This document shows, one piece after another, positions 1 to 64,000 of a DNA stretch of 64,000 bases. Both the position numbers and the translations under genes were made by a program. The first letter of the stretch is position 1; every line of letters begins with the position of its first letter. Source of the stretch: Alphaproteobacteria bacterium (GTDB lineage: Bacteria; Pseudomonadota; Alphaproteobacteria; Geminicoccales; Geminicoccaceae); NCBI GenBank assembly GCA_026982705.1, contig JALSGP010000033.1:1-64000 (forward strand). Reading direction: 5' to 3'. The notes below the pieces were generated by a model. That model saw nothing but the letters and a program-made list of their open reading frames with translations. It did no database searches and was not told the origin of the DNA.

Positions 1-318
1 CTCCGCGAGGGCCGCCGGCTCGCCGCCGCTTTCGAGGGCCGCCTCGCCCGCGAGGAGACCCGGCTCGCCGGCCTCGGGCGGGCGCTGGAGAGTCTGAGCC
101 ATCGGCGGGTGCTGGAGCGCGGCTACGCCCTGGTGCGACGCCTGCCGGACCGGCGGCTGGTGCCGCGGCGGGCGGCGGCGGAGGGGGTGCGGGCCTTCGC
201 GGTGGAGTTCGCCGACGGCGAGCTGGAGCTGGTGCGCGCCGGCGGACGGCGGCGTGCACGCGGGGGAGAGACGGCGGATCCCCAGCCGCGGCTCTTCCCG
301 CACGGGGGAGAGGGGTGA
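1..318 (+). CDS. xseA: Exodeoxyribonuclease VII large subunit, C-terminal fragment
   Basis: The frame is open from the first base of the window and ends at the TGA at 316-318, so only the last 105 codons are present. The segment reads as an Arg/Ala/Glu-rich helix, then SHRRVLERGYALVRR and a DGELELV motif. This is the usual XseA C-terminus: a long coiled coil followed by the conserved 'L..RGYA' box and a short beta region. XseA is the DNA-binding and catalytic subunit of the enzyme that degrades single-stranded DNA to oligonucleotides, together with XseB. The fragment ends 3 bases before mazG, which suggests co-transcription. The assignment rests on this motif because the nuclease core lies outside the window. 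Confidence 0.8.
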   Translation, partial: LREGRRLAAAFEGRLAREETRLAGLGRALESLSHRRVLERGYALVRRLPDRRLVPRRAAAEGVRAFAVEFADGELELVRAGGRRRARGGETADPQPRLFPHGGEG

Positions 319-321
319 GGC

Positions 322-1146
322 ATGGCGGAGACCCGGCCCATCGACCGGCTGCTGGAGGTGATGCGGCGGCTGCGCGATCCCGAGGGGGGCTGTCCCTGGG
401 ATCTGGAGCAGACCTTCGAGACCATCGTCCCCTACACCCTCGAGGAGGCCTACGAGGTGGCCGACGCCATCGCCCGTGGCGACCGCGAGGCGCTGCGGGA
501 GGAGCTGGGGGATCTGCTGCTGCAGGTGGTCTACCACGCCCGCATGGCGGCGGAGCGCGGCTGGTTCGACTTCGACGACGTGGCCCGCAGCGTCACCGAC
601 AAGATGATCCGCCGTCATCCCCACGTCTTCGGCGACGCCCGCGTCGACAGCGCCGAGGCCCAGGTGCGGGCGTGGGAGGAGCACAAGGCGCGGGAGCGGG
701 CGGCGGCGGGGCGGGAGAGCGTCCTCGACGGCCTGCCGCTGGCCCTGCCGGCGCTGGTGCGGGCGCTCAAGCTGCAGCAGCGGGCCGCACGCGTCGGCTT
801 CGACTGGCCCGACGCCCGCGAGGTGCTGGACAAGATCGAGGAGGAGATCCGCGAACTGCGGGCCGAGCTGGCGCGGGGCGAGCGCGACCGGCTGGAGGAC
901 GAGATCGGCGATCTGCTGTTCTCGGTGGCCAATCTCGCCCGCAAACTCGACCTCGATCCGGAGAGCGCCCTCCGCCGGGCCAACGCCAAGTTCGAGCGCC
1001 GCTTCCGCACCCTGGAACGGCGCGCCCGCGACCGCGGCCTCGATCTCCACGCCCTCGACCTCCCCGCCCTCGAACGCCTCTGGCAGGAGGCCAAGGCGGC
1101 GGAAGAGGCAAGGGCCCGGACGGATGCACCTTCGTCGGGAAGGTGA
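322..1146 (+). CDS. mazG: Nucleoside triphosphate pyrophosphohydrolase MazG
   Basis: This 274-aa protein has the two tandem MazG domains of the long, E. coli-like family. The first half carries the GCPWDLEQTFETI motif and the metal-binding EEAYEVADAI/REELGDLLLQVVYHA helices. The second half repeats them as KIEEEIRELRAEL and LEDEIGDLLFSVANLAR. The family hydrolyses (d)NTPs to NMP and pyrophosphate, which cleans the nucleotide pool or lowers ppGpp-linked stress signals. The ATG lies 3 bases after the xseA stop with a GGGGTGAGG-type ribosome site. The gene ends 35 bases before the restriction-modification insert. Confidence 0.93.
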   Translation: MAETRPIDRLLEVMRRLRDPEGGCPWDLEQTFETIVPYTLEEAYEVADAIARGDREALREELGDLLLQVVYHARMAAERGWFDFDDVARSVTDKMIRRHPHVFGDARVDSAEAQVRAWEEHKARERAAAGRESVLDGLPLALPALVRALKLQQRAARVGFDWPDAREVLDKIEEEIRELRAELARGERDRLEDEIGDLLFSVANLARKLDLDPESALRRANAKFERRFRTLERRARDRGLDLHALDLPALERLWQEAKAAEEARARTDAPSSGR

Positions 1147-1181
1147 TAGTGTCGTGACGGGAACCGGGGACCCGGAACGTC

Positions 1182-2381
1182 ATGACATCGCCCGAGGCGA
1201 TCGATCGTGAGATCGATGGACGGCGACTGAGAATCGCGGGATTGTTCGCCGGGATCGGTGGTTTCGAACTCGGCCTCGCACGTGCGGGGCACCGAGCGAT
1301 CCTGTTCTGCGAAAACTGGAGCCCGGCGGTGGCGGTGCTCGCGTCACGTTTTCCCGAGATTCCTCGCGTGGGAGACGTGTGTGGACTGCACGATCTTCCC
1401 TCGGAGACCGACCTGGTCTGTGCCGGTTTTCCATGTCAGGACCTCAGTCAGGCGGGTCGTACCGCGGGAATCGCGGGTGCTCGATCGAGTCTCGTCGGCG
1501 AGCTGTTCCGCCTGCTGGATCGGCGGCCCGTACCGTGGGTTCTGCTGGAGAACGTGCCCTTCATGCTCAGACTGGGGCGCGGTCGGGCCATGAGTCACGT
1601 CCTCGGTGCCTTGGAAGAGCGCGGATATCGATGGGCCTACCGGGTGGTCGACACGCTCGCGTTCCTTCCTCAGCGTCGTGAACGCGTGTTCATTCTGGCT
1701 TCACGCGAGAACGATCCGGCCGACGTCCTGTTCGGGGACGACGTGACCGTGGATCTGCCGCGCACGGATCTCGATCGTTACGCCCACGGCTTCTACTGGA
1801 CCGAAGGTCTCCGAGGCCTGGGCTGGGCCGTCGATGCCGTCCCGACTCTCAAGAACGGATCCGCCGTCGGGATTCCTTCGCCTCCTGCCATCCTCTTGCA
1901 GGACGGACGGGTCGTCAAACCCGATCTGCGCGATGCGGAGCGACTGCAGGGGTTCCCGGCCGACTGGACGGCCCCGGCCGCCGACGTCGCCCGTGCCTCC
2001 TACCGCTGGTCGTTGGTGGGGAACGCTGTCTCGGTCCCGGTCGCCGAATGGCTCGGTAGGCGCCTTCGATGGCCCATGCCGTACGACCATCGTCGCGACC
2101 GACTGGATTTCGACGGTGCGCCGTGGCCTCTGGCCGCCCGGTGGGACGGTAAACGCCGTATCGCCGTCGACATCGGGACCTTTCCGGTTCGGAGGAGGCG
2201 TCCGCATCTACACGAATTTCTGACCTTTCCGGGAACACCGCTGTCTCCGCGCGCGATCCGCGGCTTTCTCGCACGCGCGCGCCGTTCGCGTTTGCGGTTC
2301 CCCGACGGCTTCCTCGAGCGCTTGGAGAATTTTCTTGCTCGCACGACCGTAAGCGTACGAGGTTCGGTGGCAGCGGAATGA
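1182..2381 (+). CDS. DNA (cytosine-5)-methyltransferase (Dcm-type)
   Basis: This 399-aa enzyme should transfer a methyl group from SAM to C5 of cytosine in a specific recognition site. Motif I (LFAGIGGFELGL, residues 21-32) binds SAM. The catalytic Cys85 lies in GFPCQDLSQAG (motif IV). ENV (123-125) is motif VI, QRRERVF is motif VIII, and GNAVSVPVAEW is motif X. The region between VIII and X would hold the target-recognition domain. The gene has plainer codon use and lower GC than its neighbours, which suggests horizontal transfer. It overlaps vsr by ATGA. With vsr and the convergent gene it forms a Type II restriction-modification island between mazG and fatty-acid genes. No other in-frame start near 1182 looks better. 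The target sequence cannot be read from the protein. Confidence 0.93.
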   Translation: MTSPEAIDREIDGRRLRIAGLFAGIGGFELGLARAGHRAILFCENWSPAVAVLASRFPEIPRVGDVCGLHDLPSETDLVCAGFPCQDLSQAGRTAGIAGARSSLVGELFRLLDRRPVPWVLLENVPFMLRLGRGRAMSHVLGALEERGYRWAYRVVDTLAFLPQRRERVFILASRENDPADVLFGDDVTVDLPRTDLDRYAHGFYWTEGLRGLGWAVDAVPTLKNGSAVGIPSPPAILLQDGRVVKPDLRDAERLQGFPADWTAPAADVARASYRWSLVGNAVSVPVAEWLGRRLRWPMPYDHRRDRLDFDGAPWPLAARWDGKRRIAVDIGTFPVRRRRPHLHEFLTFPGTPLSPRAIRGFLARARRSRLRFPDGFLERLENFLARTTVSVRGSVAAE

Positions 2382-2839
2382 AAACACGCCGCGCGCGACC
2401 GCTCGACCCTGCTCGCAGCGTGCTCATGAAACGTGTACGTCGCGTACGCACCCGTCCGGAAGACATCGTGGCGAGCGTGTTGCGTGAACTGGGTGTACAC
2501 TATCGGCGCAATGTCCGAGCCCTACCGGGCAGTCCGGATTTTGCCAATCGGCGGCGAGGATGGGCGATCTTCGTCAACGGATGCTTCTGGCACCATCACA
2601 GGAACTGTCCACTCGCGACGATTCCGACGCACAACCGTGAATTCTGGATGGATAAATTTGCCCAGAACCGACGACGCGACGCGCGCAAACTGTGTGAACT
2701 GCGCCGTGCAGGGCTACTCATTTGCATTATCTGGCAGTGCCAGACTCGGGATCCGCGACATTTGCGGGCACGTCTCGAAAGGTTCTTCGAGCAGGTGCAC
2801 CGGCGGCGTGAAACCGCGGTCAGTCGTCCTCCCAACTGA
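2378..2839 (+). CDS. vsr: Very short patch repair endonuclease Vsr
   Basis: Vsr nicks 5' of the T in T:G mismatches that arise when 5-methylcytosine deaminates, so it protects sites modified by the partner methyltransferase. The 153-aa protein has LPGSPDF (the catalytic Asp of the family), NGCFWHHH and IIWQC; the Cys/His residues correspond to the structural zinc site. The Thr-His pair just before GCFWH in E. coli Vsr reads Val-Asn here, as other distant members also vary. The ATG overlaps the methyltransferase stop (ATGA), so the two are translationally coupled. The 3' end overlaps the convergent gene by 20 bases. An N-terminal extension of about 20 basic residues precedes the usual start of the fold. 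Confidence 0.9.
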   Translation: MKTRRARPLDPARSVLMKRVRRVRTRPEDIVASVLRELGVHYRRNVRALPGSPDFANRRRGWAIFVNGCFWHHHRNCPLATIPTHNREFWMDKFAQNRRRDARKLCELRRAGLLICIIWQCQTRDPRHLRARLERFFEQVHRRRETAVSRPPN

Positions 2840-3530
2840 CCGGTGGTTCGTTGCGCATTTCGTAGAGAGTGACGATACGACGGATCACGTCGGGCCATTC
2901 CAAGCGATTTTTGACGGGTGGGCCTCGCTTCGGTACAGGTGCTGCTGCGTCCGCGAAAAGCACGTTACCGGTTTCCGGATCGTAAAGGGCGATGAAAATT
3001 GCTTCGAACAACTCTGCCCTCTCGTGAGGATGTTCGCGCCCCGTCCGACGACGGAATATTTCGTATGCATGAGCAAAACTCGATATGGATGTGCTATTGT
3101 TCTCGTCAACGTCGATGCAGGCATCGTAGGGCATGAATATTATTGCAACGAGTACCGCGTATGGCTGTCGTATATGATAATCTAGAGATTCAACTCTCAA
3201 TTCATTATCTATTCTTGTAAAGTTTTTAGTATAACGCTTCGAGCGCGGATCGGGAAAGTTGACGGTCTTGATGGACAGCCCCAATCCCAAGCCCAGCTCG
3301 GGGGTACTGTAGTTGACATCCAAGCGCTTGACGCCGTGAGCCCCACGGGCGGGTGACTCCTGACCGCGTCCTTGAGCATCGGGCAGAATGACCGGAAAAC
3401 GTGGGCGGAGATCGTCGGCAAGGCGGCGGGCAAGGGCTCGCGACAGGCGCTCCGCATAATTCTTCTTGCCCGCGCGGTCCAGACCTTCGCGTGGCCCGGC
3501 CTGTTCCAACTCCTTCCGGATGGAGGACAC
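2820..3530 (-). CDS. Probable Type II restriction endonuclease; possible 5' frameshift
   Basis: No family was recognised with certainty. The reading frame has clear coding character from KELEQAG through DVNYSTPELG, LSIKTVNFPDP, DNELR, YHIRQPYAVLVAIIF and EWPDVIRRIV. The Asp of DVNYS with SIK about 20 residues later could be a PD-(D/E)xK-like nuclease core. The position beside a cytosine methyltransferase and vsr argues that it is the cognate restriction enzyme. GC content is far below the genome level, especially at 3060-3240. The uninterrupted frame can start at the GTG at 3530. However, an ATG at 3582 in another frame gives MGDTEIGGASFLEDFKR, which joins smoothly if one base is removed from the CCCC run at 3530-3533. 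The gene may therefore be frameshifted, or the run may be a sequencing error. Confidence 0.6.
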   Translation of the reverse strand: MSSIRKELEQAGPREGLDRAGKKNYAERLSRALARRLADDLRPRFPVILPDAQGRGQESPARGAHGVKRLDVNYSTPELGLGLGLSIKTVNFPDPRSKRYTKNFTRIDNELRVESLDYHIRQPYAVLVAIIFMPYDACIDVDENNSTSISSFAHAYEIFRRRTGREHPHERAELFEAIFIALYDPETGNVLFADAAAPVPKRGPPVKNRLEWPDVIRRIVTLYEMRNEPPVSWEDD

Positions 3531-3589
3531 CCCGCTTGAAATCCTCCAGGAAGGAGGCACCCCCGATCTCCGTATCGCCCATGGCGATA

Positions 3590-5140
3590 CTAGCGTATGT
3601 GCTTTCTCCGGCCAAGGGGCCGGAGATCTTCGGGCGTTCGAAGCGAGAGGCCGAGTTCGGCACGGCGGCGCAGCCACAGGCTCGCCCGGTAGCGGGGATC
3701 GCCGGTGCGGGCGTGAACGGCGTCGAGAATCTCCACCACCACCCCCGGCCCCAGCGCATCGCCCCATTCGAGCGGCCCCTTCGGATAGCCGAGGCCCAGC
3801 CGCACCGCCCGGTCGATGGCCTCGGGCGCGGCGATGCGGCGCTGGGCGATCTCGCAGGCGATGTTGACGATGGTGGCCACCACCCGCTGGCACACGAAGC
3901 CGGCGCTGTCGCGGATCACGCCGACCGGCACGCCGTCCGCCGCCAGCAGGCCGCGGGCCATGTCGCGGTACTCGGGGCGGGTGGCGGGGTTCGTCATGAG
4001 CGTGCGGTGGGAGTCGAGCCCGAAGAGGGGATCGACGGCCACCGTCCGCGCCGGATCGAGGCCGAGGGCGCGGGCGGTGGCCGTGCAGTCCGTTCCCACC
4101 GGCGTCACCAGGATCAGCGCCTCGGCCGAGGGACGCACGTCGCGCTCGATGCGTCCGCCCATCTCGCGGACCAGCCGCTCCAGCCGCGGCGCGTGGGGAC
4201 CCGGCGCGATCCACACCGAGGCGGGGCGCGCGGCGGGCGGGGCGGGTGGTGCCGGCACCACCGGCCGGCCGGCCTCGTAGGCGTAGAACCCGCGTCCGCT
4301 CTTGCGACCCAGCAGTCCCGCCTCCAGCCGGCGGCGGGTCAGCGGCGAGGGGCGGAAGCGTGGCTCCTCGTAGAACTGGTGGTAGATGCTCTCCATCACC
4401 GGATGGGAGACGTCGAGACCGGTGAGATCGAGGAGCTCGAAGGGGCCCATGCGGAAGCCCGCCCCCTCGCGGAGGATGGCGTCGAGGGTGGCGGGATCGG
4501 CCACGCCCTCCCCCAGCAGCGCGAGCGCTTCGGTGGGATAGCCGCGGCCGGCGTGGTTGACCAGGAAACCCGGCATGTCGGCCACCCGCACCGGTTCGTG
4601 GCCGAAGCGGCGGGCCAGCCCCTCGAGGGCCTCCAGCACCGCCGGCGCCGTCCGCACGCCGCCCACCACCTCCACCAGTCGCATCAGCGGCACCGGATTG
4701 AAGAAGTGGAAGCCGGCCACCCGCTCCGGCCGGCGGCAGGCGGCGGCGATGGCCGTCACCGACAGGGAGGAGGTGTTGGTGGCGAGCACGCAGTCCTCGC
4801 CCACCACCGATTCCAGGTCACGGAAGAGGGTGCGCTTGGCCTCCAACTCCTCGACGATGGCCTCCACCACCAGATGGCAGCCGGCGAAGTCGCCGAGGTC
4901 CGCGGTCTCCTCGATGCGCGCGAGCGCCGCCTCCGCCGCCTCCGGCGGGAGCCGGCCCTTCTCCGCCTGCCGGCGCAGCATGCGGGCGACGAACTCCCGG
5001 GCCTCGGCCACCGCACCCGGGCGGGCATCGTGCAGGCGCACGCGCAGTCCCGCCGACGCCGCCACCTGGGCGATGCCGCGGCCCATCACGCCGCTGCCGA
5101 CGATGCCGAGGAGGAGATCGGGGCGGTTCGGATCGAACAT
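3590..5140 (-). CDS. 3-hydroxyacyl-CoA dehydrogenase, two-domain type (PaaH-like)
   Basis: The 516-aa enzyme should oxidise 3-hydroxyacyl-CoA to 3-oxoacyl-CoA with NAD+. The Rossmann motif GIVGSGVMGRGIAQ starts at residue 12. TNTSSLSVT, GFHFFNPVP and the DMPGFLVN/GPFELLDLTGLDV segment form the first catalytic and dimerisation domains. A second HCDH C-terminal-like domain follows (RDSAGFVCQRVVATIVNIACEIAQ, GLGYPKGPLEWGD). This is the layout of the roughly 500-aa PaaH/PaaC family of phenylacetate or fatty-acid degradation. The ATG at 5140 lies 1 base after the hydratase stop, so the two genes form an operon. The C-terminus ends 7 bases from the possible start of the restriction gene, which marks the insert boundary. 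The physiological substrate is not visible. Confidence 0.88.
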   Translation of the reverse strand: MFDPNRPDLLLGIVGSGVMGRGIAQVAASAGLRVRLHDARPGAVAEAREFVARMLRRQAEKGRLPPEAAEAALARIEETADLGDFAGCHLVVEAIVEELEAKRTLFRDLESVVGEDCVLATNTSSLSVTAIAAACRRPERVAGFHFFNPVPLMRLVEVVGGVRTAPAVLEALEGLARRFGHEPVRVADMPGFLVNHAGRGYPTEALALLGEGVADPATLDAILREGAGFRMGPFELLDLTGLDVSHPVMESIYHQFYEEPRFRPSPLTRRRLEAGLLGRKSGRGFYAYEAGRPVVPAPPAPPAARPASVWIAPGPHAPRLERLVREMGGRIERDVRPSAEALILVTPVGTDCTATARALGLDPARTVAVDPLFGLDSHRTLMTNPATRPEYRDMARGLLAADGVPVGVIRDSAGFVCQRVVATIVNIACEIAQRRIAAPEAIDRAVRLGLGYPKGPLEWGDALGPGVVVEILDAVHARTGDPRYRASLWLRRRAELGLSLRTPEDLRPLGRRKHIR

Positions 5141-5141
5141 C

Positions 5142-5915
5142 TCAGCGTCCCTCGAACTCGGGCCGGCGCTTGTCGAGGAAGGCGCGCATGCCCTCCTTCT
5201 GGTCGCGGGTGGAGAAGAGGAGCTGGAAGGCCTTGCGCTCGAGGGCGAGGGCGGTGGCGAGCGGCGCGTCGGCCCCCAGCCGCAGCACCTCCTTGATCTC
5301 GCGGACGGCCAGCGGCGGCATGCGGGCGATGCGGCGGGCGACGGCCAGCGCCTCCGCTTCCACCTCCGCATCCGGCACCAGCCGCGAGACCAGCCCCATG
5401 GCCGCCGCCTCGCGACCGGAGACGCGTTCGCCGGTCATCACCAGCCAGGCGGCGCGATAGGGCCCCACCGCCCGCAGCAGGCGCTGGGTGCCGCCGGCGC
5501 CGGGCATGATCCCCACCCGCACCTCCGGCTGGCCGAACTCGGCGTTCTCACCGGCGACGATGATGTCCGCGTGCATGGCGAGTTCCATGCCGCCGCCCAG
5601 GGCATAGCCGCGCACCGCCGCGATCAGGGGCTTCGGGAAGTCGGCGACGGCCTGCCACAGCCGGTGCGTGGCCCGACGCATCATCTCCACCGAATCCGCG
5701 TCCACCATCTCGCCGAGATCGGCGCCGGCGGCGAAGGCGCGCTCGCTGCCGGCCAGCACCGCCACCCGCACCTCCTCGTCCTCGGCGAGATCCCGGAAGG
5801 TACGGGCGAGCGCCCGCCGCAGCTCCATGTCGAGCGCATTGAGCCGTTCCGGCCGCCACAGGCGCACCAGCACCACCTGCGCCTCCGGCCGCTCGATCCG
5901 CACCGGTCCCTCCAT
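5142..5915 (-). CDS. Enoyl-CoA hydratase/isomerase family protein
   Basis: This 257-aa crotonase-fold protein has RPERLNALD, AFAAGADLGEM (first oxyanion-hole loop), YALGGGMELAMHADIIVA and FGQPEVRVGIMPGAGGTQRL. Both catalytic Glu positions of true hydratases appear to be kept (the E of GGMELA and the E of FGQPEV), so hydration of trans-2-enoyl-CoA is likely. It is the first gene of an operon with the 3-hydroxyacyl-CoA dehydrogenase, whose product would act next in beta-oxidation or the phenylacetyl-CoA pathway. The ATG at 5915 was chosen over longer open frame upstream because coding similarity begins there and a promoter-like site lies at 5942-5970. No thiolase or acyl-CoA dehydrogenase is adjacent. 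Confidence 0.9.
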   Translation of the reverse strand: MEGPVRIERPEAQVVLVRLWRPERLNALDMELRRALARTFRDLAEDEEVRVAVLAGSERAFAAGADLGEMVDADSVEMMRRATHRLWQAVADFPKPLIAAVRGYALGGGMELAMHADIIVAGENAEFGQPEVRVGIMPGAGGTQRLLRAVGPYRAAWLVMTGERVSGREAAAMGLVSRLVPDAEVEAEALAVARRIARMPPLAVREIKEVLRLGADAPLATALALERKAFQLLFSTRDQKEGMRAFLDKRRPEFEGR

Positions 5916-5941
5916 GTCGGCCTCCCCGCGGCTCCGCCGGC

Positions 5942-5970
5942 GGACTAGCCGGCCCGCCGCGGCGGGACAA
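5942..5970 (-). promoter_or_regulatory. Putative sigma-70 promoter of the hydratase/dehydrogenase operon
   Basis: Read on the minus strand, -35 TTGTCC (5970-5965), exactly 17 bases, then -10 TAGTCC (5947-5942). The ATG at 5915 is about 26 bases downstream. It is back-to-back with the plus-strand promoter at 5999-6027. Confidence 0.5.
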
Positions 5971-5998
5971 GCCCGGCCGCGCCCTCCGACGCGCCGCA

Positions 5999-6027
5999 TT
6001 GGCGCCCGGGCGCGATCATGGTAGACT
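5999..6027 (+). promoter_or_regulatory. Putative sigma-70 promoter of the 120-aa membrane protein
   Basis: -35 TTGGCG (5999-6004), 17 bases, -10 TAGACT (6022-6027). The start codon at 6075 lies 47 bases further on. The hexamers and spacing match other sites in this window. Confidence 0.55.
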
Positions 6028-6074
6028 GGCCGTGGCCCCGTCCGGGTCCGGACCGTCACCGGAGATCCGTCGCC

Positions 6075-6437
6075 ATGTCGCCCCTCGAGCGGGCCGCGGA
6101 GATCTCCATCGGTCGGGCGGTGGGCTTCGCCGCCCTCGGCATCTGCGTCACCATGGCCGGTCTCGCCTTCGATCCGGGTCTCGCCTTCACCACCGGGGCG
6201 GTGCTGACGCTGGGCCTCGCCGCCGTGCTCGCCCTCAAGGCCCGCATGGCCCCCACCTACCCCTACCGTCGCACCGAGGCCTGGCTGATGCTGGAGCCGG
6301 CGCCGGCCTGGGCACCGGAGGTGGCCCAGCGCATCGTCGGCGGCGTGCTGGCCGAGACCTTCCGCCGCTACGCCCGCCTCGCCCTCGCCGCCGCCCTCGG
6401 ACTGTGGCTGGTGGGGCTCCTCTGGCGGATCGCCTGA
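6075..6437 (+). CDS. Conserved small inner-membrane protein, function unknown
   Basis: This 120-aa protein has two adjacent hydrophobic stretches (about residues 16-52, split by DPGL), a soluble middle with YRRTEAWLML, and a C-terminal hydrophobic helix (YARLALAAALGLWLVGLLW). This pattern resembles a conserved hypothetical membrane protein I associate with alphaproteobacteria, but I know no function for it. The ATG at 6075 was preferred to the open GTG-type upstream extension because the upstream part has no coding character and a promoter ends at 6027. It is divergent from the enoyl-CoA hydratase. Confidence 0.75.
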   Translation: MSPLERAAEISIGRAVGFAALGICVTMAGLAFDPGLAFTTGAVLTLGLAAVLALKARMAPTYPYRRTEAWLMLEPAPAWAPEVAQRIVGGVLAETFRRYARLALAAALGLWLVGLLWRIA

Positions 6438-6519
6438 AGAGCTGCGACGACCGGCTCGCTTGTCGGGCCGTCGCCGGAATCCCATGGGTGGTGCGGGACC
6501 CGAACGGACGGAGCGGAAC

Positions 6520-6711
6520 ATGGCGGAAGCGGGCGAGGGCCCGATGGCCCACGACGAGGGTCTGGGCGGTTTCGGCTGGCTGGTGCTGCTGCTGGTGGTG
6601 CTGCTGGTGCTGCTGGCGGTGTTCTGGCCGGCCGGCGTGTTCTACGTGATGCTGGTGCTGGGCTTCGTGGTGCTGGCGGCGCTGGCGTGGCTGTGCGCCG
6701 GTCGCGGCTGA
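6520..6711 (+). CDS. Small two-helix membrane protein, hypothetical
   Basis: The 63-aa product has a short polar N-terminus (MAEAGEGPMAHDEGLGG) and then almost uninterrupted hydrophobic residues that could form two helices split at FWPAGVF. GGAGCGGAAC precedes the ATG at good ribosome-binding distance, and a GC-rich hairpin follows the stop at 6742-6772. There is a second possible ATG at 6544. I do not recognise a family. Low-complexity Leu/Val stretches arise easily in this composition, so the gene could be spurious. Confidence 0.45.
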   Translation: MAEAGEGPMAHDEGLGGFGWLVLLLVVLLVLLAVFWPAGVFYVMLVLGFVVLAALAWLCAGRG

Positions 6712-6741
6712 CCGCGGCCGGGCCTGCCGGCCATGAACGCG

Positions 6742-6772
6742 GGAGGCCCCACCGCCGGGCGGTGGGGCCTCC
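6742..6772. terminator. GC-rich hairpin, bidirectional terminator
   Basis: A perfect 15-base inverted repeat (6742-6756 with 6758-6772) with a one-base nominal loop lies between convergent genes ending at 6711 (+) and 6797 (-). Tails are only weakly T-rich. Confidence 0.65.
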
Positions 6773-6796
6773 TTCCGGTGCGGATTCCCGGAACGC

Positions 6797-8665
6797 TCAG
6801 TCCACCGGGAAACGATAGCCGAGACGGAAGCCGATCCGCTGATCGGTGCCGGCATCGCCGCGCACCAGCCCCCAGTCCGCGCCGAGCGAAAGACCGTCCC
6901 CGCGCACCAGCGTGGCCGAGAGACCGACGCGCAGCGCGTCGCGGGAGGGCAGCTCCACCGTTTCCACACGGCGGGTGCGGCCCTCGGTGAGGGCGAGTTC
7001 CACCGTGCGGTCGGAAAAGTCCCGCACCCAGGCGAGCTCGCCGGAAAGATGGAGGAGGCCCAGTCCCTCCACCGGCCGTTCGGGCGCGGCGAAGCGCAGC
7101 CCCAGCTCCAGGGTGCGCTCGTCGAGGGTGGCGTCGCCGAAGCGCACCCGGCCCACGTAGGGATCGTCGAGGGCGTAGCCGTCCACCTGCCGCCGGGCGA
7201 ACTCGAGGCCGAGCCAGGGCGAGAGGGTGGCCCCGCCCACCGTGAAGGCGGTCTCGAGGCGCTGGCCGAGGCGCAGGGAGGTCACCCCGGTACCGCCGCG
7301 CACCGCCTCGCCGGAGAGGGCGTCGAAGCGGCTGCGGTTCACGTCCTCGCGGCCCCACAGCACCCGGGCGGTCCACACATACCCCTCACCTTCGTGGACC
7401 AGGGCGAAGCCGTCGAGACCGCCACGCACCGTCGCCCGCTCCTCGCCGAAGCGACCGGCGTAGCGGATGCCGTCGACGCTCTCGGCATGGACGAAGGCGA
7501 GACCGGTGGCCTCCCCCAGCCGCCAGCCGATGCCGACACCGCGATAACCGTCGCCGGCGGTGAAGGCGGTACCGGAAGGCGCCCCCGTGTCGCCGACGGT
7601 GAAGCCGAACACCGGCATTTCCGTCTCGGCGGCGAAGGCGTAGGCGTCGACGAGGCCGTTGTCGATGTCGGCGATGAGCTGGGGCACGGTGGTGCTCACG
7701 CCCGGATCGAGGCTGTTCGCCCAGTTCCAGCCCTGGGTCAGATAGTGCTCCACCAGCGCGCCCAGCAGCTTCTGCCCGGCCTCCGAATAGACGGCGTTGA
7801 AACGCGAGCCGCTGAAGATGTCGGTGGCGGCGGAGAGACCCCAGTTGGAAGGCCGGTCCATCACCCGGTCGAAGAAGGTGAGGGCGTCGACGGCCACGAA
7901 ACCGCCGGTGGGTGGGGTGGCATAGTCGGTCAACTTGGTTGCCCAATGGATCGAGAAGCTGCGGAGTGCTGCCGCTTCCTTCGCGGTCCACCCCGGCTGC
8001 CGACCCACGTCGTGGGGCAGGATCAGGAACACCTTGCGTCCCTTGGCGGTGGCACCGGCGTTCTCGAGGCGGTCGAGCTGTGCCTCCGCGAAGGTCCAGC
8101 GGCTGTCCAGTTCGGACGTGTTGTACACCTGTGTGATGTCGTTCAGCCCGATCTGGACCACCGTGAGGGCCTTCTTGCTGGCCCTGAACTTGTCCGGCCT
8201 GGGTTTGTTCTTTCTCTTTTTCTTCTTCTGGAGAAGATCGTCCATCTGCTGGGCGATGTCGTTGTCCGTGTCGCCGCCGGTGGCCCCGGCCCGCGCCAAG
8301 CTCGTCACCTTGCGGAACAGACCGCGATCCCGCTGCCATTCCCACCAGACCTTGACGGAGCCTCCGGCCACCGACTCCTCGTCGCCGAGGACGAAGAGCT
8401 GCTTCACCCGGACCTGATTGGCGTCGCGCGGCTTCTTCTTGGCGTAGGGATTCGCCGGATCGAACCGGTAAGGCTTCGGCTTGCCGCGCCCACGCTTCTT
8501 CGCCTGCACCGCGAGCGCGCCATCCGCCACGGTCCCGGGACAGGCCGCGACGGCCGTCGGATCGTCGTCCGTGCAGACCTCGAAGGCCGCGGCCGGCGTC
8601 GTCGCCAGCCCCAGCACCAGCGCCACGCCCGCGACCCCTGCCATCATGCGCGCGTCGTGTCTCAC
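6797..8665 (-). CDS. Autotransporter-like beta-barrel protein with inactivated SGNH passenger
   Basis: This 622-aa protein has a signal peptide (hydrophobic core about residues 8-27, ending PAAA), an SGNH-like passenger, and a roughly 280-aa C-terminal beta-barrel with alternating aromatic strands that ends GFRLGYRFPVD. The fold markers are kept (FVLGD, QIGLND at 171-176, ALVEHYL). The catalytic positions are not. The nucleophile Ser of GDS is Glu96, and the Asp and His of the DxxH block are Asn291 and Tyr294. The paralogue just upstream keeps all three. Two Lys-rich inserts occur at about residues 56-79 and 147-165. The GTG at 8665 was chosen over the ATG at 8684-8686 because GAGAGGAGGAAC precedes it at ideal spacing. 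It is probably a surface-exposed, non-enzymatic protein. Confidence 0.75.
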   Translation of the reverse strand: MRHDARMMAGVAGVALVLGLATTPAAAFEVCTDDDPTAVAACPGTVADGALAVQAKKRGRGKPKPYRFDPANPYAKKKPRDANQVRVKQLFVLGDEESVAGGSVKVWWEWQRDRGLFRKVTSLARAGATGGDTDNDIAQQMDDLLQKKKKRKNKPRPDKFRASKKALTVVQIGLNDITQVYNTSELDSRWTFAEAQLDRLENAGATAKGRKVFLILPHDVGRQPGWTAKEAAALRSFSIHWATKLTDYATPPTGGFVAVDALTFFDRVMDRPSNWGLSAATDIFSGSRFNAVYSEAGQKLLGALVEHYLTQGWNWANSLDPGVSTTVPQLIADIDNGLVDAYAFAAETEMPVFGFTVGDTGAPSGTAFTAGDGYRGVGIGWRLGEATGLAFVHAESVDGIRYAGRFGEERATVRGGLDGFALVHEGEGYVWTARVLWGREDVNRSRFDALSGEAVRGGTGVTSLRLGQRLETAFTVGGATLSPWLGLEFARRQVDGYALDDPYVGRVRFGDATLDERTLELGLRFAAPERPVEGLGLLHLSGELAWVRDFSDRTVELALTEGRTRRVETVELPSRDALRVGLSATLVRGDGLSLGADWGLVRGDAGTDQRIGFRLGYRFPVD

Positions 8666-8782
8666 GGCGTTCCTCCTCTCCCGCATCGCCCATTGTCCAT
8701 AGCAGAAACGTCCCCGGCTGTCTCGGACATCCCCCGCGGGCTCGATAGCCGAGTATGCGGAACCTTCACACCGGGATACGGC

Positions 8783-10576
8783 TCAGCGGACGGAGATCAC
8801 GGGCCAGCGCCAGGACAGGCGCACGGCCGCCGCGTGCTCGGTCCCGGCGGTGGTGCGCGTCAGACCGTAGCCGGCGCCGAGACGCAGGCCGTCGCCCAGC
8901 GTCAGATCCCCCGACAGGCCGAGGGTGAGGGCATCCTGTCCCGCCAGCACCACCCGTTCGCGGTGGCCGAACCGCCCCTGCCGCAGCCGGAGGGTCACCG
9001 TGTCGTCGGAGAAGTCCCGCACCACCGCCACGTCGGCGGCGAGACGCAGGTCGCCGTCGCCCACCGTCACCGGCGGCAGCTCGAAGCGCAGGCCGGCGCG
9101 GCCGAGGGTCTCCGTCACCGTCGCCGCCCCGAAGCGCACCCGGCCCAGATAGGGATCGGCCATGCCGTAGGCGCCGATACGTCGCCGTGTGACATCGAGC
9201 CCCACCCAGGGCGAGAGGGTGGCCCCGCCCACGCCGAAGGAGGTGGCGAGACGCTGCCCGAAGGCGAGATGCGTCACCTCGGCCCGACCGCGGCTGCCGG
9301 TGGCGGAGACGGCATCGAAGCGCGAGCGCGCCAGCTCCTCGTGCCCCCACGTCACCCGTGCGGTCCAGCCGAAGCCCAGGGCCTCGCCCACCAGCGCCAC
9401 ACCCTCCGCACGGAAGCGGCTCCGCGTCCGCTCCTCGCCGTCGCGTCGGGCGAAGGTCAGATCACGTCCGGCTTCGGCGTGAATCAGGGCGAGACCGAGA
9501 CCGGGGGTGAGCCGCAGGCCCGCCCCGATCCCGCGCCGCCCCTCCTCGGCGAAGGCGAAGGTCGTCGTCTCCGTCCCGGATTCCGCTTCGCCGATGGCGA
9601 AGGCGAGGGTCTCGCCGGCCTTCCCGCCGCCGGCGAAGGCGGTGATCAGTCCCGCGTCGATGTCGGCGTTGAGCTGGCGGACGGTGTCGGCGCCGGCCAC
9701 CAGCGTGTTGGACCAGTCCCAGGCCTGGGTGAGATAGTGTTCCACCAGCGCGGCCAGGAGGGCGTGTCCCCGCTCGCCGAAGTGGACGCTGTCGTAGAAG
9801 AGGGCCGTGGCGTTGGGACCCACCGCATTGGCCGGATCGGGCGTGGTCACGTTGACGAGCCCCCATTTCGCGGGATCCCGGAACACCCGCTCGAAGAAGG
9901 TGTAGACGTCCACCGGGACGAAATTGGCATTGGCGTTGCCGTAGTCGGTGAGGAAGTTCGCCCAGTCGAGGGTGTACTGCGTCCGGGTGGCGCGGTCGGC
10001 GACGTTCGGATAGCGGCCGTAGTCGGGGCTCAGCAGCAGGAACACCCGCCGCTCGTCGGCGGTGGCCCCGGCCGCCCTGAGACGCTCGAACTGCACCTGC
10101 GCGTCGGCCTCGGCCGCGTCCATCTCCGCGATGCTGCGGGCGAGGCGGATGTCGTTGAATCCGATGAACACGAGGGTGAGCTCGCGGCCCGAGTAGCGGT
10201 CGCGCTGCAGGAAGGCGTCCACCTGCTGTTCGAGGGAGCGGCCGCTGCGCGGGGTGGAACTCGCCTCCGCACCGCCCACCGCGTAATTGCTCATGCTGGC
10301 GAAGAGACCGCTTCGGAGCGCCTGCTCGTTCCACTGGCGGAAGGGAAAGGGAGTCTGGGGATCCTGCACCGAGTAGCTGTCGCCGAACACCACCGCCCGC
10401 GGCACCCGGACGTCGTCCTGGGTGGTGGCGCCGTTCCTCACGTAGATGTTGGGGACGTTGAACAGCCCCTGCCACGGCGCGGCCGCCCCGCCGCCCGAGC
10501 CGCCGCCCGCACAACCGGCGAGCCCCGCGAGCAGCGCCACCGCCGCCGCGCCACGCAACCATCGCGCCCGACTCAT
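8783..10576 (-). CDS. SGNH/GDSL esterase autotransporter with lipoprotein signal
   Basis: The 597-aa protein begins with a lipobox (LAGC, Cys22) after a hydrophobic stretch. It carries a complete SGNH hydrolase passenger: VVFGDSYSV (Ser67), NYAVGGAEA (Gly101), FIGFND (Asn141) and DSVH (Asp262, His265). A C-terminal barrel of about 280 residues follows and ends RLSWRWPV. The layout resembles EstA-type esterase autotransporters, which display a lipase or esterase on the cell surface. A lipid anchor on such a protein is unusual but known for a few autotransporters. The ATG is preceded by GAGGAGGAAGAGG. The downstream gene (6797-8665) is a paralogue with a ruined active site. Substrate is unknown. 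Confidence 0.8.
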   Translation of the reverse strand: MSRARWLRGAAAVALLAGLAGCAGGGSGGGAAAPWQGLFNVPNIYVRNGATTQDDVRVPRAVVFGDSYSVQDPQTPFPFRQWNEQALRSGLFASMSNYAVGGAEASSTPRSGRSLEQQVDAFLQRDRYSGRELTLVFIGFNDIRLARSIAEMDAAEADAQVQFERLRAAGATADERRVFLLLSPDYGRYPNVADRATRTQYTLDWANFLTDYGNANANFVPVDVYTFFERVFRDPAKWGLVNVTTPDPANAVGPNATALFYDSVHFGERGHALLAALVEHYLTQAWDWSNTLVAGADTVRQLNADIDAGLITAFAGGGKAGETLAFAIGEAESGTETTTFAFAEEGRRGIGAGLRLTPGLGLALIHAEAGRDLTFARRDGEERTRSRFRAEGVALVGEALGFGWTARVTWGHEELARSRFDAVSATGSRGRAEVTHLAFGQRLATSFGVGGATLSPWVGLDVTRRRIGAYGMADPYLGRVRFGAATVTETLGRAGLRFELPPVTVGDGDLRLAADVAVVRDFSDDTVTLRLRQGRFGHRERVVLAGQDALTLGLSGDLTLGDGLRLGAGYGLTRTTAGTEHAAAVRLSWRWPVISVR

Positions 10577-10673
10577 GGACCTCTTCCTCCTCTCACCCGC
10601 CGCACTTCGATGGCATCACGTTAGCGGAAGCGGCACGAGCGAACACCCCCGCACGCGTCCGACGCACACGTGC

Positions 10674-11330
10674 CTACGCGCCTCGATCCTGCCCTGGCGA
10701 GAGCGGGCCTCCATCCCCACCGGCCCGCAGACGCGCCGCGGCGTGCGCCAGGTCCTCGGGTCGGTTGACGTTGAAGAAGGGATCCGCGGGCCGGGCCGGC
10801 CAGTCCACCACCGACAGCGGATAGCGGGCGGTGAAGAGGTCGATCTTGCGCACCCCCTCCGTCACCAGCGCCGTCCGCAGCGCCCCGCACAGCGCCACCG
10901 GCCACAGGCCGAAGACGGGATGGGTGCGCCCGCCGGAGGCGGCGCAGGCCAGCGCCGTCCCTTCCCGGTGGACCGCCTCCAGCAGGCGCGCCACCAGGTC
11001 CAGCGGCAGGAAGGGGGTGTCGGTGGCCGCGCTCACCACCCAGCCCACGTCCGGCGCCCGCCGCCGTGCCCAGTCCAGCGCCGCGAGGATGCCGGCGAGC
11101 GGGCCCTGATGGCCCGCCACCGGATCCGCCACCACCTCGAGGCCGAAGCGGGCGAAGCGACCGGGATCACCGTTGGCGTTGAGGATCAGCGCGTCCACCT
11201 GCGGGCGCAGACGGGCGATCACGTGTTCCACCAGCGGCCGGCCGCCCAGCTCCAGGAGCGCCTTGTCGCGACCGCCCATGCGCCGGGCGCGGCCGCCGGC
11301 CAGCACCACCGCCAGCACCCGCACGCTCAC
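10674..11330 (-). CDS. mobA: Molybdenum cofactor guanylyltransferase MobA
   Basis: MobA attaches GMP from GTP to molybdopterin to make the guanine-dinucleotide cofactor used by formate dehydrogenases. The 218-aa protein shows the nucleotidyltransferase signature [19 protein letters not shown] at the N-terminus, then [12 protein letters not shown] (metal-binding Asp) and [10 protein letters not shown] near the end. The GTG at 11330 overlaps the fdhD TGA (GTGA), so the genes are coupled, which fits joint maturation of a molybdenum- or tungsten-dependent formate dehydrogenase encoded elsewhere. The frame is open far upstream through fdhD, but similarity starts at this GTG. Confidence 0.9.
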
Positions 11331-12232
11331 GCCACCTCTCCCTCCGGCAGACTGCCCTTGCGCACGGTGCGCGGATCCTCCCGCTCCTCCACCGCCGACA
11401 GGGGGGCGTCGAAGACGATGCGGTGCTCGCCGGAAAGGGCGAGGAAGCGGCGGCCGCGGGCGCGCCCGATCAGGGTGAGACCGGCCTCGCGGGCGAGTTC
11501 CACCCCCCAGGCGGTGAAGCCAGAGCGCGAGACGAGAACGGGGATCCGCATCTGCACCGTCTTGATGACCATCTCGGAGGTGAGACGGCCGGTAGTGTAG
11601 AAGATCTTGTCCTCGGGGCGGATGCCGTGGCGGAACATGAAGCCGGCGATCTTGTCCACGGCATTGTGGCGGCCGACGTCCTCCATGTAGACCAGCACCC
11701 GGTCGCGGACGCACAGCGCGCAACCGTGGATGGCGCCGGCCTTGAGATAGAGCGAGGGGGTGGTGTTGACGCGCCTCAGCAGCGCGTAGAGCCAGGAGGT
11801 GCGGATCACCGCGTCCCCGGCGAGGCGGATCTCGTGGAAGTGCTCCATGAGATCGCCGAACACCGTGCCCTGGGCACAGCCGGAGGTGCGGATGCGCTTC
11901 TCGAGCTTCTTCTGGTAGTCGGTGGCGCGGGCGGTGCGCACCACCACCACGTCCAGCTCCTCGTCGTGGTCGATGCCGGTGATCTCGTCGTCCGGCCGGA
12001 GCATGTTCTGGTTGAGGAGGAAGCCGAGGGCGAGATACTCGGGATGGTCCCCGATGGTCATCACCGTGACGATTTCCTGGTCGTTGAGGAAGATGGTGAG
12101 GGGACGCTCGTGAACGACGTGGGCTTCCACCCGCCGCCCCTCGTGGTCGAGGCCGGTCACCGCCCGCGTCAGCCGCGGGTCGTCGGGATCCGGCAGCAGC
12201 AGCGCCTCGCCGTGCGCGGACGTCTCGGACAT
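11327..12232 (-). CDS. fdhD: Formate dehydrogenase accessory sulfurtransferase FdhD
   Basis: FdhD passes sulfur from a cysteine desulfurase to the Mo-bis-MGD cofactor, which formate dehydrogenase needs for activity. The 301-aa protein has [20 protein letters not shown] near the N-terminus, [12 protein letters not shown] at the position of the reactive Cys loop, [24 protein letters not shown] and [17 protein letters not shown]. coli FdhD has two Cys in the loop (CxxC); here only one is present. The ATG at 12232 follows GGGAGGGCGGGGACC. It is divergent from the PBP gene with only 29 bases between the starts, so at least one promoter must overlap coding sequence. It forms an operon with mobA. 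Confidence 0.92.
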
Positions 12233-12261
12233 GGTCCCCGCCCTCCCGTCTGCGGTGGTGC

Positions 12262-14157
12262 ATGAGCATGGCGAGGCGGACGCGAAAGTCGAGTCGCCCC
12301 GCGCGGTCCACCACACGGACCCGTCGGCGCGTGCCGGCGCGGCGCCGTCCCGGCGGCCGCCCCGCCCGCTGGCGCCGCCGGCTGACGCGGTCGCTGCTGG
12401 CGCTGCCGGCGCTCCTCACCGGTCTCGTGGCGGCGGGCGGACTGCTGCTGTTCCTGAGTCTGCCGCGCATCCCCGACCCGCGGGCGGAGCTGGCCGGCCG
12501 CGATCTCCCCCGCGTCACCTTCCTCGCCGCCGACGGCCGCGTGCTGGCCGAACGCGGCGGACGCGGTCCCACCCATCTGCGGCTGGGCGAGATCTCGCCT
12601 TATCTGGTGGCGGCGGTGCTGGCGGTGGAGGACCGGGACTTCTTCCGCCATCCCGGGATCGATCCCCGCGGTCTGCTGCGGGCCCTGTGGCGGGTGGTCC
12701 GGGAGGGCGACTATGTGGCCGGCGGCAGCACCATCACCCAGCAGCTCGCCAAGAACCTGTTCACCGGCGGCGAGCGCACGCTGCTGCGCAAGCTCCGGGA
12801 GCTGGCCGCCGCCGTGCGGCTCGAACTCGCCCTCTCCAAGGAGGAGATCCTCGAGCTCTATCTCGACCGCGTCTATTTCGGCGCCGGCGCCTGGGGGGCG
12901 GAGGCGGCGGCCCGCACCTATTTCGGCAAGTCGGCGGCTGATCTCGACCTCCTGGAAGCGGCGGTGCTGGCCGGGCTGCTGCGCGCGCCCGCGCGCCTCT
13001 CGCCCCTGCGCGATCCCGAAGCCGCCCGGGCGCGGGCACGGGTGGTGCTGCGGGCGATGGTGGCGACCGGCGCCATCGACGAGGCCGCCGCCCGCGCCGC
13101 CCTCGCCCGGCCGCTCCGGCTCGCGCCCGTTCCCGCCTTCGCCCGCCACTTCCTCGACCGGGCCGCCCGCGAGGTGGACGCCCGTCTCGGCCCGCCCACC
13201 GCCGACCGGGTGGTTCACACCGCGCTCCGCCCCGCGCTCCAGCGCCGGGTGGAGGCGGCCCTCGCCCGGGCGCTGGCCGTCCGGCCCGGTCTCGAGGGTG
13301 CGGTGGTGGTGCTGGACCGGCAGGGCCTCCTGAGGGCGCTGGCGGTGAGCCACCCGCGGCGGAGCGCCCGTGATCGCACCGCCATGCCCCGTCCCCCCGG
13401 CTCCGCCTTCAAACCCTTCGTCTACGCGGCGGCGCTGGAGGCGGGGATGACGCCGGCGACGGTGGTGGACGACCGGCCGGTGACGGTGGAGGGCTGGAGT
13501 CCGCGCAACTGGGACGGCCGCTTCCGCGGCCCCGTCACCCTCACCCGCGCCTTCGCCCTCTCCCTCAACACCGCAGCGGTGCGCCTGCAGGAGCGGGTGG
13601 GGCGGGACCGGGTGATCGCCCTCGCCCGCGCGGCCGGCATCACCGCACCCCTCGCCCCGCTGCCCTCCCTCGCCCTGGGCACCCAGCCGGTGACGCCGCT
13701 GGAACTCACCCGGGCGGTGGGGGCGCTGCTGACGGGCCGGCGCCTTCCCGCCACCGCGGTGGTGCGGGTGGACGACGGCGCCGGCCGGGTGCTGGCCACG
13801 GCCCCGCTACCGGGTGCACGGGTGGTCACGCCGGCCACGGCGGCGGCGCTCGAACGGCTGTTCGTGGCGGCGGTGCGGGAGGGGACGGCGCGGGCCGCCG
13901 CCGTGCCGGGTGCCGTGGTGGGCGCCAAGACCGGCACCGGCACCGGCGGGCGCGACGGCTGGATGGTGGGCTTCGCCGGCGATCTCCTGATCGGCGTCTG
14001 GGTGGGTCGCGACGACGCCCGGCCGGTGCCGGGTCTCGCCGGCGGCACCCTGCCGGCCCGCATCTTCCGGGACGTCGCCCGGGCGGCGGTCGCCCGCCGC
14101 GCCGCCGCCCTCACCCCGTCCCCGCCCCGTCCCCGGCCGCCGGCTCGTCGCGGGTGA
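12262..14157 (+). CDS. Class A penicillin-binding protein (transglycosylase/transpeptidase)
   Basis: This 631-aa bifunctional enzyme polymerises and cross-links peptidoglycan in the periplasm. A basic cytoplasmic tail of about 40 residues precedes one membrane helix (about 44-66). The glycosyltransferase domain has [12 protein letters not shown] (catalytic Glu123) and [13 protein letters not shown]. The transpeptidase domain has the nucleophile in PGSAFKPF (Ser381, Lys384), SLNTA, and [12 protein letters not shown] (Lys556). Length is nearer PBP1C-type enzymes than PBP1A, but the PBP1C C-terminal extension is absent. A second ATG lies at 12268. The last 47 bases overlap the convergent agmatine deiminase gene, giving a Pro/Arg-rich tail. 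Confidence 0.92.
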
Positions 14158-15139
14158 TGCAGTGGAGACCGCCGCCACCCTCGGGGATGGGTCCCAGCTC
14201 CACCTGCACCACCTCCCGCTCCGGGAAGAGCTGCTCGAAGGTGCGCAGGGCCGCCCGGTCGGCGGCGTCGGCGAAGGCCGGCACCAGCACCGCCCCCTCG
14301 GCGAAGTAGAAGTTCACGTAGCTCGTCGTCAGCCAGCGGCCGTCGTGGCGCCGCCGCGGCTGCGGCAGGTCCAGCGGCACCAGTTCCAGCTTCCGTCCCG
14401 CGGCGTCCACCGTCTCCTCCAACACCTCCCGCACCGCCTCCAGCACCAGCCGGTGGGGCCCGCGCGCATCCCGCGCCACCACCACCACCCCGGGCGCCAC
14501 GAAGCGGGCCACATTGTCCACATGGCCCTTGGTCTCGTCGTCCACGAGACCGGCCGGCAGCCAGATGGTGCGCTCGACGCCCAGGAGGGCGGCCAGCTCC
14601 CGCTCCACCTCGCCACGGCTGGTGCCCGGATTGCGGGCCGGGTCCAGCACCGACGGCTCGCACAGCATCGCCGTGCCCGCCCCGTCCACCTCCAGGGCTC
14701 CGCCCTCCAGCACCAGCTCGCTGGTGAAGGCGGGCAGTCCCAGATGCTCGAGCACGCGATGCGCCATGCGGGCGTCCTGGGCATAGGGCTCGTACAGTTC
14801 GCCCCAGCCGTTGAAGCGGAAGCAGACCCCCGCCCGCCCCCGCGGTCCGACCAGGAAGACCGGGCCGGTGTCGCGGGTCCAGGAGTCGTCGTGGGGCATG
14901 GGCAGGATGGAGACGCCCTTGCCCAGCAGCAGCGACGCCTCCGCCACCAGATCGGGGCGCACGATCATGGTCACCGGCTCGTAGTCGGCGATGGTGCGGG
15001 CCACCCGCGCCCATGCCTCCCGCGCCGCCGCGAGCCGCTCCCCCCACAGCTCCTCGCGGCACGGCCAGGCCATCCAGCAGCGCGCGTGGCGGGCCCATTC
15101 GGGCACGGCGCGATAGCCGAGATCGCGGGGGCTCTGCAT
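14111..15139 (-). CDS. aguA: Agmatine deiminase
   Basis: The enzyme converts agmatine to N-carbamoylputrescine and ammonia on the way from arginine to putrescine. The 342-aa protein has the peptidylarginine-deiminase fold features MPHDDSWTRDTGPVFLV, FNGWG, LEGGALEVDG, DDETKGHVDN and the catalytic Cys327 in [11 protein letters not shown]. The ATG at 15139 begins the conserved part (MQSPRDLGYRAVPEWARH). The 3' end overlaps the PBP gene by 47 bases, so the Gly/Ala-rich tail after the catalytic Cys is the antisense of the PBP tail. N-carbamoylputrescine amidase is not in the window. Confidence 0.92.
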   Translation of the reverse strand: MQSPRDLGYRAVPEWARHARCWMAWPCREELWGERLAAAREAWARVARTIADYEPVTMIVRPDLVAEASLLLGKGVSILPMPHDDSWTRDTGPVFLVGPRGRAGVCFRFNGWGELYEPYAQDARMAHRVLEHLGLPAFTSELVLEGGALEVDGAGTAMLCEPSVLDPARNPGTSRGEVERELAALLGVERTIWLPAGLVDDETKGHVDNVARFVAPGVVVVARDARGPHRLVLEAVREVLEETVDAAGRKLELVPLDLPQPRRRHDGRWLTTSYVNFYFAEGAVLVPAFADAADRAALRTFEQLFPEREVVQVELGPIPEGGGGLHCITRDEPAAGDGAGTG

Positions 15140-15238
15140 GGCGCCTCCCTCTCCCTTGGCCGGCTCGCACCCGCAGCTTGCGGCATTCCGGGGCATCTGG
15201 CAATCGAACGCCGGAATCCCCCACGGAGGGCCGTCGCC

Positions 15239-15715
15239 GTGACCGGCCGCATCGAACGCCGTCTCGCCGAGATGGGCCTCGCCCTGCCGACGCCGTCCCG
15301 TCCCGTCGCCGCCTATGTGCCGGCGGTGCGGATCGACCGGCTGCTGTTCGTCTCCGGCCAGCTCCCCCTGGAGGACGGGGAACTGCGGGTGCGGGGCCGG
15401 GTGGGGGCCGAGCTCACCCTGGAAGAGGGGGTGGAGGCGGCCCGGCTGTGCGCGCTCCATCTCCTGGCCCAGGTCAAGGCGGCGCTCGGCGATCTGGACC
15501 GGATCGCCCGGGTGGTGGAGCTGCGGGGCTTCGTGGCCTCCGCCCCCGAATTCACCGACCACCCGAAGGTGATCGACGGCGCCTCCACCCTGCTGGTGTC
15601 GGTGCTGGGCGAGGCGGGGCGTCATGCCCGCTTCGCCGTGGGCTGCCCGAGCCTGCCGCTGGACGCGCCGGTGGAGGTGGGCGCCGTCTTCGCGGTGCGG
15701 GCCGACGGCGACTAG
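15239..15715 (+). CDS. RidA/YjgF family protein
   Basis: The 158-aa protein has the RidA-family features RLLFVSGQLPLEDGEL, a helix with LCALHLLAQVKAALGDLDRI, VVELRGFVASAPEF and LGEAGRHARFAVGCPSLPLDAPVEV. RidA proteins hydrolyse reactive enamine/imine intermediates from PLP enzymes. The Arg of GEAGRHAR may correspond to the substrate-binding Arg. The start is GTG at 15239 with ACGGAGGG in front. The stop TAG shares its CTAG with the convergent mutM stop. It is divergent from aguA, with 99 bases between starts. Confidence 0.88.
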   Translation: MTGRIERRLAEMGLALPTPSRPVAAYVPAVRIDRLLFVSGQLPLEDGELRVRGRVGAELTLEEGVEAARLCALHLLAQVKAALGDLDRIARVVELRGFVASAPEFTDHPKVIDGASTLLVSVLGEAGRHARFAVGCPSLPLDAPVEVGAVFAVRADGD

Positions 15716-16530
15716 CCCTTCGCCGCGCGCGGGTCGAGCTGACAGCGGGGACAGTAGCGGCTGGTCCGCCCGCCGATGCGCAGGGTCGCGAGCGGCCCGC
15801 CGCAGCGGGGGCAGGCCGCGTCCCGGCGGCCGCGCACGCGGGTGAGCCAGTCCTCCGGCAGCCGTTCGGTGAAGCGCTCGGAGGCCGCGCCCAGCCGCAC
15901 CGCCGTCTCCAGCACTGTCCGCATGGTGCGGAACAGGCGCTCGCGCCAGCCGCGATCCAGGGCCGCCACCGGCACGTCGGGCCGGAGCCCGGCCTGGAAC
16001 AGCACCTCGTCGGCATAGACGTTGCCGAGGCCCGCCACCACCGACTGGTCCACGAGTGCCGCCTTGATGCTCCGACGCGAACGGCCGAGCCGGGCGGCGA
16101 AGGCCTCGGCGGTCAGCGCCGGGTCGAGGGCGTCGGGACCGATGTGGTGGGCCCGGAGCCAGGCGTCGGCGTCGTCCACCAGCCCCACCTCGCCCAACAT
16201 GCGCACGTCGACATAGGCGAGATGGGGCGGCGTCGCGAAGCGCAGCACCAGCCGGGCGTGGGACGGTTCCGTCTCCGCGAAGGGTTCGAGGGTGCCGGTC
16301 ATGCCGAAGTGGAAGCGGAGGAAACCGCCACGGGCGCGGGCCGCGAACAGGTGCTTGCCGTGGCGCCGCACCGCCTCCAGCCGATCGCCCCCGAGTTCCG
16401 CGGCGAGGCGGTCCGGCGTGATGTCGGCGAGGATGCGGGCATCGCGGACCACGACCGCCGCGATGGGCCGGCCCGTCCCGGACCGCTCCAGCACGCGGGC
16501 GAAGAGGGCCACGTCGGGGAGTTCCGGCAC
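15712..16530 (-). CDS. mutM: Formamidopyrimidine-DNA glycosylase MutM (Fpg)
   Basis: Fpg removes oxidised purines such as 8-oxoguanine and cleaves the abasic site. The start must be the GTG at 16530, because the mature N-terminal Pro2 is the catalytic nucleophile (PELPDV) followed by Glu3. Lys in RRHGKHLF, the HFGMTG loop, and VVAGLGNVYADEVLF (helix-two-turn-helix) are present. The C-terminal zinc finger has Cys240, Cys243, Cys260 and Cys263. Length 272 aa is normal. The stop codon is shared with the convergent RidA-like gene through CTAG at 15712-15715. Confidence 0.95.
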   Translation of the reverse strand: MPELPDVALFARVLERSGTGRPIAAVVVRDARILADITPDRLAAELGGDRLEAVRRHGKHLFAARARGGFLRFHFGMTGTLEPFAETEPSHARLVLRFATPPHLAYVDVRMLGEVGLVDDADAWLRAHHIGPDALDPALTAEAFAARLGRSRRSIKAALVDQSVVAGLGNVYADEVLFQAGLRPDVPVAALDRGWRERLFRTMRTVLETAVRLGAASERFTERLPEDWLTRVRGRRDAACPRCGGPLATLRIGGRTSRYCPRCQLDPRAAKG

Positions 16531-16550
16531 CACACGCCTCCCGCTCCGTT

Positions 16551-16567
16551 CTCCCACCATGTGGGAG
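16551..16567. other. Short hairpin between gatB and mutM
   Basis: CTCCCAC and GTGGGAG flank a 3-base CAT loop. The site lies after the gatB stop and before the mutM start, both on the minus strand. It could be a weak terminator for gatCAB or a leader structure of mutM. There is no T tract. Confidence 0.35.
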
Positions 16568-16594
16568 GCCGCACGAGGGAGCGGAAGGGTGGGC

Positions 16595-18052
16595 TCAGGC
16601 CCGCTCCAGGTGCTTGCGCAGCAGTTCCTGCACCAGCTGCGGGTTGGCCTTGCCGCGCGTGGCCTTCATCACTTGTCCGACGAACCAGCCGATCACCTTG
16701 GGGTTCTTGCGATAGGTCTCGACCTGTCGCGGATTCTCGGCCACCACCCGCTCCACGATGGGTTCGAGGGCGGCGGCGTCCGTCACCTGCACCAGTCCCC
16801 GCTCCTCGACGATGGCGTCGGGATCGCGGCCGGTCTCGAACATGACGGCGAAGACGTCCTTGGCCAGCCGACCGGAGAGCTTCCCCTCCTCCACCAGGTC
16901 CAGCAGCCGGCCCAGCTGTTGCGGCCGGATCGGACAGCGGCCGATGTCGAGCCCCGCCCGGTTGAGGGCGCCGAACAGCTCGGTGATGATCCAGTTGGCC
17001 ACCTTCTTGGCGTCGCGCCCGCGGGCGGCCGCCTCGAACCAGTCCGCCACCTCCCGTTCCGCCACCAGCACGCCGGCGTCGTAGGCGGAGAGACCGTATT
17101 CGCGCACGAACCGCGCCTTCTTCTCGTCGGGCAGCTCGGGCAGGCTCGCCCGGATGCGCTCCACGAAGGCGGGATCCAGCTCCAGCGGCAGCAGGTCCGG
17201 GTCCGGGAAGTAGCGGTAGTCGTGCGCCTCCTCCTTGGTGCGCATGGAGCGGGTGACGCCGCGGCGGTCGTCGAACAGGCGGGTTTCCTGTTCCACCACC
17301 CCGCCGGACTCCAGGATCTCCACCTGCCGGCGCGCCTCGTATTCGATGGCCCTGGCGATGAAGCGCATGGAGTTGACGTTCTTGATCTCGGTGCGGGTCC
17401 CGAGCTCGGCGCTCCCCACCCGTCGCACCGAGACGTTGGCGTCGCAGCGCAGCGAGCCCTCCTCCATGTTGCCGTCGCAGGTGCCGAGATAGCGCAGGAT
17501 GGCGCGCAGCTTGCGCATGAAGGCGACGGCCTCCTCGGGGGCGCGGATGTCCGGTTCGGTGACGATCTCCATGAGCGCCACACCGGAACGGTTGAGGTCG
17601 ATGAGGGTGGCGTCGGGCAGGCGGTCGTGGATGGACTTGCCGGCGTCCATCTCGAGATGGAGGCGGGTGATGCCGATCTCCTTGGTGGTCCCGTCGGAGA
17701 GCTCGATGGTGACGGACCCGCGGCCGACGATGGGGTGCGCATACTGGCTGATCTGGTAGCCGTTGGGCAGATCGGGATAGAAGTAGTTCTTGCGCTCGAA
17801 CACCGAGAAGAGGTTGATCCGCGCCCGCAGACCGAGGCCGGTGCGCACCGCCTGTTCGACGCAGAACATGTTGAGCACCGGCAGCATGCCCGGCATGCCG
17901 GCGTCCACCGGCGAGACCCGGGTGTTGGGTTCGGCGCCGAACTCGGTGGAGGCGCCGGAGAACAGCTTGGCCTTCGAGATCACCTGGGCGTGGATCTCGA
18001 GCCCGCAGACCAGCTCCCACGCGCCGGTCTCGCCCTCGATCACCCAGCTCAT
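16595..18052 (-). CDS. gatB: Asp/Glu-tRNA(Asn/Gln) amidotransferase subunit B
   Basis: GatB binds mischarged Glu-tRNA(Gln) or Asp-tRNA(Asn) and phosphorylates the side chain, so that GatA-derived ammonia can amidate it. The 485-aa protein begins [12 protein letters not shown] and has [80 protein letters not shown] and a C-terminal YqeY-like helical domain ([22 protein letters not shown]). The ATG overlaps the gatA stop (ATGA). Its presence implies the indirect route for Gln- and/or Asn-tRNA. Confidence 0.96.
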
Positions 18053-19539
18053 GCCCCATCCTCCACCAGCCGCGGCGGCCGTGCCCGGAAGTCCGCCGCC
18101 TCCTCCAGGGCGTGGGCGACCCGCAGCACCGTGGTCTCGTCCCACGGACGGCCGATCACCTGCAGCCCCAGCGGCAGGCCCTCGCCGTCCAGCCCCGCGG
18201 GCACGGCGATGGCGGGCAGTCCCGCCAGCGAGGCGGGGACGGTGAAGACGTCGTTGAGGTACATGGCCACCGGATCGTCCATCCTCTCGCCGATGCGGAA
18301 GGCGGCGCCGGGCGCCGCCGGGGTGAGGACGGCATCGACCGTCTCGAAGGCCGCGCGGAAGTCGTCGGCGATCTTCCGGCGCACCTTCTGGGCCTTGAGA
18401 TAGTAGGCGTCGTAGTAGCCGGCCGAGAGCGCGTAGGTGCCGATGAGGATGCGCCGGCGCACCTCGCGGCCGAAGCCCTCGCCGCGCGTCTTCATGTAGG
18501 TCTCGGTCAGATCGCGGCCCTCGACCCGCAGGCCGAAGCGCATGCCGTCGTAACGCGCGAGGTTGGAGGAGGCCTCCGCCGGTGCGACGATGTAGTAGGT
18601 GGGAAGCGCATAGGGGGTGTGGGGCAGGGAGATCTCCACCACCTCCGCGCCCCGCGCCCGCAGCCAGTCGGCGCCGGCCGCCCACAGCCGTTCGACGGCC
18701 TCCGGCATGCCGTCGATGCGGTATTCCCGTGGCACGCCGACGCGGAGTCCCCGGATCCCCGCGTCGAGACGCCGCGACCAGGGCTCCACCGGCACGTCGG
18801 CACTGGTGGAATCGCGCGGATCGTAGCCGGCCATGGTCTCGAGCAGGATGGCGCAGTCCTCGACGGTGCGCGCCATGGGACCGGCCTGGTCGAGGGAGCT
18901 CGCGAAGGCGACGATGCCCCAGCGCGAACAGCGGCCGTAGGTGGGCTTGAGGCCGACGATGCCGCAGAAGGCGGCGGGCTGGCGGATCGAACCGCCGGTG
19001 TCGGTGCCGGTGGCCCCGAGACAGAGGCGGGCCGCCACCGCCGCCGCCGAGCCACCGGAGCTGCCGCCGGGCACCCGCCCAGGTTCCTCGCCGGGCGGCG
19101 TCCACGGGTTCACCACCGGCCCGAACCAGCTGGTCACATTGGCCGAACCCATGGCGAACTCGTCGAGATTGGTCTTGCCCAGCAGCACCGCCCCCGCCTC
19201 CCACAGCCGACGGGTGACGGTGCTCTCGTAGGGCGGCACGAAGTCGTGGAGGATCCGCGAGCCGGCGGTGGTGCGGACGTCCGCGGTGCAGAAGAGATCC
19301 TTGACGGCGAGGGGAATGCCCTCGAGGGGCCGGGCCTCGCCGGCGGCGAGCCGCCGGTCGGACTCGGCGGCCATCTCCAGCGCCCGGTCCGGCGTCTCGG
19401 TGACGAAGGCGTTGAGGGCGCGGTGCCGCGCCATCGCTTCCAGATGGGCCTCCACCAGCTGCCGCGCCGAGATCTCGCGGGCCGCGAGACGGCGGCGCGC
19501 CTCGGCGAGGGTGAGCTCCACCAGTTCCCGCCCGCTCAT
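18049..19539 (-). CDS. gatA: Asp/Glu-tRNA(Asn/Gln) amidotransferase subunit A
   Basis: GatA is the amidase-signature subunit that hydrolyses glutamine and sends ammonia to GatB. The catalytic triad is visible: Lys80 in AVKDLFC, cis-Ser160 in [14 protein letters not shown], and nucleophile Ser184 in [13 protein letters not shown]. The Lys-Ser-Ser spacing matches the family. Length 496 aa is typical. It overlaps gatC (upstream) and gatB (downstream) by ATGA at both ends, so the three are translated as one coupled set. Confidence 0.96.
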
Positions 19540-19823
19540 TCCACCACCTTCGGCACCACGAAATAGCCGTCGAAGCGCTTGGGGGCGTTCTTCAGGATCG
19601 CCTCGCGGCAGTCGCCGTCGGTCACCTCGTCCGCGCGCAGATGGGGGGTGATGTCCATCACCCGCCGCATCGGCTCCACCTCCTCGGTGTCCACCTCCTG
19701 CAGCTGGTCGATCCACTCGAGGATGCGCGCGAGCTCGCCGGTGAGCCCGTCCAGCTCCTCCTCCGGGACCGCGATGCGCGCGAGCCGGGCGATGCGCGCC
19801 ACCGTCTCCCTGTCCAGCGCCAT
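19536..19823 (-). CDS. gatC: Asp/Glu-tRNA(Asn/Gln) amidotransferase subunit C
   Basis: This 95-aa protein stabilises the GatA-GatB complex. It has the typical [17 protein letters not shown] start, a helical middle ([22 protein letters not shown]) and the C-terminal [19 protein letters not shown] that threads between the partners. It is the first gene of gatCAB. A promoter-like site lies 36 bases upstream of the ATG. Confidence 0.95.
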
Positions 19824-19858
19824 GGGATGGATCCGCGTCGATGTGGGGGTCCGCGTCG

Positions 19859-19887
19859 AGGGTAGGACGTCGCGGGGCGACCGGCAA
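19859..19887 (-). promoter_or_regulatory. Putative gatCAB promoter
   Basis: Minus strand: -35 TTGCCG (19887-19882), 17 bases, -10 TACCCT (19864-19859), followed by the gatC ATG at 19823. Confidence 0.45.
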
Positions 19888-20024
19888 CCGCACGGGCCAT
19901 CCCCGGAAAAACGACGACCGCCCCTTGTTCCCGCCGCACGGTGCCCCACCTCTGCCCCAGGCACGACGTCCTCGCCCGGAAGTCTCGCTCCGAGTCACTC
20001 CCCGACGAGCCGACCGCGCCTCGC

Positions 20025-20042
20025 ACCGGACGGGTGTCCGGT
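20025..20042 (+). other. Leader hairpin before the cold-shock gene
   Basis: A 7-base stem ACCGGAC/GTCCGGT with a GGGT loop ends 30 bases before the TTG start. Cold-shock mRNAs often carry structured leaders. No temperature-response role can be proved from sequence. I found no convincing promoter in the 249-base gatC-csp gap for this gene. Confidence 0.3.
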
Positions 20043-20072
20043 GTGACACCACATCCACCGAGGAACAGGACC

Positions 20073-20282
20073 TTGCACACCGGTACCGTGAAGTGGTTCA
20101 ACGCGACGAAGGGCTACGGCTTCATCACCCCCGATCAGGGGGGTCCCGACGCCTTCGTCCACATCTCCGCCGTCGAGCGCGCCGGCATGGACACGCTGCA
20201 CGAGGGTCAGCGCGTCCAGTACGATCTGGTGCGCGGCCGCAACGGCAAGTCCGCGGCGGACAATCTCCGGCTCGTCGGCTGA
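20073..20282 (+). CDS. Cold-shock domain protein (CspA family)
   Basis: This 69-aa single cold-shock domain protein binds single-stranded RNA/DNA and melts mRNA structure. It has [18 protein letters not shown] (RNP1 as KGYGFI) and [12 protein letters not shown] (RNP2 as FVHIS). The start is TTG at 20073 with GAGGAACAGGACC in front. The only in-frame alternatives lie far upstream in sequence without coding character. A strong hairpin follows the stop. Confidence 0.92.
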
Positions 20283-20308
20283 CGCCGGATCCCGTCCCCA
20301 TCGGACGG

Positions 20309-20335
20309 GACGCCCCGGGCCTTGCCCGGGGCGTC
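20309..20335 (+). terminator. Intrinsic terminator after the cold-shock gene
   Basis: A perfect 12-base stem (20309-20320 with 20324-20335) and CTT loop are followed by GCCGTTT. Confidence 0.7.
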
Positions 20336-20355
20336 GCCGTTTCGGGTGTTAACGT

Positions 20356-20367
20356 TTCGTCGACGAA
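20356..20367. promoter_or_regulatory. Perfect 12-base palindrome, possible operator
   Basis: TTCGTCGACGAA is a perfect palindrome directly preceded by GTTAACG. It lies 41 bases before the EAL-protein start in the short gap after the csp terminator, a natural place for a repressor or activator site. No partner regulator is known. Confidence 0.35.
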
Positions 20368-20408
20368 CATGGGGCAGACTGCCGGACGGTCGGGTCCGGA
20401 TCGTCCCC

Positions 20409-22010
20409 GTGTCGAGCGAACGCCCTTCGCGCGATCGTCTGGTCGGCTTCATGTTCGCTGCCGGCGACCTGTTCGCCGAATGCGACGCCCGCGGCCGCAT
20501 CACCTTCCTGACCGGCGCCGTGCGCACCTTCACCGGCGCGGAGCCGGAGGCCCTGCGGGGCCGACCGGTGGAGGAACTGGTGCGCGAGCCGGAGCGACCG
20601 CTTTTGCGGCATCTGGTGGCGCGCGCCCGCCGGCACGGACGGGCCGGACCGGTGCGGGTGACGGGCGCGGGCGGAACCACGACGGCGCGGGTACGCGCCT
20701 GCGCCGCCGTGCGCGACGACCGCGTCCAGCTCGCCTTTCTGGATCTGGCGCCCGTCGACGGCGGCGCCCTCGACGGGCTCGTGGACGCACCGGTGCTGCT
20801 GGAGCGGCTGCGGGCGATCCTCGCCGGCGGCCGGGAGGCCACGCTCACCCTGCTGGATCTGGACGGCATCGACCGGCTCGACGAGGATCGCGGGCGTCGG
20901 GTGCGGGAGGAGGTGGGGGCGGTGCTGCGCGGCCACGCCCTCGAGGACGGCGGCGCCGCCCGCATCGACGCCCGGCACTACGCGGTGGTGCACGCGCCGG
21001 GACGGACCGGGGAGGTGCTGGACGACCTCCGCCACGTGCTGGCCGGTGACGGCGAGGGCCTGGTGGGCCTGAACGCCCGCTCCCTCGATCTCTCGCATCC
21101 CGCCGAGGACCTGCGCACCACCGCCGAGGCGCTGGCCCTGGCCCTCCGCCAGTTCGCCGCCGGCACCCTGCCGGAGGACGCCCGCGATCTCGGCCGCCTG
21201 CTCGCGCATCGCATGGAGACCACCGTCGAGCGCGTGGCCGTCCTGAGGCGGACGCTGCGCCGCCGCGCCTTCGATCTCGTCTTCCAGCCCATCGTCCATC
21301 TCGCCGACCGCACCGTTCACCACTACGAGGCGCTGGTGCGGCCGCGGGACATGGACCCGGTCGATTTCGTGGGCCTCGCGGAGGAAGTGGGGCTGGTGGC
21401 CGAGCTCGACCTCGCGGTGCTGGAGCGGGTGCTGGAGGAGCTGCGGGCGGTGGACGCCGCCCGCCACGGTCAGCGCGTCGCCGTCAACGTCTCCGCCCGC
21501 TCGCTGCAGGACCACGAGACGGCGGAACGGATGCTGGGGCGGGTGCGCGCGGCCGGGATCGCTCCCCGCCAACTCCTGTTCGAGGTGACCGAGACCTTCG
21601 CCGCCCGCGACATGGAACGTCTCGCCGCCGCCGTGCGGATGCTGCGGGAGGCCGGCCACGAGATCTGCGTCGACGATTTCGGCGTGGGTCAGGCCTCCTT
21701 CGCCTATCTGCAGGCGCTGCCCGTGGACTTCGTCAAGATCGACGGTTCCTTCACCGATCCCGCGCCGGGAAGCCGCGAGGAGACGCTGCTGCGGGCCATG
21801 CTGGAGGCGTGCGGGCGGCTGCGGCTTCGCACCGTCGTCGAGCGGGTGGAACGGGAGGAGCAGGCGGCCCGGCTCGCCGCCCTCGGCGCCGATCTCGGCC
21901 AGGGCTGGCTGTTCGGCCGGGGCGCGCCGACCCTGCCGCTGCCGGAGGGCGCGGTGCGCCGGGACGGCCCCAGGGCCCGCCGCCGCGGTGCCCGCGAAGT
22001 GTGGGCCTGA
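20409..22010 (+). CDS. PAS/degenerate GGDEF/EAL cyclic-di-GMP phosphodiesterase
   Basis: This 533-aa protein starts with a PAS-like sensor region (DLFAECDARGRITFLTGAVRTFTG). A GGDEF domain follows whose active loop is lost (ARIDARHYAVV in place of RxGGDEF). The C-terminal EAL domain looks catalytically competent: YEALVRPR, VNVSARSL, LFEVTET, VDDFGVGQASFAYLQALPVDFVKIDGSF and RTVVERVE, with QGWLFG for the QGY motif. It probably hydrolyses c-di-GMP to pGpG under PAS control, with the dead GGDEF as a regulatory GTP site or scaffold. The GTG at 20409 was chosen because the open frame further upstream runs through the csp terminator. No transmembrane segment is seen. Confidence 0.82.
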   Translation: MSSERPSRDRLVGFMFAAGDLFAECDARGRITFLTGAVRTFTGAEPEALRGRPVEELVREPERPLLRHLVARARRHGRAGPVRVTGAGGTTTARVRACAAVRDDRVQLAFLDLAPVDGGALDGLVDAPVLLERLRAILAGGREATLTLLDLDGIDRLDEDRGRRVREEVGAVLRGHALEDGGAARIDARHYAVVHAPGRTGEVLDDLRHVLAGDGEGLVGLNARSLDLSHPAEDLRTTAEALALALRQFAAGTLPEDARDLGRLLAHRMETTVERVAVLRRTLRRRAFDLVFQPIVHLADRTVHHYEALVRPRDMDPVDFVGLAEEVGLVAELDLAVLERVLEELRAVDAARHGQRVAVNVSARSLQDHETAERMLGRVRAAGIAPRQLLFEVTETFAARDMERLAAAVRMLREAGHEICVDDFGVGQASFAYLQALPVDFVKIDGSFTDPAPGSREETLLRAMLEACGRLRLRTVVERVEREEQAARLAALGADLGQGWLFGRGAPTLPLPEGAVRRDGPRARRRGAREVWA

Positions 22011-22249
22011 CGGCCCACGAGGGGAACCCCGGCCCGGGAGCGAGGCGGCGGTGCGGGGGCTTCCCGCGCCGTGCCGCCCCTCGGGGATGCCGCACCGTCA
22101 CCGGCCGACGCCGGGTCGGTCGGGGCGCGGTCTCCCGGCCGGAAGCCGTCCGCGGCCGGAGACGACGCCCGTCGCGGCGACCGCGCGACGCCGGTGCCGC
22201 GGCGTGATCCCGATGGCGGACGCGGCCCGCCGCCGCCCCCGGCAGGGGC

Positions 22250-22486
22250 TCAGACGTCCTCGCCGTTGAGGCGGGCGAGCACCCGCCGCAGGTGCGGGCC
22301 CGGCACGCACACGGCCTCCCGGAAGCGCCAGCCGGCATGGCTGCGCTCGAAATCCGGCGCCACCCGCATGGCGGCGACGGCACAGCCCGTCGGCGAGGAC
22401 CAGCGCTCCGCGTGCACGAATCCGCGGCAGTTGCCGGGAAGGTCGGGCTGGCCGGAAAGACAGGCGACGATCACGAGGGCGAGCAC
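22250..22486 (-). CDS. Short Cys-containing exported or envelope protein, hypothetical
   Basis: The 78-aa frame begins with a short hydrophobic stretch (VLALVIVACL), then CRGF, GCAVAAM, SHAGWRFREAVCVPG. The pattern of a hydrophobic start, four spaced Cys and a 'HxGWxxxxxxC' ending recalls small conserved alphaproteobacterial proteins of unknown function. The GTG at 22486 with CCGGAGTGGAACC in front is the best start; the frame stays open upstream to 22702. Function unknown. Confidence 0.5.
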   Translation of the reverse strand: MLALVIVACLSGQPDLPGNCRGFVHAERWSSPTGCAVAAMRVAPDFERSHAGWRFREAVCVPGPHLRRVLARLNGEDV

Positions 22487-22803
22487 GGTTCCACTCCGGT
22501 CACAGGGTCGTTGCCACGTCACGGCCCCCGCTCCCGTCGCCCCGAGTCCGCCCGTGGCCCCGTTGCGATCGGCCGCGCCGGACGGCGACGGCCCGGCTCC
22601 GACGGGTCCACCGCCGTGAGCCCAGGGAGTCGACTCCACTACATCGCGATCACCCGCGGCGGCAAGGATTTCTCCTTCCAATACACGGAAATTTCGTGGC
22701 ACATCCCCGCCATGCCCGTCGGCACACCACCGGCGGAGCCGGTCTCGTCGCCGGCCGCGGCGGTCGGTCCATATTGCCTCCGGAAGCGGGCGGAGACGTG
22801 TCG
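22487..22803. other. 317-base divergent intergenic region
   Basis: It lies between the 78-aa gene (-) and the Na/Pi cotransporter (+). It holds a noticeably AT-richer tract at about 22660-22705 in otherwise GC-rich DNA, which could contain promoter elements. I could not fit a convincing -35/-10 pair. Short open frames cross it on both strands but none shows coding character. Confidence 0.4.
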
Positions 22804-24504
22804 GTGAACGGCTCGGCGCTGGGCATCCTGCTGGAGATCGCGGCCGCCGCCGCCCTCCTGCTGTGGGCGGTACGGCTGGTGCGCACGGGCATGACGCGTG
22901 CCCTCGGCGCCCAGTTCCGCAGCCTCGTGGCGCGGGCCGCCGACTCGCGCCTGCGGGCGGCGGTCACCGGGGCCTTCGTCACCCTCGCCCTCCAGAGCGC
23001 CACCGCCACCACCCTGCTGGTGGCCTCGCTGGCCGGCCGCGGCCTGCTCGCCACCGGTGCCGCCGTCGCCGTGGTGCTGGGCGCCGACGTGGGCTCCACC
23101 CTCGCCGCCCAGCTCCTCTCCCGCGGGCTCCATCTCCTGCTGCCGCTGCCGCTGCTCGCCGGCGTGGTGCTCTATCTGCGCCACGACGGGGGGCTCCCCC
23201 GTCATCTCGGGCGCATCCTCGTGGGACTGGGGCTGGTGCTGCTGGCGCTGCGCTGGCTGGGCGAGGCGACGGCACCGGTGCGGGAGAGTGCCGGCGTGCG
23301 GGTGCTGGTGGAGGGCGTGGCCCGCGATCCCGCCGTGGTGCTGCTGCTGGCCGCCGCCGTCACCTGGCTGCTCCATTCCAGCCTCGCCGCCGTGCTGCTG
23401 TTCGCCACCTTCGCCCGCCACGGCCTGTTCGACGATCCCACGGCCCTCGCCTTCGTGCTCGGGGCCAATCTCGGCGCCGGCCTGCCGGCGCTGGTGCTGA
23501 CCGCCACCAGCCATCCGGCGGCGCGGCGGGCGGTGGTGGCCAATCTGCTGTTGCGCGGGCTCGCGGCGGTGGCGCTGCTGGGGCTGCTGCCGCGCATCGC
23601 GCCGGTGCTGGCGGGTCTCGAGGCGGACCCCGGCCGCCGCCTGCTCGACTTCCACACCGCCTTCAACCTCGCCGTGGCGGCCACGGGCCTCCTCCTGCTC
23701 GGCCCCCTCGCGCGGCTGCTGGAAAGGCTGCTGCCGGCCCCGGCGCCGCGGGCGGATCCCGCAGCCCCCCGTTATCTCGATCCGGAGGCGCTGGAGGTGC
23801 CGCGGGTGGCGCTGGCGGCGGCCGCCCGCGAGGCGCTGCGCATGGGCGACGTGGCCCGCGAGATGCTGGCCGAGAGCCTCGAGGCCCTCGCCCGCAACGA
23901 CCTCGACCTGATCCGGCGGATCCGGGCCCGCGACGACGTGCTCGACGGCCTCCACGAGGCAATCAAATTCTACCTGATGAAGATTTCCCGTCAGGAACTG
24001 GACGAGGAGGAGAGTCGCCGCTATCAGGAGATCCTGGTGTTCGTCACCAACATGGAACACATCGGCGACATCGTCGATCTCAACCTCATGGAGACGGCCG
24101 AGAAGAAGACACGCGAGAACCTGAGCTTCTCTCCACAGGGCTTCGAGGAACTCCGCACCATGCACCAGCGGGTGCTGGAGCATTTCGATCTGGCCCTGGC
24201 CCTCTTCACCAATCGCGACGCCGAACTCGCCCGCCGGCTGGTGGAGAGCAAGGCGGAGATCCGCGAGCTGGAGCGGCGCGCCTGGCGCCACCATCTGCGG
24301 CGGCTGGAGCTGGGTCTGCCCGACACCGTCCAGACCACCGCCCTCCATCTGGACGTGATCCGCGACCTCAAGCGCATCAACGGCCACGTCACCGCCATCG
24401 CCTATCCCATCCTCGACGAGGCGCGGGCCCACGGTCTCGCGAGGCCCCGTCCCGCCGTCCCGTTGTCGGCGGAGGGCGGCGACCGCGGGACCTCCCGCGC
24501 CTAG
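22804..24504 (+). CDS. Na+/phosphate cotransporter family protein with PhoU-like domain
   Basis: This 566-aa protein has an N-terminal half of about eight hydrophobic helices with the repeated Na/Pi signature QSATATTLLV and HSSLAAVLL, each in an inverted-repeat half. The C-terminal half is a helical PhoU-like domain with RRIRARDDVLDGLHEAI and MEHIGDIVDLNLM. This is the NptA/YjbB layout, which moves phosphate across the inner membrane with Na+. The GTG at 22804 has GCGGAG 8 bases upstream; a GTG at 22798 is the alternative. Its TAG stop is shared by CTAG with the convergent acyl-CoA synthetase. Confidence 0.87.
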   Translation: MNGSALGILLEIAAAAALLLWAVRLVRTGMTRALGAQFRSLVARAADSRLRAAVTGAFVTLALQSATATTLLVASLAGRGLLATGAAVAVVLGADVGSTLAAQLLSRGLHLLLPLPLLAGVVLYLRHDGGLPRHLGRILVGLGLVLLALRWLGEATAPVRESAGVRVLVEGVARDPAVVLLLAAAVTWLLHSSLAAVLLFATFARHGLFDDPTALAFVLGANLGAGLPALVLTATSHPAARRAVVANLLLRGLAAVALLGLLPRIAPVLAGLEADPGRRLLDFHTAFNLAVAATGLLLLGPLARLLERLLPAPAPRADPAAPRYLDPEALEVPRVALAAAAREALRMGDVAREMLAESLEALARNDLDLIRRIRARDDVLDGLHEAIKFYLMKISRQELDEEESRRYQEILVFVTNMEHIGDIVDLNLMETAEKKTRENLSFSPQGFEELRTMHQRVLEHFDLALALFTNRDAELARRLVESKAEIRELERRAWRHHLRRLELGLPDTVQTTALHLDVIRDLKRINGHVTAIAYPILDEARAHGLARPRPAVPLSAEGGDRGTSRA

Positions 24505-26300
24505 CCGGTGGCCGTGCGGGGTTCGTAGAGCCGCTCGAAGTGCTCGCGGTAGCGTTCGAAGACCCGTTGCCGACGGATCTTGAGGGTGGGGGTCATGAAG
24601 CCGTTGTCGATGGTGAAGGGCTGCGGCAGCAGGTCGAAGCGGCGCACCCGCTCGACGGCGGAGAGGCGACGGTTGGCCCGCTCCACCGCTTCGGCCATGG
24701 CGCGGTGGAAGGCCGCCTCCAGCACCACCCGCTCGGGCTCCGGCGCCATGCCCCGGCGGCGTGCCCAGGCGGCGACGAATTCCGGATCCGGCACGATCAG
24801 GGCCACCAGATAGGGCCTGCGGTCGCCGTAGACCACCGCCTGGGCGATCTCCGGCTCGAAGCAGAGGGTGGCCTCCACCTTCTGAGGAGCGATGTTGTCG
24901 CCGCCGGAGTTGACGATGATGTCCTTCTTGCGGTCCGTGATGCGCAGATAGCCGTCCGCATCCAGCTCGCCCACGTCGCCGGTGTGCAGCCAGCCCCCTT
25001 CGAGGGCGCGGGCGGTGGCCACCTCGTCCTTGAAATAGCCCCGCATCACATTGGGGCCGCGGACCAGGATCTCGCCGTCGCCGGCGATGCGCACCTCCAC
25101 TCCCTCGAGGGGCGGGCCCACCGTGTCGATGCGACAGGCGCCGGGCGGATTGCAGGAAATGACCGGCGCCGCCTCCGTCTGGCCGTAGCCCTGGAGGAGC
25201 GGCAGTCCCAGGGCCACGAAGAAGACCCCCACCTCGTAGGAGAGGGGCGCACCGCCCGAGACCAGCGCCTTGAGCCGGCCGCCGAACCGCGCCCGCACCT
25301 TCTCCCGCACCAGCCGCTCCAGCAGCGGATCCAGCAGCCGCTCGCCGAGGGAGAGGGGACGTCCCTCGTAGCGCCGCCGGCCGATCTCCACCGCCCGTTC
25401 GAACAGGCGGGCCGCGAGCCCGCCCCGGCGCGCCACCTGGCGGCGGATGCGCTGATGCATGACCTCGAACAGCCGCGGGACACAGGTGACGATGGTGGGC
25501 CGCACCTCCAGGAAGTTCGAGGCCAGCGCCTCCATGCTCTCGGCGTAGTGGATACGGGCGCCGATGGCCACGGGCAGCCAGAGGCCGGCGGTGTGCTCGT
25601 AGGCGTGGGAGAGGGGCAGGAAGGAGAGGAAGACCTCCTCGCCCAGCCCCACCCGTTCCAGCAGGCGGACGGCACCGCCCACATTGGCGAGAATGTTGCC
25701 GTGGGTGAGCATCACCCCCTTGGGCCGGCCGCCGGTGCCGGAGGTGTAGATGAAGCAGGCGAGATGGTCGGGACCGGCCGTGTCGGTGGCGTCCACCGCC
25801 GGTGCGCGCTCTCCCTCGGCCAGCGCTTCCGTCCAGGTGACGGCCCGCACCCGGGCGGACGGCTCGCCGTCCGGCGGCTCCAGGAAGACGGCGGTGTGGA
25901 CCGCCGGGGCCTCCGCGAGGGCCGGCAGCAGCCGGCGGGCCAGCGCCCGGGTGGAGCAGATCACCGCCACCGCCTCGCTGTGGTCCAGCAGATAGGCGAG
26001 ATCGGCGGAGGTGTGGGTGGTGTAGGCCGGCACGGTGACGGCACCGGCCCGCATGACGGCGAGATCGGCGATGCCCCACTCCGGCCGGTTCTCGGCCAGC
26101 AGCAGCACTCGGTCGCCGGGCGCCACCCCGCGGGCGGCGAGGAAGCGGGCGAGGGCCGCCGACTCCGCGTCGACCCGCCGCCAGCTCCAGGCCTTCCACC
26201 TCCCGTCCCGCTTGGCCAGGAACAGCGGGGCCTCGCCCCGGCGCCGGCAGGAGCGGCGGAAGACCTCGAGCAGACTGGATCCCAGATCGGGAAGCGCCAT
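24501..26300 (-). CDS. Long-chain acyl-CoA synthetase (AMP-dependent, FAA1-like)
   Basis: The 599-aa enzyme activates fatty acids to acyl-CoA with ATP. The adenylation motif is IYTSGTGGRPKGVMLTHGN. LQGYGQTEAAPV, WLHTGDVGELDADGYLRITDRKKDIIVNSGGDNIAPQKVE and the C-terminal TPTLKIRR follow. The extra loop between LSFLPLSHAYE and the second core motif is typical of the eukaryote-like long-chain family. It stands alone as a single gene, convergent with the Na/Pi cotransporter (shared CTAG) and divergent from the M3 peptidase gene. Chain-length preference cannot be seen. Confidence 0.9.
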   Translation of the reverse strand: MALPDLGSSLLEVFRRSCRRRGEAPLFLAKRDGRWKAWSWRRVDAESAALARFLAARGVAPGDRVLLLAENRPEWGIADLAVMRAGAVTVPAYTTHTSADLAYLLDHSEAVAVICSTRALARRLLPALAEAPAVHTAVFLEPPDGEPSARVRAVTWTEALAEGERAPAVDATDTAGPDHLACFIYTSGTGGRPKGVMLTHGNILANVGGAVRLLERVGLGEEVFLSFLPLSHAYEHTAGLWLPVAIGARIHYAESMEALASNFLEVRPTIVTCVPRLFEVMHQRIRRQVARRGGLAARLFERAVEIGRRRYEGRPLSLGERLLDPLLERLVREKVRARFGGRLKALVSGGAPLSYEVGVFFVALGLPLLQGYGQTEAAPVISCNPPGACRIDTVGPPLEGVEVRIAGDGEILVRGPNVMRGYFKDEVATARALEGGWLHTGDVGELDADGYLRITDRKKDIIVNSGGDNIAPQKVEATLCFEPEIAQAVVYGDRRPYLVALIVPDPEFVAAWARRRGMAPEPERVVLEAAFHRAMAEAVERANRRLSAVERVRRFDLLPQPFTIDNGFMTPTLKIRRQRVFERYREHFERLYEPRTATG

Positions 26301-26368
26301 TCTCGTTCCCGCAGCCGATGGTCCGATCCGGCGTCGCAGCCCGCCGGGGCGCCCGCGACCCGCGTTCC

Positions 26369-26374
26369 TATAGT
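26369..26374 (+). promoter_or_regulatory. Candidate -10 hexamer before the M3 peptidase gene
   Basis: TATAGT lies 25 bases before the ATG in a GC-rich stretch. No -35 hexamer is recognisable at normal spacing, so the site may depend on an activator or be coincidental. Confidence 0.3.
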
Positions 26375-26398
26375 CGAGCCCACGACGGAGGAGAAGAC

Positions 26399-28222
26399 AT
26401 GAGGGTGACCGCCTACGCGACGGGAACCGGCGCCGCCATCGTCCTGGAGGAGCATGAGCTGCCGCGCTGGGACCTCTCGGACCTCTATGCCGGACCCGAC
26501 GATCCGCGCATCGAGGCGGACCTGGATGCGGCCGCGCGCGAGGCCGAGGCGCTGGAGCGCCAGCATCGCGGACGGGTGGCCGGCCTCGACGGCGACGCCC
26601 TCGCCGCCCTCGTCGCCGCCTTCGAGGCGGTGAGCGAGCGACTCGCCCGGGTGGGCAGCTACGCCCAGCTCCTCTTCGCCGTCCACCGCGACGACGGCCA
26701 CGTGGCCCGCTTCCACCAGCGCATCCGCGAGCGCACCACCGAGATCGCCAACCGGCTGCTGTTCGTCACCCTCGAGATCAACCGCATCGAGGACGACCGC
26801 ATCGAGGCGCTGCTGACCGCGTCGCCGGCGCTGGCCCGTTACCGGCCCTGGCTGCGGCGGGTGCGGGCCTTCCGTCCCCATCAGCTCGCCGACGAGGTGG
26901 AACGCATCCTCCGGGAGAAGGACCTCACCGGCCGCGGCGCCTGGGTGCGCCTGTTCGACGAGACGACGGCGGCGCTGCGCTTTCCCGTGGACGGGCGCGA
27001 GCTGACCGCGGCCGAGGCCTTCGATCTGCTGCAGGAGCCGGACCGGGAACTGCGGCGGCGGGTGGCCGAGGCGATCTCGACGGTGCTGGCCGGGCGCATC
27101 GACCTCTTCGTCCGCATCACCAACACCCTCGCCAAGGACAAGGAGATCGAGGACCGCTGGCGCGGCTTCCCGCGGCCCATCTCCAGCCGCAACCTCGCCA
27201 ACGAGGTGGAGGACGAGGTGGTGGACGCGCTGGTGGCGGCGGTGCGCGAGGCCTGGCCGCGCCTCTCCCACCGCTACTACCGCATCAAGGCGCGGCTGCT
27301 GGGGCTCGAACGGCTCGCCCACTACGACCGCAACGCGCCGCTGCCGGACCGGCCGGAGCGCCGGTGGAGCTTCGCCGAGGCCCGCGATCTGGTGCTGGAG
27401 GCCTTCGGCGCCTTCGCGCCGGTGATGCGGGAGATCCTGGAGCCCTTCTTCGCCCGCGGCTGGATCGACGCCGCGGTCCGTCCGGGCAAGGACGCCGGCG
27501 CCTTCTGCCATCCCACCGTTCCCTCGGTCCATCCCTACGTGCTGGTGAACTGGCGCGGGCGGGTGCGGGACGTCCTCACCCTCGCCCACGAGCTGGGCCA
27601 CGCCGTCCACCAGACCCTCGCCCGGCGCCGCGGCTTTCTCATGTCGGCCACGCCCCTCACCCTCGCCGAGACCGCCTCGGTCTTCGGCGAACAGCTGGTC
27701 CTCGACCGCCTTCTGGCCGACGAGCCGGATCCCGCCGCCCGCCGCGCCCTCCTGGCCGGTGCCATCGAGGACGATCTCAACACCGTGGTACGGCAGATCG
27801 CCTTCTGCCTGTTCGAGACGGAGGTCCACGAACGGCGCCGCCACGGCGAGCTGTCGGCGGAGGAGTTGGGGGAGATCTGGCTGTCCATCCAGCGCGAGAG
27901 CCTGGGACCGGCCTTCGATCTCGATGCGGACTATGCGGTGTGGTGGAGCTACATCCCCCATTTCGTCCACGTGCCCTTCTATGTCTACGCCTACGCCTTC
28001 GGCGACTGTCTGGTGAAGGCACTCTACGATCTGTGGCGGCGGGAACCGGAGGGCTTTCCGGAGAAGTATCTGGCGCTCCTGGAGGCCGGCGGGACGCTCC
28101 GCCACGACGAACTCCTCGCCCCCTTCGGGCTGGACGCCCGCGATCCCGACTTCTGGCGGCGCGGGCTCGCCGTCACCGAGGCGCGCATCGATGCCCTCGA
28201 GCGGGAGCTGGAGGTGGGGTGA
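26399..28222 (+). CDS. M3-family metallopeptidase (oligoendopeptidase F-like)
   Basis: The 607-aa enzyme is a cytosolic zinc oligopeptidase. It has the HExxH motif in LAHELGHAVHQ (His397, Glu398, His401). The third ligand is expected in TLAETASVFGE about 25 residues later. The N-terminal helical region (WDLSDLYAGPDD) and the C-terminal FYVYAYAFGDCL and FGLDARDPDFW segments fit PepF. The ATG at 26399 follows GGAGGAGAAGAC. It overlaps the UbiB-like gene by GTGA. Confidence 0.92.
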   Translation: MRVTAYATGTGAAIVLEEHELPRWDLSDLYAGPDDPRIEADLDAAAREAEALERQHRGRVAGLDGDALAALVAAFEAVSERLARVGSYAQLLFAVHRDDGHVARFHQRIRERTTEIANRLLFVTLEINRIEDDRIEALLTASPALARYRPWLRRVRAFRPHQLADEVERILREKDLTGRGAWVRLFDETTAALRFPVDGRELTAAEAFDLLQEPDRELRRRVAEAISTVLAGRIDLFVRITNTLAKDKEIEDRWRGFPRPISSRNLANEVEDEVVDALVAAVREAWPRLSHRYYRIKARLLGLERLAHYDRNAPLPDRPERRWSFAEARDLVLEAFGAFAPVMREILEPFFARGWIDAAVRPGKDAGAFCHPTVPSVHPYVLVNWRGRVRDVLTLAHELGHAVHQTLARRRGFLMSATPLTLAETASVFGEQLVLDRLLADEPDPAARRALLAGAIEDDLNTVVRQIAFCLFETEVHERRRHGELSAEELGEIWLSIQRESLGPAFDLDADYAVWWSYIPHFVHVPFYVYAYAFGDCLVKALYDLWRREPEGFPEKYLALLEAGGTLRHDELLAPFGLDARDPDFWRRGLAVTEARIDALERELEVG

Positions 28223-29598
28223 GCGGCGCGACACGGGAAGGCGGCGGCCCGCCCGGGCGCGACCGCGAGGGTCGCCTCGCGGCCCGTCTCGGACGCTATG
28301 CCCGGGTGTCCGGAACCCTCGCCGGCCAGGCGGCGAAGCTCGCCGCCACCCGCCTCGCCGGCCGCCGCCTGGACACCGTCGCCCACGCCCGCGAGCTCAA
28401 GGAGGTCCTGGGCGAGCTGCGCGGGCCGCTGGTCAAGGTGGCGCAGATGCTGGCCACCATCCCCGAGGCGCTGCCCGAGGACTACGCCGCCGCCTTCGCC
28501 GAGCTGCAGTCGCGGGCCCCGCCCATGGGCCGGCCGCTGGTGCGCCGGCGCATGGCCGCCGAGCTCGGCCCCGACTGGCGCCGCCACTTCGACTGGTTCG
28601 ACGAGACGCCGGCCGCCGCCGCCTCGCTGGGACAGGTGCACCGGGCCCGCCTCCGGGACGGACGAGAGGTGGCCTGCAAGCTGCAGTATCCGGACATGCA
28701 GGCGGCGGTGGAGGCCGATCTCGCCCAGTTGCGGCTGCTGCTCGGGGTCTACCGTCTGACCGAGCGGGCCATCGACCCGCGCCACGTCTACGAGGAGGTG
28801 GCGGCGCGGCTCCGGGAGGAGCTCGACTATCGGCGCGAGGCCCGTCACATGGCCCTCTATCGCGAGATGCTGGCGGCCGAGCCGCGGGTGCGGGTGCCGG
28901 CGCCGGTGTTCGAGCTCACCACCCGCCGGCTGCTGGTGATGGAGTGGCTGGAGGGCCGCCCGCTCCTCGACTTCACCGACGCACCGCAGGCGGTGCGCGA
29001 CGATCTCGCGGCCCGCCTGTTCCGCGCCTGGTACCGGCCCTTCTACGACTATGGGGTGGTCCACGGCGATCCCCATCCCGGCAACTACACCGTCGCCGCC
29101 GACGGCACCCTCGATCTGCTGGATTTCGGCTGCGTGCGCATCTTCCCGCCCGCGTTCGTGGAGGGCGTGATCGAGCTCTACCGGGCGCTGGCGACGGGCG
29201 ACCGCGAACGGGCGCGCCGGGCCTACCGGCTGTGGGGTTTCCGGGAGCTGTCGGACGACCTCATGGACGTGCTCAACGACTGGGCCGCCTATCTCTACGG
29301 CCCCCTCATGGACGACCGTCCGCGGCTGATCGACGAGACCGGCAGCATCCACCACGGGCGCGAGGTGGTGATCCGGGTGCGGCGGCGGCTCGCGGAACTC
29401 GGCGGCGTCGCCCCGCCCAGGGAGTTCGTCTACATGGACCGCGCCGCCATCGGCCTCGGCGCCGTCTTCCTGCGGTTGCGGGCGAGGGTGAACTGGCACC
29501 GGATCTATCTGGAGCTGATCCGCGACTTCGATGTGGAGCGTCTGCGCCGTCGCCAGCGCGAGGCTCTCGCCCGCCACGGGCTGGAGTCGCCCGAGTGA
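28219..29598 (+). CDS. ABC1/AarF (UbiB)-family atypical kinase
   Basis: The 459-aa protein has the family's N-terminal motif ELRGPLVKVAQMLATIP (the KxGQ motif, here KVAQ), SLGQVHRARLRDGREVACKLQYP (nucleotide Lys), VMEWLEGRPL, VVHGDPHPGNY (catalytic loop) and LLDFGCVR (metal site). Members support ubiquinone synthesis or membrane-lipid processes, with ATPase rather than protein-kinase activity. Here KVAQ replaces the canonical Gly of KxGQ. The GTG at 28219 overlaps the peptidase stop. No C-terminal membrane helices are evident, unlike true UbiB. Confidence 0.85.
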   Translation: MSGATREGGGPPGRDREGRLAARLGRYARVSGTLAGQAAKLAATRLAGRRLDTVAHARELKEVLGELRGPLVKVAQMLATIPEALPEDYAAAFAELQSRAPPMGRPLVRRRMAAELGPDWRRHFDWFDETPAAAASLGQVHRARLRDGREVACKLQYPDMQAAVEADLAQLRLLLGVYRLTERAIDPRHVYEEVAARLREELDYRREARHMALYREMLAAEPRVRVPAPVFELTTRRLLVMEWLEGRPLLDFTDAPQAVRDDLAARLFRAWYRPFYDYGVVHGDPHPGNYTVAADGTLDLLDFGCVRIFPPAFVEGVIELYRALATGDRERARRAYRLWGFRELSDDLMDVLNDWAAYLYGPLMDDRPRLIDETGSIHHGREVVIRVRRRLAELGGVAPPREFVYMDRAAIGLGAVFLRLRARVNWHRIYLELIRDFDVERLRRRQREALARHGLESPE

Positions 29599-29623
29599 GG
29601 CCTCGTGTCGCCCCGTCGTGCGA

Positions 29624-29652
29624 TTGACCGTGCTGCAGCGCACCGCTAGCTT
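29624..29652 (+). promoter_or_regulatory. Putative ilvIHC promoter
   Basis: -35 TTGACC (29624-29629), 17 bases, -10 TAGCTT (29647-29652), 80 bases before the ilvI ATG. No leader peptide rich in Leu/Val/Ile codons was seen in the 134-base gap. Confidence 0.6.
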
Positions 29653-29732
29653 GCCCGTCCCGGCGGAGAGGCGGCCGCCGGCAGTCCCCCGGTATCGCTG
29701 CCGTGGCGCGCGTGCGTGATGGGAGGCGCACC

Positions 29733-31523
29733 ATGTCCCGAGATCGTGCCACCACCGAGACCCCGAGCGAACCGCTGACCGGCGCGCAGGTCGTGGTCCG
29801 CGCCCTGATCGAGCAGGGGGTCGAGGTGATCTTCGGCTATCCGGGCGGCGCGGTCCTGCCCCTCTACGACGAGCTCTTCAAGCAGAACGCCATCCATCAC
29901 GTCCTCGTCCGCCACGAGCAGGCGGCGGTGCACGCGGCCGAGGGCTATGCGCGGTCCACCGGCCGGGTGGGCGTGGTGCTGGTGACCTCCGGTCCCGGCG
30001 CCACCAACACGGTGACCGGCCTCACCGACGCACTCATGGACAGCGTGCCGGTGGTGTGTCTCACCGGCCAGGTCCCCACCCACATGATCGGCAACGACGC
30101 CTTCCAGGAGGCGGACACCGTCGGCATCACCCGCCCCTGCACCAAGCACAACTATCTGGTCAAGCGACCGGAGGATCTGGCGCCGGTGCTCCACGAGGCC
30201 TTCCACGTGGCCCGCAGCGGCCGGCCCGGCCCGGTGGTGGTGGACCTGCCCAAGAACATCCTCATGGGTGAGGCGCCCTGGCGCGGCGTCCGCGAGGTGC
30301 CGCTCCACCGCTACCGCCCCCGGCGCGATCCCGATCCCGACCGCATCGAGGCGGCCTTGGACCTGATGGCCGCCGCCGAACGGCCCGTCTTCTACGTGGG
30401 GGGCGGTCTCGTCAATTCCGGTCCGCTCGCCTGCGAACTGCTGGTGGAGCTGGTGCGCGCCACCGGCTATCCCATCACCCTCACCCTCATGGGCCTGGGC
30501 GCCTATCCGGCGAGCGATCCGCAGTTCCTCGGCATGGTCGGCATGCACGGCACCTACGAGGCCAACATGGCCATGCACGACTGCGACGTGATGATCTGCA
30601 TCGGCGCCCGTTTCGACGACCGGGTGACGGGCCGGCTCGACGGCTTCTCGCCCCGCAGCCGCAAGATCCACGTCGACATCGACCCCTCCTCCATCAACAA
30701 GAACGTGCCGGTGGACGTGGCCATCGTCGCCGACGCCGAACGCGCCCTCGAGGCCATGCTGGAGGGCTGGCGGCGGCGGGCGCATCGGGCGGACCGCGAC
30801 CGCATCCGTCCCTGGTGGGATCAGATCCAGCGCTGGCGGGCGGTGGACTCGCTGCGCTTCCGCCAGAACGGCGAGCTCATCAAGCCTCAGTACGCCATCC
30901 GCCGCCTGTGGGAGGCGGTGAAGGATCGCGATCCCATCGTCACCACCGACGTGGGTCAGCACCAGATGTGGGCGGCCCAGCATTTCCCCATGGAGCGGCC
31001 GCGGCGCTGGCTCACCTCCGGCGGCCTCGGCACCATGGGCTACGGCTTCCCCGCCGCCCTCGGCGCCCAGATCGCCCATCCCGACCGGCTGGTGATCAAC
31101 ATCACCGGCGACGCGTCCTGGGTGATGAACATGCAGGAACTGTCGACGGCCATCCAGTACCGGCTTCCGGTCAAGGTCTTCCTGCTCAACAACCGATGGA
31201 TGGGCATGGTGCGCCAGTGGCAGGACCTGTTCCACGGCAGCCGGCGGGCGGAGTCCTACATGGACGCCCTGCCGGACTTCGTGAAACTGGCCGACGCCTT
31301 CGGCGCCCGCGGCCTGCGGGTGGAGCGGGCGCGCGATCTCGATGCCGCCATCGCCGCCATGCTCGACCACGACGGGCTCGTCATCGTCGAGGTGCTCATC
31401 GATCCCCACGAGAACGTCTATCCCATGATCCCGGGCGGCGCCGCCCACAACGAGATCATCCTGAGCCCCGAGGAGGACGGCGGGGACCGGCCGATCTCCG
31501 AGGAGGGCATGGTGCTGGTCTGA
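29733..31523 (+). CDS. ilvI: Acetolactate synthase large subunit
   Basis: The 596-aa TPP- and FAD-dependent enzyme makes acetolactate or acetohydroxybutyrate, the first common step of valine, leucine and isoleucine synthesis. It has VIFGYPGGAVLPLYDEL, the catalytic Glu in VRHEQAAVHAAEGYAR, TSGPGATN, FDDRVTGRL, and the TPP motif GDASWVMNMQELSTA...NN. MGMVRQWQ is the conserved Trp-bearing active-site loop. The ATG at 29733 follows GGGAGGCGCACC. It is 13 bases from ilvH and heads the ilvI-ilvH-ilvC operon. Confidence 0.96.
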   Translation: MSRDRATTETPSEPLTGAQVVVRALIEQGVEVIFGYPGGAVLPLYDELFKQNAIHHVLVRHEQAAVHAAEGYARSTGRVGVVLVTSGPGATNTVTGLTDALMDSVPVVCLTGQVPTHMIGNDAFQEADTVGITRPCTKHNYLVKRPEDLAPVLHEAFHVARSGRPGPVVVDLPKNILMGEAPWRGVREVPLHRYRPRRDPDPDRIEAALDLMAAAERPVFYVGGGLVNSGPLACELLVELVRATGYPITLTLMGLGAYPASDPQFLGMVGMHGTYEANMAMHDCDVMICIGARFDDRVTGRLDGFSPRSRKIHVDIDPSSINKNVPVDVAIVADAERALEAMLEGWRRRAHRADRDRIRPWWDQIQRWRAVDSLRFRQNGELIKPQYAIRRLWEAVKDRDPIVTTDVGQHQMWAAQHFPMERPRRWLTSGGLGTMGYGFPAALGAQIAHPDRLVINITGDASWVMNMQELSTAIQYRLPVKVFLLNNRWMGMVRQWQDLFHGSRRAESYMDALPDFVKLADAFGARGLRVERARDLDAAIAAMLDHDGLVIVEVLIDPHENVYPMIPGGAAHNEIILSPEEDGGDRPISEEGMVLV

Positions 31524-33116
<1,593 letters not shown>

Positions 33117-33153
33117 GCCCCCGGATCCGCCCCGCTCCGGCGGGCCGACGGAA

Positions 33154-33179
33154 GGGGCCCGGTGACGCCACCGGGCCCC
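33154..33179. terminator. Bidirectional terminator between ilvC and the OmpA-family gene
   Basis: A perfect 11-base stem (33154-33164 with 33169-33179) with a 4-base loop lies between convergent genes. Confidence 0.7.
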
Positions 33180-33211
33180 GCCTGTTCCTGCCCCGGACCG
33201 TCCGGCCCCTT

Positions 33212-34084
33212 CTAGCCGAGGGTGATCTCCACCCGCCGGTTCTGCGGCTCGGGCACGTCGTCGGGGGTCGGCACCCGCGGCCGGGTCTCGCCGTACCAGC
33301 GCAGGGTCATGGCGTCGGCCGGCACGCCCAGCTCCCGCAGCATCTTCGCCACCGCCTCGGCGCGCCGCTTGGAGAGACGGTCGTTGTACGGCTTCGGACC
33401 GGCACGGTCGGCATGGCCGGCGAGCTCCAGACGCACCGCCTCGCCCGCCCGGACGCGCTGCGCCACCTCCTCCAGCACCCGCCGCGCCGCCGGCGTGATC
33501 TCGGCGCTGTCGAAGGGGAAGAAGACGATGTAGACGTTCTCGATGCCGGCGGCGAGGGCGCGGTCGATCTCGGCCATGGCGGTCTCGAAGGCCTGCGCGC
33601 AGGCGTCGGCGTCGGCCGCATCCCCCTCGGCCGCGTTCTCGAGCCAGCAGTCGTAGGCCACCTGCGCGCGGGCGGCGGCCAGCGGGGCGAGTCTGCGGGC
33701 GTCGCGCTCGAAGGCCTCCAGTAGACGGGCGCGGGCCTGCTCGAAGCCCCCGAGCGCATCGGCCGTGAGCCGCCCCGGATAGCGTGCCGGCATGTCCGGC
33801 TGGACGTTGACACCCTCGGCGGCGGCGATGCCCTTCCTCAGGAAGTGCAGCGAATCGCGGAAGTCGCTCTCACCATACTCGACGTCGGCGAGGGGCAGAT
33901 AGCCCGCCCTGAGCGCCTGGACGAAGGCGGGGCCGTTGGGCTGCATCGCCCGGACGTCGGTGCGGTCGAACAGCATCAGGTCGATGTAGTCCTGCGCCAC
34001 CGGCTCCACCTTCTGCACCGGAGCGCAGGCGGCCAGCACCAGCGTGGCGAGGCCGGCCGCCAACCATCCCGTGCGCCTGGTCAT
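33212..34084 (-). CDS. OmpA-family peptidoglycan-binding lipoprotein
   Basis: This 290-aa protein starts with a lipoprotein signal peptide (LVLAACAP, Cys20). A helical middle domain of about 130 residues has two Cys (YDCWLE, ADACAQ). The OmpA C-terminal domain has VYIVFFPFDSAEITPAARRVLEEVA and LAGHADRAGPKPYNDRLSKRRAEAV, with the Asp and Arg that bind diaminopimelate. The product probably tethers the outer membrane to the cell wall. The middle domain was not recognised. It is convergent with ilvC and divergent from livH. Confidence 0.88.
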   Translation of the reverse strand: MTRRTGWLAAGLATLVLAACAPVQKVEPVAQDYIDLMLFDRTDVRAMQPNGPAFVQALRAGYLPLADVEYGESDFRDSLHFLRKGIAAAEGVNVQPDMPARYPGRLTADALGGFEQARARLLEAFERDARRLAPLAAARAQVAYDCWLENAAEGDAADADACAQAFETAMAEIDRALAAGIENVYIVFFPFDSAEITPAARRVLEEVAQRVRAGEAVRLELAGHADRAGPKPYNDRLSKRRAEAVAKMLRELGVPADAMTLRWYGETRPRVPTPDDVPEPQNRRVEITLG

Positions 34085-34404
34085 CCCTCGTCCCCTCGTC
34101 TCGGGTCCTGCGACATCCGCACCGCTATCCGCCGCGGGGACGACCGCCGCGGTCGCCCCGTCCGTCCCGCATATCGCGCGGCCCCGCGGCCGAGATCAAG
34201 GCACCGGTCCACCACGCCCGGCGGCCGCCCCCGAGTGTTGCCGGCTTCCAACGATGCGGCCGGCAGGCGCCGGCGGTCGGGACTTGCCGCCGCGCGGCGA
34301 CGCTTCAGATTCGGTTTCGTTTGAAACTTTCCGTTCCGGGTCGGTTGGCACGGGGCGGTGCGCGTGCTAGCCGCCCGCGCGTCGGGGAAGGGACCGTCGG
34401 GCCG
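34085..34404. other. 320-base divergent region between the OmpA gene and livH
   Basis: It holds the livH promoter candidate at 34345-34373. A hyphenated palindrome GTTTC-GTTT-GAAAC at 34314-34327, in an AT-richer patch, could be an operator for either gene. No coding frame is credible in the rest. Confidence 0.45.
34345..34373 (+). promoter_or_regulatory. Putative livHMGF promoter
   Basis: -35 TTGGCA (34345-34350), 17 bases, -10 TAGCCG (34368-34373), 31 bases before the livH ATG. Confidence 0.5.
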
Positions 34405-35280
34405 ATGAGTGCCACCTTCGTGCAGTTCCTGCTGGCCGGGCTCACCGTCGGCGCCATCTACGCGCTGATCGCGCTGGGCTTCTCGCTGATCTACAACGCC
34501 TCGCACCTGATCAACTTCGCCCAGGGCGAGTTCGTGATGCTGGGCGGGCTCGCCACCGTCTTCGTCTTCGCGGCCGGCGTGCCGCTGCCGCTGGCGGCGC
34601 TGCTGGCGATCCTCGCCGCCGCCGCCGTCGGCGTGGCCCTCTACCTCTTCGGGGTGGCGCCCGCGCGCGGGGCCACCGCCGTCGGGCTCATCATCGTCAC
34701 CATCGGCGCCTCCATCCTCCTCAAGGGGCTCGCCGGCGTGGTCTTCGACCGCAACTTCCACGGCCTGCCGCCCATCTCCGGCGAGGAACCCCTCCGGATC
34801 CTGGGCGCCACCCTCGCTCCCCAGTCGCTCTGGATCTTCGGAGTGACGGCGGCGGTGGCGCTGGCGCTGTGGCTGTTCTTCACCCGCACGCTGCAAGGCA
34901 AGGCCATGCTCGCCGCCGCCTTCAACCCCCTCGCCGCCGAGCTGGTGGGGGTGGACCCGCGGCGGGTGGTGCTGGTGAGCTTTGCCCTGGCCGGGGCCCT
35001 GGGCGCCCTCGCCGGCGTGCTGGTCACGCCCCTCGCGCCCACCCACTTCCAGGTGGGCACCATGCTCGGCCTCAAGGGCTTCGCCGCCGCCATCGTGGGC
35101 GGTCTCGGCTCCGGTCCGGGGGCCATGGTCGGCGGGCTCGTGGTGGGCCTCGCCGAGTCCCTGGCCGCCGGCTATCTTTCCTCGGCCTACAAGGACGCCA
35201 TCGCCTTCGTCATCATCCTGCTGGTCCTGGTGCTGCGCCCGAGCGGTCTGTTCGGCGCGAAGACCATCGAACGGGTGTGA
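34405..35280 (+). CDS. livH: Branched-chain amino-acid-type ABC transporter permease LivH
   Basis: The 291-aa membrane protein has about eight hydrophobic helices and the LivH signatures GLTVGAIYALIALGFSLIYNASHLINFAQGEF, GVDPRRVVLVSFALAGALGALAGVL and KGFAAAIVGGLGSGPGAMVGGLVVGLAE. It pairs with LivM to form the channel. The ATG at 34405 follows a promoter-like site. Substrates of this family include branched-chain amino acids, urea, amides and aromatic acids, so the substrate is open. Confidence 0.92.
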   Translation: MSATFVQFLLAGLTVGAIYALIALGFSLIYNASHLINFAQGEFVMLGGLATVFVFAAGVPLPLAALLAILAAAAVGVALYLFGVAPARGATAVGLIIVTIGASILLKGLAGVVFDRNFHGLPPISGEEPLRILGATLAPQSLWIFGVTAAVALALWLFFTRTLQGKAMLAAAFNPLAAELVGVDPRRVVLVSFALAGALGALAGVLVTPLAPTHFQVGTMLGLKGFAAAIVGGLGSGPGAMVGGLVVGLAESLAAGYLSSAYKDAIAFVIILLVLVLRPSGLFGAKTIERV

Positions 35281-35285
35281 CCCCC

Positions 35286-36227
35286 ATGCGCCTCCCCTCC
35301 TCCCGCCATCTCGGCCTCGCCGTGCTGGCGGCGGTGCTGGTGCTGCTGCCCCTCGCGCTTCCCGGCACCTATGCCCTCGACGTGCTCACCAATGTGGGCA
35401 TCGCCGCCATCGTCTGCGTCGGCCTCAACCTCCTGATCGGCTATGCGGGCCAGATCAGCCTCGGCCATGCCGGCTTCTTCGGCATCGGCGCCTACGCCTC
35501 GGCCATCCTCGTCACCAACGAGGGCTGGCCGCCGCTCCTCGCCATGCTCGCCGGCATGGCCCTCTCGGGACTCCTCGCCTTCGCCGTCGCCCGTCCCATC
35601 CTGGCCCTGCGCGGCCACTATCTGGCCATGGCCACCCTCGGCCTCGGCATCATCGTCTCCATCGTCCTCTCCCAGGAGGTGGAGCTCACCGGCGGCCCCG
35701 ACGGCATGCCGGTGGATCCCTTCACGGTGGCGGGCCTCGAGCTGACCGGTCCCCTCGCCTGGTACGCCACCGTGGCGGTGTCGCTGCTGGCGGTGACCTG
35801 GCTCTCCCTCAATCTCGTGGACAGCCCCATCGGACGGGCGCTCAGGGCGGTGCACGGCGCCGAGATCGCGGCCCGGGTCTGCGGCGTCGACACCACCGCC
35901 TACAAGGTGATGGTCTTCGTCCTCTCGGCGGTGATCGCCTCCTACGCCGGCTCCCTCTACGCCCATTTCGCCGGCTGGCTCACGCCGGACGAGGCCGGCT
36001 TCCTGCGCTCCATCCAGTTCGTCACCATGGTGGTGCTGGGCGGCATGGCCTCCACCTTCGGGGCCATCGTCGGCGCCGCCCTGCTCACCGCCCTGCCCCA
36101 GTTCCTCACCGTCTTCCACGACTACGAACACGTGCTGCTGGGGGCGGTGATGATGGCCACCATGATCTTCCTGCCGCGTGGTCTCGTGCCGACGCTGGCC
36201 ACGCGTTGCGCCCGCAGCGGAGGCTGA
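35286..36227 (+). CDS. livM: Branched-chain amino-acid-type ABC transporter permease LivM
   Basis: The 313-aa permease has the family motifs GLNLLIGYAGQISLGHAGFFGIGAYASAIL, LRGHYLAMATLGLGII, TGGPDGMPV and the EAA-like loop SPIGRALRAVHGAEIAARVCGVDT. It is 5 bases after livH and 3 bases before livG. About eight to nine membrane helices are expected. Confidence 0.92.
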   Translation: MRLPSSRHLGLAVLAAVLVLLPLALPGTYALDVLTNVGIAAIVCVGLNLLIGYAGQISLGHAGFFGIGAYASAILVTNEGWPPLLAMLAGMALSGLLAFAVARPILALRGHYLAMATLGLGIIVSIVLSQEVELTGGPDGMPVDPFTVAGLELTGPLAWYATVAVSLLAVTWLSLNLVDSPIGRALRAVHGAEIAARVCGVDTTAYKVMVFVLSAVIASYAGSLYAHFAGWLTPDEAGFLRSIQFVTMVVLGGMASTFGAIVGAALLTALPQFLTVFHDYEHVLLGAVMMATMIFLPRGLVPTLATRCARSGG

Positions 36228-36230
36228 GCC

Positions 36231-37704
<1,474 letters not shown>

Positions 37705-37829
37705 CGGCACAGCGCGCCACGTCTTTTCGCGCCCGCGGTTTCGGGCTAAGCATCACGACGGTCGCGTGCCCGCCGGCCCGGCCGGCACATGGCGTTCCGC
37801 CGGCCCCGCGGACAAGGAGGGAGGGATCG

Positions 37830-38315
<486 letters not shown>

Positions 38316-38332
38316 GGAGGGAGGAGACGGCC

Positions 38333-40702
38333 ATGGTGGAGAAGGGAATCGGGCAGGCGGTCCCGCGCAAGGAGGACCGCCGCTTCGTCACGGGCCGGGG
38401 GCGCTACGTGGACGACATCCGGCTGCCCGGTCAGGCCTGGGCGGTGTTCGTGCGCTCGCCCCACGCCCACGCCCGCATCCGGCGCGTCGACAAGGCCTCG
38501 GTGGAGGGCATGCCGGGCGTGCTGGCCGTGTTCACCGGCGCCGACGCCGAGGCGGACGGCATCGGGCCCCTCATCTGCGGCTGGATGATCCACTCGCGCG
38601 ACGGCACGCCCATGAAGGTGGGCACCCACCGGGTGCTGGCCACCGACAAGGTGCGCTACGTGGGCGACCGCGTGGCCTGTGTCGTGGCCGAGACGCTGCA
38701 CCAGGCCCGTGACGCCGCCGAGGCGCTGGTGGTGGAGTACGAGGAGCTGCCGGCGGTGGTGGATCTCGCCACCGCCGACGAGGCGCCGGCCCTCGTCCAC
38801 GACGACATCCCCGGGAACCTCTGCTACGACTGGGAACTGGGGGACCGGGCGGCGGTGGAGGAGGCCTTCGCGAAGGCGGCGCGGGTGGTCTCGGTGGACC
38901 TCGTCAACAACCGGCTGGTGCCCAACGCCCTCGAACCGCGCGCGGCCCTGGCCGCCTACGATCCGGGCCGGGACGAGATCACCCTCTATCTCACCAGTCA
39001 GAATCCCCACGTCCACCGGCTGGTGATGTCGGCCTTCAACAACATCGCCCCCGAGCACAAGCTCCGGGTGGTGGCGCCGGACGTGGGCGGCGGCTTCGGC
39101 TCCAAGATCTTCATCTACGGCGAGGAGTGCGTGGTGGCCTGGGCGGCGCGGAAGCTCGGCCGTCCGGTGAAGTGGCGGGAGGAGCGCGGCGAGGCCTTCC
39201 TCGCCGACGCCCACGGCCGCGACCATGTCACCCGCGCCGAGCTGGCGGTGGACGCCGACGGCCGCTTCCTGGCGCTGCGGGTGGACACCCGCGCCAATCT
39301 CGGCGCCTACATGAGCACCTTCAGTTCGGCCGTCCCCACCTATCTCTACGCGCCGCTGCTCTCCGGCCAGTACCGCATCCCGGCCATCCACGCCCGGGTG
39401 CGCACCTACTACACCAACACCACGCCGGTGGACGCCTATCGCGGCGCCGGCCGGCCGGAGGCCTGCTTCGTGGTGGAGACGCTGGTGGACGCGGCCGCGC
39501 GTGCGCTCGGCATCGATCGGGCGGAGATCCGCCGGCGCAACTTCATCCCCCCCGACGCCTTCCCCTATCAGACGCCGGTGGTGATGACCTACGATTCCGG
39601 CGACTATCGCACCTGTCTCGACCGCGCGCTGGAACTCGCCGACTATGCCGGCTTCGAGCGGCGCCGGCAGGAGGCGCGGGCGCGGGGCCGGCTCCGCGGG
39701 ATCGGCATCGGCTGCTACATCGAGGCCTGTGGCATCGCGCCCTCGCAGGCGGCCATCAGCCTGGGCGCCGGCGTCGGTCTCTGGGAGAGCGCCGAGGTGC
39801 GCTTCACCCACACCGGCAAGGTGCAGGTCTACACCGGCACCCACACCCACGGTCAGGGCCACGAGACCACCTTCAGCCAACTGGTGGCCGAGACGCTGGG
39901 CGTGCCCTTCGAGGACGTGGAGGTGATCCACGGGGACACCGCCACCACGCCGGTGGGCATGGGCACCTACGGCTCGCGCTCGCAGGCGGTGGGCGGCGAG
40001 GCGCTGTTGCGCGCCTGCCACAAGATCATCGAGAAGGGCCGGAAGATCGCCGCCCATCTGCTGGAGGCCTCGGAGGCGGACATCGAGTTCGAGGCGGGCG
40101 TCTTCCGGGTGAAGGGCACCGACCGCCGGAAGACCATCCAGGAGATCGCCTTCGCCGCCTACGTCCCGGCCAGCTACCCGGCCGATCTGGAGCCCGGTCT
40201 CGAGGCGAGCGCCTTCTTCGACCCGCCCAACTTCACCTTCCCCTCCGGCACCTACGTCTGCGAGGTGGAGGTGGACCCGGAGACGGGCCGGGTGCGGATC
40301 GAGAAGTGGGTCGCCGTCGACGACTTCGGTCGCATCATCAATCCCCTCATCGTGGAGGGGCAGGTGCACGGCGGCCTCGTCCAGGGAATCGGTCAGGCAC
40401 TCCTGGAGCACGCCGTTTACGACCGCGAATCCGGCCAGCTCCTGACCGGCTCCTTCATGGACTACGCCATGCCGCGGGCCGACGACGTCCCCTCCTTCAC
40501 CGTCGAGTTCGCGCCGGGCTCGCCCACGCCGTCCAACACCCTCGGGGCCAAGGGCGCCGGGGAGGCGGGCGCCATCGGCGCGCCGGCGGCGCTCATGAAC
40601 GCCATCTGGGACGCCGTCGGCACCCGGGTGGAGATGCCGGCGACGCCGGAGAGGGTGTGGCGGGCGATCCGCCAGACGCAGATGCCGCAGGCGGCCGAGT
40701 GA
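38333..40702 (+). CDS. Mo-hydroxylase large subunit, CoxL form II-like
   Basis: The 789-aa catalytic subunit binds the molybdopterin-cytosine-dinucleotide cofactor. It has [19 protein letters not shown], the active-site loop AYRGAGR (368-374), [19 protein letters not shown], and [20 protein letters not shown] with the catalytic Glu. Form I CO dehydrogenases have AYxCSFR in the active-site loop, so this is a form II-like or other aldehyde/xanthine-type enzyme and CO oxidation is not assured. Its neighbours are CoxS-like and CoxM-like subunits; no CoxD/CoxE maturation genes are present. Confidence 0.92.
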
Positions 40703-40715
40703 CAGGGAGGCTCAG

Positions 40716-41513
40716 ATGTACGCGTTCGAGTACCATCGACCCGCGAGCGTGGCCGAGGCGGTCCGGCTGCTGCGCGAGAAGCCGGAGGCGAAGCTGCTGG
40801 CCGGCGGCCATACGCTGATCCCCACCCTCAAGCAGCGGTTGGCCCAGCCGTCGGATCTGGTGGACCTGGGTGGCATCGCCGAGCTGCGCGGCATCCGCGA
40901 GGAGGGCGGGGCCCTGGTGATCGGCGCCGCCACGCCCCACGGCGAGGTGGAGACGTCGGATCTGGTGCGCCGCACCATCCCGGCCCTGGCCCATCTCGCC
41001 GGCGAGATCGGCGATCCCCAGGTGCGCAACCGCGGCACCATCGGCGGCTCCATCGCCAACAACGATCCCGCCGCCGACTGGCCGGCGGCGGTGCTGGGAC
41101 TGGGCGCCACCGTCCGCACCGACCGCCGCGAGATCGCCGCCGACGACTTCTTCACCGGCATGTTCGAGACGGCGCTGGAGGCGGACGAGATCGTCACGGC
41201 GGTGGTCTTCCCGCGACCGAGACGGGCGGCCTACGCCAAGTTCCCCAATCCGGCCTCGCGCTATGCCATGGTGGGGGTCTTCGTGGCGGAGACCGACGGC
41301 GGCGTGCGGGTGGCGGTGACCGGGGCGGCGCCCTGCGTCTTCCGCCTGACGGCGCTGGAGCGGGCGCTGGCCGCGAATTTCGCGCCGGAGGCGGTGGACG
41401 GCGTCACCGTGGACGCCTCCGAACTCAATTCGGACATCCACGCCTCCGCCGACTACCGGGCCCATCTCGTCAAGGTGATGGCGAAGCGGGCCATCGCCTC
41501 GGCATTGGGCTGA
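40716..41513 (+). CDS. Mo-hydroxylase FAD subunit (CoxM-like)
   Basis: The 265-aa protein binds FAD through [13 protein letters not shown] and [20 protein letters not shown]. It passes electrons from the iron-sulfur subunit onward. The CO-dehydrogenase flavoprotein C-terminal domain is present ([19 protein letters not shown]). It ends the S-L-M operon and is followed by a hairpin. Confidence 0.93.
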
Positions 41514-41540
41514 ACGCCGGGAGCGAGGGTACGGCGGAGC

Positions 41541-41562
41541 GGGGCCGGCCGGAGCCGGCCCC
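41541..41562. terminator. Bidirectional hairpin between the Mo-hydroxylase and pqq operons
   Basis: A 9-base perfect stem (41541-41549 with 41554-41562) with a CGGA loop lies between convergent operons ending at 41513 (+) and 41598 (-). On the plus strand TTCC follows. Confidence 0.6.
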
Positions 41563-41597
41563 TTCCGTCGGCGGGATCGGGAGGCGGCGGACCGGGA

Positions 41598-42755
41598 TCA
41601 GTCCGCCGGCAAGGGGGCGAGCTCGCGCCGCCGCATCGTCGCCCGCGTGCCGAAGCGGCGGTAGACGAAGGCGGGCGGCTCGCCGGTGCTCTCCACCTCC
41701 GCCAGCCGCCGCATGGCGGCATGGTGGGGGGAGAGGGAACAGGCGGGATCGGTGGCGGTGGGATCGCCCAGCAGCATGGCCGCCTGACAGCGGCAGCCGC
41801 CGAAGTCCTCCTCCCGTCGCGGACAGCTCCGGCAGGGCTCGCGCATCCAGCCGGTGCCGCGGAAGGCGGCGAAGGCGGCACTCCGGTACCAGATCTCCCG
41901 CAGCGGCATCGCCCGCACCTGGGGAAACTCCAGTCCCTCGATCACGTGGGCGGCGTGGCAGGGCAGCACGCGGCCGTCCGGCGCCACCACCATCACCGCC
42001 CGTCCCCAGCCGTTCATGCAGGGCTTGGGATAGCGGGCGTAGTAGTCCGGGATCACATAGTCGATGGCGAGGCGGCCGGCGAGCTCCCGTGCCGCCCGCT
42101 CCAGCACCGTGCGGAAGCGTTCGAGCTGCGCCGGCGTCGGCATCAGGGCCGCGCGGTTGACGAAGCCCCAGCCGTAGTACTGGACGTTGGCGAGCTCGAT
42201 GCGGTGCGCCCCCAGTTCGAGGGCGAGCTCCAGGAAGCGCTCGACCCGATCCAGATTGTGGCGGTGGAGGACGGCGTTGAGGGTCCAGGGGAGCCCCAGT
42301 CGCACCGCCGCCTCGGCCAGGGCGATCTTGCGGGCGAGGGCGCCGGGGGCGCGGCCGATGCGCGTGACCCCTTCCTCCGTCACGTCCTGGAAGCTGATCT
42401 GGACGTGGTGGAGACCGCGGTCCCGGAGGCGGGCGAGGCGATCCGCGTCGACGCCCACCGCCGAGGTGACGAGATTCGTGTACAGCCCCGCGGCGACGGC
42501 GCGGGCGACGATCTCCTCCAGATCCTCCCGCAGCGCCGGCTCGCCCCCGGAGAGGTGGACCTGCAGCACCCCCAGCTCCGCCGCCTGGTCCAGGACGGAG
42601 ATCCAGGTGGCGGTATCCAGCTCGTTCCCCCGGCGCACCAGCTCCACCGGATTGGAACAGTAGGGGCACTGGAGCGGACAGCGGTGGGTGAGCTCGGCGA
42701 GAAGCCCGATGGGGGGCTCCACCGGCTCAGGCGGCACGGGTGCCGACGCGGTCAT
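41598..42755 (-). CDS. pqqE: PQQ synthesis radical SAM enzyme PqqE
   Basis: PqqE forms the Glu-Tyr carbon-carbon cross-link in the PqqA precursor peptide. The 385-aa protein has the radical SAM cluster motif CPLQCPYC near the N-terminus and LSGGEPALREDLEEI. The SPASM auxiliary-cluster region is CMNGWGRAVMVVAPDGRVLPCHAA with CRSCPRREEDFGGCRCQA. The ATG at 42755 lies inside the end of pqqD (29-base overlap), which fits the need for the PqqD-PqqE complex. It is the last gene of pqqABCDE. Confidence 0.96.
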   Translation of the reverse strand: MTASAPVPPEPVEPPIGLLAELTHRCPLQCPYCSNPVELVRRGNELDTATWISVLDQAAELGVLQVHLSGGEPALREDLEEIVARAVAAGLYTNLVTSAVGVDADRLARLRDRGLHHVQISFQDVTEEGVTRIGRAPGALARKIALAEAAVRLGLPWTLNAVLHRHNLDRVERFLELALELGAHRIELANVQYYGWGFVNRAALMPTPAQLERFRTVLERAARELAGRLAIDYVIPDYYARYPKPCMNGWGRAVMVVAPDGRVLPCHAAHVIEGLEFPQVRAMPLREIWYRSAAFAAFRGTGWMREPCRSCPRREEDFGGCRCQAAMLLGDPTATDPACSLSPHHAAMRRLAEVESTGEPPAFVYRRFGTRATMRRRELAPLPAD

Positions 42756-43047
42756 GGCCGGATCTCCGGATCTCGAGCAGACATCCGCGGGCGAGCTCCT
42801 CGAGGACACCGATCACGTCCGCCAGGATCTCCTCGCGGGGCGCGTCGAATTCGGCGGCGAGCTCGTCGGCGAGATCCGCGAGCCGCCGTCCCTCCGCGCC
42901 CAGCCGTTCGAGGACGGTGACGGTGGTGGGACAGGGGAACAGCACCCGTTCGGGGGCCAGCAGCACGTGGCGTCCGCGCACCCGGTCGAAGCGCAGGATC
43001 ACCCAGGAGGGCAGGCGGACGTGATCGTCGGCGGCGAGCAGACTCAT
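42727..43047 (-). CDS. pqqD: PqqD, PqqA-binding chaperone
   Basis: The 106-aa RiPP recognition element binds PqqA and presents it to PqqE. It has VRLPSWVILRFDRVRGRHVLLAPERVLFPCPTTVTVLERL and a winged-helix end (EEILADVIGVLEELARGCLLEI). It is slightly longer than usual because the 3' end reads through the pqqE start. Its ATG overlaps the pqqC stop. Confidence 0.93.
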   Translation of the reverse strand: MSLLAADDHVRLPSWVILRFDRVRGRHVLLAPERVLFPCPTTVTVLERLGAEGRRLADLADELAAEFDAPREEILADVIGVLEELARGCLLEIRRSGHDRVGTRAA

Positions 43048-43814
43048 GCCGCGGCCTCCGCGCCCATGTCCCCGGGGACGAAGCAGCCGGGCGGAATGCC
43101 GCCGCCCAGCACGTAGGCGTGGTGGAGGGCGTCGAGCTGGGCCCACAGCACGTCGCACTTGAACCACAGCGCCGCACAGACGAGGTGACGCTTTTCCGGC
43201 GTGTCCGCGTGGCGCTTGCAGTATTCCAGCGCGAAACCGGCATCCCTGGGCGCCTGGGTCAGGCGCCGGCGGAAGTAGGCCACCATCTCCTCGGAGACGA
43301 AGTCGTAGTTCTCCAGAAGTCCCGGGATGCGTTCCTCGTGGATCTTCGGGGCGAACAGCTCCGTGAGCGAAGAGGCCACCGCCTCCAGCAGCGTCCGCTC
43401 CCGCACGAAGCGCACGTAGGCGTCGACGGCGAACCTGGTGCCGGGCAGGATCCCCTGCTCGGAGACCACGTAGGCGCGGTCGAGACCGAGATGCTCGCAC
43501 AGCCTGAGCCAGCGCTCGATGCCGCCCTCGTCGTCGCCGAAGCCGTCGTGGTCGTGGATGCGCACGATCCACGCGCGGCGCAGCTCGCGGTCCTCGCAGC
43601 GGCTCATCAACGCCGCGTCCTTCATGGGAATGCGGCTCTGGTAGTAGTAGCGGTTGAGGGCCCAGGCCTGGACCTGGCCGCGGCTCAACCGGCCGGTGTG
43701 CAGCAGGCGATGGAAGGGATGGAGGTTGTGGTAGCGGTGGGCGCCGATCTCGCGCAGCGCGGTCTCCAGTTCCTCGGCGCTCCGCAGATCACGGTAGCGG
43801 TCCAGCGTGATCAC
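43044..43814 (-). CDS. pqqC: Pyrroloquinoline-quinone synthase PqqC
   Basis: PqqC carries out the last step, an eight-electron oxidation and ring closure to PQQ without a metal. The 256-aa protein has YHNLHPFHRLLHTG, QVQAWALNRYYYQSRIPMKDAAL, HDGFGDDEGGIERWLRL and a helical end with VCAALWFKCDVLWAQLDALHHAYV. The start is GTG at 43814, which overlaps the pqqB stop (GTGA). Confidence 0.95.
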   Translation of the reverse strand: MITLDRYRDLRSAEELETALREIGAHRYHNLHPFHRLLHTGRLSRGQVQAWALNRYYYQSRIPMKDAALMSRCEDRELRRAWIVRIHDHDGFGDDEGGIERWLRLCEHLGLDRAYVVSEQGILPGTRFAVDAYVRFVRERTLLEAVASSLTELFAPKIHEERIPGLLENYDFVSEEMVAYFRRRLTQAPRDAGFALEYCKRHADTPEKRHLVCAALWFKCDVLWAQLDALHHAYVLGGGIPPGCFVPGDMGAEAAA

Positions 43815-44737
43815 GGGACGATCTCCATGCCGTCGTGGGCCACCTCGAAGCCGGCCGCCTCCACCTCGCGGCGTTCGGGCGAATCGGCGAGGAGGATGGG
43901 ATTGGTGTTGTTGACGTGGATCAGGATCCGCCGGCCGATGGGCAGGTCCGCGAGCCGCGCCAGCACCCCGTCGGGACCCGAGACGGACACGTGACCCATG
44001 CGCCGGCCGGTCTTGGCGCCGACGCCGGCCCGGATCATCTCGTCGTCCCGCCAGAGGGTGGCGTCCACGAACACCACCTCGGCGCCGGCGAGGCGGGCGC
44101 GCAGGGAATCGTCGATGCGCGCGACATTGCCCACATAGACCACGCGGTAGCCGCGGGCGCGGAACTCGACTCCGACGACGTCGCCCTCTTCGGCGTCGGT
44201 GACGAGGCGCTCGCCGTACTCCCCCTCGAGATAGAGGGGCGGCTTGCCCGGCACCGGAAAGGCCACCGCCTCGAGCCCCAGCTCCTCGCCGGCCGCATCG
44301 CGCAGGCGGAAGGGCTCCTCGAAGGGCAGCGGCCGCCTCGGTACCAGCCGGCGGTCCAGGACCTCGAAGATGGGATTGCGATCGAGGACCGCGAGGGTGC
44401 GGGGCGAGGCGTAGAGGGCGAAGGGCGTGCCCTCCCGCAGGTGCAGGAGGCCCGCCACCGCGTCCACGTCCCCGTTGGTGACCACCACGGCGGCGATGGG
44501 CGAGTGGCGCGGACCGCGGCGCGGCCACAGCGGCGGGTTGGCCTCGATCTGCTGGCGCAGATCCGGCGAAGCGTTGACCACCACCCAGCGCTCACCGTCG
44601 GCGCTGAGGGCGATGGAGGCCTGGGTGGCGGGCCGGGCGGCGGGATCGCCCCGGCGCGCCCGCATGCACGCCGCGCTGCCGGCGTTCCACTGGGGAAAGC
44701 CGCCGCCCGCGGCGGCACCGAGCACGAGGACGCGCAC
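43811..44737 (-). CDS. pqqB: PQQ biosynthesis protein PqqB
   Basis: The 308-aa metallo-beta-lactamase-fold protein is thought to hydroxylate the PQQ precursor tyrosine. It starts [23 protein letters not shown] and has NASPDLRQQI, VVTNGDVDAVAGLLHLREG, FVDATLWRDDEMI, GHVSVSGPDG and HVNNTNPIL. The start is GTG at 44737 after GGGAGGAGGGGCC. It lies 36 bases after pqqA. Confidence 0.95.
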   Translation of the reverse strand: MRVLVLGAAAGGGFPQWNAGSAACMRARRGDPAARPATQASIALSADGERWVVVNASPDLRQQIEANPPLWPRRGPRHSPIAAVVVTNGDVDAVAGLLHLREGTPFALYASPRTLAVLDRNPIFEVLDRRLVPRRPLPFEEPFRLRDAAGEELGLEAVAFPVPGKPPLYLEGEYGERLVTDAEEGDVVGVEFRARGYRVVYVGNVARIDDSLRARLAGAEVVFVDATLWRDDEMIRAGVGAKTGRRMGHVSVSGPDGVLARLADLPIGRRILIHVNNTNPILLADSPERREVEAAGFEVAHDGMEIVP

Positions 44738-44773
44738 GGCCCCTCCTCCCGCGAGCGGCGGCACCTCCGGTTC

Positions 44774-44857
44774 TCAGGCCTCGGCCGGCAGGTACATGGT
44801 CACTTCCATGCCGACCGGACGAGTGGAGAGCTGGGGCTTCCTCCAGACCTTCTTCAT
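44774..44857 (-). CDS. pqqA: PQQ precursor peptide PqqA (27 aa)
   Basis: The short frame encodes a 27-residue peptide starting MKKVWRKPQL and ending MYLPAEA. The Glu and Tyr that become the PQQ backbone are in EVTMY (Glu18 and Tyr22 of this peptide), spaced as in known PqqA. GGGAGGGTGTC precedes the ATG. It sits directly upstream of pqqB on the same strand, which makes the call firm despite its size. Confidence 0.95.
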   Translation of the reverse strand: MKKVWRKPQLSTRPVGMEVTMYLPAEA

Positions 44858-44908
44858 GACACCCTCCCTGATGCTGCAGGTTGTCCGGCTCGACGACCGG
44901 CAGTGGGA

Positions 44909-44937
44909 AAACTGCTCGGGAGGTGGCCCAGGGACAA
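44909..44937 (-). promoter_or_regulatory. Possible pqqA promoter
   Basis: Minus strand: -35 TTGTCC (44937-44932), 17 bases, -10 CAGTTT (44914-44909), 51 bases before the pqqA ATG in the 105-base gap after the lysR-type gene. The -10 is weak. Confidence 0.4.
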
Positions 44938-44962
44938 CTTCTGAAAACGATAATCGGCCGCG

Positions 44963-45991
44963 TCATAAGCCTTTCGCGTGGGACCGGGGCCGTGTCTCCA
45001 CCTCCGCCGGACGGTCGTCCTCCCGCGCGGGCGGGCGTCGCAGGAAGGGCGGCGGCGGCTCCGGCGGATCCAGCCGCAGGGCGCGGCCGGCCTCCTCGAG
45101 GGCGCCGAGGAAGGTCCGCCAGGGCTGGACGTGGCGATACTGGGCCGGGAACAGGGCCACCACCCGTCGCTCCAGACCCGGCACGGCGAAGAAGCGCACC
45201 CGGCCGGCGAAGGCCGGGCCCAGCAGACCCACCGTCCCGTGGGGCACCAGCGCCACCCCCTGACCGGCGGCGACGAGGGCGAGGGCCGTCTCGTAGTGAC
45301 GGACCCAGGCCACCACCTCCACCCGGCCGAAGTGCGCCCGGTACCATTCGCCCACCCGCCGCACGTGGGCGGTGCCGAAGCTGAACTGGACGGTGCGCTG
45401 GAGGAGGGCGTGGGCCTCCCGCGGCAGATCGCGGGCGGGATCCCGGACCCCGCTCAGGTCGAGCGTCGCCGGCACCGCCAGCACGTGATCGTCGGTGAAG
45501 AGGTGGAGACGGGCGAAGGAGAGATGGTCGCGGGCCACGGAGGCCTCGTTGAGGAGGGCGAGCTGGAGGCCGCGGGCATAGAGCTGCTCGATGAGTTCGC
45601 CCGGCGCACCCTCGTGGACGTCCAGCTGGATGCCGGGATAGACCTGCCGGGTGCGGCGCAGGGCGTCCGGCAGCAGCAGCCGTGCCACCGAGGCGATGGC
45701 GCCCACGGCGATCCGCGCGCGCCGGCCGCTGGCGTAATCCTGCAACGCCGCCTGGATCTCCTCGGTGGTGGCGAGGATCTCCGCCGCCTTCTCCGCCAGC
45801 AGCCGCCCCGCCTCGGTCAGCTCCAGCTCGTGGCCGCTGCGCTCGAACAGGCGCACCCCGAGCTCCCGCTCGAGGCGGGCGATCTGCTGGGAGAGGGCGG
45901 GTTGGGAGACACCGAGCTGCTTCGCCGCCCGGGTCAGCGACCGATGGTGGACGACGGCCTCGAAGATCTCGAGCTGGCGCAGCGTGAACAC
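44963..45991 (-). CDS. LysR-family transcriptional regulator
   Basis: The 342-aa protein has the N-terminal helix-turn-helix FTLRQLEIFEAVVHHRSLTRAAKQLGVSQPALSQQI, then a LysR effector domain (ARIAVGAIASVARLLLPDAL, QGVALVPHGTVGLL). A charged Pro/Arg tail of about 40 residues follows. The GTG at 45991 is 4 bases after the 119-aa gene, so it is the fourth gene of that operon. It lies just upstream of pqqABCDE on the same strand. It may regulate this C1/PQQ region, but its effector and target are not visible. Confidence 0.9.
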   Translation of the reverse strand: MFTLRQLEIFEAVVHHRSLTRAAKQLGVSQPALSQQIARLERELGVRLFERSGHELELTEAGRLLAEKAAEILATTEEIQAALQDYASGRRARIAVGAIASVARLLLPDALRRTRQVYPGIQLDVHEGAPGELIEQLYARGLQLALLNEASVARDHLSFARLHLFTDDHVLAVPATLDLSGVRDPARDLPREAHALLQRTVQFSFGTAHVRRVGEWYRAHFGRVEVVAWVRHYETALALVAAGQGVALVPHGTVGLLGPAFAGRVRFFAVPGLERRVVALFPAQYRHVQPWRTFLGALEEAGRALRLDPPEPPPPFLRRPPAREDDRPAEVETRPRSHAKGL

Positions 45992-45995
45992 GGAC

Positions 45996-46355
45996 CTAGC
46001 GGAAGCAGCGGATGTCGGCTTCCACCTGGGCCTGTCGCATCCGATCCACGATCTCGTCGGCCCATTTGGAGGACTTGAACATCACCACCTGGTCCTTGCC
46101 GCTGGGGATACTGCGCATCTCCAGGATCGTCCGTGCCGTTTCGTAGTCCTCGTAGGGAATCTTTTCGGCGATGCGGTCGATGGAACAGCTGCAGCGGCGC
46201 AGGGTCTCCGGATCCTGACCGTTGGCGGCCATGCAGGTGTAGACGTATTCGGCCAGCACCTCGGTGGGATAGTCGGCCGGGGCCGCGAACGCCGCACCCG
46301 CCACCGCCGCCGTCGCCCACACCAGCGCCGTCGTGACACCCTTCCGAAGCCTCAT
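45996..46355 (-). CDS. Exported 119-aa protein with conserved Cys residues, function unknown
   Basis: A signal peptide (ATAAVAGAAFA) precedes a mature domain of about 95 residues. This has YPTEVLAEYVYTCMAANG, LRRCSCSIDRIAEKIPYEDYETARTIL and a final IRCFR. Four Cys in an oxidising compartment could form two disulfides. The pattern resembles small periplasmic proteins I associate with PQQ-alcohol-dehydrogenase regions of methylotrophs, but I cannot name a family. It overlaps the upstream gene by ATGA and is 4 bases from lysR. Confidence 0.75.
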   Translation of the reverse strand: MRLRKGVTTALVWATAAVAGAAFAAPADYPTEVLAEYVYTCMAANGQDPETLRRCSCSIDRIAEKIPYEDYETARTILEMRSIPSGKDQVVMFKSSKWADEIVDRMRQAQVEADIRCFR

Positions 46356-47062
46356 CCCTCACCTCCCGCGGATGGCTTCGCCCCCAGTGCGCGCACGAAG
46401 GTCAGGACCTCCCGCAGGACCGGCCGGTCGGGCCGTTCCGGATCCGGCACCTCGATGGTCATGCGGTAGAGCCCGCCCGGGACCGCGTCCGACACCACGA
46501 ACTCGTAGCGCTTGTCACGGAACTTGGAGAAGCGGACGATGGCGGGATCGTTGCGGAAGGGGACCAGTCGCACCCGGGTGGCCGCCACCTGGCGCTCGCC
46601 CAGCCGGACGGTGATGGGCTCCACGAGATCCGGCGGCCGCGTGAAGGCCCGGCGGATCTGCTGCTGGAAGTAGCCCTTGGCACCGCCGCTCAGATTCCGC
46701 ATGGTGGCCACGTCCTTCTGCAGCAGCGCCAGGATCACGGGGTTCTGATCCACCGCCGGTACCGGTCCGAAACGGCGGTGGTTGGGCCCGTCGAACATGT
46801 CGAGCCACACCCGCTTGGTCCCGTCCGCATCCTGCCCGCGCACCTCCACCCGCACTCGGCTGATGTAGGGCTCCCGCATGAGTTCGCTCTCGAGCCGGTA
46901 GCGGTAGATCAGGGTGGTGGGCACCGGGATCCGGGCGAAGAAGCCGGGGCGGAAGACCACCGCCTCCGCCGTCCCGCCGTCGCCGGCGGCGGAGGGCGCC
47001 GCGGCCGGCAGCGTCCCCGCCACCAGGAGGGCCAGGAGCGCGCCGATCCATCGGCCGGTCAC
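46352..47062 (-). CDS. Exported 236-aa protein, function unknown
   Basis: After a signal peptide (ALLALLVAGTLPAAA) the mature protein contains YRYRLESELMREPYISRVRVEVRG, FDGPNHRRFGPVPAVDQNPVILALLQKDVATM and two later beta-rich segments (VAATRVRLVPFRNDP, GLYRMTIEVPDP). It has no Cys in the mature part and no recognised catalytic motif. The start is GTG at 47062 overlapping the 213-aa gene stop (GTGA). It is coupled at both ends, so it is produced together with the other two exported proteins. Confidence 0.75.
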   Translation of the reverse strand: MTGRWIGALLALLVAGTLPAAAPSAAGDGGTAEAVVFRPGFFARIPVPTTLIYRYRLESELMREPYISRVRVEVRGQDADGTKRVWLDMFDGPNHRRFGPVPAVDQNPVILALLQKDVATMRNLSGGAKGYFQQQIRRAFTRPPDLVEPITVRLGERQVAATRVRLVPFRNDPAIVRFSKFRDKRYEFVVSDAVPGGLYRMTIEVPDPERPDRPVLREVLTFVRALGAKPSAGGEG

Positions 47063-47700
47063 GAGCGGGCCTCCGTCGTCTCCTCCAGCACCGTCCGGAT
47101 GGTGCGGGCGACCGCGAACAGGTGGCGCTCGTAGCGGTCGGGTTCCTCGCACACCACCCGGGTCATGCGCCGGCGATCGTCGAAGATGCGGATGTTCCAG
47201 TCCCGCCGGGCCTCCACCAGGGTTCGCTCCTCCTCGGGCACCCGCCCCTGTTCCAGCGCCTCGGTGTCGGCGACGATCCGCTCCACCAGCCGCTTCTGGT
47301 TGCGGCCGAAGGCCTCCACGCGTCGGATCACGCGGCGTCGCTGACCGTCCACGGTCTCGAAGACCGCCTGCAGCAGGGTCAGGAGGCGCGCCCGACGGTT
47401 CTCGGGCGGCTGGCGCCGGGCGAAGTCCCGCACCAGACGGGCGATCTCCCCGGCCGGCAGGTCGGGGGACGCGAGCCTGGCCGCGAGCGGAGCGATCTCC
47501 CGATCCGCCGCCCAGCTCCCGGCCGGCAGCGCCGGCAGCTCGCCCCGCCAGACCTGGGCCAGCGACAGCCGTTCCACCTTGGGGCCGGGACAGGGCCAGT
47601 CGGTTTCGTCCTTCCCCGCACCCGCGCCATCCGGGAGCGCCACGGCGAGGATGGCCGCCGCGAGCAGGATATGGCGCCACCTCCCACTTCCGCGCACCAT
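47059..47700 (-). CDS. Exported 213-aa protein, function unknown
   Basis: A signal peptide (ILLAAAILAVALPDGAGA) is followed by DWPCPGPKVERLSLAQVWRGELP. A mostly helical, Arg-rich domain follows, with a VRDFARRQPPENRRARLLTLLQAVFETVD helix and EEERTLVEARRDWNIRIFDDRRRMTRVVCEEP. Two Cys are present. The ATG at 47700 follows GGGAGGAAGAC. It heads the four-gene operon (three exported proteins, then LysR) and is divergent from mtdB. A TATCTG box lies upstream on the minus strand (47730-47735) without a good -35. Confidence 0.75.
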   Translation of the reverse strand: MVRGSGRWRHILLAAAILAVALPDGAGAGKDETDWPCPGPKVERLSLAQVWRGELPALPAGSWAADREIAPLAARLASPDLPAGEIARLVRDFARRQPPENRRARLLTLLQAVFETVDGQRRRVIRRVEAFGRNQKRLVERIVADTEALEQGRVPEEERTLVEARRDWNIRIFDDRRRMTRVVCEEPDRYERHLFAVARTIRTVLEETTEARS

Positions 47701-47779
47701 GTCTTCCTCCCTGATCCATGTCCCAGATAGGACGGCCGCTCGTCCCCGGCCAGAGGGAACCGATGCGCGGACTCGCCCC

Positions 47780-47808
47780 TTGGAGCGCCGTCCACGTCCG
47801 ACTAGAAG
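47780..47808 (+). promoter_or_regulatory. Putative mtdB operon promoter
   Basis: -35 TTGGAG (47780-47785), 17 bases, -10 TAGAAG (47803-47808), 56 bases before the mtdB ATG. Confidence 0.5.
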
Positions 47809-47864
47809 GCCGGCGGAGGCTGGACGCGGAACGGGCCCCGGATCCGAGCCCGGAGGAACCACAC

Positions 47865-48770
47865 ATGAGCGAGCGACCCTACATCCTGCATTTCCTCACC
47901 CCCCTCGCCCATGTCAGTCCGTTCGACGTCAACATGGCCGCGGACGCCGGCTTCGACGTGATCGCGCCCTACACCGACGTGGGGCTGCCGGCGACGCGGG
48001 CGCTGGTCCAGGACGCCATCTTCTCGCGCCGCCCGAAGGACGGCGCCCGCACGGCGGTGCTCATCGGCGGCCGCGACCCGGTCCTCGCCCTCGACATGTT
48101 CGCGGAAGCGAAGAAGGCGATGGTGCCGCCCCATTTCCAGATCTCCGTGATGGTGGATCCCTCGGGCGCCTTCACCACGGCGGCCGCCATGGTGGCGGTG
48201 GCCGAACGCTGCCTCGAGAGCCGCGGCGACACCCTGCGGGGCAAGCGGGTGGTGGTGTTCGGCGCCACCGGTCCGGTGGGCAGCATGGCGGCCCTCTTCG
48301 CCGCCAAGGCCGGGGCCCGCGGGGTGCTGGCCGGCTACGACGGCGTCCATCGCGTCACCCTGCGGGCGGACCAGTTGGGCGAGCGGACCGGCATCGCCCT
48401 CGAACCGGCGGACGCCAGCGACGACGAGAAGATCACCGCCCTGATGCGGGAGGCCGAGGTGGTCTTCTGCGCCGGGCGGGCCGGCGTGCGCATCCTCCAC
48501 CGCCGGCATCTGGAGGCCGCGACGCGGCTGCGGCTGGTGGTGGACGTCAACGCGGTGCCGCCCTCGGGCGTCGAGGGGCTCGATCCCTTCGCCGACGGCA
48601 AGCCCGTCGAGGGTACGGAGATCCCCGGCATCGGCGCCCTCGCCGTGGGCGACGTCAAGTTCCGGGCCGAGCACGAACTCCTCGCCTCCATGCGCGACGC
48701 CGACCCGCGGCGCTTCGTCGGTCTCGACGAGACGCTGGAGGCGGCCCGGCGCTGTGCCCGGAAGGGGTGA
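47865..48770 (+). CDS. mtdB: Methylene-tetrahydromethanopterin dehydrogenase MtdB
   Basis: MtdB oxidises methylene-H4MPT to methenyl-H4MPT with NAD(P)+ in formaldehyde oxidation. The 301-aa protein matches the MtdB N-terminus (ILHFLTPLAHVSPFDVNMAADAGFDVIAPYTDV, QDAIFSRRP) and has a Rossmann motif VVVFGATGPVGSMAALFAA and DVNAVPPSGVEGLD. The ATG at 47865 follows CGGAGGAACC. It overlaps the ATP-grasp gene by 17 bases and is followed by mch, the enzyme of the next step. Confidence 0.94.
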   Translation: MSERPYILHFLTPLAHVSPFDVNMAADAGFDVIAPYTDVGLPATRALVQDAIFSRRPKDGARTAVLIGGRDPVLALDMFAEAKKAMVPPHFQISVMVDPSGAFTTAAAMVAVAERCLESRGDTLRGKRVVVFGATGPVGSMAALFAAKAGARGVLAGYDGVHRVTLRADQLGERTGIALEPADASDDEKITALMREAEVVFCAGRAGVRILHRRHLEAATRLRLVVDVNAVPPSGVEGLDPFADGKPVEGTEIPGIGALAVGDVKFRAEHELLASMRDADPRRFVGLDETLEAARRCARKG

Positions 48771-49869
48771 TCCGGTCCTGATCGTCGCCCTCTCGGCCCG
48801 GGCGCTGGCCGCCTCGGCGGCCGCCGCGGGCTTCCGGCCGGTGGCCCTCGACGCCTTCGGCGATCTCGATCTGCGGGAGGTGGCGGTGGCCTGGGCCCGC
48901 ATCCCGGTGGGTGCCGACTGGCGTCTCTCCCGCGCGGCGCTGCTGGCCGCCGCGCGCACCCTGGCTCCGCCCACCTGCCCGCTGGTCTACGGTTCCGGCT
49001 TCGAGCGCGATCCCGCCACCCTCGCGGCCCTCGCCCGCGGCCGGCCGCTGTGGGGCACGCCTCCCGAGCGGCTCCGGCGGGCCAAGGATCCCTTCCACCT
49101 GGCACGGGTCTGCCGGCGTCTGGGTCTCCCCCATCCCGAGGTGCGCCGCACCCCGCCCGCCGATCCCGCGGGCTGGCTGGTCAAACGGCGGGGTGCGGCC
49201 GGCGGGGCCCACGTGCGACCCGCCGCCGGCGCCCGTCCCCGGCCCGACCGCTACTTCCAGCGTCGGATGCCGGGCCGGCCCTGTTCGGTGCTGGTGGCGG
49301 GCGACGGACGCCGGGCGCGGGCGCTGGGCTTCGCCTGGCAGCGGACCCGGCCGGGAGGCTTCCGCTTCCGCGGCGTGACCGTGCCGCGGGCGCCGCCCCG
49401 CGGGAGCGAACGCCTGTTCGCGGCGGCCGAGACGCTGGCCGCGGCCCTCGGCCTCGTGGGCCTCGGCAGCGTCGACTTCCTCCGGCATGGAACGCGCTTC
49501 TGGGTCCTGGAGCTCAATCCCCGGCCCACCGCCGCCCTCGACGCCTTCGAGACGGCCTGCGACCTGCGGCTGTTCCCCCTCCATCTGGCCGCATGCCGGG
49601 GTCGACTGCCGACAGTCCTGCGGCCGCGAAGGGCCGCGGCGAGCGAGATCGTCTTCGCGCCCACGACCCTCCGTCTGCCGGACGAGTTCCGCTGGCCGGA
49701 GGGGTGCCGGGACCGAACCCCACCGGGCACACCGGTGCCGGCGGGCGCGCCTCTCTGCACCCTCCTCGCCACCGGCCCCGACGCCGCCGCGGCCGAAGAG
49801 GATCTGGAAAGGCGGCGTGCGGCGCTGTACCGAGGGATCGCGGCGCGGGTTCCGCACGACGAACCATAA
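48754..49869 (+). CDS. ATP-grasp protein of the H4MPT gene cluster
   Basis: The 371-aa protein has weak but consistent ATP-grasp features: GWLVKRRGAAGGAHV (nucleotide-binding Lys and Gly-rich loop), RYFQRRMPGRPCSVLVAGDG and a metal-binding end LGSVDFLRHGTRFWVLELNPRPTAALDAF. Such ATP-grasp genes recur in bacterial methanopterin-pathway clusters and are suspected to act in cofactor biosynthesis as a carboxylate-amine or similar ligase. The GTG at 48754 overlaps mtdB; a later start is possible because the first 10 codons are not distinctive. It lies 18 bases before mch. The reaction is unproved. Confidence 0.78.
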   Translation: MPGRGDPVLIVALSARALAASAAAAGFRPVALDAFGDLDLREVAVAWARIPVGADWRLSRAALLAAARTLAPPTCPLVYGSGFERDPATLAALARGRPLWGTPPERLRRAKDPFHLARVCRRLGLPHPEVRRTPPADPAGWLVKRRGAAGGAHVRPAAGARPRPDRYFQRRMPGRPCSVLVAGDGRRARALGFAWQRTRPGGFRFRGVTVPRAPPRGSERLFAAAETLAAALGLVGLGSVDFLRHGTRFWVLELNPRPTAALDAFETACDLRLFPLHLAACRGRLPTVLRPRRAAASEIVFAPTTLRLPDEFRWPEGCRDRTPPGTPVPAGAPLCTLLATGPDAAAAEEDLERRRAALYRGIAARVPHDEP

Positions 49870-49887
49870 CGACACGGAGGCTGGACG

Positions 49888-50880
49888 ATGGACGGAGGGC
49901 GCGTGAGCGTGAATGCGCGCGCATGGCCGCTCGTCGAGCGGCTCGTGGAGGAGGCCGGCGCGCTCCGCCTGCGGGTGGTCCGGGAGGCGGGAAGGCCGCT
50001 CGTGATCGACGCCGGGGTGGGCGTGCCGGGGGGGCTCGAGGCGGGAAGGCGCATCGCCGAGATCTGTCTCGGCGGCCTCGGCACCGTCACCCTCCAAGGC
50101 GGCTCGCCGGTGCCGGCCTGGCCCTTCTCCCTGTGCGTCCACACGGGGGAGCCAGTGACCGCCTGCCTGCTCTCCCAATATGCGGGCTGGGCCCTGGAAT
50201 ACGAGGGGACGGAAGGCCGCCGCACCCTCATGGTCTCCGGCCCCGGCCGGGCGCGGGTGCGACGGGAGCGGCTCTATGGCGAACTCGGCTATGTCGACGA
50301 GGACGCCCACGCCGTGTTCGTGGTGGAGAGCACGGGACTTCCGGATGCCGCCGCCCTCGACGCCCTGGTGGCGGCCGCGGACGTGGGCCCGGAGGCGGTG
50401 GCGGTGATCGTCACCCCCACCACCAGCGCCGCCGGGCTGGTGCAGATCGCCGCCCGGGTGCTGGAGGTGGCCCTCCACAAGGTGCACGAGCTGCGCTTTC
50501 CGCTGGACCGCATCCACGAGGGCATGGGCCGCGCCCCGCTGCCGCCGGCGGCGCCGGATCTGCTCACCGCCATGGGCCGCAGCAACGACGCCATCCTCCT
50601 CGGGGGCGAGGTGTGGCTGTGGGTGGACGGTCCGGAGGGCGAGGCCCGCGATCTCGCCGCCGCCCTCCCCAGCACCGCCTCGCCGCTCTGGGGACGGCCC
50701 TTCGCCGAGATCTTCCGCGAGGCCGGCGGCGACTTCTACGCCATCGACCGCATGCTGTTCTCGCCGGCGCGGGTGGTGGTGACGGCACTTTCCAGCGGCC
50801 GCAGCTTCGCCGCCGGCCGGACCGACGAGGCCCTGCTGCTGCGCGCCTTCGGCCTCGACTCGATCCCGGAGGGGGCCTGA
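49888..50880 (+). CDS. mch: Methenyl-tetrahydromethanopterin cyclohydrolase
   Basis: Mch hydrolyses methenyl-H4MPT to N5-formyl-H4MPT, between MtdB and the Fhc complex. The 330-aa protein has VNARAWPLVERLVEEAG, VIDAGVGVPGGLEAGR, SQYAGWALE, SGPGRAR, ALVAAADVGPEAVAVIVTPTTSAAGLVQIAARVLEVALHK, and ADIYAIDRMLFSPA-like FYAIDRMLFSPARV near the end. The ATG at 49888 follows ACGGAGGCTGGACG. It is the last gene of mtdB-ATP-grasp-mch. Confidence 0.94.
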   Translation: MDGGRVSVNARAWPLVERLVEEAGALRLRVVREAGRPLVIDAGVGVPGGLEAGRRIAEICLGGLGTVTLQGGSPVPAWPFSLCVHTGEPVTACLLSQYAGWALEYEGTEGRRTLMVSGPGRARVRRERLYGELGYVDEDAHAVFVVESTGLPDAAALDALVAAADVGPEAVAVIVTPTTSAAGLVQIAARVLEVALHKVHELRFPLDRIHEGMGRAPLPPAAPDLLTAMGRSNDAILLGGEVWLWVDGPEGEARDLAAALPSTASPLWGRPFAEIFREAGGDFYAIDRMLFSPARVVVTALSSGRSFAAGRTDEALLLRAFGLDSIPEGA

Positions 50881-50893
50881 TCTCGCCGGCCGG

Positions 50894-50922
50894 TTGCGGC
50901 CGGCTCCCGTCCGGACTAGGCT
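50894..50922 (+). promoter_or_regulatory. Putative promoter of the repeat-containing secreted protein
   Basis: -35 TTGCGG (50894-50899), 17 bases, -10 TAGGCT (50917-50922). The start codon at 50982 is 59 bases further. Confidence 0.5.
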
Positions 50923-50981
50923 CCGGCGACGGGAGACTCCGCGTGCCCGCGTCCCTCCCGGCCCGATCCGGAGATGCTGTC

Positions 50982-52418
50982 GTGTCCGCCGTCCGCATCC
51001 TCTTCCTCCTGTCGTTCCTCGTCCCGCTCCTCCCCCCGCTCGCGGCGGCCGAGGGACTGGTGGACCGGCTGGGGGTGGTGCGGCTGGAGCCGCCCTCCGG
51101 CGCCCTCGACCCCGTGCGCCGCAAGCAGCGCCTCAAGCGCGGCAATTCGGTGAAGGTGATCCTGCGCTACGAGCTCCAGAACAGCGAGCGCGCCAAGCTG
51201 GAGGTGGCGCTGCTGGCCGATCGCGGCGTCCGCTACCGGTCGGTGCCGGGCATGATCTACGTGATGCGGGGCAGCGGCACGGTGGAGCTGCGCACGGGCG
51301 TGCGCTGCCGGAAGCGTTCGCCCGACGAGATCCGCCTGCGGCGGCTGCGTTTCCGCATGTGGGCGGTGAACGAGGAGCTCTACGAGACGGCCGTGCTGAC
51401 GGAGGGCGAGCTGGCGGTGGACTTCCGGGTGCGCTGCCCGCGCCGCGGCGGCCCCGCGCCGGCACCCCTGCCGGGCCCGGGGCGCGATCTGCCGGATCTG
51501 GTGATCACGGAGCTCACGGGTCCCGCCACCGCGCGGCCGGGCGAGGCCATCGGCCCGTGGCTGCGCCTCGAGATCGCCAACCGCGGGCGCGGCCCGGCCC
51601 TCGGCCGGGACGGCTATCTGGCCCACGTGGATCTGGTGCTCTCCAGCGACCGCCGCGTGGAGGGTCTGCCCGCGACCGCCTCCGACCGTTTCCACGAGGA
51701 CGTGCTGCTGCCGGGCGGGCGCCTGCAACTGCGCGACGATCTGCGGCCGGGCGCGCGGGTGCGGCTGCGCGGCGAGGGTCGGCTGCCGCGTCGGATCCGT
51801 CCGGGGCGCTATTATCTCTGCGCCGCCGTCGACTCCACCGACCGCGTCCGCGAACGCCGCGAGGACGACAATGTCGCCTGCATGCCGCTGCGTGTCGTGG
51901 ACACGCGCCCGGTCCCGCCGCCCCCGCCGCCCCTGCGTGAGGACTGTGTGCGCTTCGATCCGGACTGGCTGGAGGTGGAGCGCATCGGTGGCCGCTGGAA
52001 GCTGGTGGAACTGCTGCCGGGCGGTCGGCGCCACCTGCTGCTGGACTTCGACGGCTCGCGGCGGGAGGCGGAGCTCACGCGGCGCATCCTCCGCCATTAC
52101 GGCGTGGACCGCCTCTGCTTCGTGGGCCGGCCCGACCCGTCCCTCACCTACGTCCTGCGGGGCTCGCGTCCGCCGGAGGGGCGCTTCGTGGACGAGGACT
52201 GCGTGCGCTTCGATCCCGATGCCCTGCGGGTGCGGCGGGTGGGCGGTCGCTGGAAGCTGGTGGAACCGCTCGCGGGCGGTGGCGAGCACTGGCTCCTGGA
52301 CTTCGGCTTCCGCGAGGACGAGGCGCGGACGGCGCTGCGCATCGTCCGCCGCTACCGTTTCCGTCGCCTCTGCTTCGTCGGCCGGCCGGATCCGGGCTTC
52401 GTCTATCTGCGGCGCTGA
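50982..52418 (+). CDS. Secreted protein with CARDB-like domain and two C-terminal 74-aa repeats
   Basis: The 478-aa protein has a signal peptide (ILFLLSFLVPLLPPLAAA). A beta-rich N-terminal domain of about 130 residues follows, then a domain that looks CARDB/Ig-like (DLVITELTGPATARPGEAIGPWLRLEIANRGRGPA ... YYLCAAVDSTDRVRERREDDNVA). A Pro-rich linker comes next, then two tandem 74-residue repeats with CVRFDPD, GGRWKLVE, LLDF and RLCFVGRPDP. The GTG at 50982 has GGAG 8 bases upstream. No enzyme motif is seen; the layout suggests an extracellular binding or adhesion role. It lies between mch and tRNA-Ser with its own promoter. Confidence 0.78.
   Translation: MSAVRILFLLSFLVPLLPPLAAAEGLVDRLGVVRLEPPSGALDPVRRKQRLKRGNSVKVILRYELQNSERAKLEVALLADRGVRYRSVPGMIYVMRGSGTVELRTGVRCRKRSPDEIRLRRLRFRMWAVNEELYETAVLTEGELAVDFRVRCPRRGGPAPAPLPGPGRDLPDLVITELTGPATARPGEAIGPWLRLEIANRGRGPALGRDGYLAHVDLVLSSDRRVEGLPATASDRFHEDVLLPGGRLQLRDDLRPGARVRLRGEGRLPRRIRPGRYYLCAAVDSTDRVRERREDDNVACMPLRVVDTRPVPPPPPPLREDCVRFDPDWLEVERIGGRWKLVELLPGGRRHLLLDFDGSRREAELTRRILRHYGVDRLCFVGRPDPSLTYVLRGSRPPEGRFVDEDCVRFDPDALRVRRVGGRWKLVEPLAGGGEHWLLDFGFREDEARTALRIVRRYRFRRLCFVGRPDPGFVYLRR
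51939..52160 (+). repeat. First 74-codon protein repeat unit
   Basis: It starts at EDCVRFDPDW and ends at TYVLR. By eye about 46 of 74 residues match the second unit, including two fixed Cys and the GRPDP turn. Confidence 0.85.
52194..52415 (+). repeat. Second 74-codon protein repeat unit
   Basis: It starts at EDCVRFDPDA and ends one codon before the stop. It has the same length as unit one, separated by an 11-residue linker. Confidence 0.85.
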
Positions 52419-52429
52419 GCCCGTGCCTC

Positions 52430-52458
52430 TTGCGCACGGCGTCGCCGCCGCCGAGATT
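52430..52458 (+). promoter_or_regulatory. Putative tRNA-Ser promoter
   Basis: -35 TTGCGC (52430-52435), 17 bases, -10 GAGATT (52453-52458). The tRNA begins 9 bases after the -10, the spacing expected for a start just at the 5' end. Confidence 0.45.
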
Positions 52459-52466
52459 CGGCGCGG

Positions 52467-52556
52467 GGATGGGTGGCCGAGTGGTTTAAGGCAGCGGTCT
52501 TGAAAACCGCCGGGCGGGCGACCGCCCCGTGGGTTCGAATCCCACCCCATCCGCCA
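52467..52556 (+). tRNA. tRNA-Ser (UGA anticodon)
   Basis: The acceptor stem GGATGGG pairs with CCCATCC, followed by discriminator G and an encoded CCA (52554-52556). The D arm is GCCGAGTGGTTTAAGGC. The anticodon stem-loop is GCGGT-CTTGAAA-ACCGC with anticodon TGA. A long variable arm typical of serine tRNAs and the T loop GGGTTCGAATCCC are clear. Confidence 0.97.
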
Positions 52557-52854
52557 GCGAGGCGTTTCCCGCCGTTTCGGCCCGTCCCGCCATCGCCGGA
52601 TTTTGCCGAAATCCCAACGGATCGGCGTTGCAGGGCGTCTCCCGCCGTGGCGCGGGCCTCCCGGGAACGGGCGCGCCCGGGATCCGGCACGGGATCACCC
52701 ACCCGGGACCGGCACGCGGGGGACGACGGTGCGGCGATGGCGAGCGATTTCGCGGGATCGCATCCGGGACGGTGACGGGGGATGTCCGTCATCCCCGCGA
52801 TGCCCGATACCGCGGTCGGTGGGCGGACCCTCCCCGCGGTCCCCGCACCGGACG
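52557..52854. other. 298-base gap after tRNA-Ser
   Basis: No credible gene is seen. Open frames here lack ribosome sites and similarity. There is no clear attachment-site repeat of the tRNA 3' end and no integrase within the window. Confidence 0.4.
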
Positions 52855-53697
52855 TCACCGCGTCCCGGACCGCCCCTCCGTCACGACCCGATGCCCGCCG
52901 CCCGTCACGGTCCCCGCGGCGGATCGGTCGCGCCCGCGTGGCTCCGGACGCCCGCGGGGCGCTTCGCGCTTCCCGGGCGCCCCGCGTTCGGCGGGACGCA
53001 CCCGGGCCTCCCGCACCACCACGATCCGGATCTCCCGGGCCGGAAGTTTCCGCGTGGAAGGTGAACGCCGCCCGCGCGGTGGCCGTCCGGGGGGAGGCTC
53101 GAGGCCGGGCGTCAGATCCAGCCTATCCTCCCTGCCGTCGGGTTCGCGGATCCGGAAGGACCGCAGCCCCTGCCACTGGCGCCACAGATCGGCGCTCAGC
53201 GCCTCGCCCACCGCGGCGAAATAGCGGCGAAAGCGCTCTTCCCTCACACAGCGGAAGACGTGGACACGCCGGCCGCCGGGGGGCGCGTCGACCCGCACCC
53301 GTGGGTTCCGATGGAAGCGGATCCGGATCTTGCCGAGGACCACGGCGGGATCCCGGAGGAAACGATCGGTCAGATACTGTTGGACGATATAGCGGTCCAA
53401 GGGACCGGGCGGCGTTCTCGGATCGAAGCGGCCCACGGCGCCCTTGCGGAAATGTTCGACCATCCTTCTCGGTGAGGGAAAGTCGCGGGCACCCCGCACG
53501 CAGACCCAGCCGTCGAGCACCACCGTGACGGCCCGCTCCCCGGGTTCGAGGCGGATCTCCAGGGTGTCCCGCGGAGCGGTGAGCCGCACCACCCGCGCCT
53601 CGGAATCCCCCGGCCCCAGTCCCATCGCCACGGCCACGGCCAGGACCGCACCGAGAAGGATCGATCGCCGTCGCATCCGGCCATCAGTCCCCGGCAT
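52855..53697 (-). CDS. Secreted hypothetical protein with Arg-rich tail
   Basis: The 280-aa product has a signal peptide (RRRSILLGAVLAVAVAMGLGPGDSEA). A domain of about 170 residues follows with LEPGERAVTVVLDGWVCVRG, FRKGAVGRFDPRTPPGPLDRYIVQQYLTDRFL and VFRCVREERFRRYFAAVGEALSADLWRQWQGL. A disordered Arg/Pro/Gly-rich tail of about 70-80 residues ends it. Two Cys could form a disulfide. The ATG at 53697 has GGAGGGGGCG in front; an ATG at 53676 is the alternative. No family was recognised. The basic tail could instead reflect lack of selection at the 3' end. Confidence 0.6.
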   Translation of the reverse strand: MPGTDGRMRRRSILLGAVLAVAVAMGLGPGDSEARVVRLTAPRDTLEIRLEPGERAVTVVLDGWVCVRGARDFPSPRRMVEHFRKGAVGRFDPRTPPGPLDRYIVQQYLTDRFLRDPAVVLGKIRIRFHRNPRVRVDAPPGGRRVHVFRCVREERFRRYFAAVGEALSADLWRQWQGLRSFRIREPDGREDRLDLTPGLEPPPGRPPRGRRSPSTRKLPAREIRIVVVREARVRPAERGAPGKREAPRGRPEPRGRDRSAAGTVTGGGHRVVTEGRSGTR

Positions 53698-53990
53698 CGC
53701 CCCCTCCATCAGGCTCGGCCTCCGCCGTCCGTCGGACCGCCCGTGCGGGGTTCCGACGACCATGTGGCCCTCGGACTCCTTCTCCGCGTCGACGGTGATC
53801 CCGGAGGCGCGCCTTCCCGGCGGCGGGGCCCCCCTTCGGGTTCTCCTCCGGCGGCGAGGACGACGGCCCGGGAGGAGGCGCACGGGTCGGCTCCGGGATC
53901 GACGTCGACGAGCGTGACTCGCGGATCGGAGACCGTCCAGCGCGATCGATCCGTGATCGCCGCGAATGTCCCGCGAATGCCGGGCGACCG
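53698..53990. other. 293-base gap downstream of the pfkB-type gene
   Basis: It lies between the pfkB-type stop and the start of the secreted hypothetical gene, both on the minus strand. No gene, hairpin with T tract or clear promoter pair could be fixed. Confidence 0.35.
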
Positions 53991-54914
53991 TTACGGACGG
54001 CGCGGGCGGCCCGCGGCCTCCTCCTCCCGGCACCAGCGGGCGATCTCGGTGGCCCGCGGGACGGCCCGCCGCGCGCCGAGCCGGCCCACGGTGGCGCTCG
54101 CCGCCCGGACCGCCACCCGCAGCGCCCGCTCCGGCGGCGCTCCGGCGGCGAGGCGGGCCGCCAGCACCCCCGCCAGCACGTCGCCCGCCGCGGTGGTGTC
54201 CACCACCGGCACCGGCGGCGCCGGTACCCGCAGACGCCGTTCCGGGTCGATCCACACGGCGCCGCCCGCACCCCGCGTCGTCACCACCGCCCGCACCCCG
54301 CGGGCGAGCAGCGCCCGCGCCGCCGCGCCCGGTGGCCGGCCCAGATGCAGCCGCATCTCCCCCTCGTTGGCCACCACCAGCGCCAGATGGGGCCAGAGAT
54401 CGCCGTAGTCGTACGGGAAGGGGGCGAGGTTGAGGTGGACGTGCACGCCGCGACCGGCGAGGCGCGCGGCCAAAGGCACGAGGAGCGCCGGCGGCACCGG
54501 CCCCGCCACCAGCAGCCGGTCGCCGGCCGCCAGCATCCTCTCGACCCGGCGGGGCAGTTCCGGCGGCAGCCACGCGCCGGGCGCGAGCCGGCTCGCCAGC
54601 ACGTGCCGTCCCGCCCGGTCCACCCAGATCACCGTCTCGTCGGAGCGGCCGCCGCGGGCGGGCAGCAGCTCGTCGGTGGCGACCCCCTCCCGCACCGCCA
54701 CCCGCCGCAGGAAGCGGCCGGCACGGTCGCCGGCCAGGGCGCAGGCGAGACGGGCGGGCGCCCCGGCGCGGGCCGCGGCCACCGCCTGATTGAGCCCCTT
54801 GCCGCCGGCATCGAGCCACGTCGTCTCCACCAGCACGCTCTCGCCGGTGCGGGGCAGTCGCGGAAGTCGGTAGAAGCGGTCGAGGACGGCGGGGCCGAGG
54901 ACGACGACCGTCAC
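53991..54914 (-). CDS. PfkB/ribokinase-family kinase coupled to fhcCD
   Basis: The 307-aa protein has both PfkB signatures. These are an N-terminal DAGGKGLNQAVAAARAGAPA motif and a C-terminal VDTTAAGDVLAGVLAARL whose Asp is the catalytic base (DTTAAGD for the usual DTxGAGD). Family members phosphorylate sugars or nucleosides. The GTG at 54914 overlaps the fhcC stop (GTGA), so it is translated with the formyltransferase/hydrolase subunits. A role in making or recycling methanofuran- or H4MPT-type cofactor, or in assimilating a C1 product, is inference from position only. Confidence 0.85.
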   Translation of the reverse strand: MTVVVLGPAVLDRFYRLPRLPRTGESVLVETTWLDAGGKGLNQAVAAARAGAPARLACALAGDRAGRFLRRVAVREGVATDELLPARGGRSDETVIWVDRAGRHVLASRLAPGAWLPPELPRRVERMLAAGDRLLVAGPVPPALLVPLAARLAGRGVHVHLNLAPFPYDYGDLWPHLALVVANEGEMRLHLGRPPGAAARALLARGVRAVVTTRGAGGAVWIDPERRLRVPAPPVPVVDTTAAGDVLAGVLAARLAAGAPPERALRVAVRAASATVGRLGARRAVPRATEIARWCREEEAAGRPRRP

Positions 54915-55723
54915 GGCGGCGTGGTCGCGATCAGCATCTCGCCCTTGCCGCCGGCGGCCCGGCAGCCAACGAGGCGGCGCCGGCGCCGGCGCAGTCCCGG
55001 CACCGGCAGATCGCGGGCGGCCAGCTCGCGGGCCAGCAGTTCCACGAACAGGAAGTCGTGGACGCCGCAGTCCACGAAGGTGGGCGGCGGATCCGCCGGC
55101 GGCCGGTCCAGCAGGAGGGTGCCGCGGCGCATGGCGAAGCCGGCATCCGGCCCCACCTCCCCGCGGATCACGAAGGTGCCGCCGAGCATGCGCACCCCCA
55201 GACCCTCCGCCGCCGCCGCCGCCACCACGATGCCCCGCCGCATGCGCTCGCCGGCCCGTGGTCCGAGGGTCCCGTCCACCCACAGCACACCGCCGCCCAT
55301 GCCGAAGCGGTGGCCGTGGCGGCAGGCGGCGGCGAAGGCTCCCACGTCACCGCGCACCACCACCGTGCCGCCGCGCATGGCGGCCGCGGCCAGGAGCCCG
55401 GCCGAGCCCTCCACCTCGACCCGGCCCCCGCGCATGGCGAGGGCGAGTTCGTCGCCCACCTCGCCCTCCACCCGCAGCCGGCCGCCCTCCATCTCCGCCG
55501 CCACCCGGTCCAGCAGCGGCGAGCCGCCGGCGATCACCAGTTCCTCCCGCGCCCCGTCGCGCACCCGGAACAGATCCGCCACCGCCACCGTCCCGCCGCC
55601 GTGGCGCAGCTCCAGCCGCTCGATCTCCGCCACCGTCCGTGAGGCCAGCCGGTCGGGCCGCAGCGGCCCGGCATCGAGGGGAGCGGTCGGCGGCGTGTGC
55701 AGTTCCAGCACCCGCGGGCTCAT
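54911..55723 (-). CDS. fhcC: Formyltransferase/hydrolase complex subunit C
   Basis: FhcC is related to the FwdC/FmdC subunit of formylmethanofuran dehydrogenase. The 270-aa protein has the characteristic repeated right-handed helix with GxxAxxMRGGxxxVxGxxG units (LALAMRGGRVEVEGSAG, AAAMRGGTVVVRGDVG, RMRRGIVVAAA, FAMRRGTLLLDRP). It is structural in the Fhc complex, which moves formyl from H4MPT to a methanofuran analogue and hydrolyses it to formate. It overlaps fhcD (ATGA) upstream and the PfkB gene (GTGA) downstream. fhcA and fhcB are not adjacent. Confidence 0.92.
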   Translation of the reverse strand: MSPRVLELHTPPTAPLDAGPLRPDRLASRTVAEIERLELRHGGGTVAVADLFRVRDGAREELVIAGGSPLLDRVAAEMEGGRLRVEGEVGDELALAMRGGRVEVEGSAGLLAAAAMRGGTVVVRGDVGAFAAACRHGHRFGMGGGVLWVDGTLGPRAGERMRRGIVVAAAAAEGLGVRMLGGTFVIRGEVGPDAGFAMRRGTLLLDRPPADPPPTFVDCGVHDFLFVELLARELAARDLPVPGLRRRRRRLVGCRAAGGKGEMLIATTPP

Positions 55724-56616
55724 GCCAGGATCTCCCGCAGGTGGAAGTGGTAGGGCCCGAGGCGGCCGCCGTAGTTGCCGGCGTCCACCGCCACCAGCCC
55801 GCCGCGCCGCCCCACGGTACAGGCGGCGCGGATGCCGCGGGCCATGGCCTCCGCCACCGCCGCCTCGTCGAGGCCGTCGATCACCACTTCCAGCACCGAC
55901 CCCACCTCCGGTGGCAGCGCCGTGTCCGCCACCCCGCGGAGGGTGGGGCAATAGGCGTCGTTGGTGGAGGCGCCGAGCGACCGGTAGCGGGAGCCCACCT
56001 TGGAGCCGGAGCGGACGATGCCGCCGGGGAAGGGAAGGATGATCCCGGGCAGTCCGCGCATCGCCGCCACCGCCCGTTCCGCCGCCGCCCGCGCCGCCTC
56101 CGCCGTCTCCGCCAGCAGCAGGAAATTGCCGCCGCCCACGCCGCGCACCATCCCCGTCTCGTGTTCGCAGAGGAACTCCCCCTCCATCACGGGAATGCGC
56201 CAGATACGGCGCTCGCCGATGCGCTTCGCCACCTGCCAGCCGTCGCCGAAGAAGCGCAGCGCCTTGCCCAGCGGCAATCGTTCCTCGCCGTCGATGCCCG
56301 CGTAGCAGGCGGTGGTGGGGCAGGTGAGGACGCACTGGCCCACTCGTGCCACCAGCTGTTCCCGCAGCACCGTGCGGGAGGTGGCGAAGAACAGCAGCGC
56401 CACGCCCGGCCGGCCGTCCGGCGTCTCCGCCGGTGCGAGGCCGCGCTCGATGCCGGCCTCCACCCCGCAGGCGATCACCGAAGTGGCGAAGCCCGTGGCG
56501 GTGCGCCCCGCCGTCTCCGCCCAGTCGGCGGTGGCGGCCGTCACCAGGATACGCGTCGCGCGCATGGGAAAGGCTTCGGCGAAGCCTTCGCGGATCTCGA
56601 CTCCGTCGATCTGCAC
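55720..56616 (-). CDS. fhcD: Formylmethanofuran--H4MPT formyltransferase subunit (FhcD)
   Basis: The 298-aa protein is the formyltransferase of the Fhc complex. It has IDGVEIREGFAEAFPMRATRILVTAAT, GFATSVIACGVEAGIER, GQCVLTCPTTACYAGI, PVMEGEFLCEHETGMVRGVGGGNFLLL, FPGGIVRSGSKVGS and TNDAYCPTLRG. The start is GTG at 56616 with GCGGGAGGTTGGAC in front. It heads fhcD-fhcC-pfkB and is divergent from glnE. Confidence 0.95.
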   Translation of the reverse strand: MQIDGVEIREGFAEAFPMRATRILVTAATADWAETAGRTATGFATSVIACGVEAGIERGLAPAETPDGRPGVALLFFATSRTVLREQLVARVGQCVLTCPTTACYAGIDGEERLPLGKALRFFGDGWQVAKRIGERRIWRIPVMEGEFLCEHETGMVRGVGGGNFLLLAETAEAARAAAERAVAAMRGLPGIILPFPGGIVRSGSKVGSRYRSLGASTNDAYCPTLRGVADTALPPEVGSVLEVVIDGLDEAAVAEAMARGIRAACTVGRRGGLVAVDAGNYGGRLGPYHFHLREILA

Positions 56617-56634
56617 GTCCAACCTCCCGCACCC

Positions 56635-56663
56635 GGCATAACCGCAAGCGGACGCCGGCGCAA
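56635..56663 (-). promoter_or_regulatory. Putative fhcD-fhcC-pfkB promoter
   Basis: Minus strand: -35 TTGCGC (56663-56658), 17 bases, -10 TATGCC (56640-56635). The fhcD GTG lies only 18 bases beyond, so the leader would be very short. Confidence 0.5.
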
Positions 56664-56677
56664 CGTGTCCCGCGGCC

Positions 56678-56706
56678 TTGACCGCCCTCGTCCGCGGCCG
56701 CACCCT
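56678..56706 (+). promoter_or_regulatory. Possible glnE promoter
   Basis: -35 TTGACC (56678-56683), 17 bases, -10 CACCCT (56701-56706), 26 bases before the glnE GTG. The -10 is weak. Confidence 0.35.
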
Positions 56707-56732
56707 CCGGTCGGCGCCGACGGATCCCGCCC

Positions 56733-59696
56733 GTGTTCCCCGATCGCCTCGCCCCGCCCCTCGCCGACGACGCCGAGGCCGTGCGCACCGGGCGCGCGCG
56801 ACTGCGGCGCCGGCTCGAACTGGTGCGTCACCGGCCGTGGTGGGCGGCAGCCCACGCCTTCCTCGAGGCGCCCGAACACCGGGAGGTCGTCGACGGTCTC
56901 CTGACCGGCAGCCCCTTCCTCGCCGAATGCCTGCTGCAGGATCCGGAGGTGGCGGCAGCGCTGGTGGAGGAAGGGGTGGATGACCTCGCCGCCCGCATCC
57001 TCGCCGAGACCCGGGCCCTCCCCCTCGATTCGCGGAGCGCGCTCGCCGCCGGCCTCCGCCGGCTCCGCCGCCGTCTCGCCTTCGCCGTGGCCTGGGCGGA
57101 CCTCGCCGGTCTCTGGGATCCGGAACGGCAGATGGCGGTCCTCTCGGCCTTCGCCGACGTCTGCGTCGGCCGGGCGGTGGCCCATCTGCTGCGGGAGGCC
57201 CTGGTGCGGGGCGAGATCGAGCTCCCGGACCCGGAGGCACCGGAACGCGAGAGCGGCCTCGTCGTGCTGGCCATGGGCAAGCTCGGCGCCCACGAGCTCA
57301 ACTATTCCTCCGACATCGATCTGGTGGTGCTCCACGACCCCGAGCGGCTGCGCTATCGCGGCGGCGAGGCGCCGCGGGCCCTCGCCACCCGCATCGCCCG
57401 CAGCCTCGGCTATCTGCTGGAACAGCGCACCCGAGACGGCTACGTCTTCCGCACCGACTTCCGGCTGCGGCCCCACCTGCCGGGCCATCCCCTCGCCTTC
57501 TCCACCGCCGAGGCGGAGGCCTACTACGAGCGCCACGGGCAGAACTGGGAGCGGGCGGCCCTCGTCAAGGCGCGGGCGCACGCCGGCGACGTGGAGGCCG
57601 GCGAGGCCTTCCTCGCCCGTCTCGCCCCCTTCGTCTGGCGCAAATATCTGGACTACGCCGCCATCCGCGACATCCACGCCATCAAGCGCCAGATCCACGC
57701 CCACCGCGGCTTCGCCGAGATCCGCGTGCCGGGCCACGATCTCAAGGTGGGCCGCGGCGGCATCCGCGAGATCGAATTCTTCGTCCAGACCCAGCAGCTC
57801 ATCCTCGGCGGCCGCCACCCGGAGCTGCGCACCCGCCGCACCCGCGAGGCCCTGGCCCGCCTCGCCGCCGGTCGCTGGATCGGCGAGGAGGTGCGTGACG
57901 AACTGGATCGCGCCTACCTCTTCCTGCGCGCCCTCGAACACCGTCTCCAGATGCGTCACGACCGCCAGACCCAGCGCCTGCCCGAGCGCCCGGAGGAATT
58001 CGCCCGCTTCGCCCTCTTCTGCGGACGTCGCGACGCCGCCGCCTTCGAGGCGGAGATCCGGGCGGCGCTGACCACCGTGGACCGCCACTACGCCGCTCTC
58101 TTCGAGCACGAGGTGGAGCTGGGGGTGGGCGGCAGCCTCGTCTTCACCGGCACCGAGGACGATCCGGAGACGCTGGAGACGCTGCGGCGGCTGGGCTTCC
58201 GCGAGCCTCCCCGGATCTCGGCCCGCATCCGTGAGTGGCACCACGGCACCATCCGCGCCACCCGCAGCGCCCGCGCCCGCGAGTTGCTGACGGAGATGAT
58301 GCCGGCCATCCTCGCCGCCCTCGCCCACCAGCCCGACCCGGACGCCGCCTTCGCCCTCTTCGACGAGTTCCTGACGGCGCTGCCGGCCGGCGTGCAGATC
58401 TTCTCGCTGCTGCACGCCAACGACCGACTGCTGCGGCTGTTGGCGGATCTCATGGGCGCGGCCCCACGTCTCGCCCGCACGCTCGCCGAGCAGAGCGAGC
58501 TCTTCGAAGCCATGCTGGAGCCGGATTTCTTCGAGCCGCTGCCGGACCGGGAGCGTCTCGCCGGCGAGCTGGACCGGTTGCTGGCCGAAACCAGCGGGCT
58601 CGAGGAAGTGCTGGAGACCACCCGCCGCTTCGCCCACGCCCGCCAGTTCCAGGCCGGCCTCCATCTGCTGCTCGGCATCGCCCCGGTGCAGGAGGTGCAG
58701 GCGACCCTCACCGCCATCGCCGAGGTGGTGCTGGAGACGCTGCTGCCCTACGCCCACGCCTGGCTCCGCCACCGCCACGGCGACATTGCGGGCGGCCGCT
58801 TCGCGGTGGTGGGGCTCGGCAAACTGGGCAGCCGCGAGCTCACCATCGGCTCGGACCTGGATCTGGTCTTCGTCTTCGACGCCCCTCTCGACGCCCGCTC
58901 CGACGGTCCGCAGCCGCTGGCCGCCACCACCTACTACGCCCGTCTCGGCCAGCGGCTGGTGAGCGCCCTCACCGCCCGCACCCGCGGCGGCCGCCTCTAC
59001 GAGATCGACATGCGTCTGCGGCCCTCCGGCAACATCGGCCCCCTCGCCACCAGCCTCGCCGCCTTCCGCCGCTACGAGACGGAAACGGCGGAGACCTGGG
59101 AGCATCAGGCGCTGACCCGGGCGCGGCCGGTGGCCGGTGACGCGACGCTGTGTGCCGCCATCCGTGCGCTGGTGGACGAGGTGATCACCCGCCCCCGCGA
59201 TCCCGCCGCCCTCGCCCGCGACATCCGCCGCATGCGCGAGCGCGTCCACCGCGAACACGGTCGCGACGATCCCTGGCACCTCAAGCACGTGCGCGGCGGG
59301 CTCGTGGACCTCGAGTTCACCGCCCAGTTCCTGCAGCTCGCCCATGCCCGCACGCATCCGGCACTGCGCCGGCCGGAGACACGGGCGGTGCTGCGGTCGG
59401 CGGGGGAGGTGGGACTGCTCTCCCGTGAGTGGGCCGAGGCGCTGGTGACGGCCCTCGACCTGCAGCACGCCCTGCAGGCGGTGTTGCGGCTCTCGGGCGA
59501 TGCCGGCCTGCGACCCGAGCGGGCGCCGCCGGGCATGAAGGAGGCGCTGGTGCGCGCCGCCAACCGCGCCCTCGAGGGCCATCCGCCGGTGGGCGACTTC
59601 GCCGCCCTCGAGGCCCGGCTGGTGGAGGCCCAGCGGACCGCCCGCGCCGCCTTCGACGCGCTCTGCCCGCCCCTCGCTGGGGAGGCGGAAGCTTGA
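56733..59696 (+). CDS. glnE: Bifunctional glutamine synthetase adenylyltransferase/adenylyl-removing enzyme
   Basis: The 987-aa enzyme adds and removes AMP on glutamine synthetase according to nitrogen status. Both nucleotidyltransferase domains are seen. The N-terminal deadenylylating one has LAMGKLGAHELNYSSDIDLVVLHD; the C-terminal adenylylating one has VGLGKLGSRELTIGSDLDLVFVFD and EIDMRLRPSGNIGPLATS. Between them lies the helical PII-binding and regulatory region. The start is taken as GTG at 56733. The stop overlaps the next gene by TTGA. Confidence 0.95.
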   Translation: MFPDRLAPPLADDAEAVRTGRARLRRRLELVRHRPWWAAAHAFLEAPEHREVVDGLLTGSPFLAECLLQDPEVAAALVEEGVDDLAARILAETRALPLDSRSALAAGLRRLRRRLAFAVAWADLAGLWDPERQMAVLSAFADVCVGRAVAHLLREALVRGEIELPDPEAPERESGLVVLAMGKLGAHELNYSSDIDLVVLHDPERLRYRGGEAPRALATRIARSLGYLLEQRTRDGYVFRTDFRLRPHLPGHPLAFSTAEAEAYYERHGQNWERAALVKARAHAGDVEAGEAFLARLAPFVWRKYLDYAAIRDIHAIKRQIHAHRGFAEIRVPGHDLKVGRGGIREIEFFVQTQQLILGGRHPELRTRRTREALARLAAGRWIGEEVRDELDRAYLFLRALEHRLQMRHDRQTQRLPERPEEFARFALFCGRRDAAAFEAEIRAALTTVDRHYAALFEHEVELGVGGSLVFTGTEDDPETLETLRRLGFREPPRISARIREWHHGTIRATRSARARELLTEMMPAILAALAHQPDPDAAFALFDEFLTALPAGVQIFSLLHANDRLLRLLADLMGAAPRLARTLAEQSELFEAMLEPDFFEPLPDRERLAGELDRLLAETSGLEEVLETTRRFAHARQFQAGLHLLLGIAPVQEVQATLTAIAEVVLETLLPYAHAWLRHRHGDIAGGRFAVVGLGKLGSRELTIGSDLDLVFVFDAPLDARSDGPQPLAATTYYARLGQRLVSALTARTRGGRLYEIDMRLRPSGNIGPLATSLAAFRRYETETAETWEHQALTRARPVAGDATLCAAIRALVDEVITRPRDPAALARDIRRMRERVHREHGRDDPWHLKHVRGGLVDLEFTAQFLQLAHARTHPALRRPETRAVLRSAGEVGLLSREWAEALVTALDLQHALQAVLRLSGDAGLRPERAPPGMKEALVRAANRALEGHPPVGDFAALEARLVEAQRTARAAFDALCPPLAGEAEA

Positions 59697-60226
59697 CCCG
59701 CACCTTCACCCCCGCCGCCGAGGTGATCCGGCGGTTGCGGCGCATCGGTGCGCTCGCCCTCGCCGTGGGCGCCGGTTTCGGCCTCTTCGTGCTGCTGGAG
59801 GGGCGCGCGCCCTGGAGCCAGCGCCTGCTGGCGCTCCTCCTGTTCAGCGTCCCCTTCCTGTGGGGCGGGCACGTCTTCCTGCGCGAGGCGGCGCTGCTCG
59901 CGCGTGCACGCCTCGACTTCGACGGCCGTCGTCTCCGCTGGCGCCTGCCCCGCGGCGGCCGGCTGTCGTCGGCCGGCGGGCTCGAGGAGGGCGAGACGGC
60001 CGCGGCCGCGGTGCGCCGGGTGGACTACCGCCAGCGTCCGCTGCTGGAGCTGATCTTCCTCTCGGCCCTGCGCCCGCGCGGCACCTTCTCCCGTCACGTC
60101 TTCGTCCTCCACGCCGACGAGCGCGTGCTGGAGCTGGATCCGGCCCTGTGGCCCGGTATCGAGACCCTCGCCCGACACTTCGCCGAGCGGCTGTCGGCGG
60201 CGGAATCCGCCCCATCTTCCTCCTGA
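59693..60226 (+). CDS. DUF-like integral membrane protein downstream of glnE
   Basis: The 177-aa product has two N-terminal hydrophobic helices (ALALAVGAGFGLFVLLEG, LLALLLFSVPFLWGGHVFL). A soluble beta-rich C-terminal domain follows (LDFDGRRLRWRLPRGG, LLELIFLSALRPRGTFSRHVFVLHAD). This 2TM-plus-PH-like arrangement is common among small bacterial envelope proteins. The TTG at 59693 overlaps the glnE stop; later GTG starts are possible. Function unknown. Confidence 0.65.
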   Translation: MTRTFTPAAEVIRRLRRIGALALAVGAGFGLFVLLEGRAPWSQRLLALLLFSVPFLWGGHVFLREAALLARARLDFDGRRLRWRLPRGGRLSSAGGLEEGETAAAAVRRVDYRQRPLLELIFLSALRPRGTFSRHVFVLHADERVLELDPALWPGIETLARHFAERLSAAESAPSSS

Positions 60227-60251
60227 GACCCCGACCGTGGAGCGTGGAGTC

Positions 60252-60749
60252 ATGAGCGAACGTGCCGTCGAGGCCGGAGATCCGGTGCCGCCCTTCGCCG
60301 TCACCTGTGACGACGGCGAGACCCTCACCCACGAGACCATCCGTGGCCGGCCGTGGGTGATCTGGTTCTATCCGAAGGACGACACACCGGGCTGCACCCG
60401 CGAGGCCAGGGATTTCTCCGGGCTCGCCGAAGCCTTTCGCCGCCTCGGTGTGGACCTGCTCGGCATCTCCATGGATCCGCCGGAGCGCCATCGCCGCTTT
60501 CGCGAGAAGCACGGTCTCGCCGTCCGTCTCGCCACCGACGCCGACGGCCGCGTGCACCGCGCCTTCGGCGCCTGGGGCTCCAAGAACCGCTACGGGCGCG
60601 TGGTGGAGGGGGTGATCCGCTCCACCTTCCTGATCGGCGCCGACGGACGCATCCTCCGGGTCTGGCGCAACGTGCGGGTACCGGGCCACGCCGAGCGGGT
60701 GCTGGCGGAGGCGGAGCGGCGGCTGGGCCGGCAGGAGGCGGCGTCGTGA
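60252..60749 (+). CDS. bcp: Thioredoxin-dependent peroxiredoxin, BCP/PrxQ family
   Basis: The 165-aa enzyme reduces hydroperoxides. The peroxidatic Cys is in FYPKDDTPGCTREARDF. The resolving Cys usually found five residues later in BCP is replaced (TREARD), so it should act as a 1-Cys enzyme or use a different resolving partner. The ATG at 60252 follows CGTGGAGTC. Placement just after glnE is common in alphaproteobacteria. It overlaps the methyltransferase gene by GTGA. Confidence 0.92.
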   Translation: MSERAVEAGDPVPPFAVTCDDGETLTHETIRGRPWVIWFYPKDDTPGCTREARDFSGLAEAFRRLGVDLLGISMDPPERHRRFREKHGLAVRLATDADGRVHRAFGAWGSKNRYGRVVEGVIRSTFLIGADGRILRVWRNVRVPGHAERVLAEAERRLGRQEAAS

Positions 60750-61417
60750 GTCCGCGCACCGTCGGCCTCGATCCCCGTCTCCACGAATGGCTCCTGCGCG
60801 AGGGCATCGCGGAGCATCCGGCGCTGCGGGCCCTGCGCGAGGAGACGGATCGCCTGCCCGAGGCGGAGATGCGCTCCTCGACGGAGCAGATGGCGCTCCT
60901 GGCCTTCCTGCTGCGACTCATGGGCGCCCGCCGGGTGCTGGAGGTGGGCTGCTTCACCGGCTACGGCGCGCTGGCCATGGCCCTCGCCCTGCCGGAGGAC
61001 GGCGAGGTGGTGACGGTGGACGTCAACCGCGCGTGGGCCGAGCTGGGCCGCCGCCACTGGCGGGCGGCCGGCGTGGAGGGACGGATCCGCTTCGTGGAGG
61101 GCGAGGCCCTCGCCGTCCTCGACCGGATGCTGGCGGAGGGAGGCGCCGGCACCTTCGATCTGGTCTACGTGGACGCCGACAAGAAGCGTTATCCCGACTA
61201 CTGGACGCGGGCGGTGGCGCTGGTGCGGCCGGGCGGCCTCGTGGCGGCGGACAACGTCTTCTGGGAGGGGCGGGTGGCCGATCCCGGCGACCGCTCCCGC
61301 CAGGTGGCGGGCATCCGCCGGCTGGTGCGCGCCGCCCGCACCGATCCTCGGGTGGAGGCGCTGGTGGTGCCGGTGGGCGACGGCCTGCTGCTGGCACGCC
61401 GCCTTCCGGATCGCTGA
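60746..61417 (+). CDS. Class I SAM-dependent O-methyltransferase (CCoAOMT-like)
   Basis: The 223-aa protein matches the bacterial catechol/caffeoyl-CoA O-methyltransferase family. It has STEQMALLAFLLRLMGARRVLEVGCFTGYGALAMALAL (SAM site), VVTVDVNRAWAELG, DLVYVDADKKRYPDYW (metal-binding Asp) and VAADNVFWEGRV (metal Asp-Asn). The physiological acceptor is unknown. The start is GTG at 60746. A hairpin terminator follows. Confidence 0.9.
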   Translation: MSPRTVGLDPRLHEWLLREGIAEHPALRALREETDRLPEAEMRSSTEQMALLAFLLRLMGARRVLEVGCFTGYGALAMALALPEDGEVVTVDVNRAWAELGRRHWRAAGVEGRIRFVEGEALAVLDRMLAEGGAGTFDLVYVDADKKRYPDYWTRAVALVRPGGLVAADNVFWEGRVADPGDRSRQVAGIRRLVRAARTDPRVEALVVPVGDGLLLARRLPDR

Positions 61418-61437
61418 CCCCCGCCCCGCGACGGCGA

Positions 61438-61460
61438 GGGGCGGTCCCGCGGACCGCCCC
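61438..61460. terminator. Bidirectional terminator between the methyltransferase gene and ftsZ
   Basis: A 10-base stem (61438-61447 with 61451-61460) with a CGC loop lies between convergent genes. Confidence 0.65.
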
Positions 61461-61484
61461 CCTGCAGGTCCGATCCGCCGGAGG

Positions 61485-62909
61485 TCAGGAGCGGATGCGC
61501 TCGCGGCGGAGGAAGGCCGGGATGTCGGCGATCTCGTCCTCGACGGTGTCGCGCTCGGCCCGCGGCCGCGGGGCGGGATGGGGCCGCACCGGCCGGCCGC
61601 CGCTGGTGGTGCCCAGTCCGACCTGGGTGGTGAAGCGCCGCACGCGGGCGAACAGACCGCCGGTCGCCGCCGGCGAGGGCGTCGCGGCGGGCGTCATCTC
61701 CCCGTCATCCTCGCCGCCGGCGGTGGCGGGCGCGTCCTTCTCCGTCTCCCCGTCGGCGGACCGGCTCGGCCGCTCCAGCCGGGCGGTGGGCTCGGGCACC
61801 GGTTCCTCGCGGACGGGCGTGCGCGCGGCCGCCGCCGGCCGCGGCGCCTCGGCCGGCTTCGCCTGGAAGCGGAAGCCGGGGATCACCGGGGCGGAGCGCT
61901 CGGGCTGGGCGGCCGTCTCCGTTCCCTTCTCCGCCCGGGACTGGGGCGCCTCGATGCCGGTGGCCACCACCGACACCCGCATGCGCCCCTCCATGCTCTC
62001 GTCGAAGATGGCGCCGAAGATGATGTTGGCGTCCGGATCCACCTCCTCGCGGATGCGGTTCGCGGCCTCGTCCACCTCGAAGAGGGTGAGATCCTTGCCG
62101 CCGGTGACGTTGATGAGGACGCCGCGCGCCCCCTTCATGGACACCTCGTCCAGCAGCGGATTGGAGATGGCCGCCTCCGCCGCCTCGATGGCGCGGCGCT
62201 CGCCCTCCGCCTCGCCGGTGCCCATCATGGCCTTGCCCATCTCGCTCATCACCGTGCGGATGTCGGCGAAGTCGAGATTGATGAGGCCGGGCATGACGAT
62301 GAGATCGGTGACGCCGCGCACGCCCATGTGCAGCACCTCGTCGGCCATGCGGAAGGCCTCGGCGAAGGTGGTGCGCTCGTTGGCGAGGCGGAACAGGTTC
62401 TGGTTGGGGATGACGATGAGGGTGTCCACGTACTGCTGCAGCTCCTCGATCCCCGCCTCGGCGATGCGCATGCGCTGGGCGCCCTCGAAGTGGAAGGGCT
62501 TGGTCACCACGCCGACGGTGAGGATGCCCTGTTCGCGGACGGCGCGGGCGATCACCGGGGCGGCCCCGGTGCCGGTGCCGCCGCCCATGCCGGCGGTGAT
62601 GAAGACCATGTGGCTGCCCTGCAGGTGATCGAGGATCTCGTCCAGCGCCTCCTCGGCGGCGGCGCGGCCGATCTCGGGACGGGCGCCGGCCCCGAGGCCG
62701 TGGGTGATGCTGGCGCCGAGCTGGACCTTGCGCTCGGCGAGGCAGTGGCCGAGGGCCTGGGCATCGGTGTTGCAGGCGACGAAGTCCACCCCCTCCAGAT
62801 GGGCGGTGATCATGTTGTTGACGGCGTTGCCGCCGGCGCCGCCGACGCCGACCACGGTGATGCGCGGCTTGAGCTCGTGCGTGACGGGCATGGTGAGATT
62901 GATGGTCAT
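61485..62909 (-). CDS. ftsZ: Cell division GTPase FtsZ
   Basis: FtsZ polymerises at midcell into the Z-ring. The 474-aa protein has [26 protein letters not shown], the tubulin signature [26 protein letters not shown] and the T7 loop region [12 protein letters not shown] long Pro/Ala/Glu linker of about 150 residues leads to the conserved C-terminal FtsA/ZipA-binding peptide [12 protein letters not shown]. The ATG at 62909 was chosen over one at 62927 because conserved MTINL starts there and GAGGAAGG precedes it. It is 97 bases after ftsA on the same strand. Confidence 0.97.
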
Positions 62910-63006
62910 CCTTCCTCGCTCCTCCACTGCGCGTGCGACGCTCGCCTCGCGGCGATCCGACCGTGGGCAGGCGGCCGGTCGCCCGGGCCGGTTCTCCGGC
63001 TCCGCT

Positions 63007-64000
63007 TCAGGCGCGCCAGCCGAGCCAGCGGGTGAGCCGGGCCAGCCACCCGCCGCCTTCGGCGCGGTTCATATCATGCCACGAAAGTCCCCCGTCGTCT
63101 CCCACCGCCAGCGCCAGCGCACCGCTCGCCGCGGCGAAGCCGGGATCGTCCTCCACCCCGGCAGGGCCGAAGACCAGTCCGGCGCGGCCGCGGCGCACCG
63201 GCAGACCGAAGATCTCCTCCGCCGTCTCCGCGAGCCCGTCCAGCAGGCTGCCGCCGCCCGAGAGCACCACCGAGCGGGGCGGTCGGCCGTCGAAGAGGTC
63301 GCGCTGGGCCTCGATTCCCTTCTCGAGAAAGTCGAAGATCTCCTCCACCCGTGCCCGCAGGATGCGGGCGAGATCGGCGCGGGCCACGGTGGTCTCCACC
63401 TCGCCGCCCTCGGGCCCCGGCACCTCGATGCGGAGATCGCCGTCGCGGTGGCCGAGGCTGCCGTGGAGGGTCTTGAGACGTTCGGCCACGCGCGGCGAGG
63501 TGGAGAGACCGTAGGCGAGATCGGCCGTCAGATGGCGGCCGCCCCACGGGACGGTGTGGACGAACAGCAGACGGCCGTCGTGGAAGTGGGCCAGCGCCGT
63601 GGTGCCAGCGCCGAACTCGGCCACCAGCACGCCGCGCTCCAGCTCGTCCTCGCCGGCCACCGCCACGCCGGCGGCATAGGGGGCGGCGATCACGTCGGCC
63701 ACCTCCACGTGGCAGGCGGCCACCGCATCCACCACCGTCTCCACGGCGGCGGCCTCCGCCACCACCACCGTCGCCAGCAGATCGAGGCGCGTGCCGCGGG
63801 CGCCGCGGGGATCGCGCAGGGCCCTGCCGCCGTCCACCACCCCCTCCACCGGCACCGCGTGCAATGCCGTCTCTCCCGCGCGCAGGGCGATGCGGCGGGC
63901 CGCGTCGAGGGCGCGGCGGATGTGGGCCTCGCGCACGATGCCGCCCGGCACCTCCACCTCCACCCGCACCAGCCGCGAGCGCGGCCGGCCGGCGGAGGTC
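63007..64000 (-). CDS. ftsA: Cell division protein FtsA, 5'-truncated
   Basis: FtsA is the actin-like membrane anchor for FtsZ. The frame is open to the window edge (residues [13 protein letters not shown] and upstream), so the start is missing. Visible parts include [55 protein letters not shown] (phosphate-binding), [14 protein letters not shown] and the C-terminal amphipathic [11 protein letters not shown] helix that binds membrane. The position just upstream of ftsZ is the normal division-cluster order. Confidence 0.94.

Follow-up and report, generated by a model that had tools for sequence, protein, structure and literature searches.

A conserved triad-less SGNH autotransporter beside its active paralogue in one genus of uncultured alphaproteobacteria

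The tandem autotransporter genes and their products

The window, that is the whole stretch of 64,000 nucleotides that was analysed, contains two adjacent genes on the minus strand that encode SGNH-fold autotransporters (Table 1). They are tandem paralogues and the only two copies of this autotransporter in the genome. The active paralogue, an intact open reading frame, adjoins the triad-less gene on its transcriptionally upstream side. The triad-less coding sequence is likewise intact and comprises 622 codons when read from GTG 8665, a plausible start that is preceded by a strong ribosome-binding stretch, GAGAGGAGGA. The in-frame ATG at 8686, upstream of this GTG, is also open and gives a protein of 629 residues. 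Depending on the start, the intergenic gap amounts to 117 bp (GTG) or 96 bp (ATG). A simple scan for promoters and terminators found none and gave no operon signal.

Table 1. Features of the triad-less gene and its active paralogue in the window
Feature	Position	Strand	Basis
CDS, triad-less SGNH autotransporter	6797..8665	-	open frame; Pfam Lipase_GDSL E 3.9e-6; full-length EstA fold match; purifying selection
Signal peptide, signal-peptidase-I type, assigned by eye, MRHDARMMAGVAGVALVLGLATTPAAA	8585..8665	-	sequence; site without lipobox, unlike active copy
N-terminal Cys pair C31 and C42	8540..8575	-	in 3/3 downstream copies
SGNH-fold passenger without nucleophile and His	7736..8455	-	Pfam, AF2 model, Foldseek, alignment
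E96 codon at the catalytic Ser site (GDEES; Asp in G003)	8378..8380	-	alignment
Lys-rich insert KKKKRKNKPRPDKFRASKK, blocks II to III, in the downstream clade only	8171..8227	-	sequence comparison
N175 codon, oxyanion-hole Asn of block III, kept	8141..8143	-	alignment
Block V remnant FNAVYSE without catalytic His	7781..7801	-	alignment
Linker helix into barrel, predicted	7622..7687	-	AF2 model
C-terminal beta-barrel, about 12 strands	6800..7612	-	AF2 model; Foldseek EstA/EspP/BrkA; weak EstP barrel match
CDS, active SGNH autotransporter paralogue, 597 aa, lipoprotein-type signal (LAGC)	8783..10576	-	open frame, Pfam, alignment, lipobox
Catalytic Ser67, active paralogue	10376..10378	-	alignment
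Oxyanion-hole Asn141, active paralogue	10154..10156	-	alignment
Catalytic Asp262-x-x-His265, active paralogue	9782..9793	-	alignment

The paralogues are 42% identical over 575 residues (BLASTP E 5e-119). Both exceed the curated cutoff of Pfam Lipase_GDSL; in the Pfam scan the triad-less protein did not reach PF03797. In AlphaFold2 (AF2) models, each of the two proteins has an alpha/beta passenger and a barrel with some 12 strands; the linker helix is clear in the downstream model. Confidence of the models is low (pLDDT 57 for the downstream and 50 for the active protein) because only six sequences were usable. The best Foldseek match of both models was full-length EstA of Pseudomonas aeruginosa (PDB 3kvn; E 3.6e-14 downstream, 1.2e-11 active), and the match of the downstream model spans 556 columns. 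Sequence searches of the PDB with the single proteins yielded no meaningful match; with a 13-sequence profile SGNH enzymes and the AaaA barrel were found. A reading of this DNA made from the letters alone, hereafter the sequence-only reading, had described the two products as sharing an SGNH passenger and a beta-barrel, which agrees with their identity and with the EstA-type layout of both models. By architecture (signal peptide, passenger without a beta-helix stalk, linker helix, 12-strand barrel), the downstream protein is predicted to be an EstA-type type Va GDSL/SGNH autotransporter.

A lipobox (LAGC, LSGC, LQGC or LSAC) followed by Gly-rich or Pro-rich linkers was observed in the active copies of the genus and in several single-copy homologues of the family (window 8783-10576; L006, L007, L009, L013, L015). 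Because of this start, these proteins look like lipidated EstA-type autotransporters, of which we know no described example. Lipidated autotransporters of other kinds exist, among them NalP and SphB1 (PMC8151025).

Elsewhere in the window, a Dcm/Vsr-like pair lies at 1182-2839 (+), between mazG and a hydroxyacyl-CoA dehydrogenase gene; its C5 cytosine DNA methylase gene (DNA_methylase E 2.4e-41) overlaps the one for a Vsr mismatch endonuclease (E 3.3e-19). A small predicted membrane protein is encoded at 6018-6437 (+), convergent with the triad-less gene; a similar open reading frame occurs in G002 (MSPLERAAE.S.GRAVGFAA).

Loss of the catalytic residues

The active copy contains all five SGNH positions, S67 in GDSYS, the Gly of block II, N141 in GFND, and D262 and H265 in DSVHF, including the four residues that the earlier reading had named. 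In the triad-less copy the Ser site, set by the flanking GD, is occupied by Glu (GDEES, E96), as had been noted before. Block III reads GLND, with N175, and block V reads FNAVYSE, with N290 and Y293. Counted from GTG 8665, the latter two replace the residue numbers 291 and 294 given previously, which were one too high. The proposed exchanges of Asp for Asn and His for Tyr hold in so far as the catalytic His is lost; the particular pairing represents only one of two reasonable registers. Block V is gap-ambiguous, and MAFFT places D opposite a gap and H opposite Val. Whatever the register, the triad-less protein has no His in the stretch that separates the AVD strand from the LVEHY helix, and therefore the catalytic His has been lost.

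All three downstream orthologues are without Ser and the catalytic His; each has kept the block II Gly and the block III Asn of the oxyanion hole. The Ser site reads GDEES, GDEES and GDDHS, so that an acidic residue (E, E, D) occupies it in each case. In the window and G002 copies, block V is devoid of His, and the sole block V His of the G003 copy stands opposite a His of the active copies that is not catalytic. The G002 orthologue reads DAVY in block V and may have kept the Asp. One His is invariant in the clade, that of LVEHY; the active copies have it too, and some active homologues have Tyr in its place. An intact Ser/Asp/His set elsewhere in the downstream protein was looked for and not seen. 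Such an alternative triad was rejected on the basis of the clade-invariant residues and the lack of a His in block V, and the clade-specific positions contain no conserved new Ser/His/Asp set.

Judged by the active site that defines SGNH hydrolases, the triad-less protein falls outside this group through the lack of the block I Ser and the block V His; the oxyanion-hole residues are present. A Lipase_GDSL call above the cutoff does not prove an active enzyme, since this protein exceeds it although it lacks both Ser and His. The triad S, D, H is intact in all 31 SGNH autotransporters outside the genus with the relevant columns (6 single-copy family relatives with full columns and 25 EstP-like autotransporters across the phylum). 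The loss is more than chance because it is common to three species, while every other homologue with these columns keeps S, D and H. In two active homologues, L007 and L015 (G023 and G020), the column of the block II Gly is occupied by Lys (YARGKASA, YAKGKASA), with Ser, Asn, Asp and His kept; their Gly may simply be shifted by one.

Distribution, phylogeny and purifying selection

The genus sample comprised four genomes, that of the window (G000) and G001, G002 and G003. The same tandem pair occurs in G002 (Rhodospirillales bacterium S141_52, WFXL01, locus L019) and G003 (Bacterium HR39, BEIP01, L020), and the gene order PBP, fdhD, mobA, active copy, triad-less copy, enoyl-CoA hydratase (ECH) is kept in L019. 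Neither autotransporter was found anywhere in the assembly of G001, which is 99% complete, though PBP, fdhD and mobA are present. Compared with window 3590-12316, the G001 locus (L047, G001:C212) retains the PBP-fdhD-mobA block and then continues with different genes. G001 may have lost both autotransporters, or the others may have acquired both. Across 385 genomes of the class, a search for the full-length family gave matches at E 1e-15 in just two, that of the window and another of its family with a single copy; a plasmid search found nothing. So far, the triad-less form is confined to one genus of uncultured alphaproteobacteria.

The downstream copies form one clade with a support of 100/100, drawn from three genomes of which two are incomplete. 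The active copies of the genus (91/91) are sister to this clade, and all six sequences group together with 100/99. The suggestion that the triad-less form is conserved as a clade beside active copies is thereby borne out for three species, and none of the downstream homologues is a scattered pseudogene with stops. The barrel-only tree fails to resolve psd_G003 (67/54), so that monophyly of the downstream copies is based on the trees of the whole protein and of the passenger. From the tree, in which the three downstream copies form one clade beside the genus's active copies, a single tandem duplication in the genus lineage would be the simplest history. In the passenger tree the stem before the downstream clade is long, 1.05 substitutions per column versus 0.41 for the active clade, as expected if the downstream protein changed its role and then settled.

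Members of the downstream clade share the insert PRPDxFxASKK with preceding lysines and the N-terminal Cys pair, and they are devoid of the active copies' lipobox. In the N-terminal region and the passenger, 55 positions are invariant in the clade and different from the active copies; conserved positions peculiar to the clade lie, among other places, in the N-terminal linker, in the insert that precedes block III and right after block III (ITQVxN). G003 has a shorter Lys-rich insert, and the net charge of the passenger varies among the species (+10, +15, -3).

Selection was estimated as dN/dS by the method of Nei and Gojobori (NG86) with a codon bootstrap, comparing the window species with G002. 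The downstream passenger yielded dN 0.16 and dS 0.86, a ratio of 0.186 (bootstrap 95% 0.125-0.271), and the active passenger a ratio of 0.177 (0.111-0.270). The ratio of the downstream barrel, 0.456, lies above that of its own passenger; the neighbouring housekeeping genes fdhD and mobA gave 0.20 and 0.27. The triad-less passenger is thus under a constraint as strong as that on the active one and stronger than that on its own barrel. This comparison is fair within one genome pair, although the genome to which Nei-Gojobori was applied is rich in GC and saturation inflates the ratios against G003. Decay is excluded because the purifying selection on the triad-less passenger equals that on the active one, in line with the earlier proposal of a selected triad-less form. 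These sequence comparisons support the view of the downstream protein as a conserved pseudoenzyme, whose catalytic residues were lost in the clade and which is still under purifying selection.

Possible functions and related systems

The triad-less sister almost certainly does a non-enzymatic job, because its catalytic residues are gone yet the copy is preserved as strictly as the working one in three species. We give about an even chance to the view that it is a neofunctionalised pseudoenzyme whose inactive SGNH domain serves as a surface binding domain. A tandem duplication in the genus lineage would have yielded two EstA-type autotransporters, one of which remained an esterase. The ancestor of the second would have exchanged its Ser nucleophile for an acidic residue, lost the catalytic His and gained the Lys-rich loop and the N-terminal Cys pair, and in this lineage a signal of the signal-peptidase-I type presumably replaced the lipidation signal. 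The barrel would still present the passenger at the surface of the cell, and there the inactive domain may bind without hydrolysis, as an adhesin or for ligand capture; the site of binding might be the basic loop or a remodelled pocket in which the oxyanion Gly and Asn persist. The shorter insert of G003 and the varying net charge lend no consistent support to a ligand bound by electrostatics alone; polybasic binding as a firm mechanism was set aside since the charge is not conserved in G003.

In the main rival reading, which takes up roles suggested by the sequence-only reading, the inactive passenger might associate with the adjacent active one at the surface and stabilise it, guide substrate to it or restrain its activity, in the manner of other pairs of pseudoenzyme and enzyme. 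The genes are tandem, in the same order and 96 or 117 bp apart, three genomes hold both and the nearly complete G001 holds neither despite its fdhD-mobA block, and the pair has stayed together while three species diverged. Against this stand the number of only four genomes, the usual view of EstA-type autotransporters as monomers, the lack of an operon signal in the simple scan and the different signal types, with a lipobox in the active copy and none in the downstream copy. Such a partner or regulator is considered rather unlikely, and binding or adhesion independent of the active copy is at least as likely. Somewhat more doubtful still is the more specific proposal that the two genes make up a two-component surface system, with one SGNH autotransporter that is non-catalytic and dedicated to controlling or targeting the active paralogue; if true, type V secretion would assemble an enzyme/pseudoenzyme pair on the outer membrane.

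Continued catalysis by the passenger, whether through the acidic residue that replaces Ser or through other residues, is improbable. All three species have such a residue and retain the oxyanion Gly and Asn, but block V of the window and G002 copies lacks a His, the invariant LVEHY His also belongs to active copies and is replaced by Tyr in some active homologues, and no new conserved Ser/His/Asp set has emerged. Equally little probability is assigned to a passive surface or structural role as a decoy, a coat or an antigenic or phage-receptor variant, in which the fold and not the pocket would be selected. The surface-type architecture, the conserved fold and the basic loop would suit it, whereas a passenger conserved above its barrel (dN/dS 0.19 versus 0.46) is the opposite of what a diversifying or coat protein displays. 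A pseudogene is ruled out by the intact orthologues, the shared triad loss and the dN/dS. The lost catalytic residues and the stem of 1.05 substitutions per column could be taken for a decaying duplicate or an alignment artefact, a reading that is scarcely credible in view of full-length open frames in three species, the 69% identity between the G000 and G002 copies (68% for the active copies), the dN/dS of 0.19 and the GD anchor that fixes block I.

Pseudoenzymes as such are common; a literature search combining autotransporter and pseudoenzyme for this family found no relevant paper. To our knowledge, the described GDSL autotransporters are esterases whose natural substrates are unknown. An inactive, strictly conserved sister beside an active copy offers a ready comparison of which surface functions need catalysis and which only binding. 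In EstA of P. aeruginosa, as predicted for the proteins studied here, the SGNH passenger is joined by a helix directly to the C-terminal beta-barrel. EstA belongs with EstP, ApeE, McaP and PLB to the type Va GDSL-lipase autotransporters ('Group 6'), all described members of which have esterase activity (PMC9289746). The downstream protein differs from them by the lack of Ser and His and by its Lys-rich insert and N-terminal Cys pair.

The active site of the SGNH carbohydrate esterase CtCE2 also binds cellulose non-catalytically (PMC2661963), which resembles the role proposed here in that an SGNH active-site region binds without catalysis. CtCE2 differs in that it has kept its Ser-His dyad and its activity and is no autotransporter. 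Adhesion by McaP is reportedly the subject of Lipski 2007 and Timpe 2003, to judge from their titles. McaP of Moraxella catarrhalis, a GDSL autotransporter, also mediates adhesion (PMC9289746) but is one bifunctional active protein without a dedicated inactive paralogue. By analogy with the CtCE2 pocket, which binds a polymer without turnover, and with the McaP adhesin, a binding role of the triad-less passenger would have precedents and is favoured.
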